Positions 1 through 64,000 of a DNA stretch of 64,000 nucleotides are shown in pieces. The notes under the pieces are model-generated. The model was not told where the DNA came from, did not search any database, and worked only from the letters and a program-made list of their open reading frames with translations. The position numbers and the translations under genes are program-made. The DNA comes from an uncultured Acidobacteriaceae bacterium (GTDB lineage Bacteria > Acidobacteriota > Terriglobia > Terriglobales > Acidobacteriaceae): NCBI GenBank assembly GCA_903904755.1, contig CAIVDV010000024.1:1-64000 (forward strand), written 5' to 3'. Every line of letters starts with the position of its first letter. Positions within the stretch are counted from its first letter, which is position 1.

Positions 1-1272
1 CCCCCGGCAGGCGTTCCGGTTTCGCTCACCACGATCATCCACCTCGCCCTCACCAACAGCACGGCGGTCCGCATCGCTGCCACCGATCTTGACAAGGCAT
101 CGGCCGAGTACGCTGAAACCCGTCAGGCGTATATCCCCAACCTGATTCTCGGCTCGAGCGTCGGCCCTCCGTCCTACGGTTTTCCGGTCGGTCAGCCCTC
201 CATCTTCAGCGTCAGCTCGTCCTCTCTGGTGCTCAGCTTCTCTCAACCGGAGTACATCCGCGCCGCCCACGCCGGCGTGCTGGCCGCGCAATCTTCGCTG
301 AAGGATGCTCGCGAGCAGGTGATTCTCGACGCCGCCAGCAACTACATGGAGCTGGACACGGTTGCCCGCGACCTGGCCGCCGCGGACGAGCAGCAATCCC
401 GCGCCGCCCGCCTCGTGGAAATTGAGCAGCAGCGCGTGGAAGCCGGCGTTGACCCCACCAGCGAACTTCTGCAGGCGAGGCTGACCGCCGCTGAGGTCAA
501 GCTGAAGCGCATGCACCTCATCACCCGGCAGGGTACGCTGCGCCAGCAGTTGGCCTCCCTCACCGGCCTCCCCGCAAACGTGATCCAGGCCGATGCCGCC
601 AGCATCCCGGAGGTTCCGGCCATCAAGGCGGAGCAGCGGATGGGCTCAGCGCCTGCCATCGACGCGGCATACCAGTCGGCGCTCTCCCACCAGTTCCAGG
701 CTCATGGAGACACCATCGCGGGCGTTCGCCCGCAAATCTCCTTCGGCGTCGTGTACAACCGCGACGCGGCCTTCAGCGGGTACGAGAACTACTACAAGAC
801 GTTCCAATCGAACAACGTGAGCGCCGGCATCCAACTGAGCCTGCCGCTTTTTGACCCTGTCCACTTCTCCAAGCGCAAGGAATCGAACGCAGCCGCCCTG
901 CGCTCCAAGATTGAAGCCGAACAGGCCGCCCATCAGAATGAGGAGCAGATTGCGTCGCTCGACGGCAGCATCGCCGAACTCGACGTGATGGCGGAGGTCG
1001 CCGCGCTCCACCAGCAAATCGCAGCCGAGCAGTTGAAGACCGTCGCCGTCCAACTCTCTGACGGCTCCGGCAGCTCCTCAAGCCAGCAGCTCTCGCCCCG
1101 CGCCGAGCAGCAGGCTCACATTGAAGAACGCCAGCGTTATATCGAATCCGTAGACGCCGGTTTTGACCTGTCCCGCGCGCGGCTCGGCCTGATGCGCGCA
1201 CTCGGCCACATGGAAGAGTGGCTACACACGCTTGGGCCTGACTCTGCCACGCCTGCCACCCGGCCGCGTTAA
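1..1272 (+). CDS. TolC-family outer membrane efflux protein, 5' end missing
   Basis: The reading frame is open from the first base of the window, so the start lies upstream. The visible 423 residues look like a TolC/OEP coiled-coil outer membrane factor. They show an ALTNS helix start, an AYIPNL motif of the kind found in outer membrane factors, long Ala/Gln/Glu-rich helices, and an internal repeat in which the segment after about residue 270 (GIQLSLPLFDP) resembles the N-terminal half. Such proteins form the outer membrane channel of tripartite efflux or type I secretion systems. No pump or membrane-fusion gene is visible; partners would have to lie upstream of the window. The next gene, hpnJ, starts about 100 bp later on the same strand. 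The family call is fairly safe, the substrate unknown. Confidence 0.8.
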   Translation, partial: PPAGVPVSLTTIIHLALTNSTAVRIAATDLDKASAEYAETRQAYIPNLILGSSVGPPSYGFPVGQPSIFSVSSSSLVLSFSQPEYIRAAHAGVLAAQSSLKDAREQVILDAASNYMELDTVARDLAAADEQQSRAARLVEIEQQRVEAGVDPTSELLQARLTAAEVKLKRMHLITRQGTLRQQLASLTGLPANVIQADAASIPEVPAIKAEQRMGSAPAIDAAYQSALSHQFQAHGDTIAGVRPQISFGVVYNRDAAFSGYENYYKTFQSNNVSAGIQLSLPLFDPVHFSKRKESNAAALRSKIEAEQAAHQNEEQIASLDGSIAELDVMAEVAALHQQIAAEQLKTVAVQLSDGSGSSSSQQLSPRAEQQAHIEERQRYIESVDAGFDLSRARLGLMRALGHMEEWLHTLGPDSATPATRPR

Positions 1273-1372
1273 CCCCTTTCACCCGGCAAAACCCGCCGCC
1301 TGGCCAGCAAATTGCCCGTTCAACGGGTTTTCGCGGCCTGAAACCAACCGAATGGTAAAATCGAGATTGACT

Positions 1373-2833
1373 ATGCCTTTGAAAACACTCCTTCTGAATC
1401 CGCCCTCGTTTGAGAACTTTGATGGTGGCGCCAGCTCCCGCTGGCCGGCTACCCGCGAGATTGAGTCTTACTGGTACCCTGTGTGGCTGGCCTACCCGGC
1501 AGGCTTGCTGGAAGGCTCCCGCCTGCTTGACGCGCCGCCTCACCACGTCAGCGCCCAGGAGACCATCGAAATCGCGAAGGGCTACGAGTTCCTGGTTCTG
1601 TTTACCTCCACCGTGGGTTGGGAGGGCGACCAGCGCCTGGCCGAAGCCATCAAGGCGGCAAATCCCTCCATCAAGGTCGCCTTTGTCGGGCCGCCGGTCA
1701 CCACCTCGCCGGAAAAGGCTCTGAACGAGTGCTCCGCCCTCGACTTCATCTGCCGCCGCGAGTTTGACTACTCTGTCGTCGAGTTCGCCCAGGGCAAGCC
1801 GCTGAGCGAGATCCTCGGCATCAGCTACAAGGCCGATGGCAAAATCATCCACAATCCCGACCGTCCCCAGGTCGAGGATCTGGACGCCATGCCGTGGGCC
1901 ACCAAGATTTACAAGCGAGACATGGACGTCACCCGGTACAACGTGCCGTTCCTGCTGCACCCCTACATCGCGCTCTACTCCACTCGCGGGTGCCCGGCGC
2001 AGTGTACTTTCTGCCTTTGGCCGCAAACGCTTTCAGGCCACGCCTGGCGCAAGCGCTCCACCGACGATGTGGCTGCCGAGCTGAAGTGGGCCAAGGAGAA
2101 CTTCCCCGAGGTGAAGGAATTCTTCTTTGACGATGACACCTTCAACATCCAGAAGGCCCGCACCATCGAGCTGTGCGAAAAGCTGAAGCCGCTGAAGCTC
2201 ACCTGGAGCTGCACCAGCCGCGTCACCACCGACCGCGAAACGCTGCAGGCCATGAAAGATGCCGGCTGCCGCCTGCTCATCGTCGGCTTTGAGTCGGGCG
2301 ACCCGCAGATACTGAAGAACATCAAGAAGGGCGCCACGGTTGAGCGTGCCCGCGCCTTTGCCAAGGACTGCAACGAAATCGGCCTGGTCATCCACGGTGA
2401 CTTTATCCTCGGCCTGCCTGGGGAAACCAAGGAATCGATCCAGAACACCATCAACTTCGCCAAGTCGCTGGATGTGGAGACCATTCAGGTTTCGATTGCC
2501 CACGCCTATCCCGGCACCGAGTTCTTTGACTTCGCCGAGAAGAACGGCTACATCACCAACGAAGAGGCCATGAGCGACGCCGGCGGCCACCAGATGGCAC
2601 ACATCGAGTACCCCGGCCTGCCCAAGGAATACGTCCTGGAGATGGTGCACAAGTTCTACGATGCCTACTACTTCCGGCCCAAGGCCGCCTTCCGCGTTAT
2701 CTGGAAGGCGATTGTCAACCGCGATGTGCCCCGCCTCTACGTCGAAGCCAAGGCCTTCCTGAAGCTGCGCGGTGAGCGCAACCAGATGGTGAAGGCTGCC
2801 AAGAAGAAGCAGGCCGCAGCCGCCCGCGCCTAG
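1373..2833 (+). CDS. hpnJ: Hopanoid biosynthesis radical SAM protein HpnJ
   Basis: The protein is 486 aa. The N-terminal 190 residues form a B12-binding-like domain (start MPLKTLLLNPPSFENFDGG). The radical SAM core carries the [4Fe-4S] ligands C207, C211 and C214 in CPAQCTFC, followed by LWPQT, which together with FFFDDDTF is characteristic of HpnJ. HpnJ is known to be needed for the cyclitol ether head group of bacteriohopanetetrol, probably by ring contraction of a glucosamine attached by HpnI and deacetylated by HpnK. The ATG at 1373 is preferred because family members begin at the KTLLLNPP strand; an in-frame ATG at 1352 would add seven residues. HpnI, HpnK and squalene-hopene cyclase are not in the window. 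Two small membrane transporters follow on the same strand. Confidence 0.9.
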   Translation: MPLKTLLLNPPSFENFDGGASSRWPATREIESYWYPVWLAYPAGLLEGSRLLDAPPHHVSAQETIEIAKGYEFLVLFTSTVGWEGDQRLAEAIKAANPSIKVAFVGPPVTTSPEKALNECSALDFICRREFDYSVVEFAQGKPLSEILGISYKADGKIIHNPDRPQVEDLDAMPWATKIYKRDMDVTRYNVPFLLHPYIALYSTRGCPAQCTFCLWPQTLSGHAWRKRSTDDVAAELKWAKENFPEVKEFFFDDDTFNIQKARTIELCEKLKPLKLTWSCTSRVTTDRETLQAMKDAGCRLLIVGFESGDPQILKNIKKGATVERARAFAKDCNEIGLVIHGDFILGLPGETKESIQNTINFAKSLDVETIQVSIAHAYPGTEFFDFAEKNGYITNEEAMSDAGGHQMAHIEYPGLPKEYVLEMVHKFYDAYYFRPKAAFRVIWKAIVNRDVPRLYVEAKAFLKLRGERNQMVKAAKKKQAAAARA

Positions 2834-2840
2834 GACAAAA

Positions 2841-2878
2841 GAAGCTGCCGCAGCGGTTACCCCCGCAGCGGCAGCTTC
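2841..2878 (+). other. Long GC-rich intercistronic hairpin
   Basis: An 11-bp perfect stem (2841-2851 with 2868-2878), extended after one A/A mismatch by four more pairs, closes on a 6-nt loop. It starts 7 bp after the hpnJ stop and ends 10 bp before the next start codon. No T-tract follows on the plus strand, so it is not a standard intrinsic terminator; it could be an mRNA-stabilising or processing element. On the other strand it is followed by TTTTGT, but no minus gene ends here. Confidence 0.5.
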
Positions 2879-2888
2879 ACCCAAGCCC

Positions 2889-3317
2889 ATGTCTCACTCC
2901 CGCCTCAAACCTGGTCAATACGCCATCCTCGGGCTGGTATCCATCAGTGCGCCGCTGGGCGATACGCTGCTTGACCGCGGGATGAGCCACATGCCGCCTA
3001 TTTCCCTGGCGCACCCATCGGCGCTCCTCGCCGCTGTCTTCACCCCGTGGGTAGTTGCCGGGATTGCGCTGCTCATTGGTTTTTTCGCCAGTTACCTGAC
3101 TGCGCTCTCCTGGGCCGACCTGACCTACGTTCTGCCCGCCACGGCTTTTGGCAACGTAATTGTTGCGCTGCTCTCGAAGTTCTGGCTGCACGAAGAGATC
3201 TCCCCCTCCCGCTGGGCCGGCATCGCGCTGATCACCGTAGGTGTTGGCTTTGTCGCGCAGGGCCCCTCACGGACGGAGCATCCGGCACCGCCGTCTTCGC
3301 CTGAGGAGGCTGGATGA
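2889..3317 (+). CDS. EmrE/ArnE-like half-size EamA transporter, first of a pair
   Basis: The protein is 142 aa with four predicted membrane helices and the conserved DMT features of a single EamA half: a helix with TYVLPATAFGNVIVALLS, then HEEISPSRWAGIALITVGV, which is the typical E-x-x-S/T-x-x-R/Q-W-x-G helix-4 signature. Half-size members such as EmrE and ArnE/ArnF work as dimers. The gene overlaps the second half-transporter by 4 bp, so the two probably form a heterodimer. The position directly after hpnJ suggests a lipid or head-group substrate, but that is inference from context. No clear Shine-Dalgarno precedes the ATG; translation may depend on the upstream hairpin or on readthrough from hpnJ. 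Confidence 0.75.
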   Translation: MSHSRLKPGQYAILGLVSISAPLGDTLLDRGMSHMPPISLAHPSALLAAVFTPWVVAGIALLIGFFASYLTALSWADLTYVLPATAFGNVIVALLSKFWLHEEISPSRWAGIALITVGVGFVAQGPSRTEHPAPPSSPEEAG

Positions 3318-3721
3318 TTGCCGGAATCCCCATGCCCGACGCGAATCACTGGGCCGAAGCTGCCATGATCGCGACAGTGGTGCTCAGCTCCACCGCGGGC
3401 GAGGTGCTGACCGCAGCCGCCATGAAGTCCATCGGCGACCTGGACGACATCCGCGCAGTCAGCGGGCTGAAGGGTGCCATCAAGGCAGTCGTCACGTGCC
3501 CGTTGTTTTTCCTCGGCGTGGGCTTCCTGGCTTTTGCCTTTTTTGCTTTGCTCTTCGCCCTCAACCATCTGCCGCTGAGCCTGGTGGCGCCGGCCTCGGC
3601 CTCGCTCACGCTGGTCACCAACGCGATCGCGGGGAAAATCTTCCTCAAGGAAAACGTTGACCGCCGCCGCTGGGTCTCAGCGATGCTGGTCGCGATGGGC
3701 GTGTACCTGCTTACACAGTAG
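3314..3721 (+). CDS. EmrE/ArnF-like half-size EamA transporter, second of a pair
   Basis: The protein is 135 aa with four predicted membrane helices. The third helix region reads LPLSLVAPASASLTLVTNA and is followed by FLKENVDRRRWVSAMLVAMGV, the EamA end signature with a charged Glu before helix four. The ATG overlaps the stop of the preceding half-transporter (ATGA), and a strong GAGGAGG ribosome site lies at 3303-3309. Coupled translation and matching size argue for an obligate heterodimer, as in the undecaprenyl-phosphate-aminoarabinose flippase ArnE/ArnF. The real substrate is not shown by the sequence. Confidence 0.75.
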   Translation: MIAGIPMPDANHWAEAAMIATVVLSSTAGEVLTAAAMKSIGDLDDIRAVSGLKGAIKAVVTCPLFFLGVGFLAFAFFALLFALNHLPLSLVAPASASLTLVTNAIAGKIFLKENVDRRRWVSAMLVAMGVYLLTQ

Positions 3722-3759
3722 TTTCCGTTGCTTCCCCGAAACCACCCAGCCCTGCACGA

Positions 3760-3765
3760 TACACT
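3760..3765 (+). promoter_or_regulatory. -10-like box TACACT placed for a leaderless rdgB mRNA
   Basis: TACACT ends exactly 6 nt before the rdgB ATG, so a transcript starting at the usual distance would begin at or within a base of the start codon. No Shine-Dalgarno is present. No convincing -35 box is visible. The same spacing recurs at several other genes in this window. Confidence 0.4.
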
Positions 3766-3771
3766 CGCTGC

Positions 3772-4404
3772 ATGGGCAAACACCTCTATGTCGCCACGAC
3801 CAGTGCCGGCAAGCTGGCAGATTTCCGCGCCGCCGCCGAGGCCTTTCAGGTGACGATTGAGCCTCTGCCGGCTTTGAGGACCATTCCCGCACCTGCGGAA
3901 GATGGTGCGACCTTTGAGGCCAACGCCGCCATCAAGGCCACTTACTACAGCCGCTTTGCCCCAGGTGCGCTGGTGATTGCCGACGACTCCGGTCTGGAAG
4001 TGGATGTGCTGGCGGGCGCTCCGGGGGTTCGCTCGGCCCGCTTCGCCGCCGATACCGGGATGGTCGATTCGCCCGACGCGAACGACAACACAGACGTCTG
4101 GAACAACATCGTTCTGCTGCAGAGCATGGCCGGCGTGAAGCCGGACGACCGGACCGCCCGCTACCGCTGCGTGCTGACTGCCGCCCGCGACGGCGTTATC
4201 GTGAACATGGCCGAGGGCGCGGTGGAGGGCATCATTCTTGAGGCCCCGCACGGCACCGGCGGCTTCGGCTACGATCCGCTCTTCTACGTACCCTCGCTCG
4301 ACCAGACCATGGCCGACCTCGACATTGAGGTCAAGCTCTCCATCAGCCACCGAGGCCAGGCCTGTGCCGCCCTGCTGGAGCAGATCTTCGGCCCCTTGGA
4401 ATAG
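3772..4404 (+). CDS. rdgB: dITP/XTP pyrophosphatase, RdgB/HAM1 family
   Basis: The protein is 210 aa, close to the usual 195-210. It shows the whole family signature: ATTSAGK near the N terminus (nucleotide binding), EDGATFEANA, IADDSGLEVD with the catalytic acidic cluster, GAPGVRSARF, the GGFGYDPLF loop and ISHRGQA near the C terminus. The enzyme hydrolyses non-canonical purine triphosphates (ITP, dITP, XTP) to monophosphates and pyrophosphate, keeping them out of DNA and RNA. It acts in the cytosol. There is no ribosome binding site ahead of the ATG, which fits a leaderless mRNA. It stands alone, with about 180 bp before sdhC. Confidence 0.95.
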   Translation: MGKHLYVATTSAGKLADFRAAAEAFQVTIEPLPALRTIPAPAEDGATFEANAAIKATYYSRFAPGALVIADDSGLEVDVLAGAPGVRSARFAADTGMVDSPDANDNTDVWNNIVLLQSMAGVKPDDRTARYRCVLTAARDGVIVNMAEGAVEGIILEAPHGTGGFGYDPLFYVPSLDQTMADLDIEVKLSISHRGQACAALLEQIFGPLE

Positions 4405-4485
4405 CCCAAGGCCCAGCAGACTTCCACAAAGGGAGCGGATTTGCCGCCTGGCTTTCACTGAATTACACGGGTTTTCTGCACTTCC

Positions 4486-4515
4486 TTGACGGTCGTAATA
4501 TCGGCCACCAATAAT
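4486..4515 (+). promoter_or_regulatory. Probable sigma-70 promoter of the sdh operon
   Basis: TTGACG (4486-4491) and AATAAT (4510-4515) are separated by 18 bp, 74 bp upstream of the sdhC start. Five of six bases match the -35 consensus and five of six the -10. It lies in the 184-bp gap between rdgB and sdhC, the only long gap ahead of the operon. Confidence 0.5.
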
Positions 4516-4588
4516 GCAGAAGAGATAGAGCAGTCGATAGTCCCTTTCGATTCGAACCATTGCGTCCCAACAAGGAGTTCTAAAGTCC

Positions 4589-5365
4589 ATGGCAACCGCC
4601 GTACGTCCCGCTGGCAGCGAGTCAACACCCTCGATTGGCCGCGGTGTATCTCCCCTTCGCGCTGGTGAGGGCAACTCCTTCCTGTTGCGCAAGTTCCATT
4701 CCCTCTCTGGCATTGTGCCCATCGGCGCCTTCCTGGTGGAGCACATGCTCTCAAACTTTGAGGCGCTGAAAGGTCCCGCCGCCTATGGCGCGCAGGTGAA
4801 GTTCCTCAACAGCCTTCCCCTGGTGCGCGTGCTGGAAGTCTGCTTCATCTTCCTGCCGCTGGCCTACCACGCGCTTTACGGCGTCTACATCGCCACGCGC
4901 GGCAAGTCCAACGTCATCTACTATCCCTGGGCAGGGAACTGGATGTACACGGTCCAGCGCTGGACCGGCTACGTCGCCTTCGTGTACATCATCCAGCATG
5001 TCGTGCGTCAGCGCTTCCTGGGCACGGAACTGCCGGTTCATCCCTATGCGGCCTTCCACAAGGTTCAGGTGGAGCTGTCGAACCCGTGGATGCTTGCCGT
5101 CTACGCCATTGCGCTGCTGGCGGTTTGCTGGCATTTCTCCTACGGAGTCTGGCTCTTTGCCGCCAAGTGGGGCATCACCCCCGGCAAGCAGAGCCGCAAG
5201 CGCTTCGGCTATGTCTGCGCTTTCCTGGGCGTCGTTCTCGCCGTCATGGGGCTGGCCAGCCTGTGGGCCTTTGTCGGTGGCAAATATCCGAACGTGCCCG
5301 AAGATGTAAAGCCTGAGCAGAGCCTGGTCATCGGCTCTGCCAATGCAGGAAATGTCCAGGGATGA
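4589..5365 (+). CDS. sdhC: Succinate dehydrogenase cytochrome b558 subunit
   Basis: The protein is 258 aa with five predicted membrane helices (about residues 35-55, 85-110, 125-145, 165-195 and 205-230). This is the single-subunit type-B anchor arrangement that binds two haems. Conserved histidines lie in the first helix (FHSLSGIVPIGAFLVEHML), the second (PLAYHALYGVYI), the third (IIQHVV) and the fourth (CWHFSYG), as expected for haem ligands. It anchors SdhA and SdhB to the membrane and passes electrons to the quinone pool. AGGAG at 4573-4577 precedes the ATG. Its stop overlaps the start of a DUF1569 gene that sits between it and sdhA. Confidence 0.92.
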   Translation: MATAVRPAGSESTPSIGRGVSPLRAGEGNSFLLRKFHSLSGIVPIGAFLVEHMLSNFEALKGPAAYGAQVKFLNSLPLVRVLEVCFIFLPLAYHALYGVYIATRGKSNVIYYPWAGNWMYTVQRWTGYVAFVYIIQHVVRQRFLGTELPVHPYAAFHKVQVELSNPWMLAVYAIALLAVCWHFSYGVWLFAAKWGITPGKQSRKRFGYVCAFLGVVLAVMGLASLWAFVGGKYPNVPEDVKPEQSLVIGSANAGNVQG

Positions 5366-5811
5366 AGAGCCTTTTCGACCAGGCAACGGCTGAGGAAGTG
5401 AAGCAGCGCATGGCGCATCTGCAGCCGGAAAGCCAGCACCTGTGGGGCAAGATGAGTGCCGCCCAGATGCTGGCTCACTGCTCGGTCGGGATTGAAGTTT
5501 CCCTGGGAGACAAGTTCAACCGGCAGGTTCTGCTGGGCAAGATTTTTGGCAGGTTTGCCAAGGCAAGCCTGTTCAGCGGCAAGCCCATGGGCCACAGCCT
5601 GCCGACGGCAAAGAATTACGTGGTGGCAGACGATCGCGAACTGAACGCAGAACGCGAAAAGCTCACCGGATTGATTGACAGGTTTCAGGCAGGTGGGCCA
5701 GCGGGATGCACGAATAACCCGCATGCTTTTTTCGGAAGACTGCTGGCAAGTGAGTGGGCGATTTTGAACTACATTCATCTCGACCATCATCTGAAGCAGT
5801 TTGGGGTTTAG
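5362..5811 (+). CDS. DUF1569/DinB-like protein inside the sdh operon
   Basis: The protein is 149 aa and matches the DUF1569 pattern within the DinB/YfiT four-helix superfamily. It starts with a helix, has WGKMSAAQMLAHC with a conserved His, carries NPHAFFGRLLASEWAILNYIHLDH near the end with two His residues, and has no signal peptide. Members are usually putative metal-dependent enzymes of unknown substrate. The ATG overlaps the sdhC stop (ATGA), so it is translationally coupled to sdhC and cotranscribed with sdhA and sdhB. A gene of this family is not a standard part of succinate dehydrogenase; a role in the complex is possible but unproven. Confidence 0.75.
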   Translation: MKSLFDQATAEEVKQRMAHLQPESQHLWGKMSAAQMLAHCSVGIEVSLGDKFNRQVLLGKIFGRFAKASLFSGKPMGHSLPTAKNYVVADDRELNAEREKLTGLIDRFQAGGPAGCTNNPHAFFGRLLASEWAILNYIHLDHHLKQFGV

Positions 5812-5852
5812 GGTACGCCAGAATCCGTGGCGGAAAGGGATAAGGAAGACTC

Positions 5853-7613
5853 ATGGCAGCACCGAAAATTATCGTGGTAGGCGGCGGACTCGCCGGTCTG
5901 GCCGCTGTTATCAAGATCGCCGAAGCCGGCGGCAATGTGGATTTGTTCTCAATCGTCCCCGTCAAGCGCTCCCACTCGGTCTGCGCCCAGGGTGGCATCA
6001 ACGCCGCCAAGAACCTGAAGGGCGAGGGCGACACCACCGACAAGCACTTTGACGACACGATTTACGGCGGCGACTTCCTGGCCAACCAGACCCCGGTCAA
6101 GGCGATGTGCGAAGCCGCTCCCGGCATCATCGATCTGCTTGACCGCATGGGCGTGCCCTTCAACCGCACTCCCGAGGGACTGCTGGACTTCCGCCGCTTC
6201 GGTGGCACCCTGTACCATCGCACCGCCTTTGCCGGCGCAACCACCGGGCAGCAGCTCCTTTACGCGCTCGACGAGCAGGTTCGGCGCTATGAGTCCGAGG
6301 GCAAGGTCCAGAAGTACGAGGGCTGGGAATTTCTCTCCGCCGTCATCGACACCGCCGGGGTTGCCCGCGGCATCTGCGCCATGGACCTGCGCACCATGGA
6401 AGTGCGCACCTTTGCGGCTGATGCCATCATCATGGCCACCGGCGGCATCGGCGCCATCTTCGGCAAAAGCACCAACTCGGTTGTCTGCACAGGATCGGCC
6501 CAGTCCGCGCTCTACCAGCAGGGCGTTTACTACGCCAACGGCGAGTTCATCCAGGTGCACCCGACTTCCATCCCTGGCGAAGACAAGCTCCGTCTGATGT
6601 CGGAGTCGGCCCGCGGCGAAGGTGGCCGCGTTTGGGTGCCCCGCACCCTCGGGGACAAGCGTCCCGCCAAGTCCATCCCTGAGGGCGACCGCTGGTACTT
6701 TCTGGAAGAGTGGTATCCCAAGTACGGCAACCTCGTGCCGCGTGACGTGGCCACCCGCGCCATCCACAAGGTTGTGTACGAGCATGGCCTGGGCATCGAC
6801 GGGCAGCCCATGGTCTACCTCGACCTGACCCACATTGACCGCGAGACCCTGAACCGCAAGCTCGAAGGCATCCTCGAAATCTACGAGAAGTTTGTCGGCG
6901 ACGACCCGCGCGAAGTTCCCATGAAGATATTCCCGGGCATGCACTACACGATGGGCGGCCTGTGGGTCGACTTCAACCAGATGACCAACATCCCCGGCAT
7001 CTTTGCCGCCGGCGAGGCCGAGTACCAGTACCACGGTGCCAACCGCCTTGGTGCCAACTCGCTGGTAAGCTGCATCTACGGCGGCTTCCAGAGCGGCCCC
7101 AACGCGCTGGCATATGCCAAGAGCCTTCCGGCCCAGCAGGGCGACGGTGGCCACGCTGCCGAGCTTACCCGCCAGAAGGGGCTGAACCAACTGCTCCTCT
7201 CAAATCAGGGGACGGAGAACCCGTTCAAGCTCTGGCGCGAACTGGGCGACACCATGAGCAAGAATGTCACCGTCGTCCGGATCAACAAGAACATTGAGAC
7301 GACCGAGGCCAAGATCGAGGAACTTCTCGAGCGCTACAAGAAGGTGAACCTGAGCGACCGCAGCCAGTGGGCGAACACCAGCTTCGCCTTTGCCCGCCAG
7401 CTCTACAACATGCTGGAGCTGTCGAAGGTGGTCGCCATCGGTGCCCGCCTCCGCGACGAGTCCCGCGGAGCTCACTTCAAGCCCGATTTCCCGGAGCGCA
7501 ACGACGAGCAGTTCCTCAAGACCACCAAGGCCAGCTTCGTCAACGGCGCTCCGAAGATTGAGTACGAAGACGTGGACACCAGCCTCATCAAGCCGAGGCC
7601 GCGTAAATACTAG
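5853..7613 (+). CDS. sdhA: Succinate dehydrogenase flavoprotein subunit
   Basis: The protein is 586 aa. The FAD-binding dinucleotide motif VVGGGLAGLAA is at residues 8-18. H41 in RSHSVCAQGGINAA is the expected site of covalent FAD attachment. The capping and active-site segments include HPTSIPGEDKLRLMSE and ARGEGGRVWV, followed by MHYTMGGLWVD and GANRLGANSLVSC. The length and motifs match the Bacillus/Chlorobi type-B enzyme. It oxidises succinate to fumarate (or works in reverse) and passes electrons to SdhB. AAGGA lies just ahead of the ATG. The order sdhC-x-sdhA-sdhB is that of type-B operons with one extra gene. Confidence 0.95.
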   Translation: MAAPKIIVVGGGLAGLAAVIKIAEAGGNVDLFSIVPVKRSHSVCAQGGINAAKNLKGEGDTTDKHFDDTIYGGDFLANQTPVKAMCEAAPGIIDLLDRMGVPFNRTPEGLLDFRRFGGTLYHRTAFAGATTGQQLLYALDEQVRRYESEGKVQKYEGWEFLSAVIDTAGVARGICAMDLRTMEVRTFAADAIIMATGGIGAIFGKSTNSVVCTGSAQSALYQQGVYYANGEFIQVHPTSIPGEDKLRLMSESARGEGGRVWVPRTLGDKRPAKSIPEGDRWYFLEEWYPKYGNLVPRDVATRAIHKVVYEHGLGIDGQPMVYLDLTHIDRETLNRKLEGILEIYEKFVGDDPREVPMKIFPGMHYTMGGLWVDFNQMTNIPGIFAAGEAEYQYHGANRLGANSLVSCIYGGFQSGPNALAYAKSLPAQQGDGGHAAELTRQKGLNQLLLSNQGTENPFKLWRELGDTMSKNVTVVRINKNIETTEAKIEELLERYKKVNLSDRSQWANTSFAFARQLYNMLELSKVVAIGARLRDESRGAHFKPDFPERNDEQFLKTTKASFVNGAPKIEYEDVDTSLIKPRPRKY

Positions 7614-7696
7614 TCGCGCCCCGGCAGTTGTGCACGCAAGCCACACGGTGCACAGAGTTTTCAAGGATTTGACGCCAACTTACGAGAGATAAAACG

Positions 7697-8446
7697 ATGG
7701 CAGAGAAAACGATTCAGTTGGAAGTAAAGCGACAGGCCAGCCCCAACGCCGAGGCAGTCTGGGAGAAGTTTGAGCTGGAGTGGCGGCCGGGCATGAACGT
7801 GACCTCGGCGCTGATGGAAATTGCCGCCAACCCGGTGGATGCGAGCGGCAAGGAAACCACCCCGGTCACCTACGACTCCAACTGCCTGGAAGAGATCTGC
7901 GGCTCCTGCGCCATGGTCATCAACGGCAAGGCCCGCATGGCGTGTTCGGCCCTGATTGACCAGCTTGAGCAGCCCATCCGCGTGCAGCCGCTGACCAAGT
8001 TCCCGGTGGTCCGCGACCTGGCGGTAGACCGCTCGGTGCTCTTCGAGAACCTGAAGGCCGTGAAGGCCTGGGTCCCCGTGGACGGCACCTACGACCTTGG
8101 CTCTGGCCCGCGCGTCTTCCCGCAGCAGCAGGAGGCCAGCTACCCGCTCTCCAACTGCATCAGCTGCACCATCTGCATGGAAGTCTGCCCGCAGTTCAAC
8201 GAGGCCACCGGGTTCGTCGGCGCAGCCACCATCGCCCAGACCAAGCTCTTCAACGCCCACCCCACCGGCAAGGTGTACAAGGAAGACCGCCTGCGGGCCC
8301 TGGCCGGCGACGGCGGTGTGCAGGAGTGCGGCTTTGCCCAGAACTGCGTCGAGGCCTGCCCCAAGCAACTGCCGCTGACGGAAGCCATCTCCGACGTCTC
8401 CCGCGATGTTCTGATCCAGAAGGCGAAGGACTTCCTGCGGGCGTAG
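7697..8446 (+). CDS. sdhB: Succinate dehydrogenase iron-sulfur subunit
   Basis: The protein is 249 aa and carries all three cluster sites. The [2Fe-2S] ferredoxin domain has CLEEICGSCAMVINGKARMAC. The [4Fe-4S] site is CISCTICMEVCPQ and the [3Fe-4S] site is CGFAQNCVEACPKQLP. It relays electrons from SdhA flavin to the haems or quinone at SdhC. It lies 83 bp after sdhA and is the last gene of the operon, closed by a strong intrinsic terminator 12 bp after its stop. Confidence 0.95.
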   Translation: MAEKTIQLEVKRQASPNAEAVWEKFELEWRPGMNVTSALMEIAANPVDASGKETTPVTYDSNCLEEICGSCAMVINGKARMACSALIDQLEQPIRVQPLTKFPVVRDLAVDRSVLFENLKAVKAWVPVDGTYDLGSGPRVFPQQQEASYPLSNCISCTICMEVCPQFNEATGFVGAATIAQTKLFNAHPTGKVYKEDRLRALAGDGGVQECGFAQNCVEACPKQLPLTEAISDVSRDVLIQKAKDFLRA

Positions 8447-8457
8447 CCTGCAACTCC

Positions 8458-8502
8458 ACAACATCGGCCACCTCGTCAACCGGGGTGGCCGTTGTCTTTT
8501 TC
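8458..8502 (+). terminator. Intrinsic terminator of the sdh operon
   Basis: A stem of 12 pairs (GGCCACC with GGTGGCC, plus an outer ACAAC/GTTGT after a 3-nt bulge) is followed by CTTTTTC. It begins 12 bp after the sdhB stop. Confidence 0.85.
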
Positions 8503-8553
8503 TGGCCCATTCACCCTGCTACAATCCCACCAACGACCGGGGAAAACCAATCC

Positions 8554-9891
8554 ATGAAAAAAGCCCTCATCCTTGCTGCCGCCTTTGCCGTGTCCACTGC
8601 CTTTGCCGTTGCCCAGGAGCCTGCGCCCAAGACAGCAGCCAAGCCCGCTGCCAAAGCCGACGTCGCCAAGTCGGCCAAGTTGACGCCGGAGCAGGTGCAT
8701 CGCTCCGCCCTCATCGTGGACACCCACGAGGACACGCCGCAGCGTTTTGTCGATGAGCACTGGGATCTTGCCGACCCCATCGGCACCGGGCAAATCTCCC
8801 TCGACGCGATCCACAAGGGCAATCTCGGCGCGTCCTTCATGTCCATCTGGGTTGATCCCGAGCTCTACCAGGGCCACTTCGCCCGCCGCACGCTGGAGCT
8901 TATCGACGCCAGCCGCCAGCAGGCTGGCAAGCACTCTGACCAGATCAAGTTCGCCACCTCCGCCGCCGACATTGAGGCCGCCCGCCGCGAGCACAAGTAC
9001 GCCATGCTCATGGGCATCGAAGGTGGCCACTCCATTGAGGATTCGATTGGCCTCCTGCGCGACTACTACGCCCTCGGCGTCCGCTACATGACGCTGACCT
9101 GGTCCAACTCCAACAGCTGGGCCGACTCCTCGGGCGACTACACGGATAAAGCCATTCCGCACACCCAGAGCGGCCTCAGCGAGTTTGGCAAAGACGTGGT
9201 CTACGAGATGAACCGCCTTGGCATGATGGTGGATATCTCCCACGTTGCCGACAAGACATTTTTCCGCACGCTGGTCATCACGCGCGCTCCCGTGATTGCC
9301 TCGCACTCCTCGGCGCGGGCGCTCTGCGATGCTCCCCGCAACATGACCGACGATATGCTGCGCGCTGTGGCCATCAACGGCGGCGTGGTGATGGTGAACT
9401 TCTACTCCGGCTTCCTTTCGCAGGAGTACCGCAACGCCCAGCTTGCCCAGGCACCGCAGGTGAAGGCCGCCAAAGACGCCTTCATCGCCAAGGCCAAGGC
9501 GGAAGGGAAGCAGGTCATTTACGCCGATCTTGAGAAGATCGATGAGGAGTGGACCGCGAAGATCCCGCGTCCGCCAATGTCAGTTCTGATTGACCACATT
9601 GACCACATCGCCAAGGTTGCGGGCATTGACCATGTTGGGCTGGGCTCAGACTTCGACGGCGTCTCCGGCGACCTGCCCGAAGGCATCAACTCTGCCGCCG
9701 ACCTGCCGAAGATCACCGCCGCCCTGATGGCCCGCGGTTACTCTGCCGAAGACTGCCGCAAGATTCTTGGCGGCAACTTCATGCGCGTCTTCCGCGAGGT
9801 CGAGGCCGTTGCCAAAGACCTGCAAGCGACCGAGCGCCCCAAGATCACTGACAAGCAGCCCTTCGACAAGCCGGCAAAAGCTACAAACTAG
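8554..9891 (+). CDS. Exported membrane dipeptidase, peptidase family M19
   Basis: The protein is 445 aa. A signal peptide (MKKALILAAAFAVSTAFAVAQ) is followed by an Ala/Lys/Pro-rich linker to about residue 50. The M19 amidohydrolase barrel shows IVDTHEDTP (zinc-ligand region), MGIEGGHSIED, YMTLTWSNSNSWADS, MVDISHVADKTF, PVIASHSSARAL and HVGLGSDFDG, the renal-dipeptidase-type binuclear zinc pattern. It should hydrolyse dipeptides in the periplasm. Earlier in-frame starts would place non-homologous sequence before the signal peptide, so the ATG at 8554 was chosen. A TACAAT box at 8520-8525 is a likely -10 element, giving a short leader. Confidence 0.9.
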   Translation: MKKALILAAAFAVSTAFAVAQEPAPKTAAKPAAKADVAKSAKLTPEQVHRSALIVDTHEDTPQRFVDEHWDLADPIGTGQISLDAIHKGNLGASFMSIWVDPELYQGHFARRTLELIDASRQQAGKHSDQIKFATSAADIEAARREHKYAMLMGIEGGHSIEDSIGLLRDYYALGVRYMTLTWSNSNSWADSSGDYTDKAIPHTQSGLSEFGKDVVYEMNRLGMMVDISHVADKTFFRTLVITRAPVIASHSSARALCDAPRNMTDDMLRAVAINGGVVMVNFYSGFLSQEYRNAQLAQAPQVKAAKDAFIAKAKAEGKQVIYADLEKIDEEWTAKIPRPPMSVLIDHIDHIAKVAGIDHVGLGSDFDGVSGDLPEGINSAADLPKITAALMARGYSAEDCRKILGGNFMRVFREVEAVAKDLQATERPKITDKQPFDKPAKATN

Positions 9892-9925
9892 CCGGGCCGC
9901 TCTCTTGGCCTGATCTCAAAGCAAG

Positions 9926-9958
9926 AACGGCCGTACTCAATTCGAGTACAGCCGTTTT
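9926..9958. terminator. Bidirectional terminator between convergent genes
   Basis: AACGGC and GTACTC on the left pair with GAGTAC and GCCGTT on the right around one C/A mismatch and a 5-nt loop, with TTTT on the plus side. It sits between the M19 peptidase and the minus-strand acyl-CoA dehydrogenase, so it can serve both. Confidence 0.75.
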
Positions 9959-9971
9959 CCTGCCTGCACCT

Positions 9972-11150
9972 TTAGTACGCCGCAATCCCCGTTACTGCCT
10001 GCCCAATAATCAGCCCGTGAATATCGTGCGTGCCCTCATAGGTAATTACCGACTCCAGGTTCATCATGTGCCGCATAATCGGGTAGTCGTCGGCCACGCC
10101 GTTCGCGCCCAGAATCTGCCTTGCGCTCCGTGCGCACTCCAGCGCCATCCACACGTTGTTCCGCTTGGCCATGGAGATGACCTCATGCGGCAGATTGCCC
10201 GCATCCTTCAGCCGTCCGGCCTGCAGGCTCAGCAACTGCGCCTTTGAAATCTCGGTAATCATCCACGCCAGCCGCTCCTGGATAATCTGGTGGCTGGCAA
10301 TCGGCTCATTGCGGAACTGCTTGCGCATCAGCGAGTACTGCCGTGCGGTGTCAAAGCAGCTCATCGCGGCGCCAATCGCGCCCCAACTGATGCCATACCG
10401 CGCCTGGTTGAGGCACATCAGCGGGCTCTTCAACCCGCCCGATCCCGGCAGCAGATTGCTCGCCGGCACCCGCACCTCATTGAGCGTAAGCCCGCTCGTT
10501 ACCGATGCGCGCAGGCTCCACTTGCCGTGAATATCATCCGACGAGAATCCCGGCCGGTCGGTCTCCACAATGAAGCCGCGAACCCGCCCGTCCTCGTCAT
10601 CCACCTTGGCCCAGATAATCGCCACATCGGCAATTGTGCCGCTGGTGATCCACATTTTTTCGCCGGTAATGACGTACTCGTCCCCATCCTTGTGGGCGCG
10701 CGTCGTCATGCCGCCGGGGTTCGATCCAAAGCCCGGTTCCGTCAGCCCGAAGCAGCCCAGCTTTCGCCCCGCGGCCAGCTCCGGCAGCCACTTCTTCTTC
10801 TGCTCTTCCGAGCCAAAGGTGTAAATGGGATACATGACCAGAGCTGACTGCACGCTGACAAAGCTTCGGAAGCCAGAGTCGCCACGTTCAAACTCCTGCA
10901 TCACCAGGCCGTACTCCACATTTGACATGCCGGCGCAGCCGTAGCCCTCAAGATTGGCTCCGAAGAAGCCCATTTCGCCCATCATCGGCACCAGCTCGCG
11001 CGGGAAACGCCCATCCCGGAAGCACTCTTCAATGATGGGAATCAGGTTGTCTTCGACAAACTCCCGCGCTGTTGCGCGGACCAGTTTCTCGTCTTCTGAG
11101 AGCAGGGAATCGAACTTGATGAAATCGACATGTTGAAATTTGAAGCCCAT
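9972..11150 (-). CDS. Acyl-CoA dehydrogenase, glutaryl-CoA dehydrogenase-like
   Basis: The protein is 392 aa, the normal family length. CFGLTEPGFGSNPGGMTTRA and WITSGTIADVAIIWAK are the FAD- and substrate-loop motifs. The catalytic glutamate lies in VITYEGTHDIHGLIIGQA, and the residues around it match glutaryl-CoA dehydrogenases more closely than short-chain enzymes. The likely reaction is oxidative decarboxylation of glutaryl-CoA to crotonyl-CoA in lysine or tryptophan breakdown, using an ETF acceptor. The ATG at 11150 has AAAGG 7 nt upstream and begins at the conserved FDSLLSEDEKLVR region; a longer frame upstream adds only unrelated residues. No other glutarate pathway gene is nearby. Confidence 0.82.
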   Translation of the reverse strand: MGFKFQHVDFIKFDSLLSEDEKLVRATAREFVEDNLIPIIEECFRDGRFPRELVPMMGEMGFFGANLEGYGCAGMSNVEYGLVMQEFERGDSGFRSFVSVQSALVMYPIYTFGSEEQKKKWLPELAAGRKLGCFGLTEPGFGSNPGGMTTRAHKDGDEYVITGEKMWITSGTIADVAIIWAKVDDEDGRVRGFIVETDRPGFSSDDIHGKWSLRASVTSGLTLNEVRVPASNLLPGSGGLKSPLMCLNQARYGISWGAIGAAMSCFDTARQYSLMRKQFRNEPIASHQIIQERLAWMITEISKAQLLSLQAGRLKDAGNLPHEVISMAKRNNVWMALECARSARQILGANGVADDYPIMRHMMNLESVITYEGTHDIHGLIIGQAVTGIAAY

Positions 11151-11398
11151 AAGTATGCCTTTCGCGGGCTGTGCGCATAACCGCCGGCTATTCAGCCCGA
11201 ACGAAGAAGCGTAGCAGGTCGGGCGAACTCCCGGAAAGTGGTGGCTTTGATGCCAGCAATCAGAATGCCGGTTGGGTGTCGTCATGCCCATTCCAAATCG
11301 GGAATTCATTGCGAATTCTTCATGCCAAGGGTCCAGCGTCTGTGGCAGTCTATACGTCAGACCTATCCGGGTCTGAAATCAAACGAAAGCAGGAAGCA

Positions 11399-11971
11399 AT
11401 GCGACTATTCCCCCGGTTAGCAATTGCCCTTTTCTGCGCCGCATCCACACTGGCGGTGCACGCACAGCAATCCACTCTGGCTCTCGGCCACGGTCAGGCA
11501 GTCAGTTTCGCCTATGACGCGGCTCAGGGGCAGATCAGCACCAGTGGGCTCCAGTTGAACCCCAGCAAGGCGAAGGCAAATGCCGTGACGCCTACCACCG
11601 GTACGATCGACGTGACGCTGACCATCGCCACCGTTACCAGGTTTCCCAGGAACACGCAGTTTCGGTGCACCGTAACGGCTATCGGCGGAATCCTGAACCT
11701 GAACAACGGCACGGTCGATGGTGGCATTGAGACGGTATCCGGTGTTGCAACGGCGGCCGCGGGCGGCGGTCTCACCTGCAGCCTGGCCATTCCCTATTCC
11801 TGGACGCTTCCGGCCGGCGCGGGCGCTCAGTCCGGGCTGATTCTGGCCTACGCTGTGGGTGCCACCAATGTGCACGATGGCCCCATCCGCTCGTCACTCC
11901 AACTGGACGGTATAGAGAATCTGCCCGCCAATGGAGCAACCTCCAATTTTGCCTTTGATGTGACTCTTTAA
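11399..11971 (+). CDS. Secreted protein of unknown function, beta-rich
   Basis: The protein is 190 aa with a clear signal peptide (MRLFPRLAIALFCAASTLAVHAQQ). The mature part is rich in Thr, Val and Gly with alternating hydrophobic residues, as in beta-sandwich or pilus-like exported proteins, and holds two cysteines (FRCTV and GLTCSLA) that could form a disulfide. AGGA lies 8 nt before the ATG. I do not recognise the family. It is flanked by a long gap upstream and a bidirectional terminator downstream, so it is probably monocistronic. Confidence 0.7.
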   Translation: MRLFPRLAIALFCAASTLAVHAQQSTLALGHGQAVSFAYDAAQGQISTSGLQLNPSKAKANAVTPTTGTIDVTLTIATVTRFPRNTQFRCTVTAIGGILNLNNGTVDGGIETVSGVATAAAGGGLTCSLAIPYSWTLPAGAGAQSGLILAYAVGATNVHDGPIRSSLQLDGIENLPANGATSNFAFDVTL

Positions 11972-12003
11972 GCCATCTGGTTCTGACAGTTTGCGAGGGG
12001 GAA

Positions 12004-12038
12004 AAGCCCGGCGGCCATTGCGGCCAGCCGGGCTTCTT
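12004..12038. terminator. Bidirectional terminator
   Basis: AAGCCCGGC (12004-12012) pairs with GCCGGGCTT (12027-12035), and an inner GGCC/GGCC can extend the stem. AAAA precedes it on the left and TTCTT follows on the right. It separates the secreted protein from the convergent mlaF. Confidence 0.8.
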
Positions 12039-12043
12039 GCATC

Positions 12044-12880
12044 TCACGCCAGAAAGCTCTGCAAAAACGGATCCGGGCTGTGAATCAGCTCCCGGATCGA
12101 CCCATCAAAGACCAGCTTTCCCTCCCGCAAGACCAGGAAGGTGGTATCCGCATGGGTTTGGCCGGTCGGTAGCGGCTCCATCTGGTTGGTCGCTTCGCTG
12201 AATACGTTAGTCGCCATGGTAAAGGCGTCCTGCAAGCGATGCGTTACAAGAATCGCGGGCGTGTGGTAGACATCCCGCTCCTTCACAATCAGCTCATTGA
12301 TGGTGTGCGAGGTCACCGGGTCGAGCCCGCCCGTCGGCGAGTCATACAGCAGCAGCTCCGGCTTTGCGATAATCGCCCGGGCAATCGCCACCCTGCGTCG
12401 CATGCCGCCCGAGAGGCTCGATGGCAGCATGTCGAAGGTATGCTCCAGCTCCACAAACCGGAGCGCCCGCCGCACCCGCTTGTCAATCACTTCGTCCGGC
12501 AGGTGCTGCTCAATCAACTGGTAGCCCACGTTGTCGCGGATTGTCAGCGAGTCAAACAGCGCGCCTTCCTGGAAGACCATGCCTGTGCGGATGCGCAGTG
12601 CCAGCAGCTTCTCTTCGCTCATCCGCGTAATCTCTTCGCCAAAGAGAAAAATCCGTCCCGAGTCCGGCCGCAGCAGTCCATTCGCCAGCTTCAGGAGTAC
12701 GCTTTTGCCCACCCCGGCCGGCCCCAGCAGAATCCGCGTCTCGTGCGGCCCCAGCCGAAAGCTCACATCCTCCAGCACCGGTGGCCCGTTGAAGGCCATC
12801 GAGACATGTTCAAAGACAACCGGGTCTACCGCCGGCTCGGCTGGTGGCGATTCAGGCACGGGTTGGCTCATCGTATCCAT
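12044..12880 (-). CDS. mlaF: MlaF-type ABC transporter ATPase with altered Walker B
   Basis: The protein is 278 aa and is the ATPase of an MCE-type lipid ABC transporter. Walker A GPAGVGKS is at residues 53-60, the Q-loop Gln is in MVFQEGALFDSLTIRDNV, the signature LSGGM is at 156-160 and the H-loop is LVTHRL. Walker B reads LLLYDSPTGGLDP: the residue after the Mg-binding D180 is S181, where the catalytic glutamate is normally found. The nucleotide sequence (GAC TCG) supports Ser. The gene lies 15 bp after mlaE. MlaFE homologues move phospholipids or related lipids between membranes; the periplasmic MCE subunit (MlaD) is not in this locus. Confidence 0.85.
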   Translation of the reverse strand: MDTMSQPVPESPPAEPAVDPVVFEHVSMAFNGPPVLEDVSFRLGPHETRILLGPAGVGKSVLLKLANGLLRPDSGRIFLFGEEITRMSEEKLLALRIRTGMVFQEGALFDSLTIRDNVGYQLIEQHLPDEVIDKRVRRALRFVELEHTFDMLPSSLSGGMRRRVAIARAIIAKPELLLYDSPTGGLDPVTSHTINELIVKERDVYHTPAILVTHRLQDAFTMATNVFSEATNQMEPLPTGQTHADTTFLVLREGKLVFDGSIRELIHSPDPFLQSFLA

Positions 12881-12895
12881 CTGAATTTGGCAGCC

Positions 12896-13690
12896 CTATA
12901 CCGGCGGAAAAAGCCACAGCATCACCCGGCTCAGCAGGAAGTCCGTAAAGATGATCATCACCGAGGAAACGACCACGGCCTGCGTCGTTGCCCGTCCCAC
13001 GCCCTGGGTGCCACCCGTGGTCTTCATGCCAAAGAAGCAGCCAACCGTTGAGATGATGAAGCCGAAAAACAGCGGCTTTGTGAGTCCCTGAATCATGTCC
13101 GCCGGAACCAGCGCCTGGTAAGCCGAGTTGAAGTACTGGTTTCCATTCTGGTGGCTGAGGAAGACCGCCACCGTCGCGCCCCCCGCGGTGCCGAGCGTAT
13201 CGGCCACAATCGTCAGCAGAAACAGCGCAATCACCGTGGCAAACACTCGCGGCGCAACGAGCTTCTTGATGGGGTCAGTACCGAGCGCGCGCATGGCGTC
13301 AATCTGCTCGGTCACGACCATGGAACCCAGCTCGCTCGCCATGCCGCTTGCGTTTCGGCCGGAGACCATCAGCCCCGTGAGCACGGGTGCCAGCTCGCGG
13401 AACATCGACAGCGAGACAAACCGCCCTGTATACGCCTGCGCGCCAAACTGCGCCAGGGAGGCCGCCGACTGCAACGCCAGCACGCCGCCGGTAAAGAACC
13501 CTGTGAGCACCACAATCGGTACCGAGCCCACACCGATCAAATCGCTTTGAATCAGCGTGTCGGCCCAGTAGTGTGGCTGCCGCCAGAAGCTGCGCACCGC
13601 CTCCCAGCAGAACAGCGAGTACTCCTGCACGGCCAGCAGCATCCGCTGCACCGTTCGCCGCACCTGCTCAGAGATGATTTCCGCTGGCAA
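12896..13690 (-). CDS. mlaE: MlaE-type ABC transporter permease
   Basis: The protein is 264 aa, the usual MlaE length, with five to six hydrophobic segments. Family hallmarks are FFTGGVLALQSAASLAQFGA, RELAPVLTGLMVSGRNASGMASELGSM, VTEQIDAMRALGTDP and KTTGGTQGVGRATTQAVV. It is the membrane subunit of an MCE lipid transporter. The start is a TTG at 13690 with AGGGGG 9 nt upstream; a stop codon in the same frame shortly before it rules out an ATG start. It precedes mlaF by 15 bp. The gene 70 bp upstream on the same strand encodes glutamate decarboxylase. Confidence 0.87.
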   Translation of the reverse strand: MPAEIISEQVRRTVQRMLLAVQEYSLFCWEAVRSFWRQPHYWADTLIQSDLIGVGSVPIVVLTGFFTGGVLALQSAASLAQFGAQAYTGRFVSLSMFRELAPVLTGLMVSGRNASGMASELGSMVVTEQIDAMRALGTDPIKKLVAPRVFATVIALFLLTIVADTLGTAGGATVAVFLSHQNGNQYFNSAYQALVPADMIQGLTKPLFFGFIISTVGCFFGMKTTGGTQGVGRATTQAVVVSSVMIIFTDFLLSRVMLWLFPPV

Positions 13691-13760
13691 TTCCGCTCGC
13701 CCCCTGGGGATTCCTCAAACTATCGTCAGAATAGACTATCGCGACGGTTTGGTGGGCGCA

Positions 13761-15074
13761 TCACCGCCCGGAGTGGTCGTGAATGGCGCCTGAGTCCGGC
13801 ACGGCAGCTACCTGTGGCGGATTTTTCGCAAACTCAGCCAACACCGCCCGCAACTCCCTCAGTAGCTCTTCCGCCATCGCCCGGGTAAACCCATGGCGAA
13901 CCAGAATCCGCTGAATTACCAGGTCTTCCCGCTCCGCCGGCATGGAGTAGGCCGGCACCAGCCACCCCCGCTCCCGCAGCGCATCCGCCACCTGGTACAG
14001 CGTAAACGGGGATTTCCCCGGCTCCGCAAGCTGCCAGCACAGTCCCGGAATTCCACCTTCCCCGTCGTACACAATCCGGAAGACGCCCAGCTTGCCAATC
14101 TCGCCCGCCAGGTATCGCCCCAGCTCCGCGCACTCCCGCTGAATCCGCGCGTAGCCCTCGCGGCCCAGCCGCAGAAAGTTGTAATACTGGCAGATAATCT
14201 CCCCACCCGGCCGGGAAAAATTCAGTGCGAAGGTCGGCATATTCCCGCCGAGGTAGTTCACGTCAAAAATCAGTTCCTGCGGCAGGTCATGCCTCTCCCG
14301 CCAGAGCGCCCAGCCCACACCCAGCGGTGCCAGGCCAAACTTGTGCCCGCTGGCATTGATGCTCTTCACCCGCGGCAGACGGAAATCCCACACCACCTCC
14401 GGCTGCAGAAACGGCGCCAGAAAGCCCCCGCTCGCCCCGTCCACGTGGATGGGCACATCCAGCCCGGTCTCCGCCTGCAACCGGTCCAGCGCCGCGGCAA
14501 TCGCTGCCACCGGCTCGTACTGCAAGGTAAACGTCACCCCCAGCGTCACGACCACGCCAATCGTGTTCTCATCGCACCGGCTCACCACTTCTTCGGCAGT
14601 GAGCAGCAAGCGCTCGCCCTGCATCGGCACCTCGCGAATTTCAACATCGAAGTAGCGGCAAAACTTGTGCCAGCAAACCTGCACCGGCCCCACAATCAGG
14701 TTCGGCCTGTTGGTTGGCCGGCCAGCAGCCTGCCGCCGCTTGCGCCAGTTCCACTTCAGCGCGAGCCCGCCCAGCATCGCAGCCTCGCTCGAGCCCGTCG
14801 TCGAGCAGCCAATTGTGGTCGCTGCCTCCGGGGAGTTCCAAAGGTCGGCCAGCATGTGAACGCACTGCTCTTCAATCGCGGCGGTCTGCGGATACTCATC
14901 CTTGTCAATCATGTTCTTGTCGGCAGATTCGGCCATCAGGCGCTCAACCTCCGGCTCCATCCAGGTGGTGCAGAAGGTGGCGAGGTTCTGCTGCGAGTTG
15001 CCGTCGAGCACGAGTTGCTTGTGGATGTGGTCGTAGACCAGGCCCGGAGCCAGCTCCCCGGTAGGGAACCGCAC
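13761..15074 (-). CDS. gadB: Glutamate decarboxylase
   Basis: The protein is 437 aa from a GTG start. It is a PLP enzyme of the group II decarboxylases. The N-terminal substrate loop [20 protein letters not shown], the [20 protein letters not shown] cofactor motif, HVDGASGGF and the PLP-lysine motif [11 protein letters not shown] (K245) all match GadA/GadB. It converts glutamate and a proton to GABA and CO2, which supports acid resistance in other bacteria; no GadC antiporter is nearby. The frame stays open without a stop back to about 15218 and has no ATG there, so the true start may be an upstream unusual codon (for example ATT or CTG) and the N terminus may be about 20 residues longer. Confidence 0.9.
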
Positions 15075-15349
15075 CGACGCCGCCTCCGCTGCCAGTGTCC
15101 TGGCCTCAGCCGTTGGGGTTGTCGAAACAATCTTGCGCTGGTGCAGAGCCAGCCGTTTTCTCCTCGCGTGCAGTTGAGTTGCAGTGTACCCGCAAACACT
15201 GCGAATCCAAATGAATTACGCAGAATCGCACGTCTTCACGCACTCTCCCGCAGTCGGCGCTGCCGGATGAGTCTTCGGTTGAAGGTTGAGGGGCAGTACT
15301 TACAATTTAGTTCTGACGGGCTTGGTTCCATCGCATTCTGACAACTGCT

Positions 15350-15731
15350 TCACATCCGGTTGCTCAACGGCAGAATACGCAATCGCGTGCGCTTGGGATC
15401 GAATGTAAGCAGCGCGCCCTCTTCAAGTTCTTGCGTCGTTTGCCGAAGTGCCACAACCAGGGCGTCCCCAATCGTCTCCCAGCGCAGGTCAACTGTCCGT
15501 ATCTGCACAACGCTGGGCTTCTTTCCCTGAGTTACGGCAAGAATGGCGCTGAAATCAAGGTCGTGTGTAATCACAACCAGATCATGCTCGTTCGCATAAT
15601 CCACAATCCATAATCTCGATGTCGGCGGCATTAGGAGCACCAACGGACGACCAGTGAATCGCTTCCAAACCGAGGTTGCTCAGTTTCGCGCCCCAATGCG
15701 GTGGCAGATTCATGCCGAGCAGCAGTTTCAT
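15350..15731 (-). pseudogene. Frameshifted DUF5615 PIN-like toxin
   Basis: An ATG at 15731 overlaps the stop of the DUF433 gene (ATGA) and begins MKLLLGMNLPPHWGAKL, the normal start of DUF5615 PIN-like toxins. The frame runs to IEIMD and then shifts. The remaining part (YANEHDLVVITHDLDFSAIL to the end) continues in another frame to 15350. The break lies at a tandem 7-mer on the plus strand (AATCCAC AATCCAT, 15598-15611). Removing one 7-mer restores a 124-aa protein with the expected EIMDYANEH junction. The gene is therefore most likely a recently inactivated toxin, unless this is a sequencing error or a phase-variable repeat. Confidence 0.75.
15598..15611. repeat. Tandem 7-bp repeat that breaks the DUF5615 frame
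   Basis: AATCCAC and AATCCAT lie head to tail and are followed by a further AATC. Seven bases is not a multiple of three, so gain or loss of one copy switches the toxin reading frame. Confidence 0.7.
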
Positions 15732-15958
15732 GCCGTGGCCAGCAAGACCTTGCGCTCATCTGAAAGCCAGGCGGCATACTGAATTGCTTGCATCACATCT
15801 TCCTTCTCAAGATATGGATAATCTGCGAGAACCTCGTCCACGCTTCGGCCGATACCGATTTGACCAACTATCGTGCTCACCGTGACTCGCAGCCCACGGA
15901 TGCAGGCTTTTCCGCCCATTACGTTTGGATTTCGTGTGATTCGATCCAGCGGCTCCAT
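15728..15958 (-). CDS. DUF433-family antitoxin
   Basis: The protein is 76 aa from the ATG at 15958. It has the DUF433 helix-turn-helix pattern: RITRNPNVMGGKACIRGLRVTVSTIV, then VDEVLADYPYLEKEDVMQAIQYAAW. These proteins pair with DUF5615 PIN-like proteins as antitoxins and are thought to bind DNA. The ATG at 15958 has AAGG 9 nt upstream; another ATG at 15967 would touch that ribosome site and is less likely. Its stop overlaps the start of the frameshifted toxin by 4 bp. Confidence 0.82.
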   Translation of the reverse strand: MEPLDRITRNPNVMGGKACIRGLRVTVSTIVGQIGIGRSVDEVLADYPYLEKEDVMQAIQYAAWLSDERKVLLATA

Positions 15959-16024
15959 GGGGTGCATCCTTTCTCAATTCTGATGGGATGGTAACGGTTC
16001 TCTGAGTGGAACACAAAGAATTTC

Positions 16025-17461
16025 CTACTCCCGCCCCTTCTTCCGGATCTCGATGTTCAGCCGCTTGATCTTCTGGTTCAGGGTTGAGAGCGGAATGCGG
16101 AACTGCTCGGCGGCCTCGGTCTGGTTGCCGTTACACCGCTCCAGCTTCTCCACAATAATCCGCCGCTCAATGTCCTCGAGAATGTCGAAGAGGCTGGCGT
16201 TGGGATTATGCTCCAGCAGGGCATCCTGAAAGCTGCGCCCGGTGATGTGCCCCGGCAGCAAGCCGGTGTCGATGACAGGGGTATTCGAAAGCACCACGCC
16301 GCGCTCAATGATGTTCTCCAGCTCGCGCACGTTGCCGGGCCACTCGTAGTCCACCAGCGCCCGCATCGCATCAGGCGTCAGCCGCCGCAGTTCCAGGTCG
16401 TTCTCCTTCGAGAAATGCTCCAGGAAGCGATGCACCAGCAGCGGAATATCCTCGCGCCGCGCCCGCAAGGGCGGCAGGTCCACGGCAATCACATTCAACC
16501 GATAGAACAAATCCTCGCGGAACTTCCCATCGCGCACCGCCTGCCGCAGATCCACGTTCGTTGCGGCGACAATGCGCACATCCACCTGAATTTCCTGAGT
16601 CCCGCCCACCTGCATGAATCGCCGGTCCTGCAACACGCGCAGAATCTTCGCCTGCGTATCCATCCCCATGTTGCCGATTTCATCCAGGAAGAGCGTGCCG
16701 CCATTGGCGACCTCAAACAGCCCCTTCTTGGTCGCAATCGCCGAGGTAAACGCGCCCTTCACATGCCCAAACAGGGTCGATTCCAAAAGCTCCGACGGCA
16801 TTGATCCCGTATTCACCGGCACAAACGGCTTGTCCTTGCGTGGCGAGTTGGCATGAAGCGCCTTGGCAATCAGCTCCTTGCCCGTTCCGCTCTCGCCCGT
16901 AATCAGCACGGTGGAGCGGCTCGGCGCCACCTGCGACACCAGGTCGAAGATGCGCAGCATCGTCTCGCTTTTGCCCACAATGTTGTGGAAGTTGTAGCGC
17001 TGCTTCAGCGCCCGCTTGAGCTGGATGTTTTCCGCCTCAGCCTTGTGCCGCGCAATCGCTGAGCGAATATCCGCCATCAGCTTTTCGTTGTCCCACGGCT
17101 TCTGGACAAAGTTCTCCGCACCGGCGCGAATTGCCTCCACAACGTTGTCCACTGTGCCATAGGCGGTAATCATGACCACCGGCAGTTCCGGGTAGGACTC
17201 GTGGATCTGCGGCAGCAATTCCAGCCCGCTTTGGCCCGGCATTGCCAGGTCCAGCAGCACGAGGTCGTAACTGTTACTCGCCAGCTTCTCCAGTCCCTTT
17301 TCGCCGTCAATGGCCATCTCAACGGAGTAGCCCTCAAGCGTCAGCAGAACCTCCAGCGATTCACGAATACCCGCTTCGTCATCAATCACGAGGATGCGCG
17401 CGCCGGCACCAGATTCAGAGGAAGAGGAAGCATTGGTCAAAGCAGATAAAACCTCAGGCAT
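16025..17461 (-). CDS. NtrC-family sigma-54 response regulator
   Basis: The protein is 478 aa. The receiver domain (residues 22-135) has acidic residues D27-D28, phospho-acceptor D71 in LVLLDLAMPG and K121. The AAA+ domain (about 160-390) has Walker A GESGTGKE (189-196), Walker B GGTLFLDEI (254-262) and the sigma-54 contact loop GAFTSA (236-241), where most family members have GAFTGA. A Fis-type helix-turn-helix ends the protein (CNGNQTEAAEQFRIPLSTLN). It activates sigma-54 RNA polymerase when phosphorylated, presumably by the kinase encoded just upstream, whose stop it overlaps by 8 bp. Confidence 0.92.
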   Translation of the reverse strand: MPEVLSALTNASSSSESGAGARILVIDDEAGIRESLEVLLTLEGYSVEMAIDGEKGLEKLASNSYDLVLLDLAMPGQSGLELLPQIHESYPELPVVMITAYGTVDNVVEAIRAGAENFVQKPWDNEKLMADIRSAIARHKAEAENIQLKRALKQRYNFHNIVGKSETMLRIFDLVSQVAPSRSTVLITGESGTGKELIAKALHANSPRKDKPFVPVNTGSMPSELLESTLFGHVKGAFTSAIATKKGLFEVANGGTLFLDEIGNMGMDTQAKILRVLQDRRFMQVGGTQEIQVDVRIVAATNVDLRQAVRDGKFREDLFYRLNVIAVDLPPLRARREDIPLLVHRFLEHFSKENDLELRRLTPDAMRALVDYEWPGNVRELENIIERGVVLSNTPVIDTGLLPGHITGRSFQDALLEHNPNASLFDILEDIERRIIVEKLERCNGNQTEAAEQFRIPLSTLNQKIKRLNIEIRKKGRE

Positions 17462-20333
17462 GGACAGATTTCCTTAATAGCGGGAACTCAAGATGGAAGG
17501 TGGTGCCGATGCCAACCTGGCTTTCCACGTTGATCTTGCCGGCGTGTTCCTGGATGATGCCGTAGCTTACTGCCAGGCCCAATCCAGTTCCGCGCCGCTC
17601 GCCGGGTTTGGGCGCGGTCTTGGTGGTAAAGAAGGGGTCGTAAATCCGCTTCAAATGTTCCGGTGCAATGCCGGATCCGGAGTCGGCAATTGAGGCTTCC
17701 ACGTGCCCGTTGGCGCGCGTGGATACCTGCAGCGTTCCACCCTGCGGCATGGCGTCCTTTGCGTTCAGCAGCAGATTCAGAAACACCTGCTGCAGCTTGC
17801 CAGGGTTGCCGTGAATCGCCGGCAGTGTCTCGCTCAACTCCAGCGCTACCTGGATATTTGCGGTCTTCATCTGGTGTTCCACCAGCGCCAGTGTGTCGCG
17901 AATCACCTGGTTCAAATCCGTATCGCGAAACTCCGTCGTTGACGTGCGCGAAAAATTCAGCAGCCCGTTGGCAATCTCGCTCGCACGGAAGCTCTGCTGC
18001 GTAATGCGCTCGAGCAGCGGTGCCAGCCGCTTGTCGTCTTTCATCTGCTTGGTCAGCATCTGCGCGTAGCTGGAAATCACGGCCAGCGGCGTGTTGATTT
18101 CATGCGCCACGCCGGCCGCGAGCAATCCAATCGAGCTCAGCTTGTCCGCCTGCGCCAACTGGCCTTCCAGTGCCACCCGCTCGGTAATGTCATCCACCAG
18201 CACAATGCGGCCCACCGCAATAAAATCGCGGCTCATCAGCGGGGCCACAGCAATGTTCGCCGTGCGCTGTTCGCCGGCGCGTGTCGTCAGCCGGAACTTG
18301 TACAAATGATGCACGCCAGATTCGTTGCGGAACTGGTCAAACGCATCCATGAACTCGGCAGGGAAGACCTCCGCCAGCGGCTGCCCCAGAGCCTCTTTCC
18401 GGCTCAGCGCATACATCGCTTCCATCTGCGTATTCCAGCTCTCAATGCGGTCTTCCAGGTCCACCGCCAGGATGCCCACATTGATGGATTCAACGATGTT
18501 TTCGTTGAACTCCTTCAGCCGCTCAAACTCCGCAATCTGCTCCTGCAACTGCGCATACAGGCTCGCATTCTGCAACGCAATCCCGATGTAGCTCGCCAGC
18601 GATTCCAGCAACTCCACATCTTCGCTGGAAAGGAAATCGCCGCCAATCGTGCGCCCCAACCCAATGACAGCTATTGTGCGTGAGTGGTCCCCGTCTGACA
18701 CCCGACATGGCAGGTAATAGTTCAGGTCCAGCAGTGCCGCCGTCTGCTGCTGACTGTCCGTCAGTTGCGGATTCAGCTGGGTATTTTCCAGGAAGACATG
18801 GGGCTTTGTCGCAGAGTCATCAAAGTGCAGAAAACCCATGTCGAGCAGGCGCGGGGCTAGCACAATTTCGTTCGGTATCCCGTGCGCATCTGCCAGCCGG
18901 TACTGCCCATCCGTCTCCGCCAGGAAGATGCCCACCTTGGCGACCAGCAGCGCCTTTGGCAGCCGGTCGACCACGGATCGCATCAGCGCGCCCAGGTCCG
19001 TCTCAGAACTCAATCCCCGGCCAAACTCCACGAGCGCATGACGGTAGTCATACTTGTGCCGGTCAAATACCTGATCCACCCAGGTCTGGAAGCGGCGCTT
19101 CAGAGGCTCAAAGATCTGGGCGGTAATCAGAATCGTCAGTACCAGGCCAATCTCGCGCACCGTCTCAGGGAGATAGTTGTGCACCCGCTCGGAAATCAGC
19201 GCCACCGCGCCAAAATACACACCCACCAGCGTGCCCGTGGCCAGCGTATAGGCGACGCCGCGTTTGAAGATGAGGTCTGTGTCCATCAGGCGGTAACGCA
19301 CAATGGCCCAACTGAAGGTAAGCGGCAGAAATACCAGCGAAAGCCCAGCCAGCTTCTGCAGCAGCAGCGGCACCGGCACACCCGTCAGGTAGGGAATGGC
19401 ATACAGCACGGTAAACGGCAGCACCGCCAGCAGTGTGCCACGCGTGAGCCACTTCAACTGCTGCCGCAGCAGCGGAGTGTTCGCGCGCGAGTAGCTGCGC
19501 AGGAAGAGCACCGCAGCAAAGACAAAGTACGCAGCCACATAGGCCGTGGCAATCTGGTCCAGCTTCAATCGCAGCGCAAAGGTCGCCTGCCAGAGCAGCA
19601 CGGCGGCCACCCGCATGCCCACCACGCCAATCGCCGGCGCATAAATCAGCGGCAGCAGCCAGCGGCGGCTGATGCGGCGCAAACGCTCTTCCGGGAAGAC
19701 CAGTGCAAAGTGCAGGAAGAGCGCCGGCTGCAGCGCCTCTGCCAGCACATTGCCCCAGTAGAAGGTCCAATCCAGGTTGTCCAGGCGACCCGTGTAGTGG
19801 AAGGTATTCAGCGCAAACGAAACCAGGCAGAAGACATAAAAATGCGTTGCCCGCGGAGCCGTCCACCGCCGGAACAGCACGTACAGGCCAATCGCCAGGT
19901 AGACCAGGCCAATCAGGACCGTGAGGTGCAGCATTGAACGGTCTGCCGGCACCGGAATGACCACCACGGGTGTATCCAGCGGAATGCCGCGGCGAATAAT
20001 CGAGTAGTTTGCCTTGCCGTAAACGTCGGTCCGCTTCAGTTCGCGGTTCAGGTCCGCGCCAATCTCCACCGTGTGGTCGTTGATGGCCGTGAGCAGGTCG
20101 CCGGGCTCAATGCCGGCTTCCGCGCCCGGACTGCCGGCGTTCACAGTGCGGGCCACGAGGCCGTTGACGGCTTCGCCATTGGCGATGGTCGTCGTCTCGG
20201 TCCAATTCACTCCATCGTCCGGCTGCTGGTACAGGCTCTCCTGCTGCACATTGAAGATCGCCAGCAACATCAAAGTCACTGTGGCAATGCCGAGCAGCGT
20301 TGCAACCAGACGGTTATAGAGATTGGATTCCAT
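17454..20333 (-). CDS. Membrane sensor histidine kinase with PDZ, GAF and PAS domains
   Basis: The protein is 959 aa. One N-terminal helix (about 8-28) leads to a periplasmic PDZ-like domain (about 45-125, containing GSPGAEAGIEPGDLLTAIN). About eight membrane helices span 130-385. A cytosolic GAF-like domain (about 435-600), a PAS domain (about 615-725), a HisKA domain with phospho-acceptor H744 in GVAHEINTPL, and an HATPase domain (N box LLNAKDAM, G boxes DSGSGIA and GTGLGLAVS) follow. The PDZ domain suggests sensing of envelope protein ends or a membrane ligand. It is cotranscribed with the NtrC-type regulator, and a sigma-54-type promoter lies just upstream. Confidence 0.9.
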   Translation of the reverse strand: MESNLYNRLVATLLGIATVTLMLLAIFNVQQESLYQQPDDGVNWTETTTIANGEAVNGLVARTVNAGSPGAEAGIEPGDLLTAINDHTVEIGADLNRELKRTDVYGKANYSIIRRGIPLDTPVVVIPVPADRSMLHLTVLIGLVYLAIGLYVLFRRWTAPRATHFYVFCLVSFALNTFHYTGRLDNLDWTFYWGNVLAEALQPALFLHFALVFPEERLRRISRRWLLPLIYAPAIGVVGMRVAAVLLWQATFALRLKLDQIATAYVAAYFVFAAVLFLRSYSRANTPLLRQQLKWLTRGTLLAVLPFTVLYAIPYLTGVPVPLLLQKLAGLSLVFLPLTFSWAIVRYRLMDTDLIFKRGVAYTLATGTLVGVYFGAVALISERVHNYLPETVREIGLVLTILITAQIFEPLKRRFQTWVDQVFDRHKYDYRHALVEFGRGLSSETDLGALMRSVVDRLPKALLVAKVGIFLAETDGQYRLADAHGIPNEIVLAPRLLDMGFLHFDDSATKPHVFLENTQLNPQLTDSQQQTAALLDLNYYLPCRVSDGDHSRTIAVIGLGRTIGGDFLSSEDVELLESLASYIGIALQNASLYAQLQEQIAEFERLKEFNENIVESINVGILAVDLEDRIESWNTQMEAMYALSRKEALGQPLAEVFPAEFMDAFDQFRNESGVHHLYKFRLTTRAGEQRTANIAVAPLMSRDFIAVGRIVLVDDITERVALEGQLAQADKLSSIGLLAAGVAHEINTPLAVISSYAQMLTKQMKDDKRLAPLLERITQQSFRASEIANGLLNFSRTSTTEFRDTDLNQVIRDTLALVEHQMKTANIQVALELSETLPAIHGNPGKLQQVFLNLLLNAKDAMPQGGTLQVSTRANGHVEASIADSGSGIAPEHLKRIYDPFFTTKTAPKPGERRGTGLGLAVSYGIIQEHAGKINVESQVGIGTTFHLEFPLLRKSVHA

Positions 20334-20360
20334 GGGGTGGACCCTTAACTGATAAACGGA

Positions 20361-20376
20361 TGCACGTTTATTGCCA
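20361..20376 (-). promoter_or_regulatory. Sigma-54 (-24/-12) promoter of the kinase/regulator operon
   Basis: On the minus strand TGGCAAT-N4-GTGCA has GG and GC exactly 12 bases apart, the invariant feature of -24/-12 promoters. It is about 30-45 bp upstream of the kinase start codon. The operon encodes a sigma-54 activator, so autoregulation is plausible. Confidence 0.55.
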
Positions 20377-20560
20377 TGTGTCGTCGCGGGCGGCAGAAAT
20401 CCAAGGAAAACCGCTAAACCCCTGAAAACACTGGAGAGTGTGACGGGTTAACTCGGCCATCGTTACCCCGCAAATCTGGAAAAGCGGGGAAAATCTTCAA
20501 AATTGTGAGTTGCAAATCCCAGGAAAGGGATTGAGATATGGAAAAGCATATTCGCGTGTT

Positions 20561-20582
20561 CTCCCTATGTTGCCATAGGGAG
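20561..20582. promoter_or_regulatory. Perfect inverted repeat, possible activator binding site
   Basis: CTCCCTATG (20561-20569) and CATAGGGAG (20574-20582) form a 9-bp perfect palindrome with a 4-nt centre. It lies about 200 bp upstream of the sigma-54 promoter, a normal distance for an NtrC-type enhancer site, and 20 bp after araD. No T-tract follows in the araD direction, so a terminator role is less likely. Confidence 0.45.
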
Positions 20583-20602
20583 CCGCAAGTGCCCGGCGTT
20601 TC

Positions 20603-21316
20603 CTACTTTTCAGCCCGCTGCCCGTAGGTCGCCCTGGGGCCATGCTTGCGCTGGTAGTGGTGCTCGGCCACGTATCCTGCCAGCCCCTCGGCCGGCGCAC
20701 CCAGGAGCACGCTCCTGTACGCCAGCCGCGCAATAAACTCCAGCAGGTCAGCATGTTCCACCGCTGCCGCCGCCGTCTTGCCCCACGCAAAAGGCGCATG
20801 CCCCGCCACCAGAACCCCCGGCACCGCCAGCGGGTCCAGCTTGCGCGCATGGAAGAGCCGCGCAATCACCGCACCCGTATTCAGCACATAGGCCTCTTCC
20901 ACCTCGGCGGCGGTCAGGGGTTCGGCGAGCGGAACCTCCCCGTGGAAGTAATCGGCATGGGTCGTCCCGTAGCAGGGAATTGGCCGGCAGGCCTGCGCCC
21001 AACTGGTGGCAAACTCAGAGTGCGTGTGGACCACGCCGCCAATCTGCGGAAACTCCCGGTACAGCAGCAGGTGCGTATCGAGGTCGCTTGAGGGATTCAG
21101 CGTGCCCTCCACCACGGTGCCGTCCAGCGTTGTCAGCACCAGGTCCTCAGCCTTCAGCGTGGCATAGCTTACCCCGCTCGGCTTGATCGCCACCATCGGC
21201 TCAGCCCCCGTGCGGTCAATTCCGCTGGCGTTGCCAAAGGTGTGCAGTGCCAGCCCACGGGTGGCAATCTCCTGGTTGGCGCGAAGGACCTGTTGACGGA
21301 GTTCAGGCAGAAGCAT
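20603..21316 (-). CDS. araD: L-ribulose-5-phosphate 4-epimerase
   Basis: The protein is 237 aa, the usual AraD length. It is a class II aldolase-fold zinc enzyme: HTFGNASGID (substrate loop), VAIKPSGVSY, VVHTHSEFATSWA (zinc His pair), HADYFHGEVP with further His residues, and GHAPFAWGKTAAAAVEHA. It interconverts L-ribulose-5-phosphate and D-xylulose-5-phosphate in L-arabinose use. The ATG at 21316 begins the family-typical LLPELRQQVLRAN helix; an upstream in-frame ATG at 21340 is close to the predicted transcription start and less likely. araA and araB are not in the window. The divergent neighbour is an arabinofuranosidase-like enzyme. Confidence 0.92.
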   Translation of the reverse strand: MLLPELRQQVLRANQEIATRGLALHTFGNASGIDRTGAEPMVAIKPSGVSYATLKAEDLVLTTLDGTVVEGTLNPSSDLDTHLLLYREFPQIGGVVHTHSEFATSWAQACRPIPCYGTTHADYFHGEVPLAEPLTAAEVEEAYVLNTGAVIARLFHARKLDPLAVPGVLVAGHAPFAWGKTAAAAVEHADLLEFIARLAYRSVLLGAPAEGLAGYVAEHHYQRKHGPRATYGQRAEK

Positions 21317-21350
21317 GGAAGGTACCTCAGGGATGTCCATGAATTCGGAA

Positions 21351-21366
21351 AGCGTTTTCCGTGCCA
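21351..21366 (-). promoter_or_regulatory. Sigma-54-like (-24/-12) promoter of araD
   Basis: On the minus strand TGGCACG-N4-ACGCT has a perfect -24 element and the invariant GG/GC spacing of 12 bases; the -12 element matches the consensus only at GC and the last T. It would start transcription near 21340, about 25 bp before the araD start. The NtrC-type regulator encoded 4 kb away is a candidate activator. Confidence 0.45.
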
Positions 21367-21514
21367 GTTTATCAGCAATCCATCCCGTTTCCCGCCGACC
21401 CGTGTCCCGCGCCATTTTCCCCGGCGTATTATTGGGCCAGAATTTGGGGCATGAATTTGCCTGGCCGACCCAGCCCGCACCTCACCATCAGGCAGCCTCC
21501 GGAGGAATCTCCCC

Positions 21515-23272
21515 GTGAACCGTCGTTCGTTTGTCCGCGCTATCTCTCTGGCTCCTCTCGCCGGCGCTCTCCAGCCTGGGTACGCCCTTGCCTCAGACCG
21601 TCCGTCTGCGGCCAAGACCGACCCGGCCTCAGGCAGCCCCAATCATCCCCTGCACACGCGCTATCAGCTCACCCTCCAGCGCGTTCTCCAGGGTGAGTCA
21701 CCGGCCTACACGGAAGACTTCATCCTTGAAGACGTTCGCCCCACCCCCGGCCGCCGCTTTACGGAGTACTCCGGCGACGTCTCCGGCCGCTATATCGGTG
21801 CGCTCGCCACCGCCTCCCGTGCCTACGGCACCCATTTCCCCGGTCTTGGCCCGCTGGTGGAGAAAGTCATCGCCCTGCAGAAGCCCGATGGCTGCTTCGG
21901 CTCCGGCTTCCACCTCGACCAGCCCACCGACCAGGACATGGCTCTGCTCTGGGGCAACGGCCGGCTCCTCGTCGGTCTGCTGGAGTACTACCGGCTTACC
22001 CCCTCACCCGTTGTCCTCGCCGCCTGCCGCCGGCTCGGCGACTTCCTGGTCACCGTCGGGCCAAAGATGCTCTCGCAGGAGATCCGCGACGGCTTCGGCG
22101 CGCAGCACTTCGCCTCCAGCTACATCTGCTGGACCCAGCAGGTCGAGGGCCTCGCCAATCTTTTTGCCGTTACCCGCGACGACCGCTACCGCAGCCTGGC
22201 TGAGCAAATCATCGCCGTCACTGAGCGCCGCCCCAGCGACCACGTCCACGGCTACCTCACCAGCGTGCGTGGATGGGTGGACCTGTACACCGCCACCGCC
22301 GATGGCACGCTGCTGGCCAAATGCGAAGCGGCCTGGCACGATGTCGCCGCATCCCGGGATCTGCTGCTGACCGGCGGCGTCCCCGAGGGCTGGAGCCCCA
22401 ATGGTCACCGCACCGAGGGCTGCGCCGAGGCCGACTGGCTGCGCCTCAGCCTCGCCCTCTGGCATACCACCGGCAAGCAGGAGTACCTCGCCATGGCCGA
22501 AAAGACCGCCTTCAACGAGCTTGCCTTCAACCAGTACGCCGGCGGAGACTTCGGCCACCGCGTCTACAGCGATACCGGCCTGCCCGCCGGCGGCGCGGTC
22601 CGCGCCTGGTGGTGCTGCACCCTTCATGGCCTTCGCTACTTTCCGGATCTCCAGGCGAGCGCCTTCCGCACCACGCCCAGCGGCTGGACGTATGACCTGC
22701 CCATCGACGCGACCCTCCAGACGCCAACCCACTCGGCCAGCGCCGAATCCACCCTCGGCGTCGACGGCAAGGTCACAATCACCCTCCACACCTCCGGCGA
22801 CGCCATCTTCCACTTTCGCCAGCCAGAGTGGGCCAGCAGCCAATTCCTCCGCGTCAACGGTGCCCCCGTCCAGCACACTTGCGAAGAGGGTTACGCCAAA
22901 ATCCAGCGCTTCTGGCAAGCAGGCGACCGCATCCAGGTCACGTACGGCATCGACCTTCGCCGCGAGCCAGCCGGCAACAATCGGGTTTGCTTCTGGTTTG
23001 GCCCCTGGCTGCTGGGCGCACCCTCTTCCGCCAACCCCGATTACTTCAACGAACTCACCACAGAAAACCGCATCGGCACCGAGATCCACCTGGTAGACCG
23101 ATCCAATTCCCAGGCAGGGTTCGCCGTCCCCATTGCCGCCAGCGTCTTCCAGTACATCCCGGCCGAGTTTCCGGACCAGCCCCAGCAGGTTGCTCTGCGC
23201 GCCATCGCTGAAGAGACCGGCCAGGTTACCACTTCCTGGGAACTGCGCTTTCTCACGAAATCCGGGGTGTAA
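21515..23272 (+). CDS. GH127-like beta-L-arabinofuranosidase, Tat-exported
   Basis: The protein is 585 aa from a GTG start with GGAGG 9 nt upstream. The N terminus has a twin-arginine signal (MNRRSFVRAISLAPLAGAL). An (alpha/alpha)6 barrel follows. The GH127 zinc/cysteine site is visible as E301-G-C303 and the C367-C368 pair (WWCCTLHG), which correspond to the Glu, Cys and Cys-Cys ligands of beta-L-arabinofuranosidases such as HypBA1. The segment before E301 lacks the usual GEAF acid/base motif, so this is a divergent subfamily. It probably releases L-arabinose in the periplasm, matching the divergent araD. Confidence 0.8.
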   Translation: MNRRSFVRAISLAPLAGALQPGYALASDRPSAAKTDPASGSPNHPLHTRYQLTLQRVLQGESPAYTEDFILEDVRPTPGRRFTEYSGDVSGRYIGALATASRAYGTHFPGLGPLVEKVIALQKPDGCFGSGFHLDQPTDQDMALLWGNGRLLVGLLEYYRLTPSPVVLAACRRLGDFLVTVGPKMLSQEIRDGFGAQHFASSYICWTQQVEGLANLFAVTRDDRYRSLAEQIIAVTERRPSDHVHGYLTSVRGWVDLYTATADGTLLAKCEAAWHDVAASRDLLLTGGVPEGWSPNGHRTEGCAEADWLRLSLALWHTTGKQEYLAMAEKTAFNELAFNQYAGGDFGHRVYSDTGLPAGGAVRAWWCCTLHGLRYFPDLQASAFRTTPSGWTYDLPIDATLQTPTHSASAESTLGVDGKVTITLHTSGDAIFHFRQPEWASSQFLRVNGAPVQHTCEEGYAKIQRFWQAGDRIQVTYGIDLRREPAGNNRVCFWFGPWLLGAPSSANPDYFNELTTENRIGTEIHLVDRSNSQAGFAVPIAASVFQYIPAEFPDQPQQVALRAIAEETGQVTTSWELRFLTKSGV

Positions 23273-23329
23273 TCGAATCCTGAGCCGAGCCGTGTAAACC
23301 CGCCCGCAGATTCGCCGTCTACCAAAGCG

Positions 23330-23908
23330 ATGGCAACTACGACGGCAATACTGGAGAGTATGGAGAGACCGGAGCAGGCACAAGCGGTGCCAACCGACTT
23401 CAACCAGGTTGCGGCAAAATGCCGTCCGCAGATTTTTCGATTTCTGCTCTCGTCCCTGCGCGACCCGGACGCGGCAGAAACGCTTACGCAGGACTGCCTG
23501 CTGAAGGGCTTTCGCAACTGGGCCAGCTTCCGCGGTGAATCCAGCGAGCTTACCTGGCTGCTGCGCATCGCCATCAACCTGCAGCGCGACCACTGGCGCA
23601 ACCGGCGGCTGCAGTTCTGGAAGCGGACGCAGACGAACACGGTGGACTCCGACGATGCCAGCCAGTGGTTGCCAAGTCTAGAGTCCAGCCCGGAGCAGCA
23701 GGTGCTGGCCCGGGAGCAGGTCAAGGCGATGTGGAAGGTTGTCGAAGGCCTCAGCGAGCGGCAGCGGACGGTTTTCATGCTGCGCCACGTGGAAGAGATG
23801 GAATTACAGGAGATCGCCCAAGCGACGGGGCTGAGTGAAGGCACCGTAAAAGCGCACCTGTCGCGGGCGATGGTCCGGGTTCGGGCCGGGATTGGGAGCA
23901 GAGTATGA
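23330..23908 (+). CDS. ECF-type RNA polymerase sigma factor
   Basis: The protein is 192 aa. Region 2 runs through RPQIFRFLLSSLRDPDAAETLTQD to the LTWLLRIAINLQRDHWRN segment. Region 4 has the helix-turn-helix LSERQRTVFMLRHVEEMELQEIAQATGLSEGTVKAHLSRA. A short linker between them is typical of ECF sigma factors. The stop overlaps the start of the next gene by 4 bp, as in many sigma/anti-sigma pairs. A Spy/CpxP-like protein follows, so the regulon probably concerns envelope or metal stress. Confidence 0.92.
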   Translation: MATTTAILESMERPEQAQAVPTDFNQVAAKCRPQIFRFLLSSLRDPDAAETLTQDCLLKGFRNWASFRGESSELTWLLRIAINLQRDHWRNRRLQFWKRTQTNTVDSDDASQWLPSLESSPEQQVLAREQVKAMWKVVEGLSERQRTVFMLRHVEEMELQEIAQATGLSEGTVKAHLSRAMVRVRAGIGSRV

Positions 23909-24339
23909 CGCACGACAAAGATAGAAACGAAAAATTCGAGCAGGAAGACCCCCAGGTGGAGGCAGCGTTGCGGAACTTTCGCAATAGCGTGCATGCCTGG
24001 AGCGAGCAGGAGTTCAGCCGTCCCCGCGCCATGGTGCCCCGGCCGGCAACCTGGCTGGCCCGCTGGCACAAGCCGCTGGTTGCCGCGCTCGGTTGCGTGG
24101 TGTTGGTCGCCGGAGCTTCCGTGCCGGTAGGCGTGCGGCACCAGCACGCCGTTGCCGCACAGCAGCAGGCGCAGATTGTTGAGCAGCAGCGGAAGGCCGA
24201 TGAGGCCGCACGCCAGCTTGCACTCAGCAAGGTAGATGACGACCAGCTGATGGCCGACGTGGACGAAGACATTGCCCAGGCAACGCCGGCGGCTCTTGAG
24301 CCGATGGCCAGCCTGATGCGGGAAACCAAAACCAAATAG
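23905..24339 (+). CDS. Single-pass membrane protein, probable anti-sigma factor
   Basis: The protein is 144 aa. An acidic cytosolic N-terminal region of about 55 residues is followed by one membrane helix (about 57-76, PLVAALGCVVLVAGASVPVGV) and a Gln/Ala-rich helical periplasmic part. It has no HxxxCxxC zinc motif. It overlaps the ECF sigma gene by 4 bp, the usual arrangement for its cognate anti-sigma factor, but I recognise no known anti-sigma family in the sequence. The function is inferred from order and topology. Confidence 0.6.
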   Translation: MTHDKDRNEKFEQEDPQVEAALRNFRNSVHAWSEQEFSRPRAMVPRPATWLARWHKPLVAALGCVVLVAGASVPVGVRHQHAVAAQQQAQIVEQQRKADEAARQLALSKVDDDQLMADVDEDIAQATPAALEPMASLMRETKTK

Positions 24340-24395
24340 GCGGCCATCGGGCAACCGGCGGCAAAGACCTGAATACAAATGACGGGGAGAGAAAG

Positions 24396-25073
24396 ATGAT
24401 GAAGATCTGCAGGAATTGGAAATTGGGCGGCGTCGTTCTGACGGTTGCCCTGTTGGGTGCGGGCGTCGCTTCGGCACAGGGTGGCGAGGGCTTTGGCCCC
24501 CATCGTCCGCCCATGGAAAAGGCCATGGGCCCCGGTGGCGGCATCGGCGGCGAGCATGGCCGCTGGTGGAACGATCCCCGTGTCGCGGAAAAGCTCAAGC
24601 TCACCGACGCGCAGAAGAAGGCGATGGACGACATCTACCAGCAGCAGCGGCTCAAGCTGGTTGACCTGCACGCCAATCTGCAGAAGGAAGAGCTCACGAT
24701 GGAGCCGCTTATCCGCGCGGACCAGCCGGACGAGGGCAAGATTCTCGCCCAGATTGACAAGGTCGCCCAGGCCCGCGCCGAACTGGAAAAAGCCAACGCC
24801 CGGATGCTCTTCGAACTCCGGCGTCAGCTCTCACCCGACCAGTGGAAGGTTCTTCAGGAAGAGCGCGCCTCCCGTCGTGAGCACCAGGGCATGGGCCCGG
24901 ACGCTGGCGGATGGCGCGATCGGAGAGATCGCGACGGTCGCGGAGCAGGTTCCGGCGGACAGCGCGGCCCCGCAGGTGCCGGTCCTGGACCTGGCGCAGG
25001 CGGACCGCCCGCCTCTGGAGGTCCGGGCCCGAACCCGGGTATCGGCGAAGACGGCCCCGGCGCTGAAGAATAG
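24396..25073 (+). CDS. Spy/CpxP-like periplasmic protein
   Basis: The protein is 225 aa. A signal peptide ends at AGVASAQ. The core (about 60-160) is all-helical and charged, with two LTXXQ-type motifs, LTDAQK (about 69) and LSPDQW (about 147), the mark of Spy/CpxP and CnrX-like sensors or chaperones. The last 60 residues are a Gly/Pro/Arg-rich low-complexity tail. It lies 56 bp after the putative anti-sigma gene with GGGGAGAG ahead of the ATG. It may act as an envelope chaperone or as the periplasmic sensor for the sigma/anti-sigma pair. Confidence 0.82.
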   Translation: MMKICRNWKLGGVVLTVALLGAGVASAQGGEGFGPHRPPMEKAMGPGGGIGGEHGRWWNDPRVAEKLKLTDAQKKAMDDIYQQQRLKLVDLHANLQKEELTMEPLIRADQPDEGKILAQIDKVAQARAELEKANARMLFELRRQLSPDQWKVLQEERASRREHQGMGPDAGGWRDRRDRDGRGAGSGGQRGPAGAGPGPGAGGPPASGGPGPNPGIGEDGPGAEE

Positions 25074-25217
25074 CGGCCATCGCTCCCGGTGCTGAACCGG
25101 GCAACAGGTTTGGCAGGCCGACAGCTGATATTTACGTCGGCAAGCCAAAACGGGACTCCCCGCCAAAGGACCGAGAGCCTGCGGGAGCTTCCCGGCACCA
25201 ACCGAGCAGAGAGCATT

Positions 25218-25246
25218 GCGGTGGCTACGGCCACCGCGATTTTTTT
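25218..25246 (+). terminator. Strong intrinsic terminator of the ECF/Spy operon
   Basis: GCGGTGGC (25218-25225) pairs perfectly with GCCACCGC (25230-25237) around a 4-nt loop, followed by a run of seven T (25240-25246). It ends 37 bp before the 3' end of the convergent glycerate kinase gene. The 140 bp between the Spy stop and this hairpin hold further inverted repeats that I cannot name. Confidence 0.9.
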
Positions 25247-25283
25247 GTCCTGGAACCCGCCGATTCCCGTGCAACCGCGCGGC

Positions 25284-26711
25284 TCAGCCCTCGTCGGCAA
25301 TCAGCAGGCGCAGGTCGCGCAGGTTGTGGCCCGTCGGGCCAGTCACCACCGTATCTCCCAGCGCCGTAAAGAGCGGGCATGCATCAAAAGCCGCCAGCGA
25401 CTTCTCCGGGTCATAGCCAAAGCTGCGCGCCCGGCTCACGGTCGCCGTATCCGCAATCGCTCCGGCACTTCGCGTGTTCCCGTCAATTCCGTCTGACCCC
25501 GCACTCAGCACCAACAACCTGTGCCCGGCAAACCGCGCCAGCTCCAGCGCGCAGGTGAGGGCAAACTGCTGGTTCCGCCCGCCCGCTCCCGGCTCGCGGC
25601 TCAGCTTCACCGTCACCTCGCCGCCGCTGATCAGGCAACATCGGCCGTGCTCAGCCCGCAACGCGTGGAAGCGCTCCAGCAGATACTGCGCCGCATCGGC
25701 GTAATCCCAGTCGTCGCAGCCGTTGTCCACGACCGTGTAGAAGCCCGCAGCCTCAGCGTGGGCCCGCGCGCCCTCCACCAGATCATGGCTCGACAGGAGC
25801 AGCTCAAACATCGCCGGATACCGCGGCGAATGTACCCGCGCCGACGCGCTGTCCTGGTGCGCAATCCGTGCCATCAGCGGAGCCCACAGCCCCCGGCGCT
25901 CGCGCGTTTCCGGCGGGTTCTCACGTTCAAACCACGCCCGAACCGAGGCAGGGAACTGCGCCAGCAAATCATACTTCGCCAGCAGATCCTTCACTTCCGC
26001 CTCGGTGGTTGCATTCGGAATCGTCGGCCCGGACGAGAGTGCATCCAGCGCGCGAATCGGCACATCCGGCAGCAGCAGCGAGATCTGGGTTGCTTCCCCG
26101 GCAGCCTGCGCCAGCCGGCCGCCCTTCACTGCGCTGAATCGCTTGCGCAGCGCATTAATCTCTGCAATTGGCGCGCCGCAGCCCAGCAGCACGCGGTGGA
26201 AGGCAATTGTGTCGTCGAGGGAAATCGACGGGTCCAGCGGCAAATCAAACAGCGCCGACCCTCCGCCGGAGATCAGGTAAATCACCAGCGTGTCGCGGTG
26301 GGCCTGTTCCAGCAGGGCCAAGGCTGCCTTGGCCGCCTGCAGCGATCCCTCGTTGGGCAGCGGATGTCCGCCCTCAAAGTACCGGAAGCGCCACGACCGC
26401 TTTTCTGGAATGGAAACGGAGCAGCAGATTCCCCGCACCCCGTCGCGCCGGGTCATGCGCTTGCCCAGCACCTCCACCATTGGCCCCGCGGCCTTGCCAA
26501 TCGCAATCACAAAAATCCGCCGGAAATCCTTCAGGTTGATGCTCGCCGGCGTATCGCCCGGAATCAGCCGCTCCAGCGTATCGCCCGTGAACCGCAGCCT
26601 GCGGTCAAATGCCGCCTCAATGCTGCAGGTTTCAATCGCATCCAGAAAAATCCCCGTCGCCGTCTCGTGCAGCATTTCCATCTCAACTCCCGCGTGCCCG
26701 GTGGTGGTCAT
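25284..26711 (-). CDS. Glycerate 2-kinase, GckA/TtuD (MOFRL) family
   Basis: The protein is 475 aa. The N-terminal domain has IAIGKAAGPM and FEGGHPLPNEGS, then LISGGGSALFDLP, which are diagnostic of class II glycerate kinases. RKRFSAVKGGRLA carries the conserved Lys. The C-terminal MOFRL domain shows LISGGEVTV, GRNQQFAL and LSAGSDGIDGNT. It phosphorylates D-glycerate to 2-phosphoglycerate, linking to lower glycolysis. The ATG overlaps the stop of the upstream hydrolase (26708-26711), so the two are coupled. Confidence 0.93.
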   Translation of the reverse strand: MTTTGHAGVEMEMLHETATGIFLDAIETCSIEAAFDRRLRFTGDTLERLIPGDTPASINLKDFRRIFVIAIGKAAGPMVEVLGKRMTRRDGVRGICCSVSIPEKRSWRFRYFEGGHPLPNEGSLQAAKAALALLEQAHRDTLVIYLISGGGSALFDLPLDPSISLDDTIAFHRVLLGCGAPIAEINALRKRFSAVKGGRLAQAAGEATQISLLLPDVPIRALDALSSGPTIPNATTEAEVKDLLAKYDLLAQFPASVRAWFERENPPETRERRGLWAPLMARIAHQDSASARVHSPRYPAMFELLLSSHDLVEGARAHAEAAGFYTVVDNGCDDWDYADAAQYLLERFHALRAEHGRCCLISGGEVTVKLSREPGAGGRNQQFALTCALELARFAGHRLLVLSAGSDGIDGNTRSAGAIADTATVSRARSFGYDPEKSLAAFDACPLFTALGDTVVTGPTGHNLRDLRLLIADEG

Positions 26712-27487
26712 TGTCTCTCCTCGGCGCCAGGTGGTTGCCCGCAGGGGGAGTGACTGGTGACCCAGTGGCGAAGTACGGTTTGCATCGCTGTCAGATGCCC
26801 GGTAAAAAAGTGGTCGGCCCCGTGGATGAGCTGCAGCTCGGTCGGCGCGGCGGCGGCCTCAGCCACCGTGCGCAACTGTGCCACCGGGGCAAACTGGTCC
26901 CGGTCGCCCGAAAGCAGGAGCTTGGGCAGTCGGCAGCGGCTCAAAAAGTGGTAGTGGTAATCCCGCCCCTCGGCGTGTGTGGGCAACCCAAGCGCGGCAA
27001 AGGCGCTCACCCGGCTGTCAGCGCAGCATGCTGCCAGCCCCATCGCGGCGCCAAAGCTGAATCCTGCCGCGAAGATCGGCTTCCTGTACCGCTGGTTCAG
27101 CCAGTCCAGCGCCGTGCAGACATCGGCAATTTCAGCCCGCCCATCGTGCGCTCCCGCACTGAGCCCCACACTGCGAAAATTGAAGCGCAGCACCGGCCAG
27201 CCCATCCCGGCAAATACCTTCGCGGCGTGGTACACCACCTTGTTGTGGAGCGTGCCCCCGCCCAGGGGGTGAGGATGGCAAACAACTGCGGCAAATGCGG
27301 TATCCGCGCGGCCCTCATTCAGGACCGCTTCCAGGCGTCCAGCCGGACCATCCAGAAAGATGTTGTGCAGCGTTCCCGGCGACAAGCCCGGCGCGGGAAG
27401 GGAAGTGCCGGAATTCGCGGGCATAGCGGGGCCGCTGCGCCCGCGTGCATGCGGATTTAGGACTTCCCCTGCCATCTTGTCTTCCAT
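26708..27487 (-). CDS. Alpha/beta hydrolase, dienelactone hydrolase-like
   Basis: The protein is up to 259 aa. It has the oxyanion region VVCHPHPLGGGTLHNKVV, the nucleophile elbow GFSFGAA, the acid in LLSGDRDQFAP and the catalytic His in IHGADHFFTGHL, so it should be an active serine hydrolase. The HPHPLGGG motif places it with the small COG2945-type alpha/beta hydrolases. The start is uncertain: the first ATG (27487) gives a long unconserved N terminus, and later ATGs at 27475 or 27424 are possible. It is coupled to glycerate kinase and lies 32 bp from the divergent M20 peptidase gene. Confidence 0.82.
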   Translation of the reverse strand: MEDKMAGEVLNPHARGRSGPAMPANSGTSLPAPGLSPGTLHNIFLDGPAGRLEAVLNEGRADTAFAAVVCHPHPLGGGTLHNKVVYHAAKVFAGMGWPVLRFNFRSVGLSAGAHDGRAEIADVCTALDWLNQRYRKPIFAAGFSFGAAMGLAACCADSRVSAFAALGLPTHAEGRDYHYHFLSRCRLPKLLLSGDRDQFAPVAQLRTVAEAAAAPTELQLIHGADHFFTGHLTAMQTVLRHWVTSHSPCGQPPGAEERQ

Positions 27488-27507
27488 TCTATTCGCCCCT
27501 GCTGGGG

Positions 27508-27513
27508 TATTCT
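27508..27513 (+). promoter_or_regulatory. -10-like box TATTCT placed for a leaderless mRNA
   Basis: TATTCT ends 6 nt before the ATG of the M20 peptidase in a 32-bp divergent gap, too short for a normal leader. No recognisable -35 is seen. Confidence 0.35.
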
Positions 27514-27519
27514 GGGGGC

Positions 27520-28575
27520 ATGACGCCGATTGACCCGCTGCCGCATGTTTCCGCGCTTGACCCCATAGCCCTCACCCGTTCGCTGGTTGAAATCGACTCC
27601 ACCACCTACCACGAAGGCGCAGCCGGCGACTTTCTCGCGGAGTTCCTCGCCGCCCGCGGATGGGCCGTTGAAAAAACCGGCGTCCCCCAGCCCGTGGAAA
27701 GTGCCCAGGCCGGTGCCCGGTGGAACGTTTACGCCGGCCCCGCAGCCGGCAGCCCTGATCTCGTCTTCTCCACCCACATTGACACCGTTCCACCCTACAT
27801 CGGCTTCAGCGAAGACGCCGAGTTCCTCTACGGCCGCGGCGTCTGCGATGCCAAGGGAATCCTCGCCGCGCAGGTTGCCGCCGCCGAGCAACTCCGCGCC
27901 GAGGGTTTCTCCGTCGGCCTCCTCTTTGTCAGCGGCGAAGAGCGCGACTCCGCGGGCGCCAAGGTCGCCAACGAGAGTCCCAAGGGCAGCCGATTCCTGA
28001 TCAACGGCGAACCGACTGACAATCGCCTCGCCCTCGCCTCGAAAGGCGCACTTCGCGCCGTTTTCACCGCCAAGGGCAAAATGGCTCACTCCGCGTATCC
28101 TGAACTCGGCGACAGCGCGGTGCACAAGCTGGTGGAAGCCCTTGGCAAGGTGATGGCGCTGGAACTCCCGGTCACCGAAGACGTGGGCAACAGCACCCTC
28201 AACATCGGCCAAATCCACGGCGGGCGCGCGCCCAACGTCATCGCCGACCACGCCGAGGCGCAAGTTCTCATCCGCCTCGTCGGGGACTCTTCCGGCACCC
28301 GCGAGGCCATTGCCGAGGCCGCCGCTGGACTCGCTGATGTTGATTTCACCCTGGAAATCCCCTTTGTCCGCCTCAAGGCACTCCCCGGCTTCCCCACCAT
28401 GGTCGCCAAGTTCACCACGGACATCCCTCAACTTTCCGCCTGGGGTGAGCCGCTGCTGCTCGGTCCCGGCTCCATCCACGTCGCCCACACCCCATTCGAG
28501 AAGGTCGCCAAACAGGAATTGTTTGATGCCGTCAATCTGTACGTCCAGGTTGCCCGGCAACTTCTCACGGTCTGA
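27520..28575 (+). CDS. M20-family metallopeptidase, acetylornithine deacetylase-like
   Basis: The protein is 351 aa. The M20 zinc site is visible as FSTHIDTVPP (His and catalytic Asp), GRGVCDAKGILA (bridging Asp), SGEERDSAG (catalytic Glu and zinc Glu), INGEPTDNRL, and a late His in HVAHTPFEKV. The dimerisation insert includes KGKMAHSAYPELG. The family includes ArgE, DapE and CPG2 enzymes that hydrolyse acyl-amino acids or peptides; the exact substrate cannot be told. The ATG at 27520 is chosen because upstream in-frame codons overlap the divergent gene. Confidence 0.85.
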   Translation: MTPIDPLPHVSALDPIALTRSLVEIDSTTYHEGAAGDFLAEFLAARGWAVEKTGVPQPVESAQAGARWNVYAGPAAGSPDLVFSTHIDTVPPYIGFSEDAEFLYGRGVCDAKGILAAQVAAAEQLRAEGFSVGLLFVSGEERDSAGAKVANESPKGSRFLINGEPTDNRLALASKGALRAVFTAKGKMAHSAYPELGDSAVHKLVEALGKVMALELPVTEDVGNSTLNIGQIHGGRAPNVIADHAEAQVLIRLVGDSSGTREAIAEAAAGLADVDFTLEIPFVRLKALPGFPTMVAKFTTDIPQLSAWGEPLLLGPGSIHVAHTPFEKVAKQELFDAVNLYVQVARQLLTV

Positions 28576-28623
28576 ACCCATCCAAAGCACTGACATCTCG
28601 AAAATCCGAAGGGAAAGATACCC

Positions 28624-29178
28624 ATGAGCGCAGCCATCTACGAAATTCCTCTCAAGACCATTGCCGGCGAAGAAACCTCGCTCGCAGCCTATGCCGGCAA
28701 GGTCCTGCTGGTCGTCAACGTCGCCTCAAAGTGCGGCCTCACCGGCCAGTACGAAGGCCTGGAAAAAATCTACGAGAAGTATGCCGACCAGGGCCTCGTC
28801 GTCACCGGCTTCCCCGCCAACGATTTCAAGGCACAGGAGCCCGGCACCGAAGACGAGATCCAGGCCTTCTGCACCGCCAACTTCGGCGTGAAGTTCCCCA
28901 TGTTCTCCAAAATCACAGTCGTTGGTCCGGAGAAGAACCCCCTCTACGCCGCCCTTATCGCTGCCCAGCCCACCGCCACCAGTGTCTTTGAAGTCACCTG
29001 GGCCGAGAAGCTGAAGGGCTATGGCATCACCCCCAACGACGCCCCGGAAATCGGCTGGAACTTCGAGAAATTCCTGGTCAACCGCCATGGCGAGGTCGTC
29101 CGCCGCTTCGCGCCTGACACCCCGCCTGAGGCTCCCGAGCTCATTGCCGCCATTGAAGCGGAACTTGCCAAGCCGTAA
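28624..29178 (+). CDS. Glutathione peroxidase-family thiol peroxidase
   Basis: The protein is 184 aa, with the thioredoxin-fold GPx pattern: VNVASKCGLTGQYEGLE carries the peroxidatic C37 and WNFEKFLVNRHGEVV the Trp-Asn pair. The loop usually reading FPCNQF is FPANDF here (residues 63-68), so the second Cys is absent and the catalytic Gln position is Asp. It reduces peroxides, probably with thioredoxin as donor. AAGGGAAAG precedes the ATG. It lies 48 bp after the M20 peptidase and may share its transcript. Confidence 0.88.
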   Translation: MSAAIYEIPLKTIAGEETSLAAYAGKVLLVVNVASKCGLTGQYEGLEKIYEKYADQGLVVTGFPANDFKAQEPGTEDEIQAFCTANFGVKFPMFSKITVVGPEKNPLYAALIAAQPTATSVFEVTWAEKLKGYGITPNDAPEIGWNFEKFLVNRHGEVVRRFAPDTPPEAPELIAAIEAELAKP

Positions 29179-29285
29179 CCGACAGATTCGCAGGTGCCCG
29201 GGCCAGGCAGCCCCTTCGCTGCTTACAGCCCGGGCCCCAGCCCTTGCCACGTTGGACTCACCAGTCGCATGAGGGAGATGCCTCA

Positions 29286-29588
29286 ATGACTCAGAACGCC
29301 GACAGGCTCACAGTAAGGGCTGCGGATATCTCCGGCTCCACCTTTCAGGACGTCAACCTTACCAGTGCCACCTTCACCGCCGCCTGCCTCGCCTGGTCCG
29401 TCTTCCGCGACGTCGATCTCGCAGGAGCATCCGTCGAAAATGCCTCCCTCGCCGGAGCCACCTTCCGCGATGTCAACCTCAGCGGCGCAACTTTCTCCAA
29501 CTGCCGCACAGATGGGCTCACCATCAACGGCATCTCTTTGGATGACCTGCTCGCAGCCTGGCGGCACATGAATCCCAACGCTCGGTAG
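29286..29588 (+). CDS. Small pentapeptide-repeat protein
   Basis: The protein is 100 aa and consists almost wholly of A(D/N)LXX-type pentapeptide repeats (for example STFQD VNLTS ATFTA, then SVFRD VDLAG ASVEN ASLAG ATFRD VNLSG ATFSN). These fold as a right-handed quadrilateral beta helix. The last 20 residues form a short helix. Functions of such short proteins vary and cannot be deduced. GGGAG lies ahead of the ATG. Confidence 0.82.
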   Translation: MTQNADRLTVRAADISGSTFQDVNLTSATFTAACLAWSVFRDVDLAGASVENASLAGATFRDVNLSGATFSNCRTDGLTINGISLDDLLAAWRHMNPNAR

Positions 29589-29637
29589 CCCGCAGTTGCC
29601 CCACTCCTCATTTCCCATGCGGCATCCACCCCCGTTG

Positions 29638-29643
29638 TATCCT
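29638..29643 (+). promoter_or_regulatory. -10-like box TATCCT placed for a leaderless mRNA
   Basis: TATCCT ends 6 nt before the ATG at 29650. No Shine-Dalgarno is present. The 15-mer around it (29636-29649 region) also occurs upstream of the hydrolase-like gene at 42371, there with a normal leader. Confidence 0.4.
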
Positions 29644-29649
29644 GAAGCT

Positions 29650-31770
29650 ATGCATTCTTCCCCGGTGAACTCCCTGGCCAGCTCCGCCTCCTCCTACTTG
29701 CGCTCTGCGCGGCATCAGCCGGTGCAGTGGTATCCGTGGGGCCACGAGGCATTCGCCCGCGCTCAGGCTGAGGACAAGCCGATTCTGCTCGATATCGGAG
29801 CCGTCTGGTGCCACTGGTGTCACGTGATGGACCGTGAGTCCTATGAGGACATGGAACTCGCCCGCATTCTGAATCAGCACTTCATCGCCATCAAGGTTGA
29901 CCGCGACGAGCGCCCGGACGTCGACTCCCGCTATCAGGCCGCGGTGTCAGCGATCAGCGGGCAGGGTGGCTGGCCGCTGACCGCATTTCTCACGCCCGAT
30001 GGCCGGCCATTCTTCGGTGGAACCTACTTTCCCGCCGACGACCGCTACGGCCGCCCCGGCTTCAAGCGCGTTCTGCTGACGATGTCCGACGTGTGGCGAA
30101 CCCGCCGCGAAGAGGCACTGGAGTCCGCCGGCTCCGTTATGGCCGCCGTGGACCAGAATGAAAACTTCTCCGGCCGGGGTCCCGAGCTCAATCTCGCAAT
30201 CGTCGACCGCATTGTCGAGTCCATTCTCAAGCAGGCCGACCCGCGTCATGGAGGCTTTGGCTCGCAGCCCAAATTCCCCCATCCGGCGGCCCTCGATCTC
30301 CTGCTGGAAGCTGCCATCCGCACCAACGATGATCGCGCCTACGAAACGGCCCTGCTTACCCTCACCCGGATGAGCAAGGGCGGCGTCTACGACCAGCTCG
30401 CCGGCGGTTTCCACCGCTACTCCGTCGATGAGCGCTGGATTGTTCCGCACTTTGAAAAAATGCTGTATGACAACACCGAGCTGCTGCGGAACTATGTCCA
30501 CGCCTACCAGAGCTTTGTGAAGCCGGAGTACGCCCAGATTGCCCAGGAAATCATCCTATGGATGCAGGCATCGCTGACTGACCGCGAGCGCGGCGGCTTC
30601 TACGCCTCCCAGGACGCCGACATTTCCTTTGAAGACGATGGCGACTACTTTACCTGGACCCGTGCCGAAGCCCGTGCCGTGCTGACCGCAGAAGAGTTTG
30701 GCCTCGCCGCCCGTTACTGGGACATTGGCGAGGTCGGGGACATGCACCACAATCCCCAGAAGAACGTTCTCCACATCCGCTTCAGCATCGAGGATGTCGC
30801 CCGCGATTGTGGTGTCAGCGACGAAGTCGCAGCCGAGCTGCTGACGAGCGCGCGCCGCAAGCTGCTGGAGGCGCGCAACCAGCGGCGTGCCCCGTTCATC
30901 GACCGCACCCTCTACACCAGTTGGAACGCCATGGCCATCACGGCCTGGCTTGAGGCTGCCCGCGTTCTGCGCCTTTCCGATGCCTGGGAGTTTGCCCTGA
31001 AATCGCTCGACCGCCTTCTGGTTGAGGCCTGGGACGGCCACGCCGAGCTAGGTCACGTCATTGCCTATGGCGAGGCCAGTGAGCCCGCGGAAGTTGTTCC
31101 GGGCACGCTCGACGACTACGCTTTCACCATCCACGCCTGCCTTGAGGCCTGGGGCTCCTCCGGCTCAATCGAGTACTACCAGTCTGCCCTCAAGCTGGCC
31201 ACGGTGATGGTGGAGCGCTTCTACGACGGCGCCGCCGGTGCCTTCGTCGACCTGCCGCTGGACCGCTCGGGCGAGAGCCTGCTGGGGGCGCTCGCAGCCA
31301 ATCGGAAGCCCCTGCAGGACGCCCCCACTCCGGCCGGCAACCCTGTTGCCGCTGCTGCACTGCTAAGGCTGGAGCAACTCAACGGCCGCAAGGAATTCCG
31401 TGCGATTGCCGAGAAAGTGCTCGGTGCCTTCTCTGCAGTCGTCGAGCACTTTGGCCTCTATGTCGGCACCTATGCTCTGGCGCTGGAAAAGCTTCTGCTC
31501 GAGCCGATGCAGATTGTCGTCGTTGGCGAAGGGCAGGAAGCCAGCCGCCTTGAAGCCCTGGCCACCGCCCGCTACGCTCCCAACAAGACCGTGATCCGGC
31601 TGAAGCGGCGCCATCTGCTGCCGGAAACGCTGCCCCCGGCCCTGGCGGAAACACTGACCCAGTTGCCGAAGCGGACGGAAGCCTTTGCCCTCGTCTGCCA
31701 CGGCTACCGCTGCCTGCCACCCTGTGAAACCTCGGAGGAGTTGCTGTCCGCGATGGGCATCTCCGGCTAA
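29650..31770 (+). CDS. YyaL/SSP411-like thioredoxin-fold protein (DUF255)
   Basis: The protein is 706 aa. The N-terminal thioredoxin-like domain (DUF255) has LLDIGAVWCHWCHVMDRES with C54 and C57, and then DERPDVDSRYQ and GGWPLTAFLTPDG. An (alpha/alpha)6-toroid domain resembling N-acylglucosamine epimerases follows (GGFGSQPKFPHP, GGVYDQLAGGFHRYSVDERWIVPHFEKMLYDN). This two-domain layout is conserved from bacteria to the human SPATA20 protein; the biochemical role is not established. A TATCCT box 6 nt before the ATG suggests a leaderless transcript. Confidence 0.92.
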   Translation: MHSSPVNSLASSASSYLRSARHQPVQWYPWGHEAFARAQAEDKPILLDIGAVWCHWCHVMDRESYEDMELARILNQHFIAIKVDRDERPDVDSRYQAAVSAISGQGGWPLTAFLTPDGRPFFGGTYFPADDRYGRPGFKRVLLTMSDVWRTRREEALESAGSVMAAVDQNENFSGRGPELNLAIVDRIVESILKQADPRHGGFGSQPKFPHPAALDLLLEAAIRTNDDRAYETALLTLTRMSKGGVYDQLAGGFHRYSVDERWIVPHFEKMLYDNTELLRNYVHAYQSFVKPEYAQIAQEIILWMQASLTDRERGGFYASQDADISFEDDGDYFTWTRAEARAVLTAEEFGLAARYWDIGEVGDMHHNPQKNVLHIRFSIEDVARDCGVSDEVAAELLTSARRKLLEARNQRRAPFIDRTLYTSWNAMAITAWLEAARVLRLSDAWEFALKSLDRLLVEAWDGHAELGHVIAYGEASEPAEVVPGTLDDYAFTIHACLEAWGSSGSIEYYQSALKLATVMVERFYDGAAGAFVDLPLDRSGESLLGALAANRKPLQDAPTPAGNPVAAAALLRLEQLNGRKEFRAIAEKVLGAFSAVVEHFGLYVGTYALALEKLLLEPMQIVVVGEGQEASRLEALATARYAPNKTVIRLKRRHLLPETLPPALAETLTQLPKRTEAFALVCHGYRCLPPCETSEELLSAMGISG

Positions 31771-31784
31771 GTTTCAGTTACCCT

Positions 31785-32807
31785 CTACTCCGAGCCGAAC
31801 AAATCATGGGCTGCGGGGGGCAGCGCCGTCGGGTCCACCGCAGCCTGGGGTGCCTGCCCCTGCGCTTCCCGCGCGCTGTGTGCGATCTGCCCGGCTTTTG
31901 CCCCGTCAAATCCATGGAAGGTCCGATAGGGATCGCCGGGCAACACTCCTTCCGCCTCCAGCGCAATCCTCAGCCGCCGCCGGAACTCCCGCATTGCGGG
32001 TACCTGGCGCGCAGGCTGCACCCGGAAGAGCACGGGATAGACCACTTCAGGCCCACGGATGGCGTCCACCCCCGGCAGCACCGGATCGCTCAAAAACAGC
32101 TCCCGGTACTCAGGGTCGTTGCGGAACTCCAACGCCAGCTTTCTCAGCAGCCCCAGAGCCCGTTCCGGCGGAACAGAAATATCGATCGAAATCGGCAGAT
32201 TCACCAGCGTAAAGTCCCGGCTCAGGTTTGCCACCGTCGTTATCTGCGAGTTCGGCACGACGTACAGCGTCCCGTCGGAGTCGCGAATCTCGGTACGCCG
32301 CAGCGTCATCGCCTCCACGACGCCGCTCATCCCGGTCAGCCGGACCTGGTCGCCCACGTTGAACTGGTCCTCCAGCAAAATCAGCGCACCATTCAGGATG
32401 TCCTTCACAATCGTCTGCGCGGCCAGGCCAATCGCAATCCCCGCCACCCCGGCAGAGGCCAGCAGCGGTCCGAGGTTGACGCCAAGAATTGTCAGCATTT
32501 GAAGTGCTGTCAAAGTCCATAACACGGCATTGAGGGTGGTCTGCAGCACCCCGGCCATGGTCTTGACCTGCGACCGATGGCCTGGGCTGGCAGGGCCCCG
32601 CTCTGCCACCGTGACCATCCGCCGCGTACTCATCCTGATGATTCGGCTCAGGATAAGCGTCACAATCAGAATTGTGAGCAGGTGCGGCAGCTTGGCGTGC
32701 AGAAACTCCTGCCCGTCCGCGATCCACTCGTCGAGCACCTTGCCAAGGAAGCGCCCTTCCGCAAAGATTCCAGTACGTAACATGGCCGCAAAAAGAATCA
32801 TGGTCAC
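31785..32807 (-). CDS. MscS-family mechanosensitive channel
   Basis: The protein is 340 aa. Two to three membrane helices lie in the first 130 residues. The pore helix shows LLASAGVAGIAIGLAAQTIVKDILNGALILLEDQFNVGDQV, the MscS TM3 Gly/Ala pattern, followed by the beta domain (RRTEIRDSDGTLYVVPNSQI) and the alpha/beta vestibule. It should open under membrane tension to release solutes after osmotic downshock. A proline-rich tail of about 30 residues is extra. It is divergent from the tandem gene array with 28 bp between the starts. Confidence 0.92.
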   Translation of the reverse strand: MTMILFAAMLRTGIFAEGRFLGKVLDEWIADGQEFLHAKLPHLLTILIVTLILSRIIRMSTRRMVTVAERGPASPGHRSQVKTMAGVLQTTLNAVLWTLTALQMLTILGVNLGPLLASAGVAGIAIGLAAQTIVKDILNGALILLEDQFNVGDQVRLTGMSGVVEAMTLRRTEIRDSDGTLYVVPNSQITTVANLSRDFTLVNLPISIDISVPPERALGLLRKLALEFRNDPEYRELFLSDPVLPGVDAIRGPEVVYPVLFRVQPARQVPAMREFRRRLRIALEAEGVLPGDPYRTFHGFDGAKAGQIAHSAREAQGQAPQAAVDPTALPPAAHDLFGSE

Positions 32808-32829
32808 TCTCCCTCTTTCTTTCTATACT
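32801..32829 (+). promoter_or_regulatory. Promoter of the tandem exported-protein array, leaderless geometry
   Basis: TGGTCA (32801-32806) and TATACT (32824-32829) are 17 bp apart. The -10 box ends 6 nt before the ATG at 32836, so the transcript would start at or next to the start codon. The -35 overlaps the first codons of the divergent MscS gene. Confidence 0.5.
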
Positions 32830-32835
32830 GTCGCC

Positions 32836-33291
32836 ATGAAAAGTCCGGAATTTCCTGTGAAATCGGTCAGGCGAATGGGGGCAAAGCCGCTGGTGCGCGC
32901 TCTCTGCTGCCTGGTCATGTGTGCTGCCGTCCCGCTGGCCGGCGGACTTGCGGTTGGCCAGATGCCCCCCGGTCCTCCGGGTTCTTCCCGTCCCGACACC
33001 TTGCCCCCTCTTCCCCCCGGGGCAGACATGCACCCCGACGGAGTTCGGCTGCTTAAGGACTCCATGATTCAGCAGGACAACCAGAAGAAGGTTGCCGAAG
33101 AGAATCGAGTCCGCCAGCAGCAGCTCGCTGACGACACCGCCAAACTCCTCGCCCTGGCCACCGAGCTGAAAGCCGAAATGGACAAGACCAGCAAAGACAC
33201 GCTGAACATGAACTACGTCCGGAAGGCCGAACAGATTGAAAAGCTCGCTCACCAGCTCCGCGACAAGATGAAAGCATCTCTGGGGAACTGA
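32836..33291 (+). CDS. Exported helical protein, tandem family member 1
   Basis: The protein is 151 aa with an N-terminal signal or anchor (about 18-42), a Pro/Gly-rich linker, and a charged helical C-terminal half. The end reads AEQIEKLAHQLRDKMKASLGN, matching the shared end of the next three genes. Upstream helix: LLALATELKAEMDKT, matching LA-x2-L-x2-E in the others. I do not recognise the family. The gene begins a plus-strand array right after a predicted leaderless promoter, divergent from MscS, and ends 4 bp before the next member. Confidence 0.75.
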   Translation: MKSPEFPVKSVRRMGAKPLVRALCCLVMCAAVPLAGGLAVGQMPPGPPGSSRPDTLPPLPPGADMHPDGVRLLKDSMIQQDNQKKVAEENRVRQQQLADDTAKLLALATELKAEMDKTSKDTLNMNYVRKAEQIEKLAHQLRDKMKASLGN

Positions 33292-33295
33292 GCCC

Positions 33296-33724
33296 ATGCC
33301 TGCAACGTCTCCAGTCCGTCGCAGCCTTGTTGCCGCTTCCGCGGTCTCCCGCGCTTGTGTGGTTGCTTTGTGCATGGCCACCTTTGCCAACGGAATAGCT
33401 CAGGCGCCCGGAGGCCCGGTTACCGGAAACAATCACGTTCCCGTCAACCCGCTCGCGAATCGCTACACCGATGGTGCCGGACTCTTCGACGACACACCCA
33501 AAGTCAAGCTCGATCCGAAACAGGTCGAGGTGGTCAACCGGCTCCGTCTGGAAACCATGCAATCGGAAACCGACAAGGTCCTGCTGCTGGCTCGCCATCT
33601 GAATGCCGAGGTCCGCCGGGACCTTCCCGAAGCAGCCCGCGCCCGGGAACTTGCCGAGGCTGCCCAGGTTGAGCATCTGGCCCACGTCGTCCAGCAGTTG
33701 ATGAAAGCAAGCGCAGGAAACTGA
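33296..33724 (+). CDS. Exported helical protein, tandem family member 2
   Basis: The protein is 142 aa. The N-terminal hydrophobic segment (about 18-36) ends near GIAQAP. The C-terminal half is helical with VLLLARHLNAEVRRD and ends QVEHLAHVVQQLMKASAGN, the family signature with EH in place of EK. It starts 4 bp after member 1 stops, so the two are cotranscribed. No enzyme motif is visible; a role in the periplasm or at the inner membrane is inferred from the signal segment only. Confidence 0.75.
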   Translation: MPATSPVRRSLVAASAVSRACVVALCMATFANGIAQAPGGPVTGNNHVPVNPLANRYTDGAGLFDDTPKVKLDPKQVEVVNRLRLETMQSETDKVLLLARHLNAEVRRDLPEAARARELAEAAQVEHLAHVVQQLMKASAGN

Positions 33725-33753
33725 TTTTCGGCAGGGAAGGGAACTCCGCACGC

Positions 33754-34182
33754 ATGATTCTTCGCGCAACCAATCCGGCTGGTGGCCTGCTCCTCCCCCG
33801 CGTCTTGCGCTGGTCCGTTGTCCTTGCCACCCTGGCGGCTTCCGCGGCTTCCGGGGTTCCGGCCCAGCAAAGCTCAAACCCCTTCTATCGCCCCGGCGAG
33901 CAGATTCGCACCATTCCTGCCAACGGTGCTGATGCGGCGTCCGGGAGCACGTCGGCAAATATCCCCATGGACAAGAAAGCCGCCGATGAGCTCAACCGGA
34001 AGCGCGTGAGCGATCTTGAAAAGCGCACGGCCCGCATGGTGGAGCTCGCCCGCCATCTCACGGAAGAGGTTTCCACCCAGCCGCAGGCCAACTCAGTTGC
34101 CCAGCAGTTGAAGCAGTTGGAAGAAATTGAGAAGCTGGCGCATCATGTCCAGCAGCGCATGACCGAGTCCTGGGCACGCTGA
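33754..34182 (+). CDS. Exported helical protein, tandem family member 3
   Basis: The protein is 142 aa. After a signal segment ending VPAQQ it has SSNPFYRPGE, closely like SSTNPLYP in member 4. The helical end carries MVELARHLTEEVS and EEIEKLAHHVQQRMTESWAR. Members 3 and 4 are the closest pair of the array. The gene follows member 2 by 29 bp. There are no cysteines in the mature part and no metal or catalytic motif that I can see. Confidence 0.75.
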   Translation: MILRATNPAGGLLLPRVLRWSVVLATLAASAASGVPAQQSSNPFYRPGEQIRTIPANGADAASGSTSANIPMDKKAADELNRKRVSDLEKRTARMVELARHLTEEVSTQPQANSVAQQLKQLEEIEKLAHHVQQRMTESWAR

Positions 34183-34233
34183 TTCGGTCCGGCGCCCACC
34201 AGCGACAGTCCGGCAATTTCGAAAGGCACCAGC

Positions 34234-34671
34234 ATGGCAGACGGCACGCAAGCAGAGGCCGGCACACTTCGAAAGCGCGGCTGGATCCGTGCATTCTTTG
34301 TGGCAGCGTCGGTGATTCTAGCCGCGGTCGTCGCAATCGTTGCCCAGCAGAGCACCAACCCCCTGTATCCCACCCGCGAAAACGCCACTCCGTCTCCACC
34401 GGCACAGGCCGATGGAAGCCCAAATCAGTTCGACCCCTTCGCCCGGCCCACTGAGGAGCAGCGCAAGGCCCTCGCAGCCATGAATCTTCAGCGCCGCAAA
34501 GACCTCGTCACCCAAACCGACCGCATGGTGGAGCTCGCCGGCAAGCTCAACGACGAGGTCAGCAAAGACCCCGCGGCACGCGTGACCGAAGTGCAACTGA
34601 TACAAGTGGCCGAGATTGAAAAGCTCGCCCATCAGGCCCAGCACCGCATGAAGGAATCCTGGGCCCGGTGA
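34234..34671 (+). CDS. Exported helical protein, tandem family member 4
   Basis: The protein is 145 aa. An N-terminal hydrophilic stretch of about 18 residues precedes a membrane segment (RAFFVAASVILAAVVAIVAQQ), which may be an anchor rather than a cleaved signal. The mature part starts QQSTNPLYP and ends with MVELAGKLNDEVSKD and AEIEKLAHQAQHRMKESWAR. It is the last member of the array and lies about 150 bp before the E1 dehydrogenase gene. Confidence 0.75.
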   Translation: MADGTQAEAGTLRKRGWIRAFFVAASVILAAVVAIVAQQSTNPLYPTRENATPSPPAQADGSPNQFDPFARPTEEQRKALAAMNLQRRKDLVTQTDRMVELAGKLNDEVSKDPAARVTEVQLIQVAEIEKLAHQAQHRMKESWAR

Positions 34672-34818
34672 GGATTTTTCTCCGGCGGCAGACTGCCGCT
34701 TGTGACAGATGTCATCTTCCCCCTTCATGAGAGGGTTGGTACAATCGACTGGTCTGAGCCGTGGCATAGCCATGGTCGTTGCGTGAGCCCCATACGGGTT
34801 CCCGGGAGGGTTCGAACA

Positions 34819-37026
34819 GTGAGCGAGCTGGCATCCACAACCAAGGAGGCAGAACTGGGCACCGCCCGTGCCGCAACTGTTGCTGAAAGCTTCCGCTCGT
34901 GGGGCACACAGCCCCTTACCCCGGCGCAGTTGGTACACGTGTATCGGCTCATGTATACGTCGCGCTGCATCGACGACCGTGAAATCATGCTCAAGCGCCA
35001 GCAGAAGATTTTCTTCCAGATCTCCGGCGCAGGCCACGAAGCTCTCCAGGTGGCAGCCGCCCTCGCGCTCCGCCCCGGCTACGACTGGTTCGTCCCCTAC
35101 TATCGAGACCGCGGCCTGTGCGTCGCACTTGGCGTTACGCCGGAAGAGATGTTTCTGCAGGCCGTTGGCGCGGAAGCAGACCCTGCCAGCGGTGGTCGCC
35201 AGATGCCCACGCACTGGTCCAGCCCGGAACTCCACATCGTCAGCACCTCATCCTCCACCGCCACCCAGGTCCTCCACGGCGTCGGCGTGGCTGAAGCAGG
35301 CCGCTACTTTGGCCGTTTCCCGAAGGCCAGCGCGCCTGCCACCGACGACTACCGCGCCTACTCGGATGTGAGCTTCCACGCCGACGAGGTCGTCCTCACC
35401 TGCATTGGGGAGGGTTCCACATCCCAGGGCGAGTTCTGGGAGGCTCTGAACACCGCCAGCAACCAGAAGCTGCCCCTTATCATCCTCGTCGAGGACAATG
35501 GCTACGCGATCTCCACACCGGTTGAGGTGAACACGCCAGGCGGCAACATCTCCCGACTCGTGGCCAACTTCCCGAACTTCTTCTTTGCGGAAGTTGATGG
35601 AACGGATCCTGAAGTCAGCTTCCACGCCTTTGCCCAGGCCGCCGAGTGGTGCCGCGCCGGCAAGGGCCCCGCATTGGTGCATGGCCACTGCATTCGTCCC
35701 TATTCCCACTCCCTCTCTGACGATGACAAGCTCTATCGCTCTGCCGCCGAGCGCGAAGCGGACGCGATGCGCGACCCACTGCACAAGCTGCAGATGCGCA
35801 TTCTTCGCGAAGGCATCCTCACTGAGGCGGGCATCAACGCGCTCGAAAGGCAGGTTGATATTGAGGTTGAGGCCGCAGCCGAGCGCGCCCTGGCAGCTCC
35901 CATTCCGCAGGCTTCCAGCATTCTTCGCCACGTCTACTCTGAGGATTACGACCCCACCCGCCCCGAGCTGGCCAGCGAGCCCGCCGCCAATGGCAAAGCC
36001 ACCCAGCGCACGATGGCCGACCTGATCAACGTTTGCCTGCGCGACGAAATGCGCCGCGACCCCCGCATCCTCATCTACGGGGAAGACGTTGCCGACGCCA
36101 GCCGCGAAGCCGCGCTGAAGGAAGTGAAAGGCAAGGGCGGCGTTTTCAAGCTCACCGCCGGCCTTCAGACCGAGTTTGGCTCGGGCCGCGTCTTCAACTC
36201 ACCGCTGGCTGAGGCCAACATTGTCGGACGCGCCATTGGCTACGCCGCCCGCGGCCTCAAGCCTGTCGTGGAAATCCAGTTCTTCGACTACATTTGGCCC
36301 GCCATGCACCAGATTCGCAACGAGCTCTCCGTCATGCGCTGGCGATCCAACGGCCGCTTCCGTGTGCCGGTCGTCATTCGCGTGCCCATCGGCGGCTACC
36401 TTACCGGCGGCTCCATCTACCACTCTCAGTCCGGCGAATCCATCTTTACCCACATCCCCGGCCTGCGCGTGGTCTTCCCCTCGAACGCACTGGATGCCAA
36501 CGGCCTGCTGCGCACCGCCATCCGCTGCGACGACCCAGTGCTCTTTCTCGAGCACAAGCGCCTCTATCGCGAGACCTACGGCCGCGCTGCTTATCCCGGC
36601 CCGGACTATATGATTCCCTTCGGCAAGGCCGCCGTTGTGCGTCCCGGAACCGACGTCACCATGATCACCTACGGCGCTGTGGTGCCCCGCGCACTGCAGG
36701 CCGCCCAGCGCGCAGAGACCGAACACGGCATCCAAACCGAGGTCATCGACCTGCGCACTCTCAACCCCTACGACTGGGAGGCTATCGCCACCAGCGTGAA
36801 AAAGACCAACCGCGTCATCGTCGCCTACGAAGACATGAAGAGCTGGGGCTACGGCGCTGAAATTGCCGCCCGCATTGCCGACGAACTCTTTGAGGATCTC
36901 GACGCCCCAGTGCGCCGGGTCGCCTCCATGGACACCTTTGTTGCCTATCAGCCGGCGCTGGAAGACGTAATCCTTCCCCAGCCGGAAGACATGCTGCAAG
37001 CCATCGTTGATCTGCGGCGATTCTAG
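34819..37026 (+). CDS. Branched-chain 2-oxoacid dehydrogenase E1, fused alpha-beta
   Basis: The protein is 735 aa. The alpha part (about 30-370) has the ThDP motif GEG (197-199) to N227 in EDNGYAIS, plus [11 protein letters not shown] and the [13 protein letters not shown] region. The beta part (about 394-735) begins [15 protein letters not shown] and includes [21 protein letters not shown] and [21 protein letters not shown]. Fusion of both subunits in one chain is known in several bacteria. It decarboxylates branched-chain 2-oxoacids for acyl-CoA and iso-fatty-acid precursors. The GTG start has GGGAGGG 8 nt upstream, and a TACAAT box lies at 34740-34745. No E2 or E3 gene is adjacent. Confidence 0.9.
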
Positions 37027-37111
37027 GAGCGCCCGGTCCCCACTGACTGAATTTCTGCAAGAGGCCGTTCGCGGATATTCCCCCACCCCAGGAATCTTCA
37101 GGAGTCCCGCT

Positions 37112-38182
37112 TTGCCGCTGGAGACATCCCCCAGTCGAGTCCTCATCTATCGCCAGGGCAGCCTCGGCGATACCCTCGTTGCGCTGCCGTGCTTTCATCT
37201 CATCGCACGCAGCTTCCCACAGGCCCAGCGTCATCTGCTCACCAACTTCCCGGTCCATTCCAAGGCACCAGCCGCCGCCGCGGTGCTGGGTGGTTCCGGC
37301 TTTGTTCAGGGCTATCTGCGCTATAACACCGGCACCCGCAGTCCCCGGGAACTCCTCCGCCTCGTCCGGGAAATTCGACGATTCAAGCCCGACCTCCTTG
37401 TCTACCTGATGCCCGTCCGTGCTCCGCAGGACGCCGAGCGCGACCGTCGATTTTTCCGCTACGCCTGCGGCATCCGGCGCATTGTCGGCCTGCCGCAGCG
37501 CGACGAGCGCGACCGCATCCTCGACCCGGTAACCGGAATGTACGAGCCGGAATCTGCGCGCCTTGCCCGGATGATTGCGGAACTCGGCCCCGCCGCCCCG
37601 GATATCGCGGAAAACCGAAGCCTCTGCCTTACTCCGGAAGAGCGGGAAAAGGCCCGCGAGGTTCTCGCCCCCCTCGGTGGCCAGCGCTTTTTTGTCATCG
37701 GCCCGGGAACCAAAATGCAGGCGAAAGACTGGGGCCAGGATAACTGGCGCGCCCTCGCCGCTGAACTCAGCTCCCAATATCCAGGGCACGGTCTCGCGCT
37801 GGTCGGTGCGCCGGAGGAGTCGGAAACCAGTGACGTTGTTGCCCAGGGCTGGAACGGCCCAAACGTGAATCTCTGCGGTAAGCTCTCACCGCGAGAAACC
37901 GCCGCCGTCATTGAGCATGCCCGCGTCTTCCTCGGACCGGACTCCGGCCCCATGCATCTCGCCGCCTCTACCGGGGTGCCCGCCGTCATCGCTTTTTCCG
38001 CCCGCGGCCTTCCGGGCGTCTGGTTCCCGGCCGGCACGGAAAATCGCGTCATTTATCATAAGACCAGTTGCTTTGGCTGCAACCTGGAAACCTGCATCGA
38101 AGAGCAGCGCCGTTGTCTCACCGCGATAACCGTCACTGAGATGGCGAACGCAGTTGCAAGCGTCCTGTCCCCAGGGCGATAA
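37112..38182 (+). CDS. GT9 glycosyltransferase, heptosyltransferase-like
   Basis: The protein is 356 aa from a TTG start with AGGAG at 37100-37104, 7 nt upstream; no ATG is suitably placed. It opens with RVLIYRQGSLGDTLVALPCFHLI, the GT9 N-terminal signature, and has FVIGPGTKMQAKDWGQDNWRALA and FLGPDSGPMHLAASTGVPAVIAFSA, the ADP-heptose binding region of WaaC/WaaF-like enzymes. It ends with a Cys-rich segment (KTSCFGCNLETCIEEQRRC). It should add heptose or a related sugar to the LPS core on the cytosolic face. It opens the ADP-heptose gene set. Confidence 0.87.
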   Translation: MPLETSPSRVLIYRQGSLGDTLVALPCFHLIARSFPQAQRHLLTNFPVHSKAPAAAAVLGGSGFVQGYLRYNTGTRSPRELLRLVREIRRFKPDLLVYLMPVRAPQDAERDRRFFRYACGIRRIVGLPQRDERDRILDPVTGMYEPESARLARMIAELGPAAPDIAENRSLCLTPEEREKAREVLAPLGGQRFFVIGPGTKMQAKDWGQDNWRALAAELSSQYPGHGLALVGAPEESETSDVVAQGWNGPNVNLCGKLSPRETAAVIEHARVFLGPDSGPMHLAASTGVPAVIAFSARGLPGVWFPAGTENRVIYHKTSCFGCNLETCIEEQRRCLTAITVTEMANAVASVLSPGR

Positions 38183-38200
38183 CAGGGAGAATCGACCATC

Positions 38201-39208
38201 ATGTATATCGTCACCGGTGGCGCCGGCTTCATTGGCAGCAACGTAGTTCACGAACTCAACGCGCACGGCATTTACGACATCCTGGTCGTCGACAACCTGC
38301 GCAACCCGGCCAAGTTCCGCAACCTCCATGGCGCGCGCTATGTCGACTACATGGACAAGCACGAGTTTCGCCGCGCCATCCAGCAGAACACGCTCGCCGT
38401 CAACTCCGTGGAAGCCATCCTCCACCAGGGCGCCTGCTCCAACACGCTCGAAGACGACGGCGTCTACATGATGGACAACAACTTCTCGTACACCAAGGAT
38501 GTGCTGCGCTTCGCCATCCTGCACGATGCGCCCATCGTCTTCGCGTCTACCGCCGCCGTCTACGGACTCAGCGGGCCCGGCCACTTCACCCCCACGCTGG
38601 AAAACGAGCGCCCGCTCAATGTGTATGGCTACTCCAAGCTCGCCTTTGACCACTACTTCCGTAACCAGCTCGCCCTCGGCAACGTCTCCATTCCGGCCGT
38701 GGGCCTGCGCTACTTCAACGTCTTCGGGCCCCGGGAGCAGCACAAGGGCCGCATGGCCTCCGTTATCCATCATTTCTCCAAACAAATCCTCAATGACGGC
38801 CGGGTGCGCCTCTTTGGCGGCACCGGCGGCTATGGCGACGGCGAACAGCGCCGCGACTTCGTCTTCGTCCGCGATCTTGCCCGTCTCAACATGTTCTTTG
38901 CTCAAATCGGCCCATGGGCGCCGGCCCCCGGCACCGAGCGCAAGCTCTACCAGGGCGTGGTCAACGCCGGCTCCGGCATTGCCAGCACCTTCAACCAGGT
39001 CGCAGGCGCCCTCATGACCGTCCACGGCGAAGTCCCCATCGAGTACGTCCCATTCCCGGCTGACCTCAATGGCCGCTACCAGCACTTTACCCAGGCTGAC
39101 CTTACCGGCCTGCGCGATCTCGGCTGCGACCTGCCCATGACCTCACTGAGCGACGGAGTGACCGAAACCTTCCGCATCATGGCCGAATTCAACGAGCCCG
39201 GCATCTAA
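38201..39208 (+). CDS. hldD: ADP-L-glycero-D-manno-heptose 6-epimerase
   Basis: The protein is 335 aa. It is an extended short-chain dehydrogenase with the NADP motif VTGGAGFIGSN (4-14), the catalytic Y of YGYSKLAFD with K four residues on, and the heptose-epimerase features LHQGACSNT, ASTAAVYG, RYFNVFGPREQHKGRMASV and QRRDFVFVRD. It inverts C6 of ADP-D-glycero-D-manno-heptose, the last step of ADP-heptose synthesis. GGGAGA precedes the ATG, 18 bp after the GT9 gene. Confidence 0.93.
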   Translation: MYIVTGGAGFIGSNVVHELNAHGIYDILVVDNLRNPAKFRNLHGARYVDYMDKHEFRRAIQQNTLAVNSVEAILHQGACSNTLEDDGVYMMDNNFSYTKDVLRFAILHDAPIVFASTAAVYGLSGPGHFTPTLENERPLNVYGYSKLAFDHYFRNQLALGNVSIPAVGLRYFNVFGPREQHKGRMASVIHHFSKQILNDGRVRLFGGTGGYGDGEQRRDFVFVRDLARLNMFFAQIGPWAPAPGTERKLYQGVVNAGSGIASTFNQVAGALMTVHGEVPIEYVPFPADLNGRYQHFTQADLTGLRDLGCDLPMTSLSDGVTETFRIMAEFNEPGI

Positions 39209-39283
39209 ATTCGTAGGCCCCGGCCAAACTACCCTCCCCGAGCGGATTTCACCCCGCCCGGCAGGCAAAGGAAGCGAGCACCC

Positions 39284-39916
39284 ATGCAAGGCCATCCCAA
39301 CGCGCAGTCTGTCTTTTTCAAGGCGATCACCGACCACCTCGAAGTGGTCAAGGCCATCACCGTCCAACAGGAACTCCTCGAGCGCATCGCCCTTGCCATG
39401 GTTGAGGCCGTTGCTGCAGGCAAGAAGATTCTCTGGTGCGGCAACGGCGGTAGTGCGGCTGATTCCCAGCACCTCGCCGCAGAGGTTGTCGGACGATTCC
39501 GTCGCGAGCGCCGCGGCCTGCCCTCCGTTGCCCTGACCACCGACACATCCATCCTCACCGCCGTCGCCAACGACTACGGCTACGACGCCATCTTCTCCCG
39601 CCAGGTTGAGGCAATCGGCCAGCCCGGGGATGTCCTCGTCGGCCTCTCCACCTCCGGCAACAGCAAAAACGTTGTTGCCGCCGTCAAGGCAGCCCGCGCC
39701 CGCAACCTGGTCACTGTCGCCTTCACCGGCGAGGGTGGCGGCCAGTTGGTTGATCTCGCCGACTACCTCTTCGCCGTGCCCTCCAAAGACACCGCACGCA
39801 TCCAGGAAGCCCACATCCTGGCCGGCCACATGCTGTGCGACTGGATTGAACTGGACTACCTGCACAGCCAGGCGCCCACCGCCGAGCTGCCACCCGCAAC
39901 CGGGAGCAAACTGTGA
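39284..39916 (+). CDS. gmhA: Sedoheptulose-7-phosphate isomerase
   Basis: The protein is 210 aa, a single SIS domain. WCGNGGSAADSQHLAAEVVGRF and GLSTSGNSKNVVAAV are the phosphosugar-binding loops, and AHILAGHMLCDWIE near the end carries the conserved His and Glu of GmhA. It converts sedoheptulose 7-phosphate to D-glycero-D-manno-heptose 7-phosphate, the first step of the heptose pathway. AAGGAAG lies upstream of the ATG. Its stop overlaps the GTG start of hldE. Confidence 0.94.
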   Translation: MQGHPNAQSVFFKAITDHLEVVKAITVQQELLERIALAMVEAVAAGKKILWCGNGGSAADSQHLAAEVVGRFRRERRGLPSVALTTDTSILTAVANDYGYDAIFSRQVEAIGQPGDVLVGLSTSGNSKNVVAAVKAARARNLVTVAFTGEGGGQLVDLADYLFAVPSKDTARIQEAHILAGHMLCDWIELDYLHSQAPTAELPPATGSKL

Positions 39917-41394
39917 TCGAATCTCTCCACCAGGTTCTGGATCAGGTCGAGCACGCATGGGCGCAGAAGCGCCTCCTCGTCCTTGGCGACCTCATGCTGG
40001 ACAAGTACATCTGGGGCGAAGTTGGCCGCATCTCGCCGGAAGCCCCCGTGCCCGTTGTTCGCGCCACCCACCAGAGCCAGCAGCCCGGCGGCGCAGCCAA
40101 CGTCGCCATGAACCTTGCCTGCCTGGGCGCGCAGGTGGTCCTTGCCGGCTTTGCCGGGGAAGATGAAAATCAGACCGCGCTCCTCGGCTGCCTGCCCGCC
40201 GACCGCATCCGCCCCGTCTTTGTCACCAGCGCCGGTTTTCCCACCATCACCAAGCTGCGCATCCTCGGCGGTCGCCAGCAAATGCTCCGCCTCGACAGCG
40301 AGCACCTCGCACCCCGCCCCTCCGCCGACTACGACGCGCTACTGAGCGGCGTTCTCGCCGAGCTGCCAAGCTGCCACGCAGTCATCCTCTCCGATTACGC
40401 CAAGGGAGTCCTTTCCCCGGAAATCTGCCGCGCCGTCATCGATGCCGCCCGCCACGCCGGTATCCCCGTCCTGGTTGACCCCAAGACCGCCGACTTCAGC
40501 CGCTACTGCGGCGCAACCACCATCTGCCCCAATCTCGGCGAACTCGACACCGCTGCCCGCACCTTCCATGGGCCTGAAAAACTCTCTGTCGACGAACTCC
40601 TCGTGACTGCGGAGCGCATGGTTCCCGCCTTCGACCTCCAGTTCCTCACCGCCACCCTCAGCGAGAAGGGAATCGCCCTGGTCCGCGAATCCAGCAGGGA
40701 AGTCTTCCCCGCCGTCGCTCGCCAGGTCTTCGATGTCTCCGGCGCAGGCGACACTGTCATCTCGGTCCTCGCGCTCTCGCTCGCCTCAGGCCTAGCCCCG
40801 GAGACAGCCATCGAGCTCGCCAACATCGCCGCCGGCATCGTCGTCGGCAAGGTCGGCACCGTTCCCGTCCAGCGCCACGAACTCCTGGCGGCCCTCGCGC
40901 CGCAAATCGCGCTCCACGCCGAAGACAAACTTGTCTCCCGCGAAGAACTCGTCGATCGCGTGCATGTTTGGCGCGCCAACGGCGACAAGGTGGCCTTTAC
41001 CAACGGCTGCTTCGATCTCCTCCACGTCGGCCACATCACAGTCCTGGAACAGGCTCGGCGCACCGGCGACAAGCTCATCGTCGCCATCAACAGTGACGCC
41101 TCGGTCTCCCGCCTCAAAGGGCCAACCCGCCCCATCGTGGGTGAGCGCGAACGCGGCCGCGTCCTGGCAGCACTCGCCTGTGTGGATGCCGTTGTCGTCT
41201 TTGACGAGCCCACCCCCATGGAACTCATCCTCGCCGCCAAGCCCGATGTCCTGGTCAAAGGCGGCGACTACACCATCGAAACGGTCGTCGGCCATGAGGC
41301 TGTCGCCTCCTGGGGAGGGCAGGTCCGCATCGTCCCCACCGTCGAGGGCCACTCCACTACCCGCCTCATCGAAAAAGGCGCCACCGGCCGCTGA
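39913..41394 (+). CDS. hldE: Bifunctional heptose kinase/adenylyltransferase
   Basis: The protein is 493 aa. The N-terminal ribokinase-fold domain (1-330) has GDLMLDKYIWG, RISPEAPVPVV, QPGGAANVAMNLACLG and the catalytic loop FDVSGAGDTVIS. The C-terminal cytidylyltransferase-fold domain (345-485) has FTNGCFDLLHVGHITVLEQAR and VKGGDY. It phosphorylates heptose 7-phosphate at C1 and, after GmhB action, makes ADP-heptose. The start is GTG and overlaps gmhA by 4 bp. GmhB, the phosphatase needed between the two HldE steps, is not in the window. Confidence 0.95.
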   Translation: MIESLHQVLDQVEHAWAQKRLLVLGDLMLDKYIWGEVGRISPEAPVPVVRATHQSQQPGGAANVAMNLACLGAQVVLAGFAGEDENQTALLGCLPADRIRPVFVTSAGFPTITKLRILGGRQQMLRLDSEHLAPRPSADYDALLSGVLAELPSCHAVILSDYAKGVLSPEICRAVIDAARHAGIPVLVDPKTADFSRYCGATTICPNLGELDTAARTFHGPEKLSVDELLVTAERMVPAFDLQFLTATLSEKGIALVRESSREVFPAVARQVFDVSGAGDTVISVLALSLASGLAPETAIELANIAAGIVVGKVGTVPVQRHELLAALAPQIALHAEDKLVSREELVDRVHVWRANGDKVAFTNGCFDLLHVGHITVLEQARRTGDKLIVAINSDASVSRLKGPTRPIVGERERGRVLAALACVDAVVVFDEPTPMELILAAKPDVLVKGGDYTIETVVGHEAVASWGGQVRIVPTVEGHSTTRLIEKGATGR

Positions 41395-41411
41395 ACCGCC
41401 TGGGAGCTTTC

Positions 41412-42371
41412 TCAGTGCCCCGCCGCACCCAGGTCATCCAGCCACCGCGCAATCGCCGGTGCCATCTCCGCTCTCCCCGGAAATGGCGTCTTGAGCCAAA
41501 CCCTGGTCGTGGGCCCCGCGCTTGCCGCCGCCGCTGGATGTGCCGGCCGGCCTTCCGGCAGCAGCCACAGCGAGGGGACTGAGAGCGCCTTGGCGGCCGC
41601 CTCGAGGTCGTACCGGTCCGCCACCAGCAAATGTGCCGGCACCAGCCGGCTCCGCGCATCCCCAAAAATCACTCCCGTGGGGTTCTCCTCCGGCGCATCC
41701 ACAATCACTCCGGCAAGGGAAGCGTGCTTCGCCGCCACCTCAGCCGCGATATACGCCCCCAACCCATTGCCAAACACCACAATCCGTGCCGGATTTACAT
41801 GGCGCGTCGCCGTCAGATAATCCAGCGCCCACTCCGCATCCTGCACCAGCTTCTTCTCACTCGGCCGGCTCATCCCGCTCAGCGCCACGCTGTCGCCGAA
41901 CCCACGGTAGTCAAAGGCCAGCACATCCGCCCCGGCCCGGTGCAGCGCCAGCACATCCCCAACCGTGTCGCCCAGGTTGCCGTCCTTCGTATGCAGCACC
42001 AGCACCGTGTACTTCGCCTGACCCGCCGCCGGCACCCACCAACCCGCCAGTTGCGGAGTCCCATTCTCCGCCGCCGCAAACCGCACCGGCGCAAAGCTCA
42101 GCCCCTCCGCCGCAGGAGTTCTCAGTACAGGCGTCTTCGGGTGGTACAGCAACTGCCACGCGCCCTGCCAGTACACGAGGCACAATGCCAGCCACCCCAG
42201 CACCAGCGACCCCGCCACTGCTGTTGCCAGCGCCCCCAGCAGCCATCGCCCCGACACCGTTTCCGCCGGCCCCGCAGGCCGCTTCCGCAACTCCTCCATC
42301 GCCAGCTCAAAGGCTGACGGCTTTTGCGTCTTCTGTGCTTTATCAGTTGCAGCAGGCTTCTTCCGTGACAT
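41412..42371 (-). CDS. Membrane-anchored alpha/beta hydrolase fold without the nucleophile
   Basis: The protein is 319 aa. A basic N terminus is followed by one membrane helix (about 43-68), then an alpha/beta hydrolase fold related to the BEM46/ABHD13 type (LQLLYHP-like entry, LVLHTKDGNLGD, VLAFDYRGFGDS). The nucleophile elbow reads GNGLG (201-205), so Gly203 stands where Ser is required, and no clear acid/His follows. It is therefore probably non-catalytic, perhaps a binding or scaffold protein. A GGAGAA ribosome site precedes the ATG, and TATCCT upstream is a likely -10 box. Confidence 0.75.
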   Translation of the reverse strand: MSRKKPAATDKAQKTQKPSAFELAMEELRKRPAGPAETVSGRWLLGALATAVAGSLVLGWLALCLVYWQGAWQLLYHPKTPVLRTPAAEGLSFAPVRFAAAENGTPQLAGWWVPAAGQAKYTVLVLHTKDGNLGDTVGDVLALHRAGADVLAFDYRGFGDSVALSGMSRPSEKKLVQDAEWALDYLTATRHVNPARIVVFGNGLGAYIAAEVAAKHASLAGVIVDAPEENPTGVIFGDARSRLVPAHLLVADRYDLEAAAKALSVPSLWLLPEGRPAHPAAAASAGPTTRVWLKTPFPGRAEMAPAIARWLDDLGAAGH

Positions 42372-42436
42372 GGCGGGCGGGTTCTCCAGCTTCAGGATAC
42401 AAGGGCCGCCCCTCGCCACCTTCTCGGCAAACAACA

Positions 42437-42468
42437 GGGCCGAACGAGGTTGTTCCCTCATCCGGCCC
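42437..42468 (-). terminator. Terminator of the gap-pgk-tpiA operon
   Basis: GGGCCG and CGGCCC (42437-42442 and 42463-42468) form the base of a hairpin with an inner GAGG/CCTC. On the minus strand it is followed by TGTTGTTT. It lies between the tpiA stop and the hydrolase-like gene. Confidence 0.6.
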
Positions 42469-42488
42469 TCTTTCTTTCTGACTTGCTT

Positions 42489-43241
42489 TTAGTACTTCGC
42501 AATCGCAGCAAACGAGTCAGCCTTCAGGCTTGCTCCGCCGACCAGCGCGCCATCGATTTCTTCCTCGCCCAGCAGAGCAGTGGCATTGTCCGGCTTCACG
42601 GATCCGCCGTAGAGGATGCGGATTGCAGCGGCAACGTCGGCTCCGAGGATCTTGGCGACTTCGGCGCGGACAATCTTGTGCGCTTCCACAGCCATCTCCG
42701 GGGTGGCGGTTTTGCCGGTACCAATGGCCCAGACGGGCTCATAGGCAATGACGATGGGCGCGGCTGCCTCGGCAGTGATACCGACCAGGGCGCCCGTAAT
42801 CTGCGTTTTCAGCACATCGGCTGTCTTGCCGGCTTCGCGCTCGGCCAGTACTTCGCCGATGCAGACGACAGGGACGATGCCGTGCTTCAGGGCCGTGTGG
42901 AGCTTCTTGTTGACGACTTCGTCGGTTTCGTTGAAGTACTGGCGGCGCTCGGAGTGGCCAATCAGCGTGTGGGTCGCGCCCACCGCCTTCAGCATGGCGG
43001 CAGAGGTTTCGCCCGTGTAGGCGCCCTCTTCGGCAAAGTGCATGTTCTGCAGGCCGACGGAGACGTTGGAGCCGGCGGCGAGCTCAACGACGGTGGCCAG
43101 CGAGGTTACGGAAGGAAAGAGCGCGATTTCATCGCGGGTGTGCCCGGCAACAAGGGGCAAAAAGGCTTCGACGAAGGCCTTCGCTTCGGCGGGGGTCTTG
43201 TACATCTTCCAGTTCGCTGCAATCAATGCTTTACGAGACAT
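42489..43241 (-). CDS. tpiA: Triosephosphate isomerase
   Basis: The protein is 250 aa. The catalytic set is complete: N10 and K12 in AANWKMYK, His in LIGHSERRQYF, Glu in VIAYEPVWAIGTGKTATPE and the phosphate loop YGGSVKPDN. It interconverts dihydroxyacetone phosphate and glyceraldehyde 3-phosphate. AAAGGAA precedes the ATG. It is the last gene of the operon gap-pgk-tpiA, 69 bp after pgk. Confidence 0.97.
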   Translation of the reverse strand: MSRKALIAANWKMYKTPAEAKAFVEAFLPLVAGHTRDEIALFPSVTSLATVVELAAGSNVSVGLQNMHFAEEGAYTGETSAAMLKAVGATHTLIGHSERRQYFNETDEVVNKKLHTALKHGIVPVVCIGEVLAEREAGKTADVLKTQITGALVGITAEAAAPIVIAYEPVWAIGTGKTATPEMAVEAHKIVRAEVAKILGADVAAAIRILYGGSVKPDNATALLGEEEIDGALVGGASLKADSFAAIAKY

Positions 43242-43273
43242 GTTTTGGATTCCTTTTCCAGTCGTATGAAGGG

Positions 43274-43301
43274 GAGGGGAGCAACCTTTCGCTGTCCCCT
43301 C
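43274..43301 (-). other. Intercistronic hairpin between pgk and tpiA
   Basis: GAGGGGA (43274-43280) pairs with TCCCCTC (43295-43301) across a 14-nt loop. No T-tract follows. It may stabilise or process the operon mRNA. Confidence 0.35.
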
Positions 43302-43310
43302 GGCCTGGGT

Positions 43311-44525
43311 TTATTTGTCCGTCAGCGCTTCGACGCCGGGCAGCTTCTTGCCTTCCAGGAATTCGAGGCTGGCGCCGCCGCCCGTGGAGATATGCGTGAT
43401 CTTGTCGGCCACGCCGGCCTGGTTGATTGCCGAAACCGAGTCGCCGCCGCCGATGATCGAAATCGCCGCGGCATTCGAGGCAACCGCATGGGCAATCGCG
43501 TTTGTGCCCACGGCAAACTTCGGAAATTCGAAGACGCCGGCAGGCCCGTTCCACACAATTGTTTTGGCCGTCGAAACTACGTCAACAATCTCCGCAACCG
43601 TCTTGGGGCCGATGTCCAGGCCCTGCCAGTCCGCAGGGAAGTTCACGCTCGTGTCCCACTCCTGGGTATTCGCGTCGGGCGAGAAAGCATCCGCCAGAAT
43701 GTTGTCCACCGGCAGCAGCAGGCGAACTCCCTTGGCCTTGGCCTTCTCAATCGCCTCACGGGCCACTTCAATCTTGTCTTCTTCCACCAGAGACTTGCCG
43801 GTGCTCACACCCAGCGCGCGCTGGAAGGTGTAAGCCATTCCGCCCACGATGACGAGCGTGTCCACCTTGTCCAGCAGGTTGTTGATCACGTCGATCTTGC
43901 CGGAAATCTTCGAGCCACCGATGATGGCCACAAATGGCTTCTCGGGCGCTTCCAGGGCCTTGCCCAGGTAGGTAATTTCCTTTTCCATCAGCAGGCCGGC
44001 TGCGGCTGGCTTGAGGAAGTGTGTGATGCCTTCGGTGGAAGCATGGGCACGATGCGCCGAGCCGAAAGCGTCGTTGACATAGATATCGGCCAAATCCGCC
44101 AGCTTCTTGCTGAATCCGGCATCGTTGGCTTCTTCTTCCGCGTAGTAGCGCAGGTTTTCCAGCAGCAGCACCTGGCCGGATTCCAGTTGGCGCGACAGCT
44201 CGCTTGCCACTTCGCCCACGCAGTCGGGTGCGAACGCCACGTTCACGTTGGCATCGAGCGCTGCATCCAGCAGCTCGCGCAGGCGGTCCACTACCGGGCG
44301 CAGGGAGTATTTCGGATTCGGCTTGCCCTTGGGGCGGCCCAGATGGGAGGCCAGGATGACCTTGGCGTGGTGCTTGATGGCGTAAACGATGGTGGGCAGG
44401 GTGGCGCGGATGCGGGTGTCATCCGTAATGGCAGTGCCGTCTTCCGTGAGCGGGACATTGAAATCCACACGGATGAAGACGCGCTTGTTCTTCAGGTCGA
44501 GATCGCGGATCGAAAGCTTGGACAT
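43311..44525 (-). CDS. pgk: Phosphoglycerate kinase
   Basis: The protein is 404 aa. Motifs: KRVFIRVDFNVPLTEDG at the start, ILASHLGRPKGK, LLENLRYYAEEE, VNDAFGSAHRAHAST, the hinge KISGKIDV, and the nucleotide loop SIIGGGDSVSAI near the end. It transfers phosphate from 1,3-bisphosphoglycerate to ADP. The ATG at 44525 has CCGGAG upstream; a longer frame upstream lacks homology. It sits 87 bp after gap. Confidence 0.97.
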   Translation of the reverse strand: MSKLSIRDLDLKNKRVFIRVDFNVPLTEDGTAITDDTRIRATLPTIVYAIKHHAKVILASHLGRPKGKPNPKYSLRPVVDRLRELLDAALDANVNVAFAPDCVGEVASELSRQLESGQVLLLENLRYYAEEEANDAGFSKKLADLADIYVNDAFGSAHRAHASTEGITHFLKPAAAGLLMEKEITYLGKALEAPEKPFVAIIGGSKISGKIDVINNLLDKVDTLVIVGGMAYTFQRALGVSTGKSLVEEDKIEVAREAIEKAKAKGVRLLLPVDNILADAFSPDANTQEWDTSVNFPADWQGLDIGPKTVAEIVDVVSTAKTIVWNGPAGVFEFPKFAVGTNAIAHAVASNAAAISIIGGGDSVSAINQAGVADKITHISTGGGASLEFLEGKKLPGVEALTDK

Positions 44526-44568
44526 GGGAAATGCTCCGGAAGAAATCGGTAGGTAGGTGTAAGGAGGA

Positions 44569-44595
44569 AAGGGTGCGGACCTGGCCCGCACCCTT
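44569..44595 (-). other. Intercistronic hairpin between gap and pgk
   Basis: AAGGGTGCGG (44569-44578) pairs perfectly with CCGCACCCTT (44586-44595) around a 7-nt loop. On the minus strand the stem is followed by TCCTCC, not a T-run, so it is more likely an attenuating or stabilising structure than a full terminator. Confidence 0.5.
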
Positions 44596-44612
44596 CACTG
44601 TTTCCGGTTCGA

Positions 44613-45617
44613 TTACAGGCCCTTCTTGACCAGGAAGCCAATCAGGTCCACAACGCGGTTGCTGTAGCCCCACTCGTTGTCATACCAGCTCAGCACCTTC
44701 ACGCTGTTGCCGACAACCTTGGTCAGCTTGGAGTCAACAATCGAAGACAGCGGGTTGCCCTTGAAGTCCGAGCTCACCAGCTCATGCTCTTCGTAGCCCA
44801 GAATGCCCTTCAGTGGGCCTTCGCTGGCTGCCTTCAGCGCCGCGTTGATGGTTGCCGCATCGGTGTCCTTCTCGGCAATGTAGGTGAGGTCAACGATCGA
44901 AACGTTCGGGGTCGGGACGCGAATTGCAAAGCCGTCCAGCTTGCCCGAGGTCTCAGGGATAACCAGCTTCAGAGCCTTGGCGGCGCCGGTCGAGCTGGGA
45001 ATCATGCTCAGGGCGGCAGCGCGGGCGCGGCGCAGATCCTTGTGCGGCGTGTCCAGGATGACCTGGTCGTTGGTGTAGCTGTGGATGGTGGTCATGATGC
45101 CGGAAACCAGACCGGTGGTCTCCAGCAGAACCTTCACAACCGGCGCCAGGCAGTTTGTGGTGCAGCTGGCGTTGGAGATGACGTTGTGCTTGGAAGCATC
45201 GTACTTGTCGTCGTTGACGCCCAGAACCAGGGTGATGTCCTCGTTGGTCGCCGGGGCAGAGATGATGACCTTCTTGACGGTCGTGCCCAGGTGAGCCTTC
45301 GCCTTGGTCGCGTCGGTAAAGAAGCCGGTCGACTCAACCACAATCTCGGCGCCAGTGGATGCCCAATCCAGCTTGGCAGGGTCGCGCTCGGCAAATACCT
45401 TGATTTTCTTGCCGTCTACCGCGATAAAGTCATCGCCGGCGACAACGTCGTTCTTCAGGTTTCCCAGAATCGAGTCATACTTCAGCAGGTGCGCCAGCGT
45501 CGCCGGGCTGGTGAGGTCATTGACGGCGACGAATTCAATCTCCGGGTTACCCAGAGCTGCGCGGAAAACGTTGCGGCCGATGCGGCCGAAACCATTGATG
45601 CCAACCTTGACTGCCAT
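44613..45617 (-). CDS. gap: Glyceraldehyde-3-phosphate dehydrogenase
   Basis: The protein is 334 aa. NAD-binding VGINGFGRIGRNVFRAAL opens the protein. The catalytic Cys is in SNASCTTNCLAPVVKVL, the His in IHSYTNDQ, and the substrate loop reads STGAAKAL. WYDNEWGYSNRVVDL ends it. It oxidises glyceraldehyde 3-phosphate in glycolysis. AAGGAGA lies upstream of the ATG. It is the first gene of gap-pgk-tpiA. Confidence 0.97.
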   Translation of the reverse strand: MAVKVGINGFGRIGRNVFRAALGNPEIEFVAVNDLTSPATLAHLLKYDSILGNLKNDVVAGDDFIAVDGKKIKVFAERDPAKLDWASTGAEIVVESTGFFTDATKAKAHLGTTVKKVIISAPATNEDITLVLGVNDDKYDASKHNVISNASCTTNCLAPVVKVLLETTGLVSGIMTTIHSYTNDQVILDTPHKDLRRARAAALSMIPSSTGAAKALKLVIPETSGKLDGFAIRVPTPNVSIVDLTYIAEKDTDAATINAALKAASEGPLKGILGYEEHELVSSDFKGNPLSSIVDSKLTKVVGNSVKVLSWYDNEWGYSNRVVDLIGFLVKKGL

Positions 45618-45941
45618 GGTGAATCTCTCCTTCGTGTGAGTGCGAAATGTTTTCTGATACCGTCCAGTTGCAAGCAGGTTCGGTGTCCGAGCCCGGTGTT
45701 TGCGCGAATCTCCAGCCCATCGGCCACGGGGCTCAGGGCAAGCTCTTCCACCAAACCCATCAGGTTATCACGTTGTCAACAAGACCTCGTGTGAAATCTT
45801 GCCGACTCCGTAAGAAATCGGGGTGGTACAGGAATAGTATGTCCCGCTACGCAAAGGGGAGTATGTGACGGGGTTCACACCATTTGCGGCACCCTTGGCC
45901 AGTGTGATATTCCGGTGAAGAGGCTATTTGCCTCCCCTACC
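45618..45941. other. Divergent intergenic region gap / P-loop kinase gene
   Basis: This 324-bp gap must hold the promoter of the gap operon (minus strand) and of the kinase gene (plus strand). On the plus strand GATATT at 45906-45911 is a weak -10 candidate, which would favour the ATG at 45942 over a GTG at 45915. On the minus strand I see TTGACA within 45765-45785 but no good -10 at the right distance. No other gene or structure is evident. Confidence 0.4.
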
Positions 45942-46757
45942 ATGAGAAGACGCACCAAGCGAGAGCCCAATCAGTCCGAGTCGACCGGCAAAATCGGTCA
46001 CCAATTGCCCGCCAACCAACCCAAGCCCCTGGTACCCACCTATGGGGACGACCTCCCAGTTCGGCGCGCTCCCGAGCCGCCTCCCGCTCCGAAGCCTGTC
46101 CCGGCACCGCGCAATGAGCCCCGCAGCGAATCCCGCCCGGAGCCTCGCCAGGCCAGCCGCGCCCGCTCCCAGGCCAGCGACCGCCGCCGCCCCCAGTACA
46201 GCCCGGAAGACCGCGACTCCGGTCGCCTCGAAGTGGAAACCCAGCCTGACTCCCCCGGCATGCCGCCGGATGAGAATGAAGCTGCCGGCCGCTCCCCGCT
46301 GGACCCCAAAGGATTCGTAGTCCTCGCCATCGGTCTGCCCGGCTCTGGCAAAACCACCTGGTTCAAGCGCCGCGGCGTCACCCCGCTCTCCAGCGACATG
46401 CTGCGCTCCATCCTCTTTGACGACATCACAGAGCAGCGCTACCAGGGCCTCGTTTTCTCTACACTGCGCTCGCTCCTGCGTGCCCGCCTCATCGCCCGCA
46501 TGCCCTGGAACTACGTGGACGCCACCAACCTCTCTCCCCACGAGCGCCGCCAGTGGATCAAGATGGCCCAGAGCTTCGGCTACGAAGTCCAGGCCGTCTT
46601 CTTCGACGTGCCCCTCGAAGTCTGCCTCGAGCGCAACGGCAAGCGCGACCGCCCCGTCGCTTCGGATGTCATGGAGAAGATGGCCGAGCGGCTAAAGCCC
46701 CCGGCCTTCGACGAAGGCTTCGCAAAAATCACCGTTGTCCGCGTCAAGTCGAGCTAA
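45942..46757 (+). CDS. P-loop nucleotide kinase (PNKP-like) with disordered N terminus
   Basis: The protein is 271 aa. The first 120 residues are low-complexity and rich in Pro, Arg, Glu and Ser, predicted disordered. The kinase domain has Walker A GLPGSGKTT (131-139), LSSDMLRSILFDD, VDATNLSPHERR (the walker-B-like segment of polynucleotide-kinase-type P-loop proteins) and FFDVPLEVCLERN. The substrate may be a nucleic acid end, a nucleotide or a protein. A GTG at 45915 could add nine residues; no ribosome site supports either start. The DinB gene follows by 50 bp. Confidence 0.78.
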   Translation: MRRRTKREPNQSESTGKIGHQLPANQPKPLVPTYGDDLPVRRAPEPPPAPKPVPAPRNEPRSESRPEPRQASRARSQASDRRRPQYSPEDRDSGRLEVETQPDSPGMPPDENEAAGRSPLDPKGFVVLAIGLPGSGKTTWFKRRGVTPLSSDMLRSILFDDITEQRYQGLVFSTLRSLLRARLIARMPWNYVDATNLSPHERRQWIKMAQSFGYEVQAVFFDVPLEVCLERNGKRDRPVASDVMEKMAERLKPPAFDEGFAKITVVRVKSS

Positions 46758-46807
46758 ATTCAACCCGTTGGGCCGCCGAAGAGGCGGCCCAATCCGCAAG
46801 GGACCAA

Positions 46808-47338
46808 GTGTCTGAATCTTCCCCCACTCCCAAGTCCGCACCATCCCTCGAACCCTGGCTTTCCGGCTCCCGCGCCGAGGTTCCCGCCGTAGCCCGTGGC
46901 GTCCTGCACGCCCTCGACCTCGCCTGGGAAGATATCGCCAAGTGGACTGACGGCCTCACCGCTCCCCAGGTGCACGCCCAGCCCCTCGGCCTGCCCTCCG
47001 TCAGCTTCCAGCTGCGGCACATCGCCCGCAGCCTCGACCGCCTGCTCTCCTACGCGGAAGGCGACCAGCTTTCTCCAGACCAGCTTGCAGCCCTCAAACT
47101 TGAGCAAAGTGGAGACGAGTCCCGCACCGACCTGCTCGCCGAGGTGCAGGCAGCCTTCACGCGTGGCGAACAGCGCATCCTTGCCCTGGCATCGGTTGAC
47201 CCCGCTACCTTCCGCGGCGTTGGGCGCAAGCAGTTGCCGACCAGCGTCGGCGGCTTGCTCGTCCACGTCGCCGACCACACCCAGCGCCACGTCGGCCAGC
47301 TCGTTACCACCACGAAGGTCCTGCGCGCCCTGGCTTAG
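46808..47338 (+). CDS. DinB/YfiT-family putative metalloenzyme
   Basis: The protein is 176 aa from a GTG start with AAGGGA upstream. The four-helix DinB pattern is present: VARGVLHALDLAWEDIAKW, then SVSFQLRHIARSLDRLLSYAEG with the first metal His, and LLVHVADHTQRHVGQL with the second and third His. Relatives include bacillithiol- and mycothiol-dependent transferases; the cofactor here is unknown. Its stop overlaps the stop of the convergent GH63-like gene by 4 bp, leaving no room for a terminator between them. Confidence 0.82.
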   Translation: MSESSPTPKSAPSLEPWLSGSRAEVPAVARGVLHALDLAWEDIAKWTDGLTAPQVHAQPLGLPSVSFQLRHIARSLDRLLSYAEGDQLSPDQLAALKLEQSGDESRTDLLAEVQAAFTRGEQRILALASVDPATFRGVGRKQLPTSVGGLLVHVADHTQRHVGQLVTTTKVLRALA

Positions 47339-49245
47339 TGCTGCTCCGCTTCCTGCAGCGACAAATATCCCAGCAGCGCACCCCAGTGGTAGAAGCGGTC
47401 GCTGCTGCCCACGTCATCGCCCACGCCCGTCATCCCGTTGTAGTTCTCGTGAACGTGGCCGTTCGCGTTCCACTCCTTGAGGAATAGCTCCAGGCTCTTT
47501 GCGGCCAGTTTCTTCCGCGCCTCGGCCACATCCGCCTGCGGATACCGCTCCAGCCCGAGTGAAACAAGGTAATTCATCGGCCCCCAGATCCGCCCTCGCC
47601 AGTAATCCTGGTCCTTGAAGGCCGCATCATTTCGGGCAATCGCCGGCAGCACCCAATCTCCCCAGAACTCTGCCGGATTCAACAGGTGTTCGGCCACCAT
47701 CCGGCTCGCCTGCTCCGGCGTTGCCACCTTTGCCATCAGCGGGTAGAAGTTCGTTGGCGACAGATGGCGGCTCAGCTCCCCGGTGACCAAATCGCGATTG
47801 CGGTAAATCCCCGTCGCCGGATCCCACAGCGTCGCCAGCTTGGTCCGGTACTTCGCCGCCCGCTCGCGCAATTCCGCCGCATCGCGCGGCTTGCCCAGCA
47901 CCTCCGCCATCTCCGCCAGCGCATCGGAGTCCGCCACCACCATGCTCATCAGCCCCACATCGGCCATCGCAAGCTGGTGCGTTTTCTCGTCAAACCGGGC
48001 CTCGTCATACATTGGGCTGTTGTCCAGTCCGGACTCCAGAATCGCGCCCGCCCTTGTCCCCGCGCTGCCGTCATCCAGGTTCTGGTGCGGGTTGTCCCCG
48101 TCCGACCCCCACACCAGGTACCCATCCCGGTCGCGGTGCTTCGCCCACCACCGGTTCCACTTCAGCAGTGCAGGATAGGTCTCCTCGAGGAGCCAGCGGT
48201 CATGGAACTTCCGGTACAGCCCCAGCACCGTAATTGCGCCTACGGGCGGCTCTGACCGGTCGCTGCTCTTCCACTTACCGGCCCGCGCATAGTTCGGAAT
48301 GAAGCCCGCTTCCGTCGCCTCCCGGCATATTTCAATCGAATTCGCATACGCCAGATCCCGGTTGCCCGTCGCCGCGAGCGTCGCAGCAAAGTACGTGTCC
48401 CAGTCAAACAGCACATAGCCGCCCCAGCCCACGCTCCATATCCGGCTGACCGGCGAAATCACGCGTTTCCCCTCCGGCTCATAGATGGTGTCCCAGCCCA
48501 GCACTGTTTCAATCGCTGCGTCCACCTGCGTGCTCTCGCTCTTCGCGCTTGCCAGCCGCTGTTTCTCCCGGGCTGCCGCAATCAGCCCTTCAATCTCCTG
48601 CAGCGGCCGCGCCGTGCCCGTACTCAGCCCCACCGGCCCCGCCAGCTCTGCGGAAAAGTACGGCCCCGTCACCGGCACATACGGATCGTGGGAATCCGTC
48701 CCGGCCAAAAAGATAGGCACCACCCGCCCCGCCATCGTCGCCGTAATCCGCTCCGCGTTTTTCTCCACCCGCCCCGGCCGGTTCCACAGCATCCCGGCAG
48801 AAAACACCACCTCTGCCGGCAGATGATTCTCCTTGTCTGAGGGCAGCGGCGTCACCAGCAGCACCAGATCGGCTCCCGCATGGGCGCTCTGTATCCGCAT
48901 CGACCGCCCGTGCCAGTTCAGCGTGAGGTCGGAGTAGTTGCCGTCCCAGCTGTGCGGTCCCGGTACCACCCGTTCCTCGTCCTTGCCTTGGCGTCCAATC
49001 AGGGCCGTGGCCAGGAACGCGTTCGCGTTCACCGTCGCCTGGTTCTCAATCCCCACCCGGATTGCCAGCGCCTCCGGCAGCAGCACATGCGTCGTGACGC
49101 TCTGCGTATCCCAGGTGTTCCACCCCGTCGCCAGCCGCGCCTGCACACGGGCATATTCCTGATCTGCGCTTTGTGCCATGCATCCCATGGGAAGGAGAAG
49201 CAGCGCACAGCCAGCCACAGCAATAGAAAGCTTTCGTAAGGTCAT
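47335..49245 (-). CDS. Exported GH63-like glycoside hydrolase
   Basis: The protein is 636 aa. A signal peptide (about 1-25) precedes a beta domain (about 30-215) and an (alpha/alpha)6 barrel. The barrel carries FDWDTYFAATLA (280-291) with the catalytic acid region, YLVWGSDGDNPHQ, ESGLDNSPMYDEAR, YWRGRIWGPMNYLV and NYNGMTGVGDDVGSSDRFYHWG, which resemble GH63 and the MGH1-like family. It probably cleaves an alpha-glucoside such as a mannosyl- or kojibiose-type oligosaccharide in the periplasm. The substrate is uncertain. Confidence 0.8.
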   Translation of the reverse strand: MTLRKLSIAVAGCALLLLPMGCMAQSADQEYARVQARLATGWNTWDTQSVTTHVLLPEALAIRVGIENQATVNANAFLATALIGRQGKDEERVVPGPHSWDGNYSDLTLNWHGRSMRIQSAHAGADLVLLVTPLPSDKENHLPAEVVFSAGMLWNRPGRVEKNAERITATMAGRVVPIFLAGTDSHDPYVPVTGPYFSAELAGPVGLSTGTARPLQEIEGLIAAAREKQRLASAKSESTQVDAAIETVLGWDTIYEPEGKRVISPVSRIWSVGWGGYVLFDWDTYFAATLAATGNRDLAYANSIEICREATEAGFIPNYARAGKWKSSDRSEPPVGAITVLGLYRKFHDRWLLEETYPALLKWNRWWAKHRDRDGYLVWGSDGDNPHQNLDDGSAGTRAGAILESGLDNSPMYDEARFDEKTHQLAMADVGLMSMVVADSDALAEMAEVLGKPRDAAELRERAAKYRTKLATLWDPATGIYRNRDLVTGELSRHLSPTNFYPLMAKVATPEQASRMVAEHLLNPAEFWGDWVLPAIARNDAAFKDQDYWRGRIWGPMNYLVSLGLERYPQADVAEARKKLAAKSLELFLKEWNANGHVHENYNGMTGVGDDVGSSDRFYHWGALLGYLSLQEAEQH

Positions 49246-49339
49246 AAGCCCTGTGTATAGCGCACCGCTCCAGCACCGCGCAATCGAATCCCGCCCTCCC
49301 GCAAACTTTCCACCCCATCAACAAATCCACACCGTGTTT

Positions 49340-49368
49340 TTGACTTGCCACCCGGAGCCCCCTAATCT
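49340..49368 (+). promoter_or_regulatory. Sigma-70 promoter of the riboswitch/btuB transcript
   Basis: TTGACT (49340-49345) and TAATCT (49363-49368) are exactly 17 bp apart. Transcription would start near 49375, giving a leader of about 295 nt that contains the whole cobalamin aptamer. Confidence 0.7.
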
Positions 49369-49439
49369 GGACAAGCGCCCGCACTCCGGACGCACCTTGT
49401 CTTTCGCGCTGCCGGCAGCACCCCCTCCGGCGGCTCTCG

Positions 49440-49630
49440 CATCACGGCAATCACCAGGATGTTCGGGAAGGCGGTGAAACTCCGCCACTGCCCCGCAACT
49501 GTGAGCGCACCCCGACTCCCGCCCGTCTTTTACGGCAGGGAAGGGAAGCCGGCCATCAGCCACTGGAGTCAATCGCTCTGGGAAGGCGGCCGGGCAAGGC
49601 GCAAGTCAGGAGACCGGTCCTCAGGTGCCC
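49440..49630 (+). ncRNA. Cobalamin (B12) riboswitch
   Basis: The conserved core is present in order: GGGAAGGCGGTG at 49464-49475, CCCCGCAACTGTGA at 49491-49504, AGGGAAG with GCC around 49538-49550, the B12 box AGCCACTG at 49558-49565, GGGAAGGC at 49580-49587, and GTCAGGAGACC at 49605-49615. Edges are approximate. It lies in the leader of a BtuB-like receptor. No strong terminator stands between the aptamer and the AAGGAGAA ribosome site (49661), so control is probably at translation initiation. Confidence 0.92.
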
Positions 49631-49670
49631 ACCACCCGCTTCTGGTTCCGAGGGGGACCAAAGGAGAACA

Positions 49671-52181
49671 ATGTCCCTGTACCGCCTGCCCTTCCGGCAC
49701 TTCCTTCCCGCACTCCTTTTGCTGCTCGCGCTGCCCGCTGCCTTCGCCGGCATCGTCCGCGGCACCGTCACTGACATCACGGGCGCCACAGTCCGCGGCG
49801 CCACGATCGTGCTCACCGTCGACGGCAGATACATCGCCACCGCCATCTCCGGCGCCGACGGCAGCTACCAGTTCTCCACCGGCCAGCGCGGCCGCTTTGC
49901 CCTCATCCTCACCGCGCCCAGCTTCCACCAGCTCAACTCCCCGGTCTTCTTCGCCGGCATGAATGATTCGGTCGAGCGCAACCTTGTCCTTGAGCCCGAG
50001 TGGGTACACCAGTCCATCGTTGTGACGGCCACCGGTACGCCCACCCCCCAGCCCCAGACCAACGAGTCCACTGAGGTCTTCGGCTCGCTTGACCTCGCCC
50101 ACCAGGCCGATCTCGTCAACGTCCTGCGGCAGCAGCCCGGCGCAACCCTCGTGCAGGAAGGCCAGCTCGGCGCGCAAACCTCCCTGTTCCTGCGCGGCGG
50201 CGACTCCAACGCCGGCAAAATCCTGCTGGACGGTGTCACTGTAGGAGAACTCGGCGGCATCTTCGACTTCGGGTCTCTCGGCACCACCGGCATTGAATCC
50301 GCCGAAGTCTTCCGGGGCGCCAACAGCAGCCTTTACGGTTCGGATGCCGCCAGCGGCGTCGTCAGCCTCACCACCCCGCGAGGGACCTCCACCAACCCCG
50401 TCCTCACCTTCGACGGCGACCTCGGCAACTTCCACACCTCACGCGCCGAGGCTCAGTTGGCCGGCAGCCGCCACCGCCTCGACTACTTCGGCGCATACTC
50501 CTGGCTCCAGACCGCCAACGCCCTGCCCATGGACCAGTACCACGCCGGCTCCGCGGCCGGAAACCTCGGCTGGCAGCCCAACGCGAGCCTCCAGCTACGG
50601 GCCACCGGCCACTACACCGTCTCCGCCACCGGCGTCCCCAGCGCCTGGAACTTCTACGGCCTATCCGATGACCGAAAGGAGAGCGATCAGAACCTTTACC
50701 TCTCCGGCTCAGCCGACTACCAGATGACTCCCGACTTCCATAACCGCCTGCTCTACGGCGCCACCCGCAAGCGCGAGCAGAGTATCCAGTGGTATCCGGC
50801 CGGCATCTGCGAACCCGTCAGTACCTGCCTGCTCAGCTACCCCCTCGCCGGCAACTTCTACGGCTTGGAGCGCACCATCCGCGGCGCAAACGGTGCCCAG
50901 GTCACCGGCCAGGCTCTGCTCAACTACTCCGTCGGCAACGGCTCTGTCTACCCCAACTCCCTGCAACTCGTCTCCAACCGTGACCAGCTCCTCTATCAGG
51001 GCGACTACCACTTCACCCCCCATGTGGTTGGCCTTATCGGTTTCCACTTTGAAGACGAGCGCGGCGTCGAACGCGAGGCCGCATACTTCCTTAACGACGC
51101 CGCCGACCGCCGCAACTACGACTACCTCGCCGAACTCCACGGCGACTGGCGGAATCGCCTCTTCTACACGCTCGGCGGCAGCCTCGGTCACTATCAGATT
51201 CTCGGCACCCAGACCAGCCCCCGCGCCAGTCTCTCCTGGTACCTCTTCCGGCCCCACAAGGGCGTCTGGAACGGAACCCGCCTCTCCGCCAGTTTTGCCG
51301 ACGCCATCCGTGAACCCACACTGGCTGACCAATCCGGCTCGCTGTACGATTTCCTCATCGCCAACGGCGGCGCAGACACCGTGCTGCAGCTCCACATCGG
51401 GCAGCTCTCCGCCCCAACCGCCCGCACCTGGGCGGGAGGCATTGAGCAGGGCCTCGCCACGGACCGCATCCTCCTTCACCTCAACTTTTTCCACAACCAG
51501 TTCGGTCGGCAGATTGAGAACGTCGGCGCAGGACTCATCCCCGCGCTGCTGCCCAACCTTTCCGCCGCGCAGCAGGCCCAACTCCAGGCCTTCCTCAACA
51601 ACAACGGCGCCTACTCGCTCGACATCAACTCCGAGGCCTTCCGCGCTCTCGGCCTCGAGTTCAAGGGCGAGCTCGGCCTGGGCCGCAACCTCTTCCTGCG
51701 TGGCGGCTACACCTATCTCGACACCGTCGTTCAGCGCTCCTTCTCCAGCGACAATGCGGCGCTGCTGGGGGGCTATGCGCCCACGTACAACGGGATCCCC
51801 ATCGGCATTTATTCGCCGCTGAAGGGCGCCCGCCCATTTCGGCGTCCGCCCCACTCCGGGTACCTCTCGGCAAGCTGGGCAGGGAAGAAGCTGGTCCTCG
51901 ACGGCACCGCCACCTTCTCCAGCCGCAGTGACGACTCCACCTATCTCGGCTACTCCGACCTCAACCAGGGCAACTCGCTGCTGCTCCCCAACCGCAACCT
52001 CGACTTCGGCTTCGCCCGCATCGACCTCGGCGGCAGTTGGGAGTGGCACTCCCACATGGCCTTCTATGCCCAGTTCCAGAACCTGCTCAGCGACCAGCAC
52101 ATCGCCCCCATCGGCTACCCCAGCCTCCCCATGACCTTCCGCGCAGGTGTCCGCTATCAGATTGGGCGCTCTCCGCAATAG
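49671..52181 (+). CDS. btuB: TonB-dependent B12 receptor, BtuB-like
   Basis: The protein is 836 aa. Signal peptide (1-26), an extra carboxypeptidase-regulatory-like domain (27-105, GIVRGTVTDITGATVRGA), TonB box SIVVTA (115-120), plug (about 130-250, with QPGATLVQEGQLGAQTSLFLRGG and LLDGVTVGEL) and a 22-strand barrel follow. The plug is followed by GANSSLYGSDAASGVVSL, typical of BtuB-type receptors. The cobalamin riboswitch in its leader identifies the substrate as B12 or a cobinamide. The N-terminal extra domain is unusual for BtuB in proteobacteria but common in acidobacterial receptors. Confidence 0.92.
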   Translation: MSLYRLPFRHFLPALLLLLALPAAFAGIVRGTVTDITGATVRGATIVLTVDGRYIATAISGADGSYQFSTGQRGRFALILTAPSFHQLNSPVFFAGMNDSVERNLVLEPEWVHQSIVVTATGTPTPQPQTNESTEVFGSLDLAHQADLVNVLRQQPGATLVQEGQLGAQTSLFLRGGDSNAGKILLDGVTVGELGGIFDFGSLGTTGIESAEVFRGANSSLYGSDAASGVVSLTTPRGTSTNPVLTFDGDLGNFHTSRAEAQLAGSRHRLDYFGAYSWLQTANALPMDQYHAGSAAGNLGWQPNASLQLRATGHYTVSATGVPSAWNFYGLSDDRKESDQNLYLSGSADYQMTPDFHNRLLYGATRKREQSIQWYPAGICEPVSTCLLSYPLAGNFYGLERTIRGANGAQVTGQALLNYSVGNGSVYPNSLQLVSNRDQLLYQGDYHFTPHVVGLIGFHFEDERGVEREAAYFLNDAADRRNYDYLAELHGDWRNRLFYTLGGSLGHYQILGTQTSPRASLSWYLFRPHKGVWNGTRLSASFADAIREPTLADQSGSLYDFLIANGGADTVLQLHIGQLSAPTARTWAGGIEQGLATDRILLHLNFFHNQFGRQIENVGAGLIPALLPNLSAAQQAQLQAFLNNNGAYSLDINSEAFRALGLEFKGELGLGRNLFLRGGYTYLDTVVQRSFSSDNAALLGGYAPTYNGIPIGIYSPLKGARPFRRPPHSGYLSASWAGKKLVLDGTATFSSRSDDSTYLGYSDLNQGNSLLLPNRNLDFGFARIDLGGSWEWHSHMAFYAQFQNLLSDQHIAPIGYPSLPMTFRAGVRYQIGRSPQ

Positions 52182-52194
52182 ACTCCCTGCCCAG

Positions 52195-52217
52195 AGGGCC
52201 GGCTTCCTCCGGCCCTT
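52195..52217 (+). terminator. Terminator-like hairpin after btuB
   Basis: AGGGCCGG (52195-52202) pairs perfectly with CCGGCCCT (52209-52216) around a 6-nt loop, 14 bp after the stop. Only TT follows, so the T-tract is weak. Confidence 0.5.
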
Positions 52218-52513
52218 CCCGCCCGATTGCCCATCTCTCAGGGCAATTAGCGATAAATTCAAACGCGTGTGGAAAAGGCGTCCCAAACCGCCGCAGCAAG
52301 CGTGAAACCCGCCTTCGATGCGGTTCAGGACCGCTGTTCTGCCCGAATCCTTACGAAATCCTTACGCTCTTTCTCCTTCGAGATTGGACCCTCAAAGAGT
52401 ATCGTTGGAGCAATTCAGTCATATCTCGGCGCATCTTCGACTGACGAATGTGGACCACGTTTCCACGCGGTGGCTCTTTTCGGCCACCCTGCAACACCTT
52501 TTTGAGGAGACCA
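52218..52513 (+). promoter_or_regulatory. Upstream region of the Oar-like receptor gene
   Basis: The gap of about 300 bp has no gene. An inverted repeat ATTGCCC (52226-52232) with GGGCAAT (52241-52247), 8 nt apart, is a possible operator. I find no convincing sigma-70 or sigma-54 promoter. A GAGGAGA ribosome site at 52504-52510 serves the receptor. Confidence 0.4.
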
Positions 52514-55500
52514 ATGACCAAATTTACCTGGAAGCGTTTCGCCGCCTGCGGGCTCATCCTGATGGCTGCTTTTGCCATCACGGTTTGCCCCGTGTTTGCC
52601 CAGCAGACCCTGGGTGCCATCAACGGCACGGTGCTCGATCCCTCTGGCGCAGCTGTCGCCGGGGCCACAGTCACGGTCAAAAATACCCAGACCGACCTGT
52701 CCCGCTCCGCCAAATCCGGCTCCAACGGATTCTTCCAGATATTCAACCTCCCCATCGGCAGCTACCAGGTCACCGCCGCGCAGGATGGCTTTGAAACCAC
52801 CCAGGAAAGCGGCATCGCGGTGCAGGAAGCACGCGCCACCACCGTTACCATCTCGCTCAAGGTCGGCAAGGCCAGCGAATCCGTTGAGGTCACCGCGAAT
52901 CCGCTGCTGAACGCGACGGACACCACCAACGGCTACACGCTGGACTCCTCGCAAATTGAGCTCACCCCGCTGGCCACCGGCAGCTTCACCCAGGTCGCCA
53001 TTCTTTCGCCTGGCGTGAACGCGGAACTGCTCTCCAACCTCGACTCCAACTCCGGCCTCGGCAACCAGCCAATCTGGGCCAACGGACAGCGCGACACGGA
53101 CAATACCTTCCAGGTCAACGGTGTCGATGCCACCAACCTCTTCAACGGGAAAAGCTCCTCCGGCTCCAGTTCTCAGCGCTACAACTTCAATATTGGCAGC
53201 GCACCCACGGCGGGTGGCTCCTTCTCTGTGGGTACTTCGGTCTACGGCTCCAACGGCAACAGCCTGCCGTCTCCTCCGCCCGAGTTCCTGCAAGAACTTC
53301 GCGTCAACGCCAGCATGTACGACGCGCAGCAGGGCGCCACCAGCGGCGCGCAGATTGACGCCAACACTTCCGCCGGCACCAACGCGTGGCACGGGCAGGC
53401 CTATGGCAGCTTCGCCAACAACTCGATGAACTCCTCGCCATTCTTCTTCAACCAGCAATACCAACTGGGAGTGAATGGCATCGGCTCCTTCCCCAAGTCC
53501 CTTGCCAATCCGTCTCTCAATCGCTGGACCACAGGCTTCACCATCGGTGGTCCGCTGCTGAGGAACAAGATTTTCGTCTTTGCGGCCTACCAGCACCGCT
53601 CGAACTCTGACCAGGCCACCGGCATCTCGCAGATGACGGTTCCCACCGGTCTAACTGACGACCGCTCCGCTGGCGGCCTCCAGGCCGCAGCGCTCTCCTA
53701 CTCCGGCGAAGCCTTCACCGATGCCATCGACCCCACCGCGGCGGCACTGCTGAACGCCAAACTGCCCAACGGGCAGTTCCTGATTCCCTCGGCGCAGAAT
53801 ACCCAGGGATACAAGTACGGCGTTCCCAACGTCACCCTGATTGGCACCTCGCAGCTCAAGTCCGATCAGGCGGCCATAGATGTCGACTACGACGTCACCA
53901 AGACCGACCGGCTCTCTGCCAAGTACTTCTACCAGACTGCGCCTGTCACCCGGCCCTACGGCTACTCCCAGGTCGGCGGATTCCCGCTCACCCAGGAAAA
54001 TGGCTCCCAGGTGGCCGCCATCGACAACACCATCGCTCTCGGCAGCAACTTCAACTGGGAACAGCGTCTAGGCTTCGTCCGCATGGGCTCCTATTCCCAC
54101 TACAAACAAACCCTCTCTGGCGGGAACTATGGGATTGATGCCGGCCAGGATCCCAGCGTTGTCGCCGCGGGGCTGCCCGGCATCGAAGTGAAGAACTTCG
54201 GCAATGGCGACCAGTACTCGCCTGCACTCGACGTAGGCCCGTTCAGCGCCTTTGTTGACATGGGCTACTACCAGAATCGCGTGAATCCCTCCACCAACAT
54301 CATCTTCACCAAGGGTCGCCACACCATCATCGCCGGCGGCGGGTACAGCTACACCCAGCTCAACATCACCAACAATCGCATCGGGCACGCCGAAGTCGTT
54401 GTAAACGGCTTCACCAATCTCCTCAAGGGCAAGGTTCGCTCCTCCAACATCATTGAGAGCATCGACCCCCAGAGCGGCCGCAACAACGCAGACCGCTACT
54501 ACCGCTCGAACGAGATCAACGGTTACATCCAGGACAAGTGGCAGGCGCAGTCCAACCTCAGCATCACGGCGGGCGTCCGGTATGACCTCCACGGCGGCAT
54601 GACTGAGAAGTACGGCAACATGTTCAACTTCGACCCGGCGCGCTACGATGTCACCGGCACTTCGACGACTGGCTTCGTCGTCAACAACGCAGGGTTCGTG
54701 GTCGCCGGCAACAACAAGTACCACCCCACGCCGGGTGTCAGCAATTCCACACTCGACGGCCGGCAGTGGGGCATCTCGCCGCGCATCGGCTTCGCGTGGT
54801 CGCCAAAGGCCTACCACTCCAACCTGGTAATCAGCGGCGGCGCTGGACTCTACTACGACCGCGGCGAACTTTTCAGCTATCTCTCGCAGCCTGCAGGCGG
54901 CTCCATTGGCGGCCCCTTCGGCGTTACCGAATCGGCTCCCCTGGTGAGCTATGCCAACGGCACCGGCAACACCCTTGCCAACCCGCTCGGCAATGCGCTT
55001 TCCACCTCGCCGTACACGCCGCCCACCTCTGACCCCTCCATCGTTGCCACGGCCCTGCAGAACCAGCTCAACATCATGACTGGCACGAACCCCGGCTTCG
55101 GTCCCAACTGCGGCGGCATCGATAACCAGGCCAACTACCTCGATTGCACCGCGACCCTCAACTTCGGCACCTACGACAAGAAAAACGTGCTGCCCTACAC
55201 CATCAACTACACCCTGAACCTGCAGTGGCAGCCCACCAACACGATCGCCGTCACCCTCGGCTACACCGGCAACCGCGGCCGTCACTCGGTCATTCCGCTG
55301 CCGCTGAACGAGCCCGGCATCGCGACCGCCAGCAATCCCATCTGGGGTGAAACCTCAACCTACGGCTTTGAAGTCCTGAACCAGAACAACCTGGTGACCG
55401 ACGCCTACGGCTACGATGACTACGCCCCCATCGCGGGCGAGCCGTGGAACACCCTCGACGGCGGTAACACCGACTTCCGCGCCCCCTACGTCGGCTACAG

Positions 55501-56623
55501 CCCGAACGCCGCCAACTTCAAGACCGTTGGCGTCTCCGCCTACGACGCGCTGGAAACCCACGTGGAAAAGCGCCTGTCCCACAACTTCCAGATTGGTGGC
55601 AGCTACACATGGAGCCACTCCCTCGACGAACAGTCGGATATCGGCCTGTTCTTCACCGGCAACGACCCCAACCATCTCCACGACTCGTGGTCCTCGTCTG
55701 ACTTCGACCGCACCCACGTTTTCAGCACCAACTTCCAGGTTGATGTTCCGAACGCTGCGAAGAAGAGCTCGGCGCTAGCCTACCTGACCAACGACTGGCA
55801 CCTCACCGGCACCGGCATCCTCCAGAGCGGTGAACCCTACTCGCTCTATGAGTTCTACGGCGCGGTCGGTTCCATCAACTTTGGCAACTACCCCACGCTG
55901 ATGAACCCGGTACTCGGCATCAAGGACCCCAAGCACCCCCACACCGCTTTGACCGGCAACACGGGCAAATTCCGCGGCACGGGCGGCAGCTACTACCCGG
56001 CGCTCGATCCCAACCAGATCGCCATCAACTACCTCGCTCCCGGAACCAACGGTATCCCGACCTCAACCGGCAACGACCCGTCCGATATCTACGAAACCTC
56101 CTTCAACAAGGGCCAGCGCAACATCTTCCGCCAGGCGGCTCAAAAGCGGCTCGACCTCTCGATCCGCAAGAGCTTCCACTTCAGCGACAAGATCTCCGCG
56201 CAGTACGAATTCAACATCTTCAACCTCACCAACACCACCTCCAGCGACGTTCCCCAGGACCAGGCACAGATTCGTCAGAACTGGGCTTGCTCCAATACGG
56301 CGAACGCTGCAATCGATTCCTACGGCTACGCCTACAACTGCGGCGCCGGCTACATGAACTACGGGCAGCTGGTTTCCTCCAGCGACCCCACGGATCAGCA
56401 GTCCACGCTTGCCAACCTCGACCAGGTCCCCCTGGCCAGCGGGAACGGCAGGTCGCTCCAGCAGCCTCTCGAGATTGCCCCCACGACCACCACCACCCGC
56501 TGCACCGCAGCCAACCAGGGAGCTGACGGCATGTGCCCCAACAACGCAGCCAACTTCGGCTCCGTCACGGGCACCATCGGCGGCAACCGCGCCGTTACCA
56601 TGTCGCTCCACATCACCTTCTAA
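52514..56623 (+). CDS. Oar-like TonB-dependent receptor
   Basis: The protein is 1369 aa. A signal peptide ends at VFAQQ (about 31). A carboxypeptidase-regulatory-like Ig fold (31-115, LGAINGTVLDPSGAAVAGATVTV) is followed by a plug (about 120-260) and a very large barrel. The Oar-type features are IWANGQRDTDNTFQVNGVDA, SLPSPPPEFLQELRVNASMYDAQQGATSGAQI and the C-terminal F (MSLHITF). Such giant receptors abound in acidobacteria and are thought to import complex carbohydrates or other large ligands; the ligand is unknown. The ATG at 52514 is chosen for the signal peptide and ribosome site. Confidence 0.93.
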   Translation: MTKFTWKRFAACGLILMAAFAITVCPVFAQQTLGAINGTVLDPSGAAVAGATVTVKNTQTDLSRSAKSGSNGFFQIFNLPIGSYQVTAAQDGFETTQESGIAVQEARATTVTISLKVGKASESVEVTANPLLNATDTTNGYTLDSSQIELTPLATGSFTQVAILSPGVNAELLSNLDSNSGLGNQPIWANGQRDTDNTFQVNGVDATNLFNGKSSSGSSSQRYNFNIGSAPTAGGSFSVGTSVYGSNGNSLPSPPPEFLQELRVNASMYDAQQGATSGAQIDANTSAGTNAWHGQAYGSFANNSMNSSPFFFNQQYQLGVNGIGSFPKSLANPSLNRWTTGFTIGGPLLRNKIFVFAAYQHRSNSDQATGISQMTVPTGLTDDRSAGGLQAAALSYSGEAFTDAIDPTAAALLNAKLPNGQFLIPSAQNTQGYKYGVPNVTLIGTSQLKSDQAAIDVDYDVTKTDRLSAKYFYQTAPVTRPYGYSQVGGFPLTQENGSQVAAIDNTIALGSNFNWEQRLGFVRMGSYSHYKQTLSGGNYGIDAGQDPSVVAAGLPGIEVKNFGNGDQYSPALDVGPFSAFVDMGYYQNRVNPSTNIIFTKGRHTIIAGGGYSYTQLNITNNRIGHAEVVVNGFTNLLKGKVRSSNIIESIDPQSGRNNADRYYRSNEINGYIQDKWQAQSNLSITAGVRYDLHGGMTEKYGNMFNFDPARYDVTGTSTTGFVVNNAGFVVAGNNKYHPTPGVSNSTLDGRQWGISPRIGFAWSPKAYHSNLVISGGAGLYYDRGELFSYLSQPAGGSIGGPFGVTESAPLVSYANGTGNTLANPLGNALSTSPYTPPTSDPSIVATALQNQLNIMTGTNPGFGPNCGGIDNQANYLDCTATLNFGTYDKKNVLPYTINYTLNLQWQPTNTIAVTLGYTGNRGRHSVIPLPLNEPGIATASNPIWGETSTYGFEVLNQNNLVTDAYGYDDYAPIAGEPWNTLDGGNTDFRAPYVGYSPNAANFKTVGVSAYDALETHVEKRLSHNFQIGGSYTWSHSLDEQSDIGLFFTGNDPNHLHDSWSSSDFDRTHVFSTNFQVDVPNAAKKSSALAYLTNDWHLTGTGILQSGEPYSLYEFYGAVGSINFGNYPTLMNPVLGIKDPKHPHTALTGNTGKFRGTGGSYYPALDPNQIAINYLAPGTNGIPTSTGNDPSDIYETSFNKGQRNIFRQAAQKRLDLSIRKSFHFSDKISAQYEFNIFNLTNTTSSDVPQDQAQIRQNWACSNTANAAIDSYGYAYNCGAGYMNYGQLVSSSDPTDQQSTLANLDQVPLASGNGRSLQQPLEIAPTTTTTRCTAANQGADGMCPNNAANFGSVTGTIGGNRAVTMSLHITF

Positions 56624-56646
56624 CCCGGCTGCAAAGGCCAAACAAA

Positions 56647-56674
56647 AGCGGGACTCCCCGGAGTCCCGCTTTTT
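56647..56674. terminator. Bidirectional intrinsic terminator
   Basis: AGCGGGACTC (56647-56656) pairs with GAGTCCCGCT (56661-56670) around a 4-nt loop, flanked by AAAA on the left and TTTTT on the right. It serves the Oar-like receptor and the convergent vapC gene. Confidence 0.9.
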
Positions 56675-56703
56675 CGTCTCTGCTTACAAAACTCAAGCCC
56701 GCG

Positions 56704-57126
56704 TTAAAGCGGTACCTTCTCAATCGGCGTGATAAACCCTATCCCCGGAATGTTCAGCTTGTGCAACTGCTTGTCGTTGGTCACAAACAAATCCACTCCC
56801 GTGTGTGCCGCGCAGGCAAGTTGAATCGCATCAGCACTTCTCAGCTTGTGCGTAGCTCTCAGACTCGCGAATCGCCATGCAGTTTGCGCATCAAAACTCA
56901 CAACCTGTGCCGTTGAGCGGATCGCCCGGTCGTACTCTTCAATCAGCGATGCCTGGCCCAACTGGGTTGGCCTAACCAGCAATTCCCCCAATGTCATTGT
57001 CGAGGTAAACAGCAGGTCGCTGCGCTCAAGCATTCGGCGCCGAATGTTCCTCATCTGGCTACGCGCCGGCTCCAATCCCTCAAACATGTAGATGAAAACA
57101 TTCGTGTCAAAGAATATGCGGCTCAC
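56704..57126 (-). CDS. VapC-like PIN-domain toxin
   Basis: The protein is 140 aa. The PIN metal-binding acids are D7 (RIFFDTNVFIY), E48 (TLGELL), D99 (RSADAIQLACA) and D118 (FVTNDKQL), all in the expected order, so it should be an active ribonuclease toxin. Its ATG overlaps the stop of the upstream gene by 4 bp, a typical antitoxin-toxin arrangement. The target RNA is unknown. Confidence 0.88.
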   Translation of the reverse strand: MSRIFFDTNVFIYMFEGLEPARSQMRNIRRRMLERSDLLFTSTMTLGELLVRPTQLGQASLIEEYDRAIRSTAQVVSFDAQTAWRFASLRATHKLRSADAIQLACAAHTGVDLFVTNDKQLHKLNIPGIGFITPIEKVPL

Positions 57127-57647
57127 AGTGGATCTTCCTCGCGCAGTCGGTTGACGTATTCGTCAGCGTGCTCGTCTGCCCAGATGTGCCTCCCGGACCC
57201 AATCAGCCGAATCAGCGGGTCATCCTCCCACGAGGTAGCCTCAGAGTAAGGGCGACTCTTGCTCCACATCTCATACCAATCCAGCAGATACCAGTAGCGG
57301 GGGCTTATCTCCGCTTTCTGGGGAACCGACTTCGATGGCTTGCGCTTCTGGATTCGGCCGGGATGCGTATGGTCTCCAGGGCAGAACAGCCGCAGATTCC
57401 CGGGCGACACTTCAAAGATCATCCGGTATTTCCCCGACGAAGGTGCCACATTGGCGACGCAGTGTTGGTCGATGTGTGCGCTGAGAGTGCCGCGCTCTAC
57501 TCCCTGCGCTAACCCCTCACCCTCAATCGCCTCGCGAATTTCCTTCTTTGTGAAACTCTCGCGCTCAGGATGCCTCTGGTGGAGCAGCGCAGTCGCAATC
57601 CAGACTCGATCCGCTACAAGGGCTTCAATCTCTGAAGTGGTACTCAT
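57123..57647 (-). CDS. Winged-helix-like putative antitoxin of the PIN toxin
   Basis: The protein is 174 aa. The first 110 residues resemble a DUF7669-type winged helix: VWIATALLHQRHPERESFTKKEIREAI, then a region with CVANVAPSSGKYRMIF and LRLFCPGDHTHPGR. The C terminus (SGRHIWADEHADEYVNRLREEDPL) looks like the acidic toxin-binding tail of VapB antitoxins. It overlaps vapC by 4 bp. A perfect 11-bp palindrome covers its start codon. The family name is from memory of the pattern and should be checked; the antitoxin role is inferred from context. Confidence 0.68.
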   Translation of the reverse strand: MSTTSEIEALVADRVWIATALLHQRHPERESFTKKEIREAIEGEGLAQGVERGTLSAHIDQHCVANVAPSSGKYRMIFEVSPGNLRLFCPGDHTHPGRIQKRKPSKSVPQKAEISPRYWYLLDWYEMWSKSRPYSEATSWEDDPLIRLIGSGRHIWADEHADEYVNRLREEDPL

Positions 57648-57676
57648 GGTATAACCTCGATAAATGGTTATACCAT
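57646..57676 (-). promoter_or_regulatory. Palindromic operator over the antitoxin start codon
   Basis: ATGGTATAACC (57646-57656) and GGTTATACCAT (57666-57676) form an 11-bp perfect inverted repeat with a 9-bp AT-rich spacer. The inner arm includes the minus-strand ATG of the antitoxin. It is the natural site for toxin-antitoxin autorepression, or as RNA it could hide the start codon. Confidence 0.7.
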
Positions 57677-57703
57677 AAAAACCTAATAAATGCAGTTGGA
57701 CCA

Positions 57704-57732
57704 ACAAAAAGCCCCCAGCCGAAGCTGGAGGC
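57704..57732 (-). terminator. Intrinsic terminator of groES-groL
   Basis: On the minus strand GCCTCCAGC pairs with GCTGGGGGC (57711-57719 with 57724-57732, one mismatch) around TTCG, followed by TTTTTGTT. It is 57 bp after the groL stop. Confidence 0.85.
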
Positions 57733-57788
57733 CTTTCGTTCTTGCTCTTGCGCCGCAGGCGCAGTTCGCTGGAGGCGTAGTCCGTGGT

Positions 57789-59465
<1,677 letters not shown>

Positions 59466-59538
59466 TCAATTTCTCCTGAATCACATTGGCGCCTTCCGGC
59501 GCGTTATTTGGATTGGGTCTTTTGCAATCAGACTTGAC

Positions 59539-59841
59539 TTACTTGCTCAGAATGCCGAGAACTTCTTCTTCGCGCATAATCAGGAACTCTTCGCCGTCCA
59601 GCTTGATTTCAGTGCCGGAATACTTGCCGAACAGAACACGGTCGCCCGCCTTCACGTCCAGGGGGAAAACCTTACCCTCGTCGTTCGACTTGCCCTTGCC
59701 TACGGAGATGACTTCGCCTTCCTGGGGCTTTTCCTTGGCGCTGTCGGGGATGTAGAGGCCGCTTGCTGTCTTCTGCTCGGCTTCAACACGACGAACCAGA
59801 ATCCGGTCGTGCAGCGGTGTAAACGATGTTGCAGTTGCCAT
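59539..59841 (-). CDS. groES: Co-chaperonin GroES (10 kDa)
   Basis: The protein is 100 aa. Features are [33 protein letters not shown], the mobile loop region, [30 protein letters not shown]. It caps the GroEL ring. The ATG at 59841 begins the family-typical N terminus; upstream in-frame codons lie in the leader. It is first in the groES-groL operon. Confidence 0.97.
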
Positions 59842-59964
59842 ACCTTTGTTTCTCCTTGGCCCAGGCAGAGTCGTCTCCGCCTGGCGCATTGATGGTTGTT
59901 TGAAAACTCTGGGACGGATGCCGTACCCAACCACGGGAGGCAGACTGATTCCGCCCGCAGGCCT

Positions 59965-59991
59965 TTAGCAGTCTCACCGTCCAACTGCTAC
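59965..59991 (-). promoter_or_regulatory. CIRCE-like HrcA operator
   Basis: TTAGCAGTC-N9-AACTGCTAC on the plus strand (minus: GTAGCAGTT-N9-GACTGCTAA) has the same arm length and 9-bp spacer as CIRCE (TTAGCACTC-N9-GAGTGCTAA). One arm matches the consensus at 8 of 9 positions and the other at 6. It lies just downstream of the -10 box of groES, where CIRCE usually sits. Confidence 0.72.
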
Positions 59992-60019
59992 ATTATGGAA
60001 TCCCCCCTGAAGCTGTCAA
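59992..60019 (-). promoter_or_regulatory. Sigma-70 promoter of groES-groL
   Basis: On the minus strand TTGACA (60014-60019) and CATAAT (59992-59997) are separated by 16 bp. The -35 matches fully and the -10 at five of six bases. The CIRCE-like operator starts directly after the -10. Confidence 0.8.
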
Positions 60020-60172
60020 GGGCAATTCGAGCGATGTGAGTCAATCGCACTCATATATCTTGCGCGTTTGTGTCAAAATTGAATGCAGCCAAACTGAAAT
60101 TCGTTAAAAGAAAATATTCCGGCCCGCCAAGGCCGCCAAAATCCTCCTCAGCCAGCCACACCGGCTTTCGTC

Positions 60173-60178
60173 TACAAT
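60173..60178 (+). promoter_or_regulatory. -10-like box TACAAT close to the start codon
   Basis: TACAAT ends 7 nt before the ATG at 60186. No Shine-Dalgarno precedes the gene, so a leaderless or near-leaderless mRNA is likely. Confidence 0.42.
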
Positions 60179-60185
60179 ATGGGGT

Positions 60186-60647
60186 ATGTCCCGTCGTTTC
60201 CTTGCTTCCCTCGTCGCTCTCGTTCTGCTCCTGGCAGTTGGCACCGCCCTTGCCCAGGACAACTCCCGTCGTGGCCGCAAGTACAAATCCCTGCCACAGA
60301 CCGCCGATGTTGAAGTAACCGTCCTTCGGGACTCCAGCGGAAAGCCGGTTACCAACGCCTCGGTCATTTTCCATCCGGTCGTCAACGGGAAGCCGAAGGG
60401 CACCATGGAACTCAAGTCCGACGATGACGGCAAGGCGAAGCTCGATCTGCTCGAGATTGGAACCACCGTCCGCCTGCAGATCATTGCTCCCGGCTTCCAG
60501 ACCTACGGCGACGAGTACAAGATCGACAAGCAGAAGTACGCGATCGAGGTCCGCCTCAAGCGCCCCCAGGAGCAATACTCCATTTACAAGCAGCACGAAG
60601 GCGACAAGCCTGCCGAAGACAAGCCCGCTCCGCAGCCCAAGCTCTAG
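60186..60647 (+). CDS. Exported carboxypeptidase-regulatory-like domain protein
   Basis: The protein is 153 aa. Signal peptide MSRRFLASLVALVLLLAVGTALAQ, then one CarboxypepD_reg-like beta-sandwich (ADVEVTVLRDSSGKPVTNASVIF to LQIIAPGFQTYGDEYKI), and a Lys/Pro/Glu-rich tail. The fold is the same as that found at the start of the TonB receptors in this window, here alone. It may bind a cell-surface partner; no enzyme site is visible. The SDR gene follows by 29 bp. Confidence 0.8.
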   Translation: MSRRFLASLVALVLLLAVGTALAQDNSRRGRKYKSLPQTADVEVTVLRDSSGKPVTNASVIFHPVVNGKPKGTMELKSDDDGKAKLDLLEIGTTVRLQIIAPGFQTYGDEYKIDKQKYAIEVRLKRPQEQYSIYKQHEGDKPAEDKPAPQPKL

Positions 60648-60676
60648 CCCCCGCAGCCCTCTCCGCCGGAGCACCC

Positions 60677-61414
60677 ATGCCCGCCCAGCCTCTGCTCGGC
60701 AAATCGGCACTCGTCACCGGTGGCGCTCGCCGCATTGGCCGCGCCATCGCTCTTGCCTTCGCGGCCGCTGGTGCCAATGTAGCCATCACCTGGCGGACTT
60801 CCCCCGACGAGGCGGAGGCTACTGCCGCCGATATCCGCTGCTTCGGCGTCCAGGCCCTCGCGCTTCCCATGGATCTCTGCGACCCGGCGAGCGTCCACGC
60901 TGCCGTCTCAGAGGCCGCCGGTTCCTTCGGAGGCCTCGACATCCTCGTGAACAACGCCGGCGTCTTTCACTCCGCCCCGCTCGACCAGCTCAGCGTCGAG
61001 CAGTGGGACGAGGCCTTCGCCACCAACACCCGCGGCCCATTCCTCGTCGCCCGCGCCGCTCTCCCATGGCTCCGAGGTTCCCAGGGGCGCATCATCAATC
61101 TTGGCTCCCTAGGAGCAACCCATCCATGGGCCTCCCACGCCCACTACTGCGCGTCAAAAGCCGCTCTCGAAATGCTCACCCGCACCATGGCCAAGTCTTT
61201 CGCCCCCCAGGTCAGCGTCAACCTCGTCGCGCCTGGCTGGGTTGAGATGGCTTCCGAGGACAGGGAAGTGGCCGACCGTTTTGCCGCGCGCACCCCCATG
61301 GGTCGCAACGGAGCTGCGGAAGAAATCGCCTCTGCTGTGCTGTTTTTTGCTACAGGCCCGCACTTCATCACCGGCCAGTCTCTTGCGGTTGACGGTGGCC
61401 TGGGCCTCACCTAG
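60677..61414 (+). CDS. Short-chain dehydrogenase, pteridine-reductase-like
   Basis: The protein is 245 aa. NAD(P) motif ALVTGGARRIGRAIALAFAAAG: the RRIG form, with Arg in place of the usual Gly-x-Gly, is typical of pteridine reductase and FolM-type members and favours NADPH. NNAGVF, the catalytic Ser in NLGSLGA and the Y-x3-K in HYCASKAALE are present, and it ends with VDGGLGLT. It may reduce dihydropterins, but a generic sugar or acyl SDR cannot be excluded. It converges on the next gene with a 7-bp gap. Confidence 0.82.
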   Translation: MPAQPLLGKSALVTGGARRIGRAIALAFAAAGANVAITWRTSPDEAEATAADIRCFGVQALALPMDLCDPASVHAAVSEAAGSFGGLDILVNNAGVFHSAPLDQLSVEQWDEAFATNTRGPFLVARAALPWLRGSQGRIINLGSLGATHPWASHAHYCASKAALEMLTRTMAKSFAPQVSVNLVAPGWVEMASEDREVADRFAARTPMGRNGAAEEIASAVLFFATGPHFITGQSLAVDGGLGLT

Positions 61415-61421
61415 CCTGCTG

Positions 61422-62258
61422 TCAGCGGCCGAAAAGCTTTCCCAGCCAGCTCTTCTTTGTGCTTTCGCCGCCCCGTTTCGGAGCTGATTGCAGCGTTTCC
61501 TGGAACTTCAGAGGAGCGTCATCCCACACCCCCACCGGCTCCGGCTGGGTCGGCAACTTCGTGCCTGTTACCGCCGCCATCGGGTTTTCCACGCAGAGCC
61601 GCCGCGCCGTCTCTTCGCCCGCGCGTTTGGCCACGTACTCATACGCCTTCTTCATGTGCGGCGGACGCCACTCCATGTGATGCGCATCCGTCGCCAGGAA
61701 GTGAATCCAGTTGCGGTCCAGCAACTGGTTGCTGAAGGCCTCAGCCTGCTGGCCAAACCGCCCGTACAGTGCCGATGCCGTTACCTGCACCAGGCTCCCG
61801 GCCCGCATCCAGTCCGCCATCATCTTGGGATTCCGCACAATCACCGGGTTGCGCTCGGGATGCGTAATCACGCAGGTGTAGCCCACCCCATGCAGCCGCT
61901 GCAGCGCCTCGCCCAGTTGCGGCGGAATTGCCATCTCCGGGAACTCCACCATCAGGTAGCCCTTCCCGTCAATGGAGTATTTCAGCGGATTCTTCAGCGC
62001 GTCGTGAATGTTCTCCGCGTTCAGGTGGAAGTCGCAGGCCATCACCAGCTTTACCCGATCGCCCAGCCGCTCCTGGATCTCTTCCATCCGCTCCTGATTC
62101 ACCTTGGCGCGATACGCAAAACTGTCGCTTGCATGCGGAGTGCACACAATGTGCGTTACTCCTTCTGCAATCGACTCCTCAGCCAGCGCCAGAGATTCCT
62201 CCAGCGAGCCTGCTCCATCATCAACGCCGTAAATCAGGTGGTAATGAATATCGATCAT
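61422..62258 (-). CDS. PHP-family tyrosine phosphatase, CpsB/YwqE-like
   Basis: The protein is 278 aa from the ATG at 62258. PHP metal motifs are DIHYHLIYGVDDGAGS at the N terminus, THIVCTPHA, FPEMAIPP, VITHPERNP and ATDAHHMEWR. These match the manganese-dependent tyrosine phosphatases that control bacterial polysaccharide tyrosine kinases. The final 45 residues (with a Lys/Gly-rich end SWLGKLFGR) are an extra tail, perhaps membrane-associated. No cognate kinase is in the window. Confidence 0.85.
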   Translation of the reverse strand: MIDIHYHLIYGVDDGAGSLEESLALAEESIAEGVTHIVCTPHASDSFAYRAKVNQERMEEIQERLGDRVKLVMACDFHLNAENIHDALKNPLKYSIDGKGYLMVEFPEMAIPPQLGEALQRLHGVGYTCVITHPERNPVIVRNPKMMADWMRAGSLVQVTASALYGRFGQQAEAFSNQLLDRNWIHFLATDAHHMEWRPPHMKKAYEYVAKRAGEETARRLCVENPMAAVTGTKLPTQPEPVGVWDDAPLKFQETLQSAPKRGGESTKKSWLGKLFGR

Positions 62259-62334
62259 CGTCGTCCAGTCCGTTGTGCCAAACAAAAGGGGGAAGTGCAG
62301 GCATCAGGTCACAGCGCGCTTCAGGGTTGACCCG

Positions 62335-63036
62335 TCAAACGCCCTGCCCGGCCAGCGATGCAATCATTGAGGCAAAAATCTTGAGGCCATCCGCCGAGCC
62401 CAGCAACTCCTCGCTCGACCGATCCGGGTGCGGCATCATTCCCAGCACGTTCCGTCCCTGATTCAGGATGCCCGCGATATTTTCGAGCGATCCATTCGGG
62501 TTTGCCTCTGCCGTGATCTCTCCGGCCGGCGTCGAGTACCGGAAGGCAATCCGGTCTTCCGCCTCCAGCGCCTTCAGCGTCTCGGCATCGCAGTAGTAGT
62601 TGCCTTCCATGTGCCCGATGGGAATCTGCAGCACCTCGCCCGGTTTCAACTGGCTGGTAAACGGGGTGTTGGTCGTTTCGGTGCGCAGGTGCACCTGCTT
62701 GCAGATGTATTTCAGCCCGGCATTGCGCATCAGCGCGCCCGGCAGCAATCCTGACTCGGTCAGGATCTGGAAGCCGTTGCAGATGCCCAGCACCAGCCCG
62801 CCCCCGGCCGCAAACTTCTTCACCGACTGCATTACTGGCGAAAACCGCGCAATCGCGCCCGTGCGCAGGTAGTCGCCATAGGCAAAGCCGCCCGGCACCA
62901 GCACCGCATCCACTCCCTGCAAATCCTCGCTGTCGTGCCATAGAAAAGTGCAGGGCGCACCGGCCACTTCCGACAGCGCGTTGTACGTATCGTGATCACA
63001 ATTGGAGCCGGGGAAGACTAGAACGCCAAATTTCAT
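62335..63036 (-). CDS. purQ: Phosphoribosylformylglycinamidine synthase, glutaminase subunit
   Basis: The protein is 233 aa. It starts [18 protein letters not shown], has [16 protein letters not shown] and the nucleophile C86 in VLGICNGFQ, and the His of [12 protein letters not shown] with Glu two residues later. It hydrolyses glutamine and channels ammonia to PurL in purine synthesis. TAACCT ends 7 nt before the ATG, another possible leaderless arrangement. PurS and PurL are not seen here. Confidence 0.95.
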
Positions 63037-63194
63037 GTCTATTAGGTTAGCAGGAAGTTGCCACAATCGTGCCCCGCTGTTACTCGCAGATACGACCAGA
63101 ATCGACCGGTCCCCGCCCAAACGGACGAACCCCCAGCTGAACCCAACGCGCGGGTCGGTACAACTGGGGAAATCGTCTTGCCCAATGGGCGCGG

Positions 63195-63842
63195 TTATGC
63201 CGCTTCGGCTGGTGGTTTCAACTCCTGCTTAGAGTTGCTGCCGTTGCTGGAGGTACCCGGCTGCGGCGTAATAATCGGCCCCCGCGGCGGAGCATCCGGA
63301 CCCGCTTCTGAGGTCAGCAGCCGCTGCAGAACAGGCATGGAACCGCGCTTTTCCTCGACAAAGTCAACTCCATCCACCGTCAGCGTGAAATCCGAATTAT
63401 CCGCCCGGGTAATGTAGCCCTTCTTCTGCAGATACCAGATTGTAAAGTCCAGGTACTCGCGCGGGAATCCCATCTTGTCTTCCATCAGCGCCAGCGAAAT
63501 CGCCGGATTTGAGGCATTCGTGCGGCGCTGGAAGTACAGCAACCCAAGCACGGCCAGGCGCCGGTTCAGCTCCCCGTCCATGCTGTCCATAAAATCAACA
63601 GAGGTAGAAAGCTGATCCTCTCCCCCCGTAGGCCCCAGCAGAGTCTCGTCGTAACGGAGGCGTGTCTCCGGGTTCGACAGCACATCGTATGCCTTGGTGA
63701 GAAGCATGAACTTTTCGGGGTCCGCCATCGTTGGGTGATCCGGGTGGTAGCGGTTGGCTAGAAAGCGGTAGACGCGGGCAATTGTCTCCTGCTCGGCATT
63801 CGGGCTAATCTGCAGAAACTCGTAATAGTTTGTCTTGTTCAA
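63195..63842 (-). CDS. J-domain protein with a C-terminal winged-helix-like region
   Basis: The protein is 215 aa. The J domain (1-65) contains the HPD tripeptide H33-P34-D35 in [19 protein letters not shown]. The middle region (about 90-165) looks like a winged helix ([41 protein letters not shown]). A Pro/Ser/Asn-rich tail follows. It should stimulate a DnaK ATPase; the winged helix hints at a regulatory partner. It is about 160 bp downstream of purQ on the same strand. Confidence 0.85.
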
Positions 63843-64000
63843 GGCGTGTTTCCCATCCGGGAGAAAGGATTTGGTCGTTCCAGGGGGTAGTGCGGTATTC
63901 CTGTCCAGTGGCTGGTTCCACAGGTGCTTCGGCGGAGGTTCAATCGGGGGGGGAAGTGAACGCCCGGAATCGAGCCTGACTCACAAACAGTTGGCTTTCT
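63843..64000. other. Terminal 158 bp without a visible gene
   Basis: No open frame with coding character crosses the right edge. It presumably holds the promoter of the J-domain gene; I see no clear -35/-10 pair. Confidence 0.4.

Follow-up and report, generated by a model that had tools for sequence, protein, structure and literature searches.

Hopanoids are geological biomarkers, and the locus described here raises the question of how those that carry a polar head group are moved across the inner membrane. According to the available part of PMC12583986, HpnI adds GlcNAc to bacteriohopanetetrol (BHT), HpnK carries out the deacetylation, and HpnJ forms the cyclitol ether. There, HpnN is described as a shuttle that brings hopanoids to the outer membrane, HpnL is a protein without an established function, and the passage of polar-headed hopanoids across the inner membrane is left unexplained. 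We analysed a stretch of 64,000 nucleotides from an uncultured Acidobacteriaceae bacterium, referred to as the window, which is the beginning of contig C24 in a genome assembly of 83 contigs. Here hpnJ is followed on the same strand by genes for two half-transporters.

The hpnJ gene (1373..2833, + strand) encodes a 486-aa B12-binding radical SAM enzyme of BHT cyclitol ether synthesis, which scored 746.5 bits with TIGR03471 and thus exceeded the equivalog cut-off of 577.6. The initial annotation had named HpnJ as the enzyme of the cyclitol ether head group; this stood, except that HpnJ carries out just the final one of three steps in head-group synthesis. Gene A (2889..3317, + strand) and gene B (3314..3721, + strand) encode EamA half-transporters of 142 and 135 aa, the first and second subunits, with PF00892 (EamA) scores of 30.6 and 30.4 bits that both exceed the gathering cut-off of 28.2 bits. 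The two genes overlap by 4 bp (3314-3317). Coordinates and cut-off scores therefore agreed with the annotated arrangement of hpnJ followed by two overlapping EamA genes. The annotated coupling held for A and B by virtue of this overlap, but hpnJ and A are not translationally coupled; they are separated by a 55-bp gap that contains a strong hairpin.

This hairpin (2841..2878, + strand) is a possible terminator or attenuator, although a run of T residues does not follow it, and the RNA fold of positions 2820-2900 had a predicted free energy of -31.9 kcal/mol (z = -4.0). At 48 of 189 loci, perfect arms of at least 9 bp were present no further than 110 nt from the stop codon of hpnJ, versus 4 of 945 shuffles, and the hairpins (that of the window and those of 47 other loci) differed in sequence from one locus to another. 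Since hairpins after hpnJ are commoner than in shuffles and differ in sequence, partial termination may occur at this position in some lineages. A gene that we named TolC-like from reading its sequence, with no family search behind the name, lies 5′ of hpnJ on the same strand (1-1272). It would encode an outer-membrane channel and is open at the contig end; relatives were found at the same place in 40 of 109 loci of the class and in 59 of 80 named loci.

We examined conservation of the hpnJ-EamA-EamA order in the class Terriglobia, using 150 evenly drawn genomes plus the window's own, each at least 70% complete. HpnJ was above the cut-off in 107 of these 151 genomes, at 109 loci, as two genomes had a second copy. 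The profile for finding the halves was seeded with A and recruited both, and A and B were assigned by gene order. Matches to A were present in 115 of the 151 genomes and were strong in 110; the five weak ones (E 9e-7 to 6e-4; G003, G012, G059, G116 and G128) were left out. The pair was located directly 3′ of hpnJ on the same strand at 100 of the 109 loci, a count that includes one genome (G116) with half of the pair followed by the contig end. Moreover, the pair was not mostly situated away from hopanoid genes: in 107 of the 110 strong-match genomes it was beside hpnJ, which was split in some cases, or beside hpnI. The exceptions were G111, in which hpnJ is at a contig end and the pair on another contig, G083, in which the pair is about 8 kb beyond hpnJ, and G141, in which the pair and hpnJ are on different contigs.

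These three genomes account for part of the nine hpnJ loci without an adjoining pair. At four others, all from family f4, hpnI followed hpnJ directly (G012, G062, G084 and G108; L246, L254, L262 and L265), and thus head-group enzymes can exist without the pair. The remaining two were the second hpnJ copies, L188 (G133:C19) and L216 (G145:C27), both above the cut-off; the stretches read there contained neither the pair nor hpnI nor hpnK. When the 80 best named hpnJ loci were considered, A was downstream within the locus at 73, and three of the seven loci without A ended less than 1 kb from hpnJ. One locus (L090) encodes an HpnJ that is 86% identical to the acidobacterial query on a contig labelled Verrucomicrobia, which is probably mislabelled or misbinned. 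The linkage was retained across at least 12 families of Acidobacteriota, and a start codon allowing the identical 4-bp overlap between A and B was present in 71 of 99 pairs of the class. From the adjacency at 100 of 109 loci and the recurrence of this overlap we conclude that the linkage between hpnJ and the pair is not due to chance and is ancient.

HpnI was above its cut-off in 105 of the 151 class genomes. Outside the window's own family the common order was hpnJ-A-B-hpnI, and some operons also contained hpnK, in the order J-K-A-B-I or J-A-B-I-K. In three genomes (G008, G130 and G140) the pair was next to hpnI with no hpnJ above the cut-off. The window's own genome encodes HpnI (333.2 bits versus a cut-off of 310) and an HpnK relative (185.7 bits versus a cut-off of 232.6; G000:C47:308-1072, L319), each on a contig other than that of the window. 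HpnK itself was above the cut-off in 6 of the 151 class genomes. Relatives scoring at least 167 bits, nearly all of them below the cut-off, were counted by eye in 90, and in six genomes such a relative was inside the operon (G019, G055, G061, G073, G077 and G053). The part of PMC5462960 available to us states that SD1 and SD3 Acidobacteria are without hpnK and that Chloracidobacterium thermophilum B, which has hpnI, hpnJ and hpnK, makes BHT cyclitol ether. The sub-threshold HpnK relatives cast doubt on the published conclusion that SD1/SD3 Acidobacteria are unable to produce cyclitol ether.

At five hpnJ loci (G098, G102, G126, G094 and G037) B and HpnI were encoded in one open frame of 526-596 codons, and a sixth fusion (G110) was identified among 12 pair loci that we read away from hpnJ. 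Large open frames in the search results had suggested many such fusions; a domain check left these six, which fall in one family and four genera. The predicted model of the fusion protein (mean pLDDT 93.4) matched GT2-type synthases. Its B half contains helices at 2-28, 50-72, 75-97 and 103-122, a fifth helix is at 146-172, and HpnI has membrane helices of its own. A topology in which the N and C termini of B are outside would fit the fusion, as the fifth helix would then put the catalytic domain of HpnI in the cytoplasm. From the operon order and the gene fusion we conclude that the tightest partner of the pair is HpnI rather than HpnJ. Of the 12 pair loci sampled elsewhere than beside hpnJ, 3 had no HpnI gene within the stretch read. 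Pair paralogues at L267, L272 and L277, which have no HpnI neighbour, are beside genes for a universal stress protein, a pyrophosphatase or a methyltransferase.

Co-occurrence with the hopanoid backbone genes bears on the cargo of the pair. HpnH and Shc were each above the cut-off in 113 of the 151 class genomes, and the window's own genome scored 742 bits for Shc and 532 bits for HpnH. A strong pair and HpnH occurred together in 106 genomes, HpnH only in 7, the pair only in 4 and neither in 34, a tally that ignores relatedness and is descriptive. The four genomes with the pair and no HpnH (G008, G088, G104 and G120) were also without Shc above the cut-off. One explanation for such genomes is that A and B are the same machine with another cargo, flipping a different HpnI-family glycolipid, for example a polyprenyl-linked or non-hopanoid one, and that the hopanoid link arises from shared enzymes. 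The genome that argues most strongly against an exclusively hopanoid cargo is G008 (96% complete), which has the pair and hpnI (L271, G008:C15) but no Shc, HpnH or HpnJ above the cut-off; a non-hopanoid use of the module is possible there. A second HpnI in many genomes, as well as pair paralogues that adjoin HpnI-family genes away from hpnJ, would also fit another cargo. The other three genomes carry the module with neither Shc nor HpnH above the cut-off; however, in many genomes shc and hpnH are neighbours, and the loss of a single contig would take both away, which could explain their absence. Given the 106 concordant genomes versus 7 and 4 discordant ones, and a usual neighbour, HpnJ, that is a dedicated head-group enzyme, we consider a different cargo unlikely.

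The predicted model of A (mean pLDDT 87.7) has four long helices plus short ones. In VIA-align it matched EmrE with a Z of 11.3 (3.5 Å, 109 residues) and Gdx-Clo with a Z of 11.2 (2.7 Å, 103 residues). Many unrelated helical proteins had Z values of 5-7 in this comparison, and only SMR, SLC35 and LicB rows reached or exceeded the scores of these unrelated proteins. Foldseek alone found nothing significant by E-value with the A model (best 0.056). On the basis of the model, A is predicted to adopt the SMR fold, which has four helices and about 100 residues.

Residue conservation and charge were tallied over 121 pairs. In A, Asp77 was invariant and Gly24, Arg108 and Trp109 were near-invariant; in B, Pro93 and Leu111 were invariant and Ser89, Arg119 and Trp120 near-invariant. 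Residue 30 of B was Asp or Glu in 118 of the 121 pairs, an acid that the alignment places four residues, or one turn, past the EmrE Glu14 column. Residue 25 of A was Asn in 59 pairs and Asp in another 57, or 116 of 121 together. The helix 3 tyrosine switch of SMRs was missing in both halves, where the aligned column mainly holds L, M or Q in A and mainly V, A or I in B. The Lys/Arg bias of B was negative in all 121 pairs and that of A was above that of B in 120; A alone was positive in 71, zero in 20 and negative in 30. As the available part of a review (PMC9574504) describes, opposite Lys/Arg bias in two subunits is the pattern of fixed antiparallel dimers, and by sequence A and B show this pattern of a fixed antiparallel heterodimer.

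These features also bear on the possibility that A and B do not transport anything and are instead partners of HpnI for membrane anchoring or assembly, holding the glycosyltransferase, the deacetylase and HpnJ together. The B-HpnI fusion and the tight operons would be natural for such a role. We consider it improbable, as the SMR fold appears to be retained in A, the two halves are biased in charge in opposite directions and have helix residues that are near-invariant, and HpnI already possesses membrane helices.

The initial annotation had named two findings that would speak against a flippase, a pair situated mostly away from hopanoid genes and closer similarity to guanidinium or drug SMR exporters; neither of them held. 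We found that the A and B family profiles preferred E. coli ArnE (30 and 37 bits, respectively), whereas EmrE, Gdx, MdtI and MdtJ scored at most 15.5 with A and 15.4 with B; of the six E. coli proteins whose profile scores were compared, ArnE was the nearest to A and B. ArnE/ArnF was among the function models that came nearest, and the ArnE model was matched by 30 of 31 B homologues. Among 54 A homologues, 51 matched phn_DUF6, a family of unknown role, and 33 matched ArnE. The window's own B matched SMR models, EbrA (26.6 bits) and Qac, weakly but slightly better than ArnE (22.6 bits), which speaks against a flippase. The curated ArnE and ArnF cut-offs (NF011625, 92; NF002816, 99) are far above the scores of A (17.0 and 15.8) and B (22.6 for ArnE), and by curated cut-offs A and B belong to neither the ArnE/F nor the drug SMR families. 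A small-molecule SMR-type exporter of drugs, guanidinium or polyamines present at this locus by happenstance would fit the weak EbrA and Qac matches and the EmrE- and Gdx-like fold of A, but the linkage across families, the missing tyrosine switch and the profile preference for ArnE make it very improbable, and linkage and profile scores led us to reject a drug or guanidinium exporter as the main reading.

A close counterpart of the pair is ArnE/ArnF, the undecaprenyl-phosphate-L-Ara4N flippase. Both systems consist of adjacent genes for two 4-helix EamA-like halves, appear to lack the central glutamate of SMRs at the aligned position, and share an operon with enzymes for an amino-sugar lipid, namely a sugar transferase and a deacylase. 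Unlike ArnE/ArnF, A and B sit among hpn genes with no arn genes, have HpnI, HpnK and HpnJ as partner enzymes, include a B that can be fused to the glycosyltransferase, and have the conserved helix 1 Asp/Glu in B. Thus, the pair would work like ArnE/F and yet is no member by cut-off or operon. With EmrE, Gdx and MdtIJ the pair shares the predicted fold of A and, as in heteromeric SMRs, paired halves with opposite charge bias, but differs in the absent tyrosine switch, the position of the helix 1 acid and the lower profile scores.

We propose, with a probability of roughly 60%, that A and B form an antiparallel ArnE/F-like heterodimer and flip hopanoids with a sugar head across the inner membrane, from its cytoplasmic leaflet to its periplasmic one. 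The likely cargo is BHT glucosamine and/or BHT cyclitol ether. From the literature, HpnI puts GlcNAc on BHT, an HpnK-type deacetylase exposes the amine and HpnJ contracts the ring, with all three enzymes presumably acting at the cytoplasmic side. As the head-group product would be made at the inner leaflet, flipping would be needed. The finished polar head would be unable to cross unaided, and A/B would carry the head across, the hopane tail remaining within the bilayer, as has been proposed for SMRs that transport lipids. The pair, the gene order and the fusion fit this flipping step. The conserved helix 1 acid of B may serve as a binding site for the amino head or for a proton, and an amine in the head group would account for acids at helix 1 positions that are neutral in E. 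coli ArnE and ArnF. The head-group flippase of the initial annotation is supported by linkage and profile scores. What we observed directly is gene linkage, the B-HpnI fusion, opposite charge bias and, in a model, the SMR fold of A; for A/B we infer transport, its direction, substrate and coupling. We counted as evidence against a flippase the four hpnJ-hpnI genomes without the pair, G008, the location of the window genome's hpnI and HpnK relative elsewhere, the hairpin between hpnJ and A, the three other genomes without Shc or HpnH (G104, G120 and G088), the 3 of 12 pair loci without HpnI, and the rank of phn_DUF6 ahead of ArnE.

A hopanoid flippase formed by A and B might stand in for HpnL. 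A search of 297 genomes of the phylum identified HpnJ above the cut-off in 45, of which 12 were outside the class, and the pair was present in 7 of these 12. Six had the order hpnJ-hpnK-A-B (G206, G195, G233, G256, G291 and G373), followed by hpnI in five, with none found in the stretch for G195, and the seventh (G232) had hpnJ-A-B-hpnI. Of the others, G176 and G391 contained hpnI, hpnJ and hpnK with an HpnL-like gene and no pair, the hpnJ locus of G315 was cut by the contig end, and G380 and G403 had hpnJ alone in the stretch read. HpnL (TIGR03476, Proteobacteria) is a membrane protein of hpnI-hpnJ-hpnK clusters, in the same part of the cluster as the pair, but belongs to an unrelated family. 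It was found in Burkholderiaceae and Methylobacterium loci, and the HpnL-like genes of G176 and G391 are weaker relatives. Outside Acidobacteriota the comparison comprised three plasmid-borne Proteobacterial hpnJ loci (L151-L153), where hpnI, hpnJ and hpnK were accompanied by HpnL or an HpnL-like gene and the pair was absent. HpnL was above the cut-off in none of the 151 class genomes, which gave 25 weak matches. Strict mutual exclusion of the pair and HpnL was a candidate rule that was weakened by sub-cut-off HpnL relatives in pair genomes such as G042, G056 and G096. HpnN, an RND transporter, moves hopanoids as A/B is proposed to, but is of a different family and acts at a different step, toward the outer membrane; none of 61 Terriglobia genomes was above its cut-off. 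We tentatively suggest, as an idea that may well be wrong, that Acidobacteriota possess a composite-hopanoid flippase of their own in the inner membrane, an ArnE/F-like heterodimer that replaces the Proteobacterial HpnL, and that in some lineages the HpnI-fused half makes it a synthase-flippase complex that would both attach the sugar head and flip it.

Our literature search by title and abstract, which left most subscription papers outside, returned no description of hopanoid operons that contain an EamA or SMR pair, and the words "transporter" and "EamA" are absent from the main text of PMC5462960. The pair is a concrete, deletable two-gene candidate for hopanoid flipping, and the B-HpnI fusion provides a single purifiable protein.

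Follow-up and report, generated by a model that had tools for sequence, protein, structure and literature searches.

The described systems closest to the locus reported here are Skp/OmpH (PF03938) and Spy/CpxP/Metal_resist (PF13801). Like the proteins of this locus, Skp/OmpH is exported, small, largely helical and free of catalytic residues, and it was the top fold match by rank alone. However, the Skp fold combines helical tentacles with a beta-barrel trimerisation body, whereas the model obtained here is all-helix, and with this model the best Foldseek match to the Skp fold had an E-value of 0.26 and a TM-score of 0.20. The PF03938 gathering score was reached by none of the four copies described below, and 2 of 94 members of their family matched it at an E-value of 0.014 at best. 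Spy/CpxP resembles these proteins in being an exported helical hairpin, for which a stress-type periplasmic role is conceivable. Three of the 94 members matched PF13801 without meeting its gathering score (best E 0.0046), and the LTxxQ motif of Spy/CpxP was absent from the four copies when these were read by eye.

Acidobacteriota are abundant in soil, and the phylum is poorly understood. The window analyzed here is a stretch of 64,000 nucleotides from an uncultured Acidobacteriaceae bacterium, in which the first-pass annotation had reported four consecutive plus-strand genes for proteins of 142–151 aa, divergent from an MscS gene. An ORF check found the four genes as claimed, and the Pfam matches of the minus-strand neighbor bore out its identity (Table 1), with NCBIfam MscS models matching it below their cut-offs. 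The gaps between copies 1-2, 2-3 and 3-4 were short (4, 29, and 51 bp, respectively), and with this layout the four copies likely form one operon. The start codons of mscS and copy 1 were 28 bp apart, and short motifs between mscS and the array recurred in near relatives. A leaderless-type promoter, which had also been proposed, is plausible for copy 1 because TATACT at 6–7 nt from an ATG recurred in four same-genus relatives (L008, L009, L010, and L011; in L009 this ATG is not the gene start), the promoter itself being assigned by consensus match.

Table 1. Coordinates of the array, its divergent neighbor and the double-hairpin loci
Feature	Position	Strand	Description
mscS, divergent partner	31785..32807	-	340 aa; Pfam PF00924 (E 5e-18) and PF21088 above cut-off
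Sigma-70-like promoter TGGTCA-17-TATACT	32801..32829	+	consensus match; ends 6 nt before copy 1 ATG
Copy 1	32836..33291	+	151 aa; adjoins mscS, first of array; signal peptide, Pro-rich linker, two helices
Copy 2	33296..33724	+	142 aa; same family, long branch in tree
Copy 3	33754..34182	+	142 aa; QQSSNPFY after signal peptide; sister of copy 4
Copy 4	34234..34671	+	145 aa; QQSTNPLY after signal peptide
Double-hairpin homologue loci (L160-L168, L178)	around 5700-6600 of each		directly upstream of VWA gene

A search of the whole source genome with copy 4 returned copies 3, 1, and 2 at E-values of 4e-19, 1.9e-6, and 3.6e-6, respectively, followed by a next match at 0.6; identity of the other copies to copy 4 was 25–43%. 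When the mature parts were aligned by the Smith-Waterman method, all six pairs scored 10.6–25.9 z-units above composition-preserving shuffles, and 0 of 1000 shuffles attained any observed score. The pairwise similarity claimed at first pass thus stands beyond composition, and the membership of the array proteins in one family is near certain. Among the motifs listed at that stage, the LAxxLxxE helix was present in 4/4 copies and QQSxNPxY was confirmed in copies 3 and 4, whereas the C-terminal LAHxxQxxMxxS, said to be common to all, was exact in copies 2–4 and read LAHQLRDKMKAS in copy 1, with R in place of Q. The mature parts contained no Cys, in agreement with the claim of a cysteine-free core; Cys does occur in the signal segments of copies 1 and 2. 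The family genes are under purifying selection, with dN/dS values of 0.11–0.42 for close orthologue pairs where computable (one pair was saturated).

Signal-like N-termini were found across the family, and a near-invariant Gln (Q42) followed the signal in the alignment. The proteins are therefore predicted from sequence to be exported, with this Gln near position +1 of the mature protein. The AlphaFold2 model of copy 1 contained a helix at residues 17–30, a disordered Pro-rich stretch and a hairpin (69–117/125–150), with block pLDDT values of mostly 87–97. The predicted fold is a single hairpin, modelled with high confidence, whose two amphipathic helices carry a broad Leu/Ile/Val/Ala stripe. 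Scored as positions with a mean hydrophobicity above 1.5, there was one broad stripe per helix, comprising positions 97, 104, 105, 107, 111, and 115 and eight or more positions between 123 and 145. Cys beyond residue 35 occurred in 12 of the 94 members and is thus not conserved. The members at L058, L075, L077, and L179 carried RRxFL-type signals that looked Tat-like by eye, in contrast to ordinary Sec-like signals elsewhere.

Searches of Pfam, NCBIfam, PHROGs, and PDB sequences found no family above cut-off, in line with the first-pass remark that no familiar family was recognized. Two sub-threshold matches were considered and rejected: the PA2816 family glutamine-rich protein (NF041511), matched by copy 4 only at 19.8 bits against a 50-bit cut-off over residues 27–87, mostly outside the hairpin, and LEPBI_II0033 (PDB 10lm, E 0.064), whose alignment lay in part on the signal peptide. 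A profile built from the four copies, on the other hand, detected relatives in 24 of the 41 related genomes and, on genome contigs, 59 loci nearly all labelled Acidobacteriota. With a 94-member profile, the protein family was present in 33 of 35 evenly drawn genomes of the taxonomic family of the window (E ≤ 0.001, 14 candidates scored per genome). In the window's own genus, it was found in 6 of 14 other genomes. A fuller rescan covering 19 genomes recovered members in G026 and G039 and yielded no convincing member in eight same-genus genomes, G016, G286 or G322. All four window copies matched the Terriglobia single-hairpin profile (alignment A2) and showed its traits, namely an N-terminal signal, the near-invariant Q, and the core DTxKLLxLAxELKxEVDK...LSxxVIxKAEEIEKLAHxVKxKM. 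The earlier suggestion of a paralogous exported helical family is supported: it is a genuine envelope protein family, undescribed until now and to date seen only in Acidobacteriota. In two MAG contigs, labelled Rhodanobacteraceae (L062) and Verrucomicrobia (L094), the genes flanking the family gene followed an Acidobacteriaceae-type order, and because of these neighbors the contigs are probably misbinned or mislabelled.

Following up weak matches in further Acidobacteriota families brought out exported proteins about 175 aa long, and in each of the 10 loci read their gene lay directly upstream of a VWA-type gene. In most of these loci the genes belonged to an operon-like block that also contained an uncharacterized exported gene (about 220 aa) and, in many cases, an FxLYD-like gene. 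When tested, two of these VWA proteins matched TIGR03436 (E about 1e-61); the other eight were assigned by eye. In profile-profile comparison with the Terriglobia hairpin profile, the N-terminal and C-terminal hairpins of the 175-aa proteins scored 97.8% and 95.1%, against 0.3% and 1.0% for the reversed controls, and a reciprocal search from the double-hairpin profile recovered Terriglobia members at E-values down to 2e-11. The single-chain model had four helices (pTM 0.69). Judged from profiles and model, the 175-aa protein is a homologue that joins two hairpins in a single chain, a form that is new here. Both of its hairpin halves are homologous to the array copies, and the layout of signal and linker is alike, but it has two hairpins per chain and lies in the VWA/FxLYD-like block with no mscS alongside. 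This unannotated exported protein family occurs in most of the genomes sampled from the taxonomic family of the window and, as a double form, in other Acidobacteriota, and these natural single and double hairpins offer a direct structural test of assembly. Short single-hairpin members (94–103 aa) were also seen in other Terriglobia families (L169, L170, and L176), near aspartate-carbamoyltransferase-like (pyrB-like) or glutamine-synthetase-like (glnA-like) genes, not mscS, by eye.

The mscS gene was directly upstream of, and divergent from, the family gene in 43 of 59 loci. This count includes L087, where a long ORF antisense to mscS obscures it, as in L049; both were located by tblastn. In the window's taxonomic family, the two genes were adjacent and divergent by coordinates in 39/39 genomes with both; chance adjacency is about 0.0005 per genome, and the 39 cases are not independent events because the genomes share ancestry. 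The pairing persisted amid differing neighbors, including DUF255/Bkd and rho/Fur/PPase (apart from MscS, VWA, and FxLYD, genes were named by eye from the sequences). In 12 of the 59 loci (12 of the 16 without upstream mscS), rho was directly upstream of the family gene, and the order rho, mscS, family gene in L057, L070, L081, and L090 points to a loss of mscS from the rho-type loci. Seven genomes had mscS without the family gene (G003, G005, G006, G008, G013, G014, and G286). Six of these, same-genus genomes of about 3 Mb, carried mscS at 60–63% identity and lacked the family gene, whose site, where visible, was occupied by a large membrane protein (767–793 aa) or unrelated DNA; G286 showed the order DUF255-mscS-Bkd with no family gene between. 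Conversely, the family gene was present without mscS of this type in seven genomes of the window's taxonomic family (G020–G024, G104, and G274; G021 and G023 are 88–89% complete), and in G104 (L181, 1829-2065) an mscS fragment matching only the C-terminal part adjoined an intact hairpin gene. Presence or absence of the two genes was not significantly associated (Fisher p = 0.20), so the link to mscS is one of adjacency, and given the independent losses of both genes this may reflect promoter architecture or gene-order inertia. The first-pass annotation had regarded the array as a dedicated module and had asked whether MscS is always adjacent. It is usually but not always so: mscS is the most stable neighbor, and the wider contexts include rho and, elsewhere, VWA genes. 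An obligate MscS subunit, always encoded with the channel, is likewise unlikely, since seven genomes each way keep one gene alone. The stable divergent pairing connects a periplasmic protein with osmotic or mechanical protection in a testable way.

Local duplication with divergence had been put forward as the origin of the array. The tree agrees for copies 3 and 4 (support 100/99); it also suggested two older paralogue classes, the first closer to mscS and the second closer to the Bkd gene, which often adjoin, with the deep forks open (93/82) and several long branches. The two older classes appear to sit together in the array, which is thus not solely a product of recent duplication. Loci held one to six copies (six in L053), with further copies elsewhere.

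We favor, with a probability of about 0.4, the reading that the hairpins pair into four-helix bundles which share their regulation with MscS and serve as a scaffold or holdase in the periplasm. The array would make small, exported helical-hairpin proteins held in the periplasm on a disordered Pro-rich tether. Two hairpins would pair into a four-helix bundle, as the natural double-hairpin homologue suggests, and because hairpins of different as well as the same paralogues could pair, the array copies would give mixed bundles. With no conserved cysteine or enzyme-like motif, a scaffold or holdase would be the most likely action of such bundles. They would be made together with MscS from the divergent control region that the two share, as one part of a response to envelope tension or osmolarity change, and the array may in this sense have the membrane-stress function first suggested for it. 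Fold searches with both models returned only generic helical bundles, none significant, so the holdase or scaffold assignment is an argument from anatomy; such searches are uninformative for bundles of this kind, and their outcome is no evidence for a new fold.

Somewhat less likely, although the strongest of the alternatives, is that the proteins are chaperones or envelope-stress proteins of general periplasmic function with Skp- or Spy-like action; the mscS adjacency would then be conserved gene order with no special osmotic role. Survival of the family without mscS in seven genomes, including the one with an mscS remnant, and the rho-type loci point in this direction, as do the top-ranked, non-significant fold matches to Skp and the occasional sub-threshold Metal_resist and OmpH matches; the mscS pairing, however, persists while other neighbors change, and the proteins have neither the LTxxQ motif nor Pfam membership. 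A structural component, acting as a short peptidoglycan-outer membrane tether or spacer by analogy with Braun's lipoprotein, would account for the export signal, flexible Pro-rich stretch, helical hairpin and multicopy arrays, but it is improbable, as the family alignment conserves neither a lipobox Cys nor a C-terminal Lys. We also consider it doubtful that the proteins are dedicated accessories or gating modulators of the window MscS that would bind its periplasmic face: the 39/39 adjacency and the divergent layout with 28 bp between start codons would suit such a partner, whereas each gene persists alone, and the one to six copies per locus, plus others elsewhere, would be odd for a channel subunit. 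A bolder form of the bundle reading, to which we give similarly little weight, is that mixed bundles might sense strain in the envelope, or buffer it, and tune MscS, with the double-hairpin version serving VWA proteins elsewhere. We know of no precedent for such a bacterial mechanosensitive-channel partner, and the titles and abstracts on mscS partners or on the hairpin family in Acidobacteria contained nothing relevant. The idea that the four genes are unrelated and share only the composition of charged, helical sequences, which their low identity might suggest, is refuted by the own-genome search, specific to the copies, and the shuffle test, and for the distant homologues by the negative reversed-profile controls.

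Elsewhere in the window, a small pentapeptide-repeat-like ORF (29244-29588) was observed between glutathione-peroxidase-like and DUF255-like genes.
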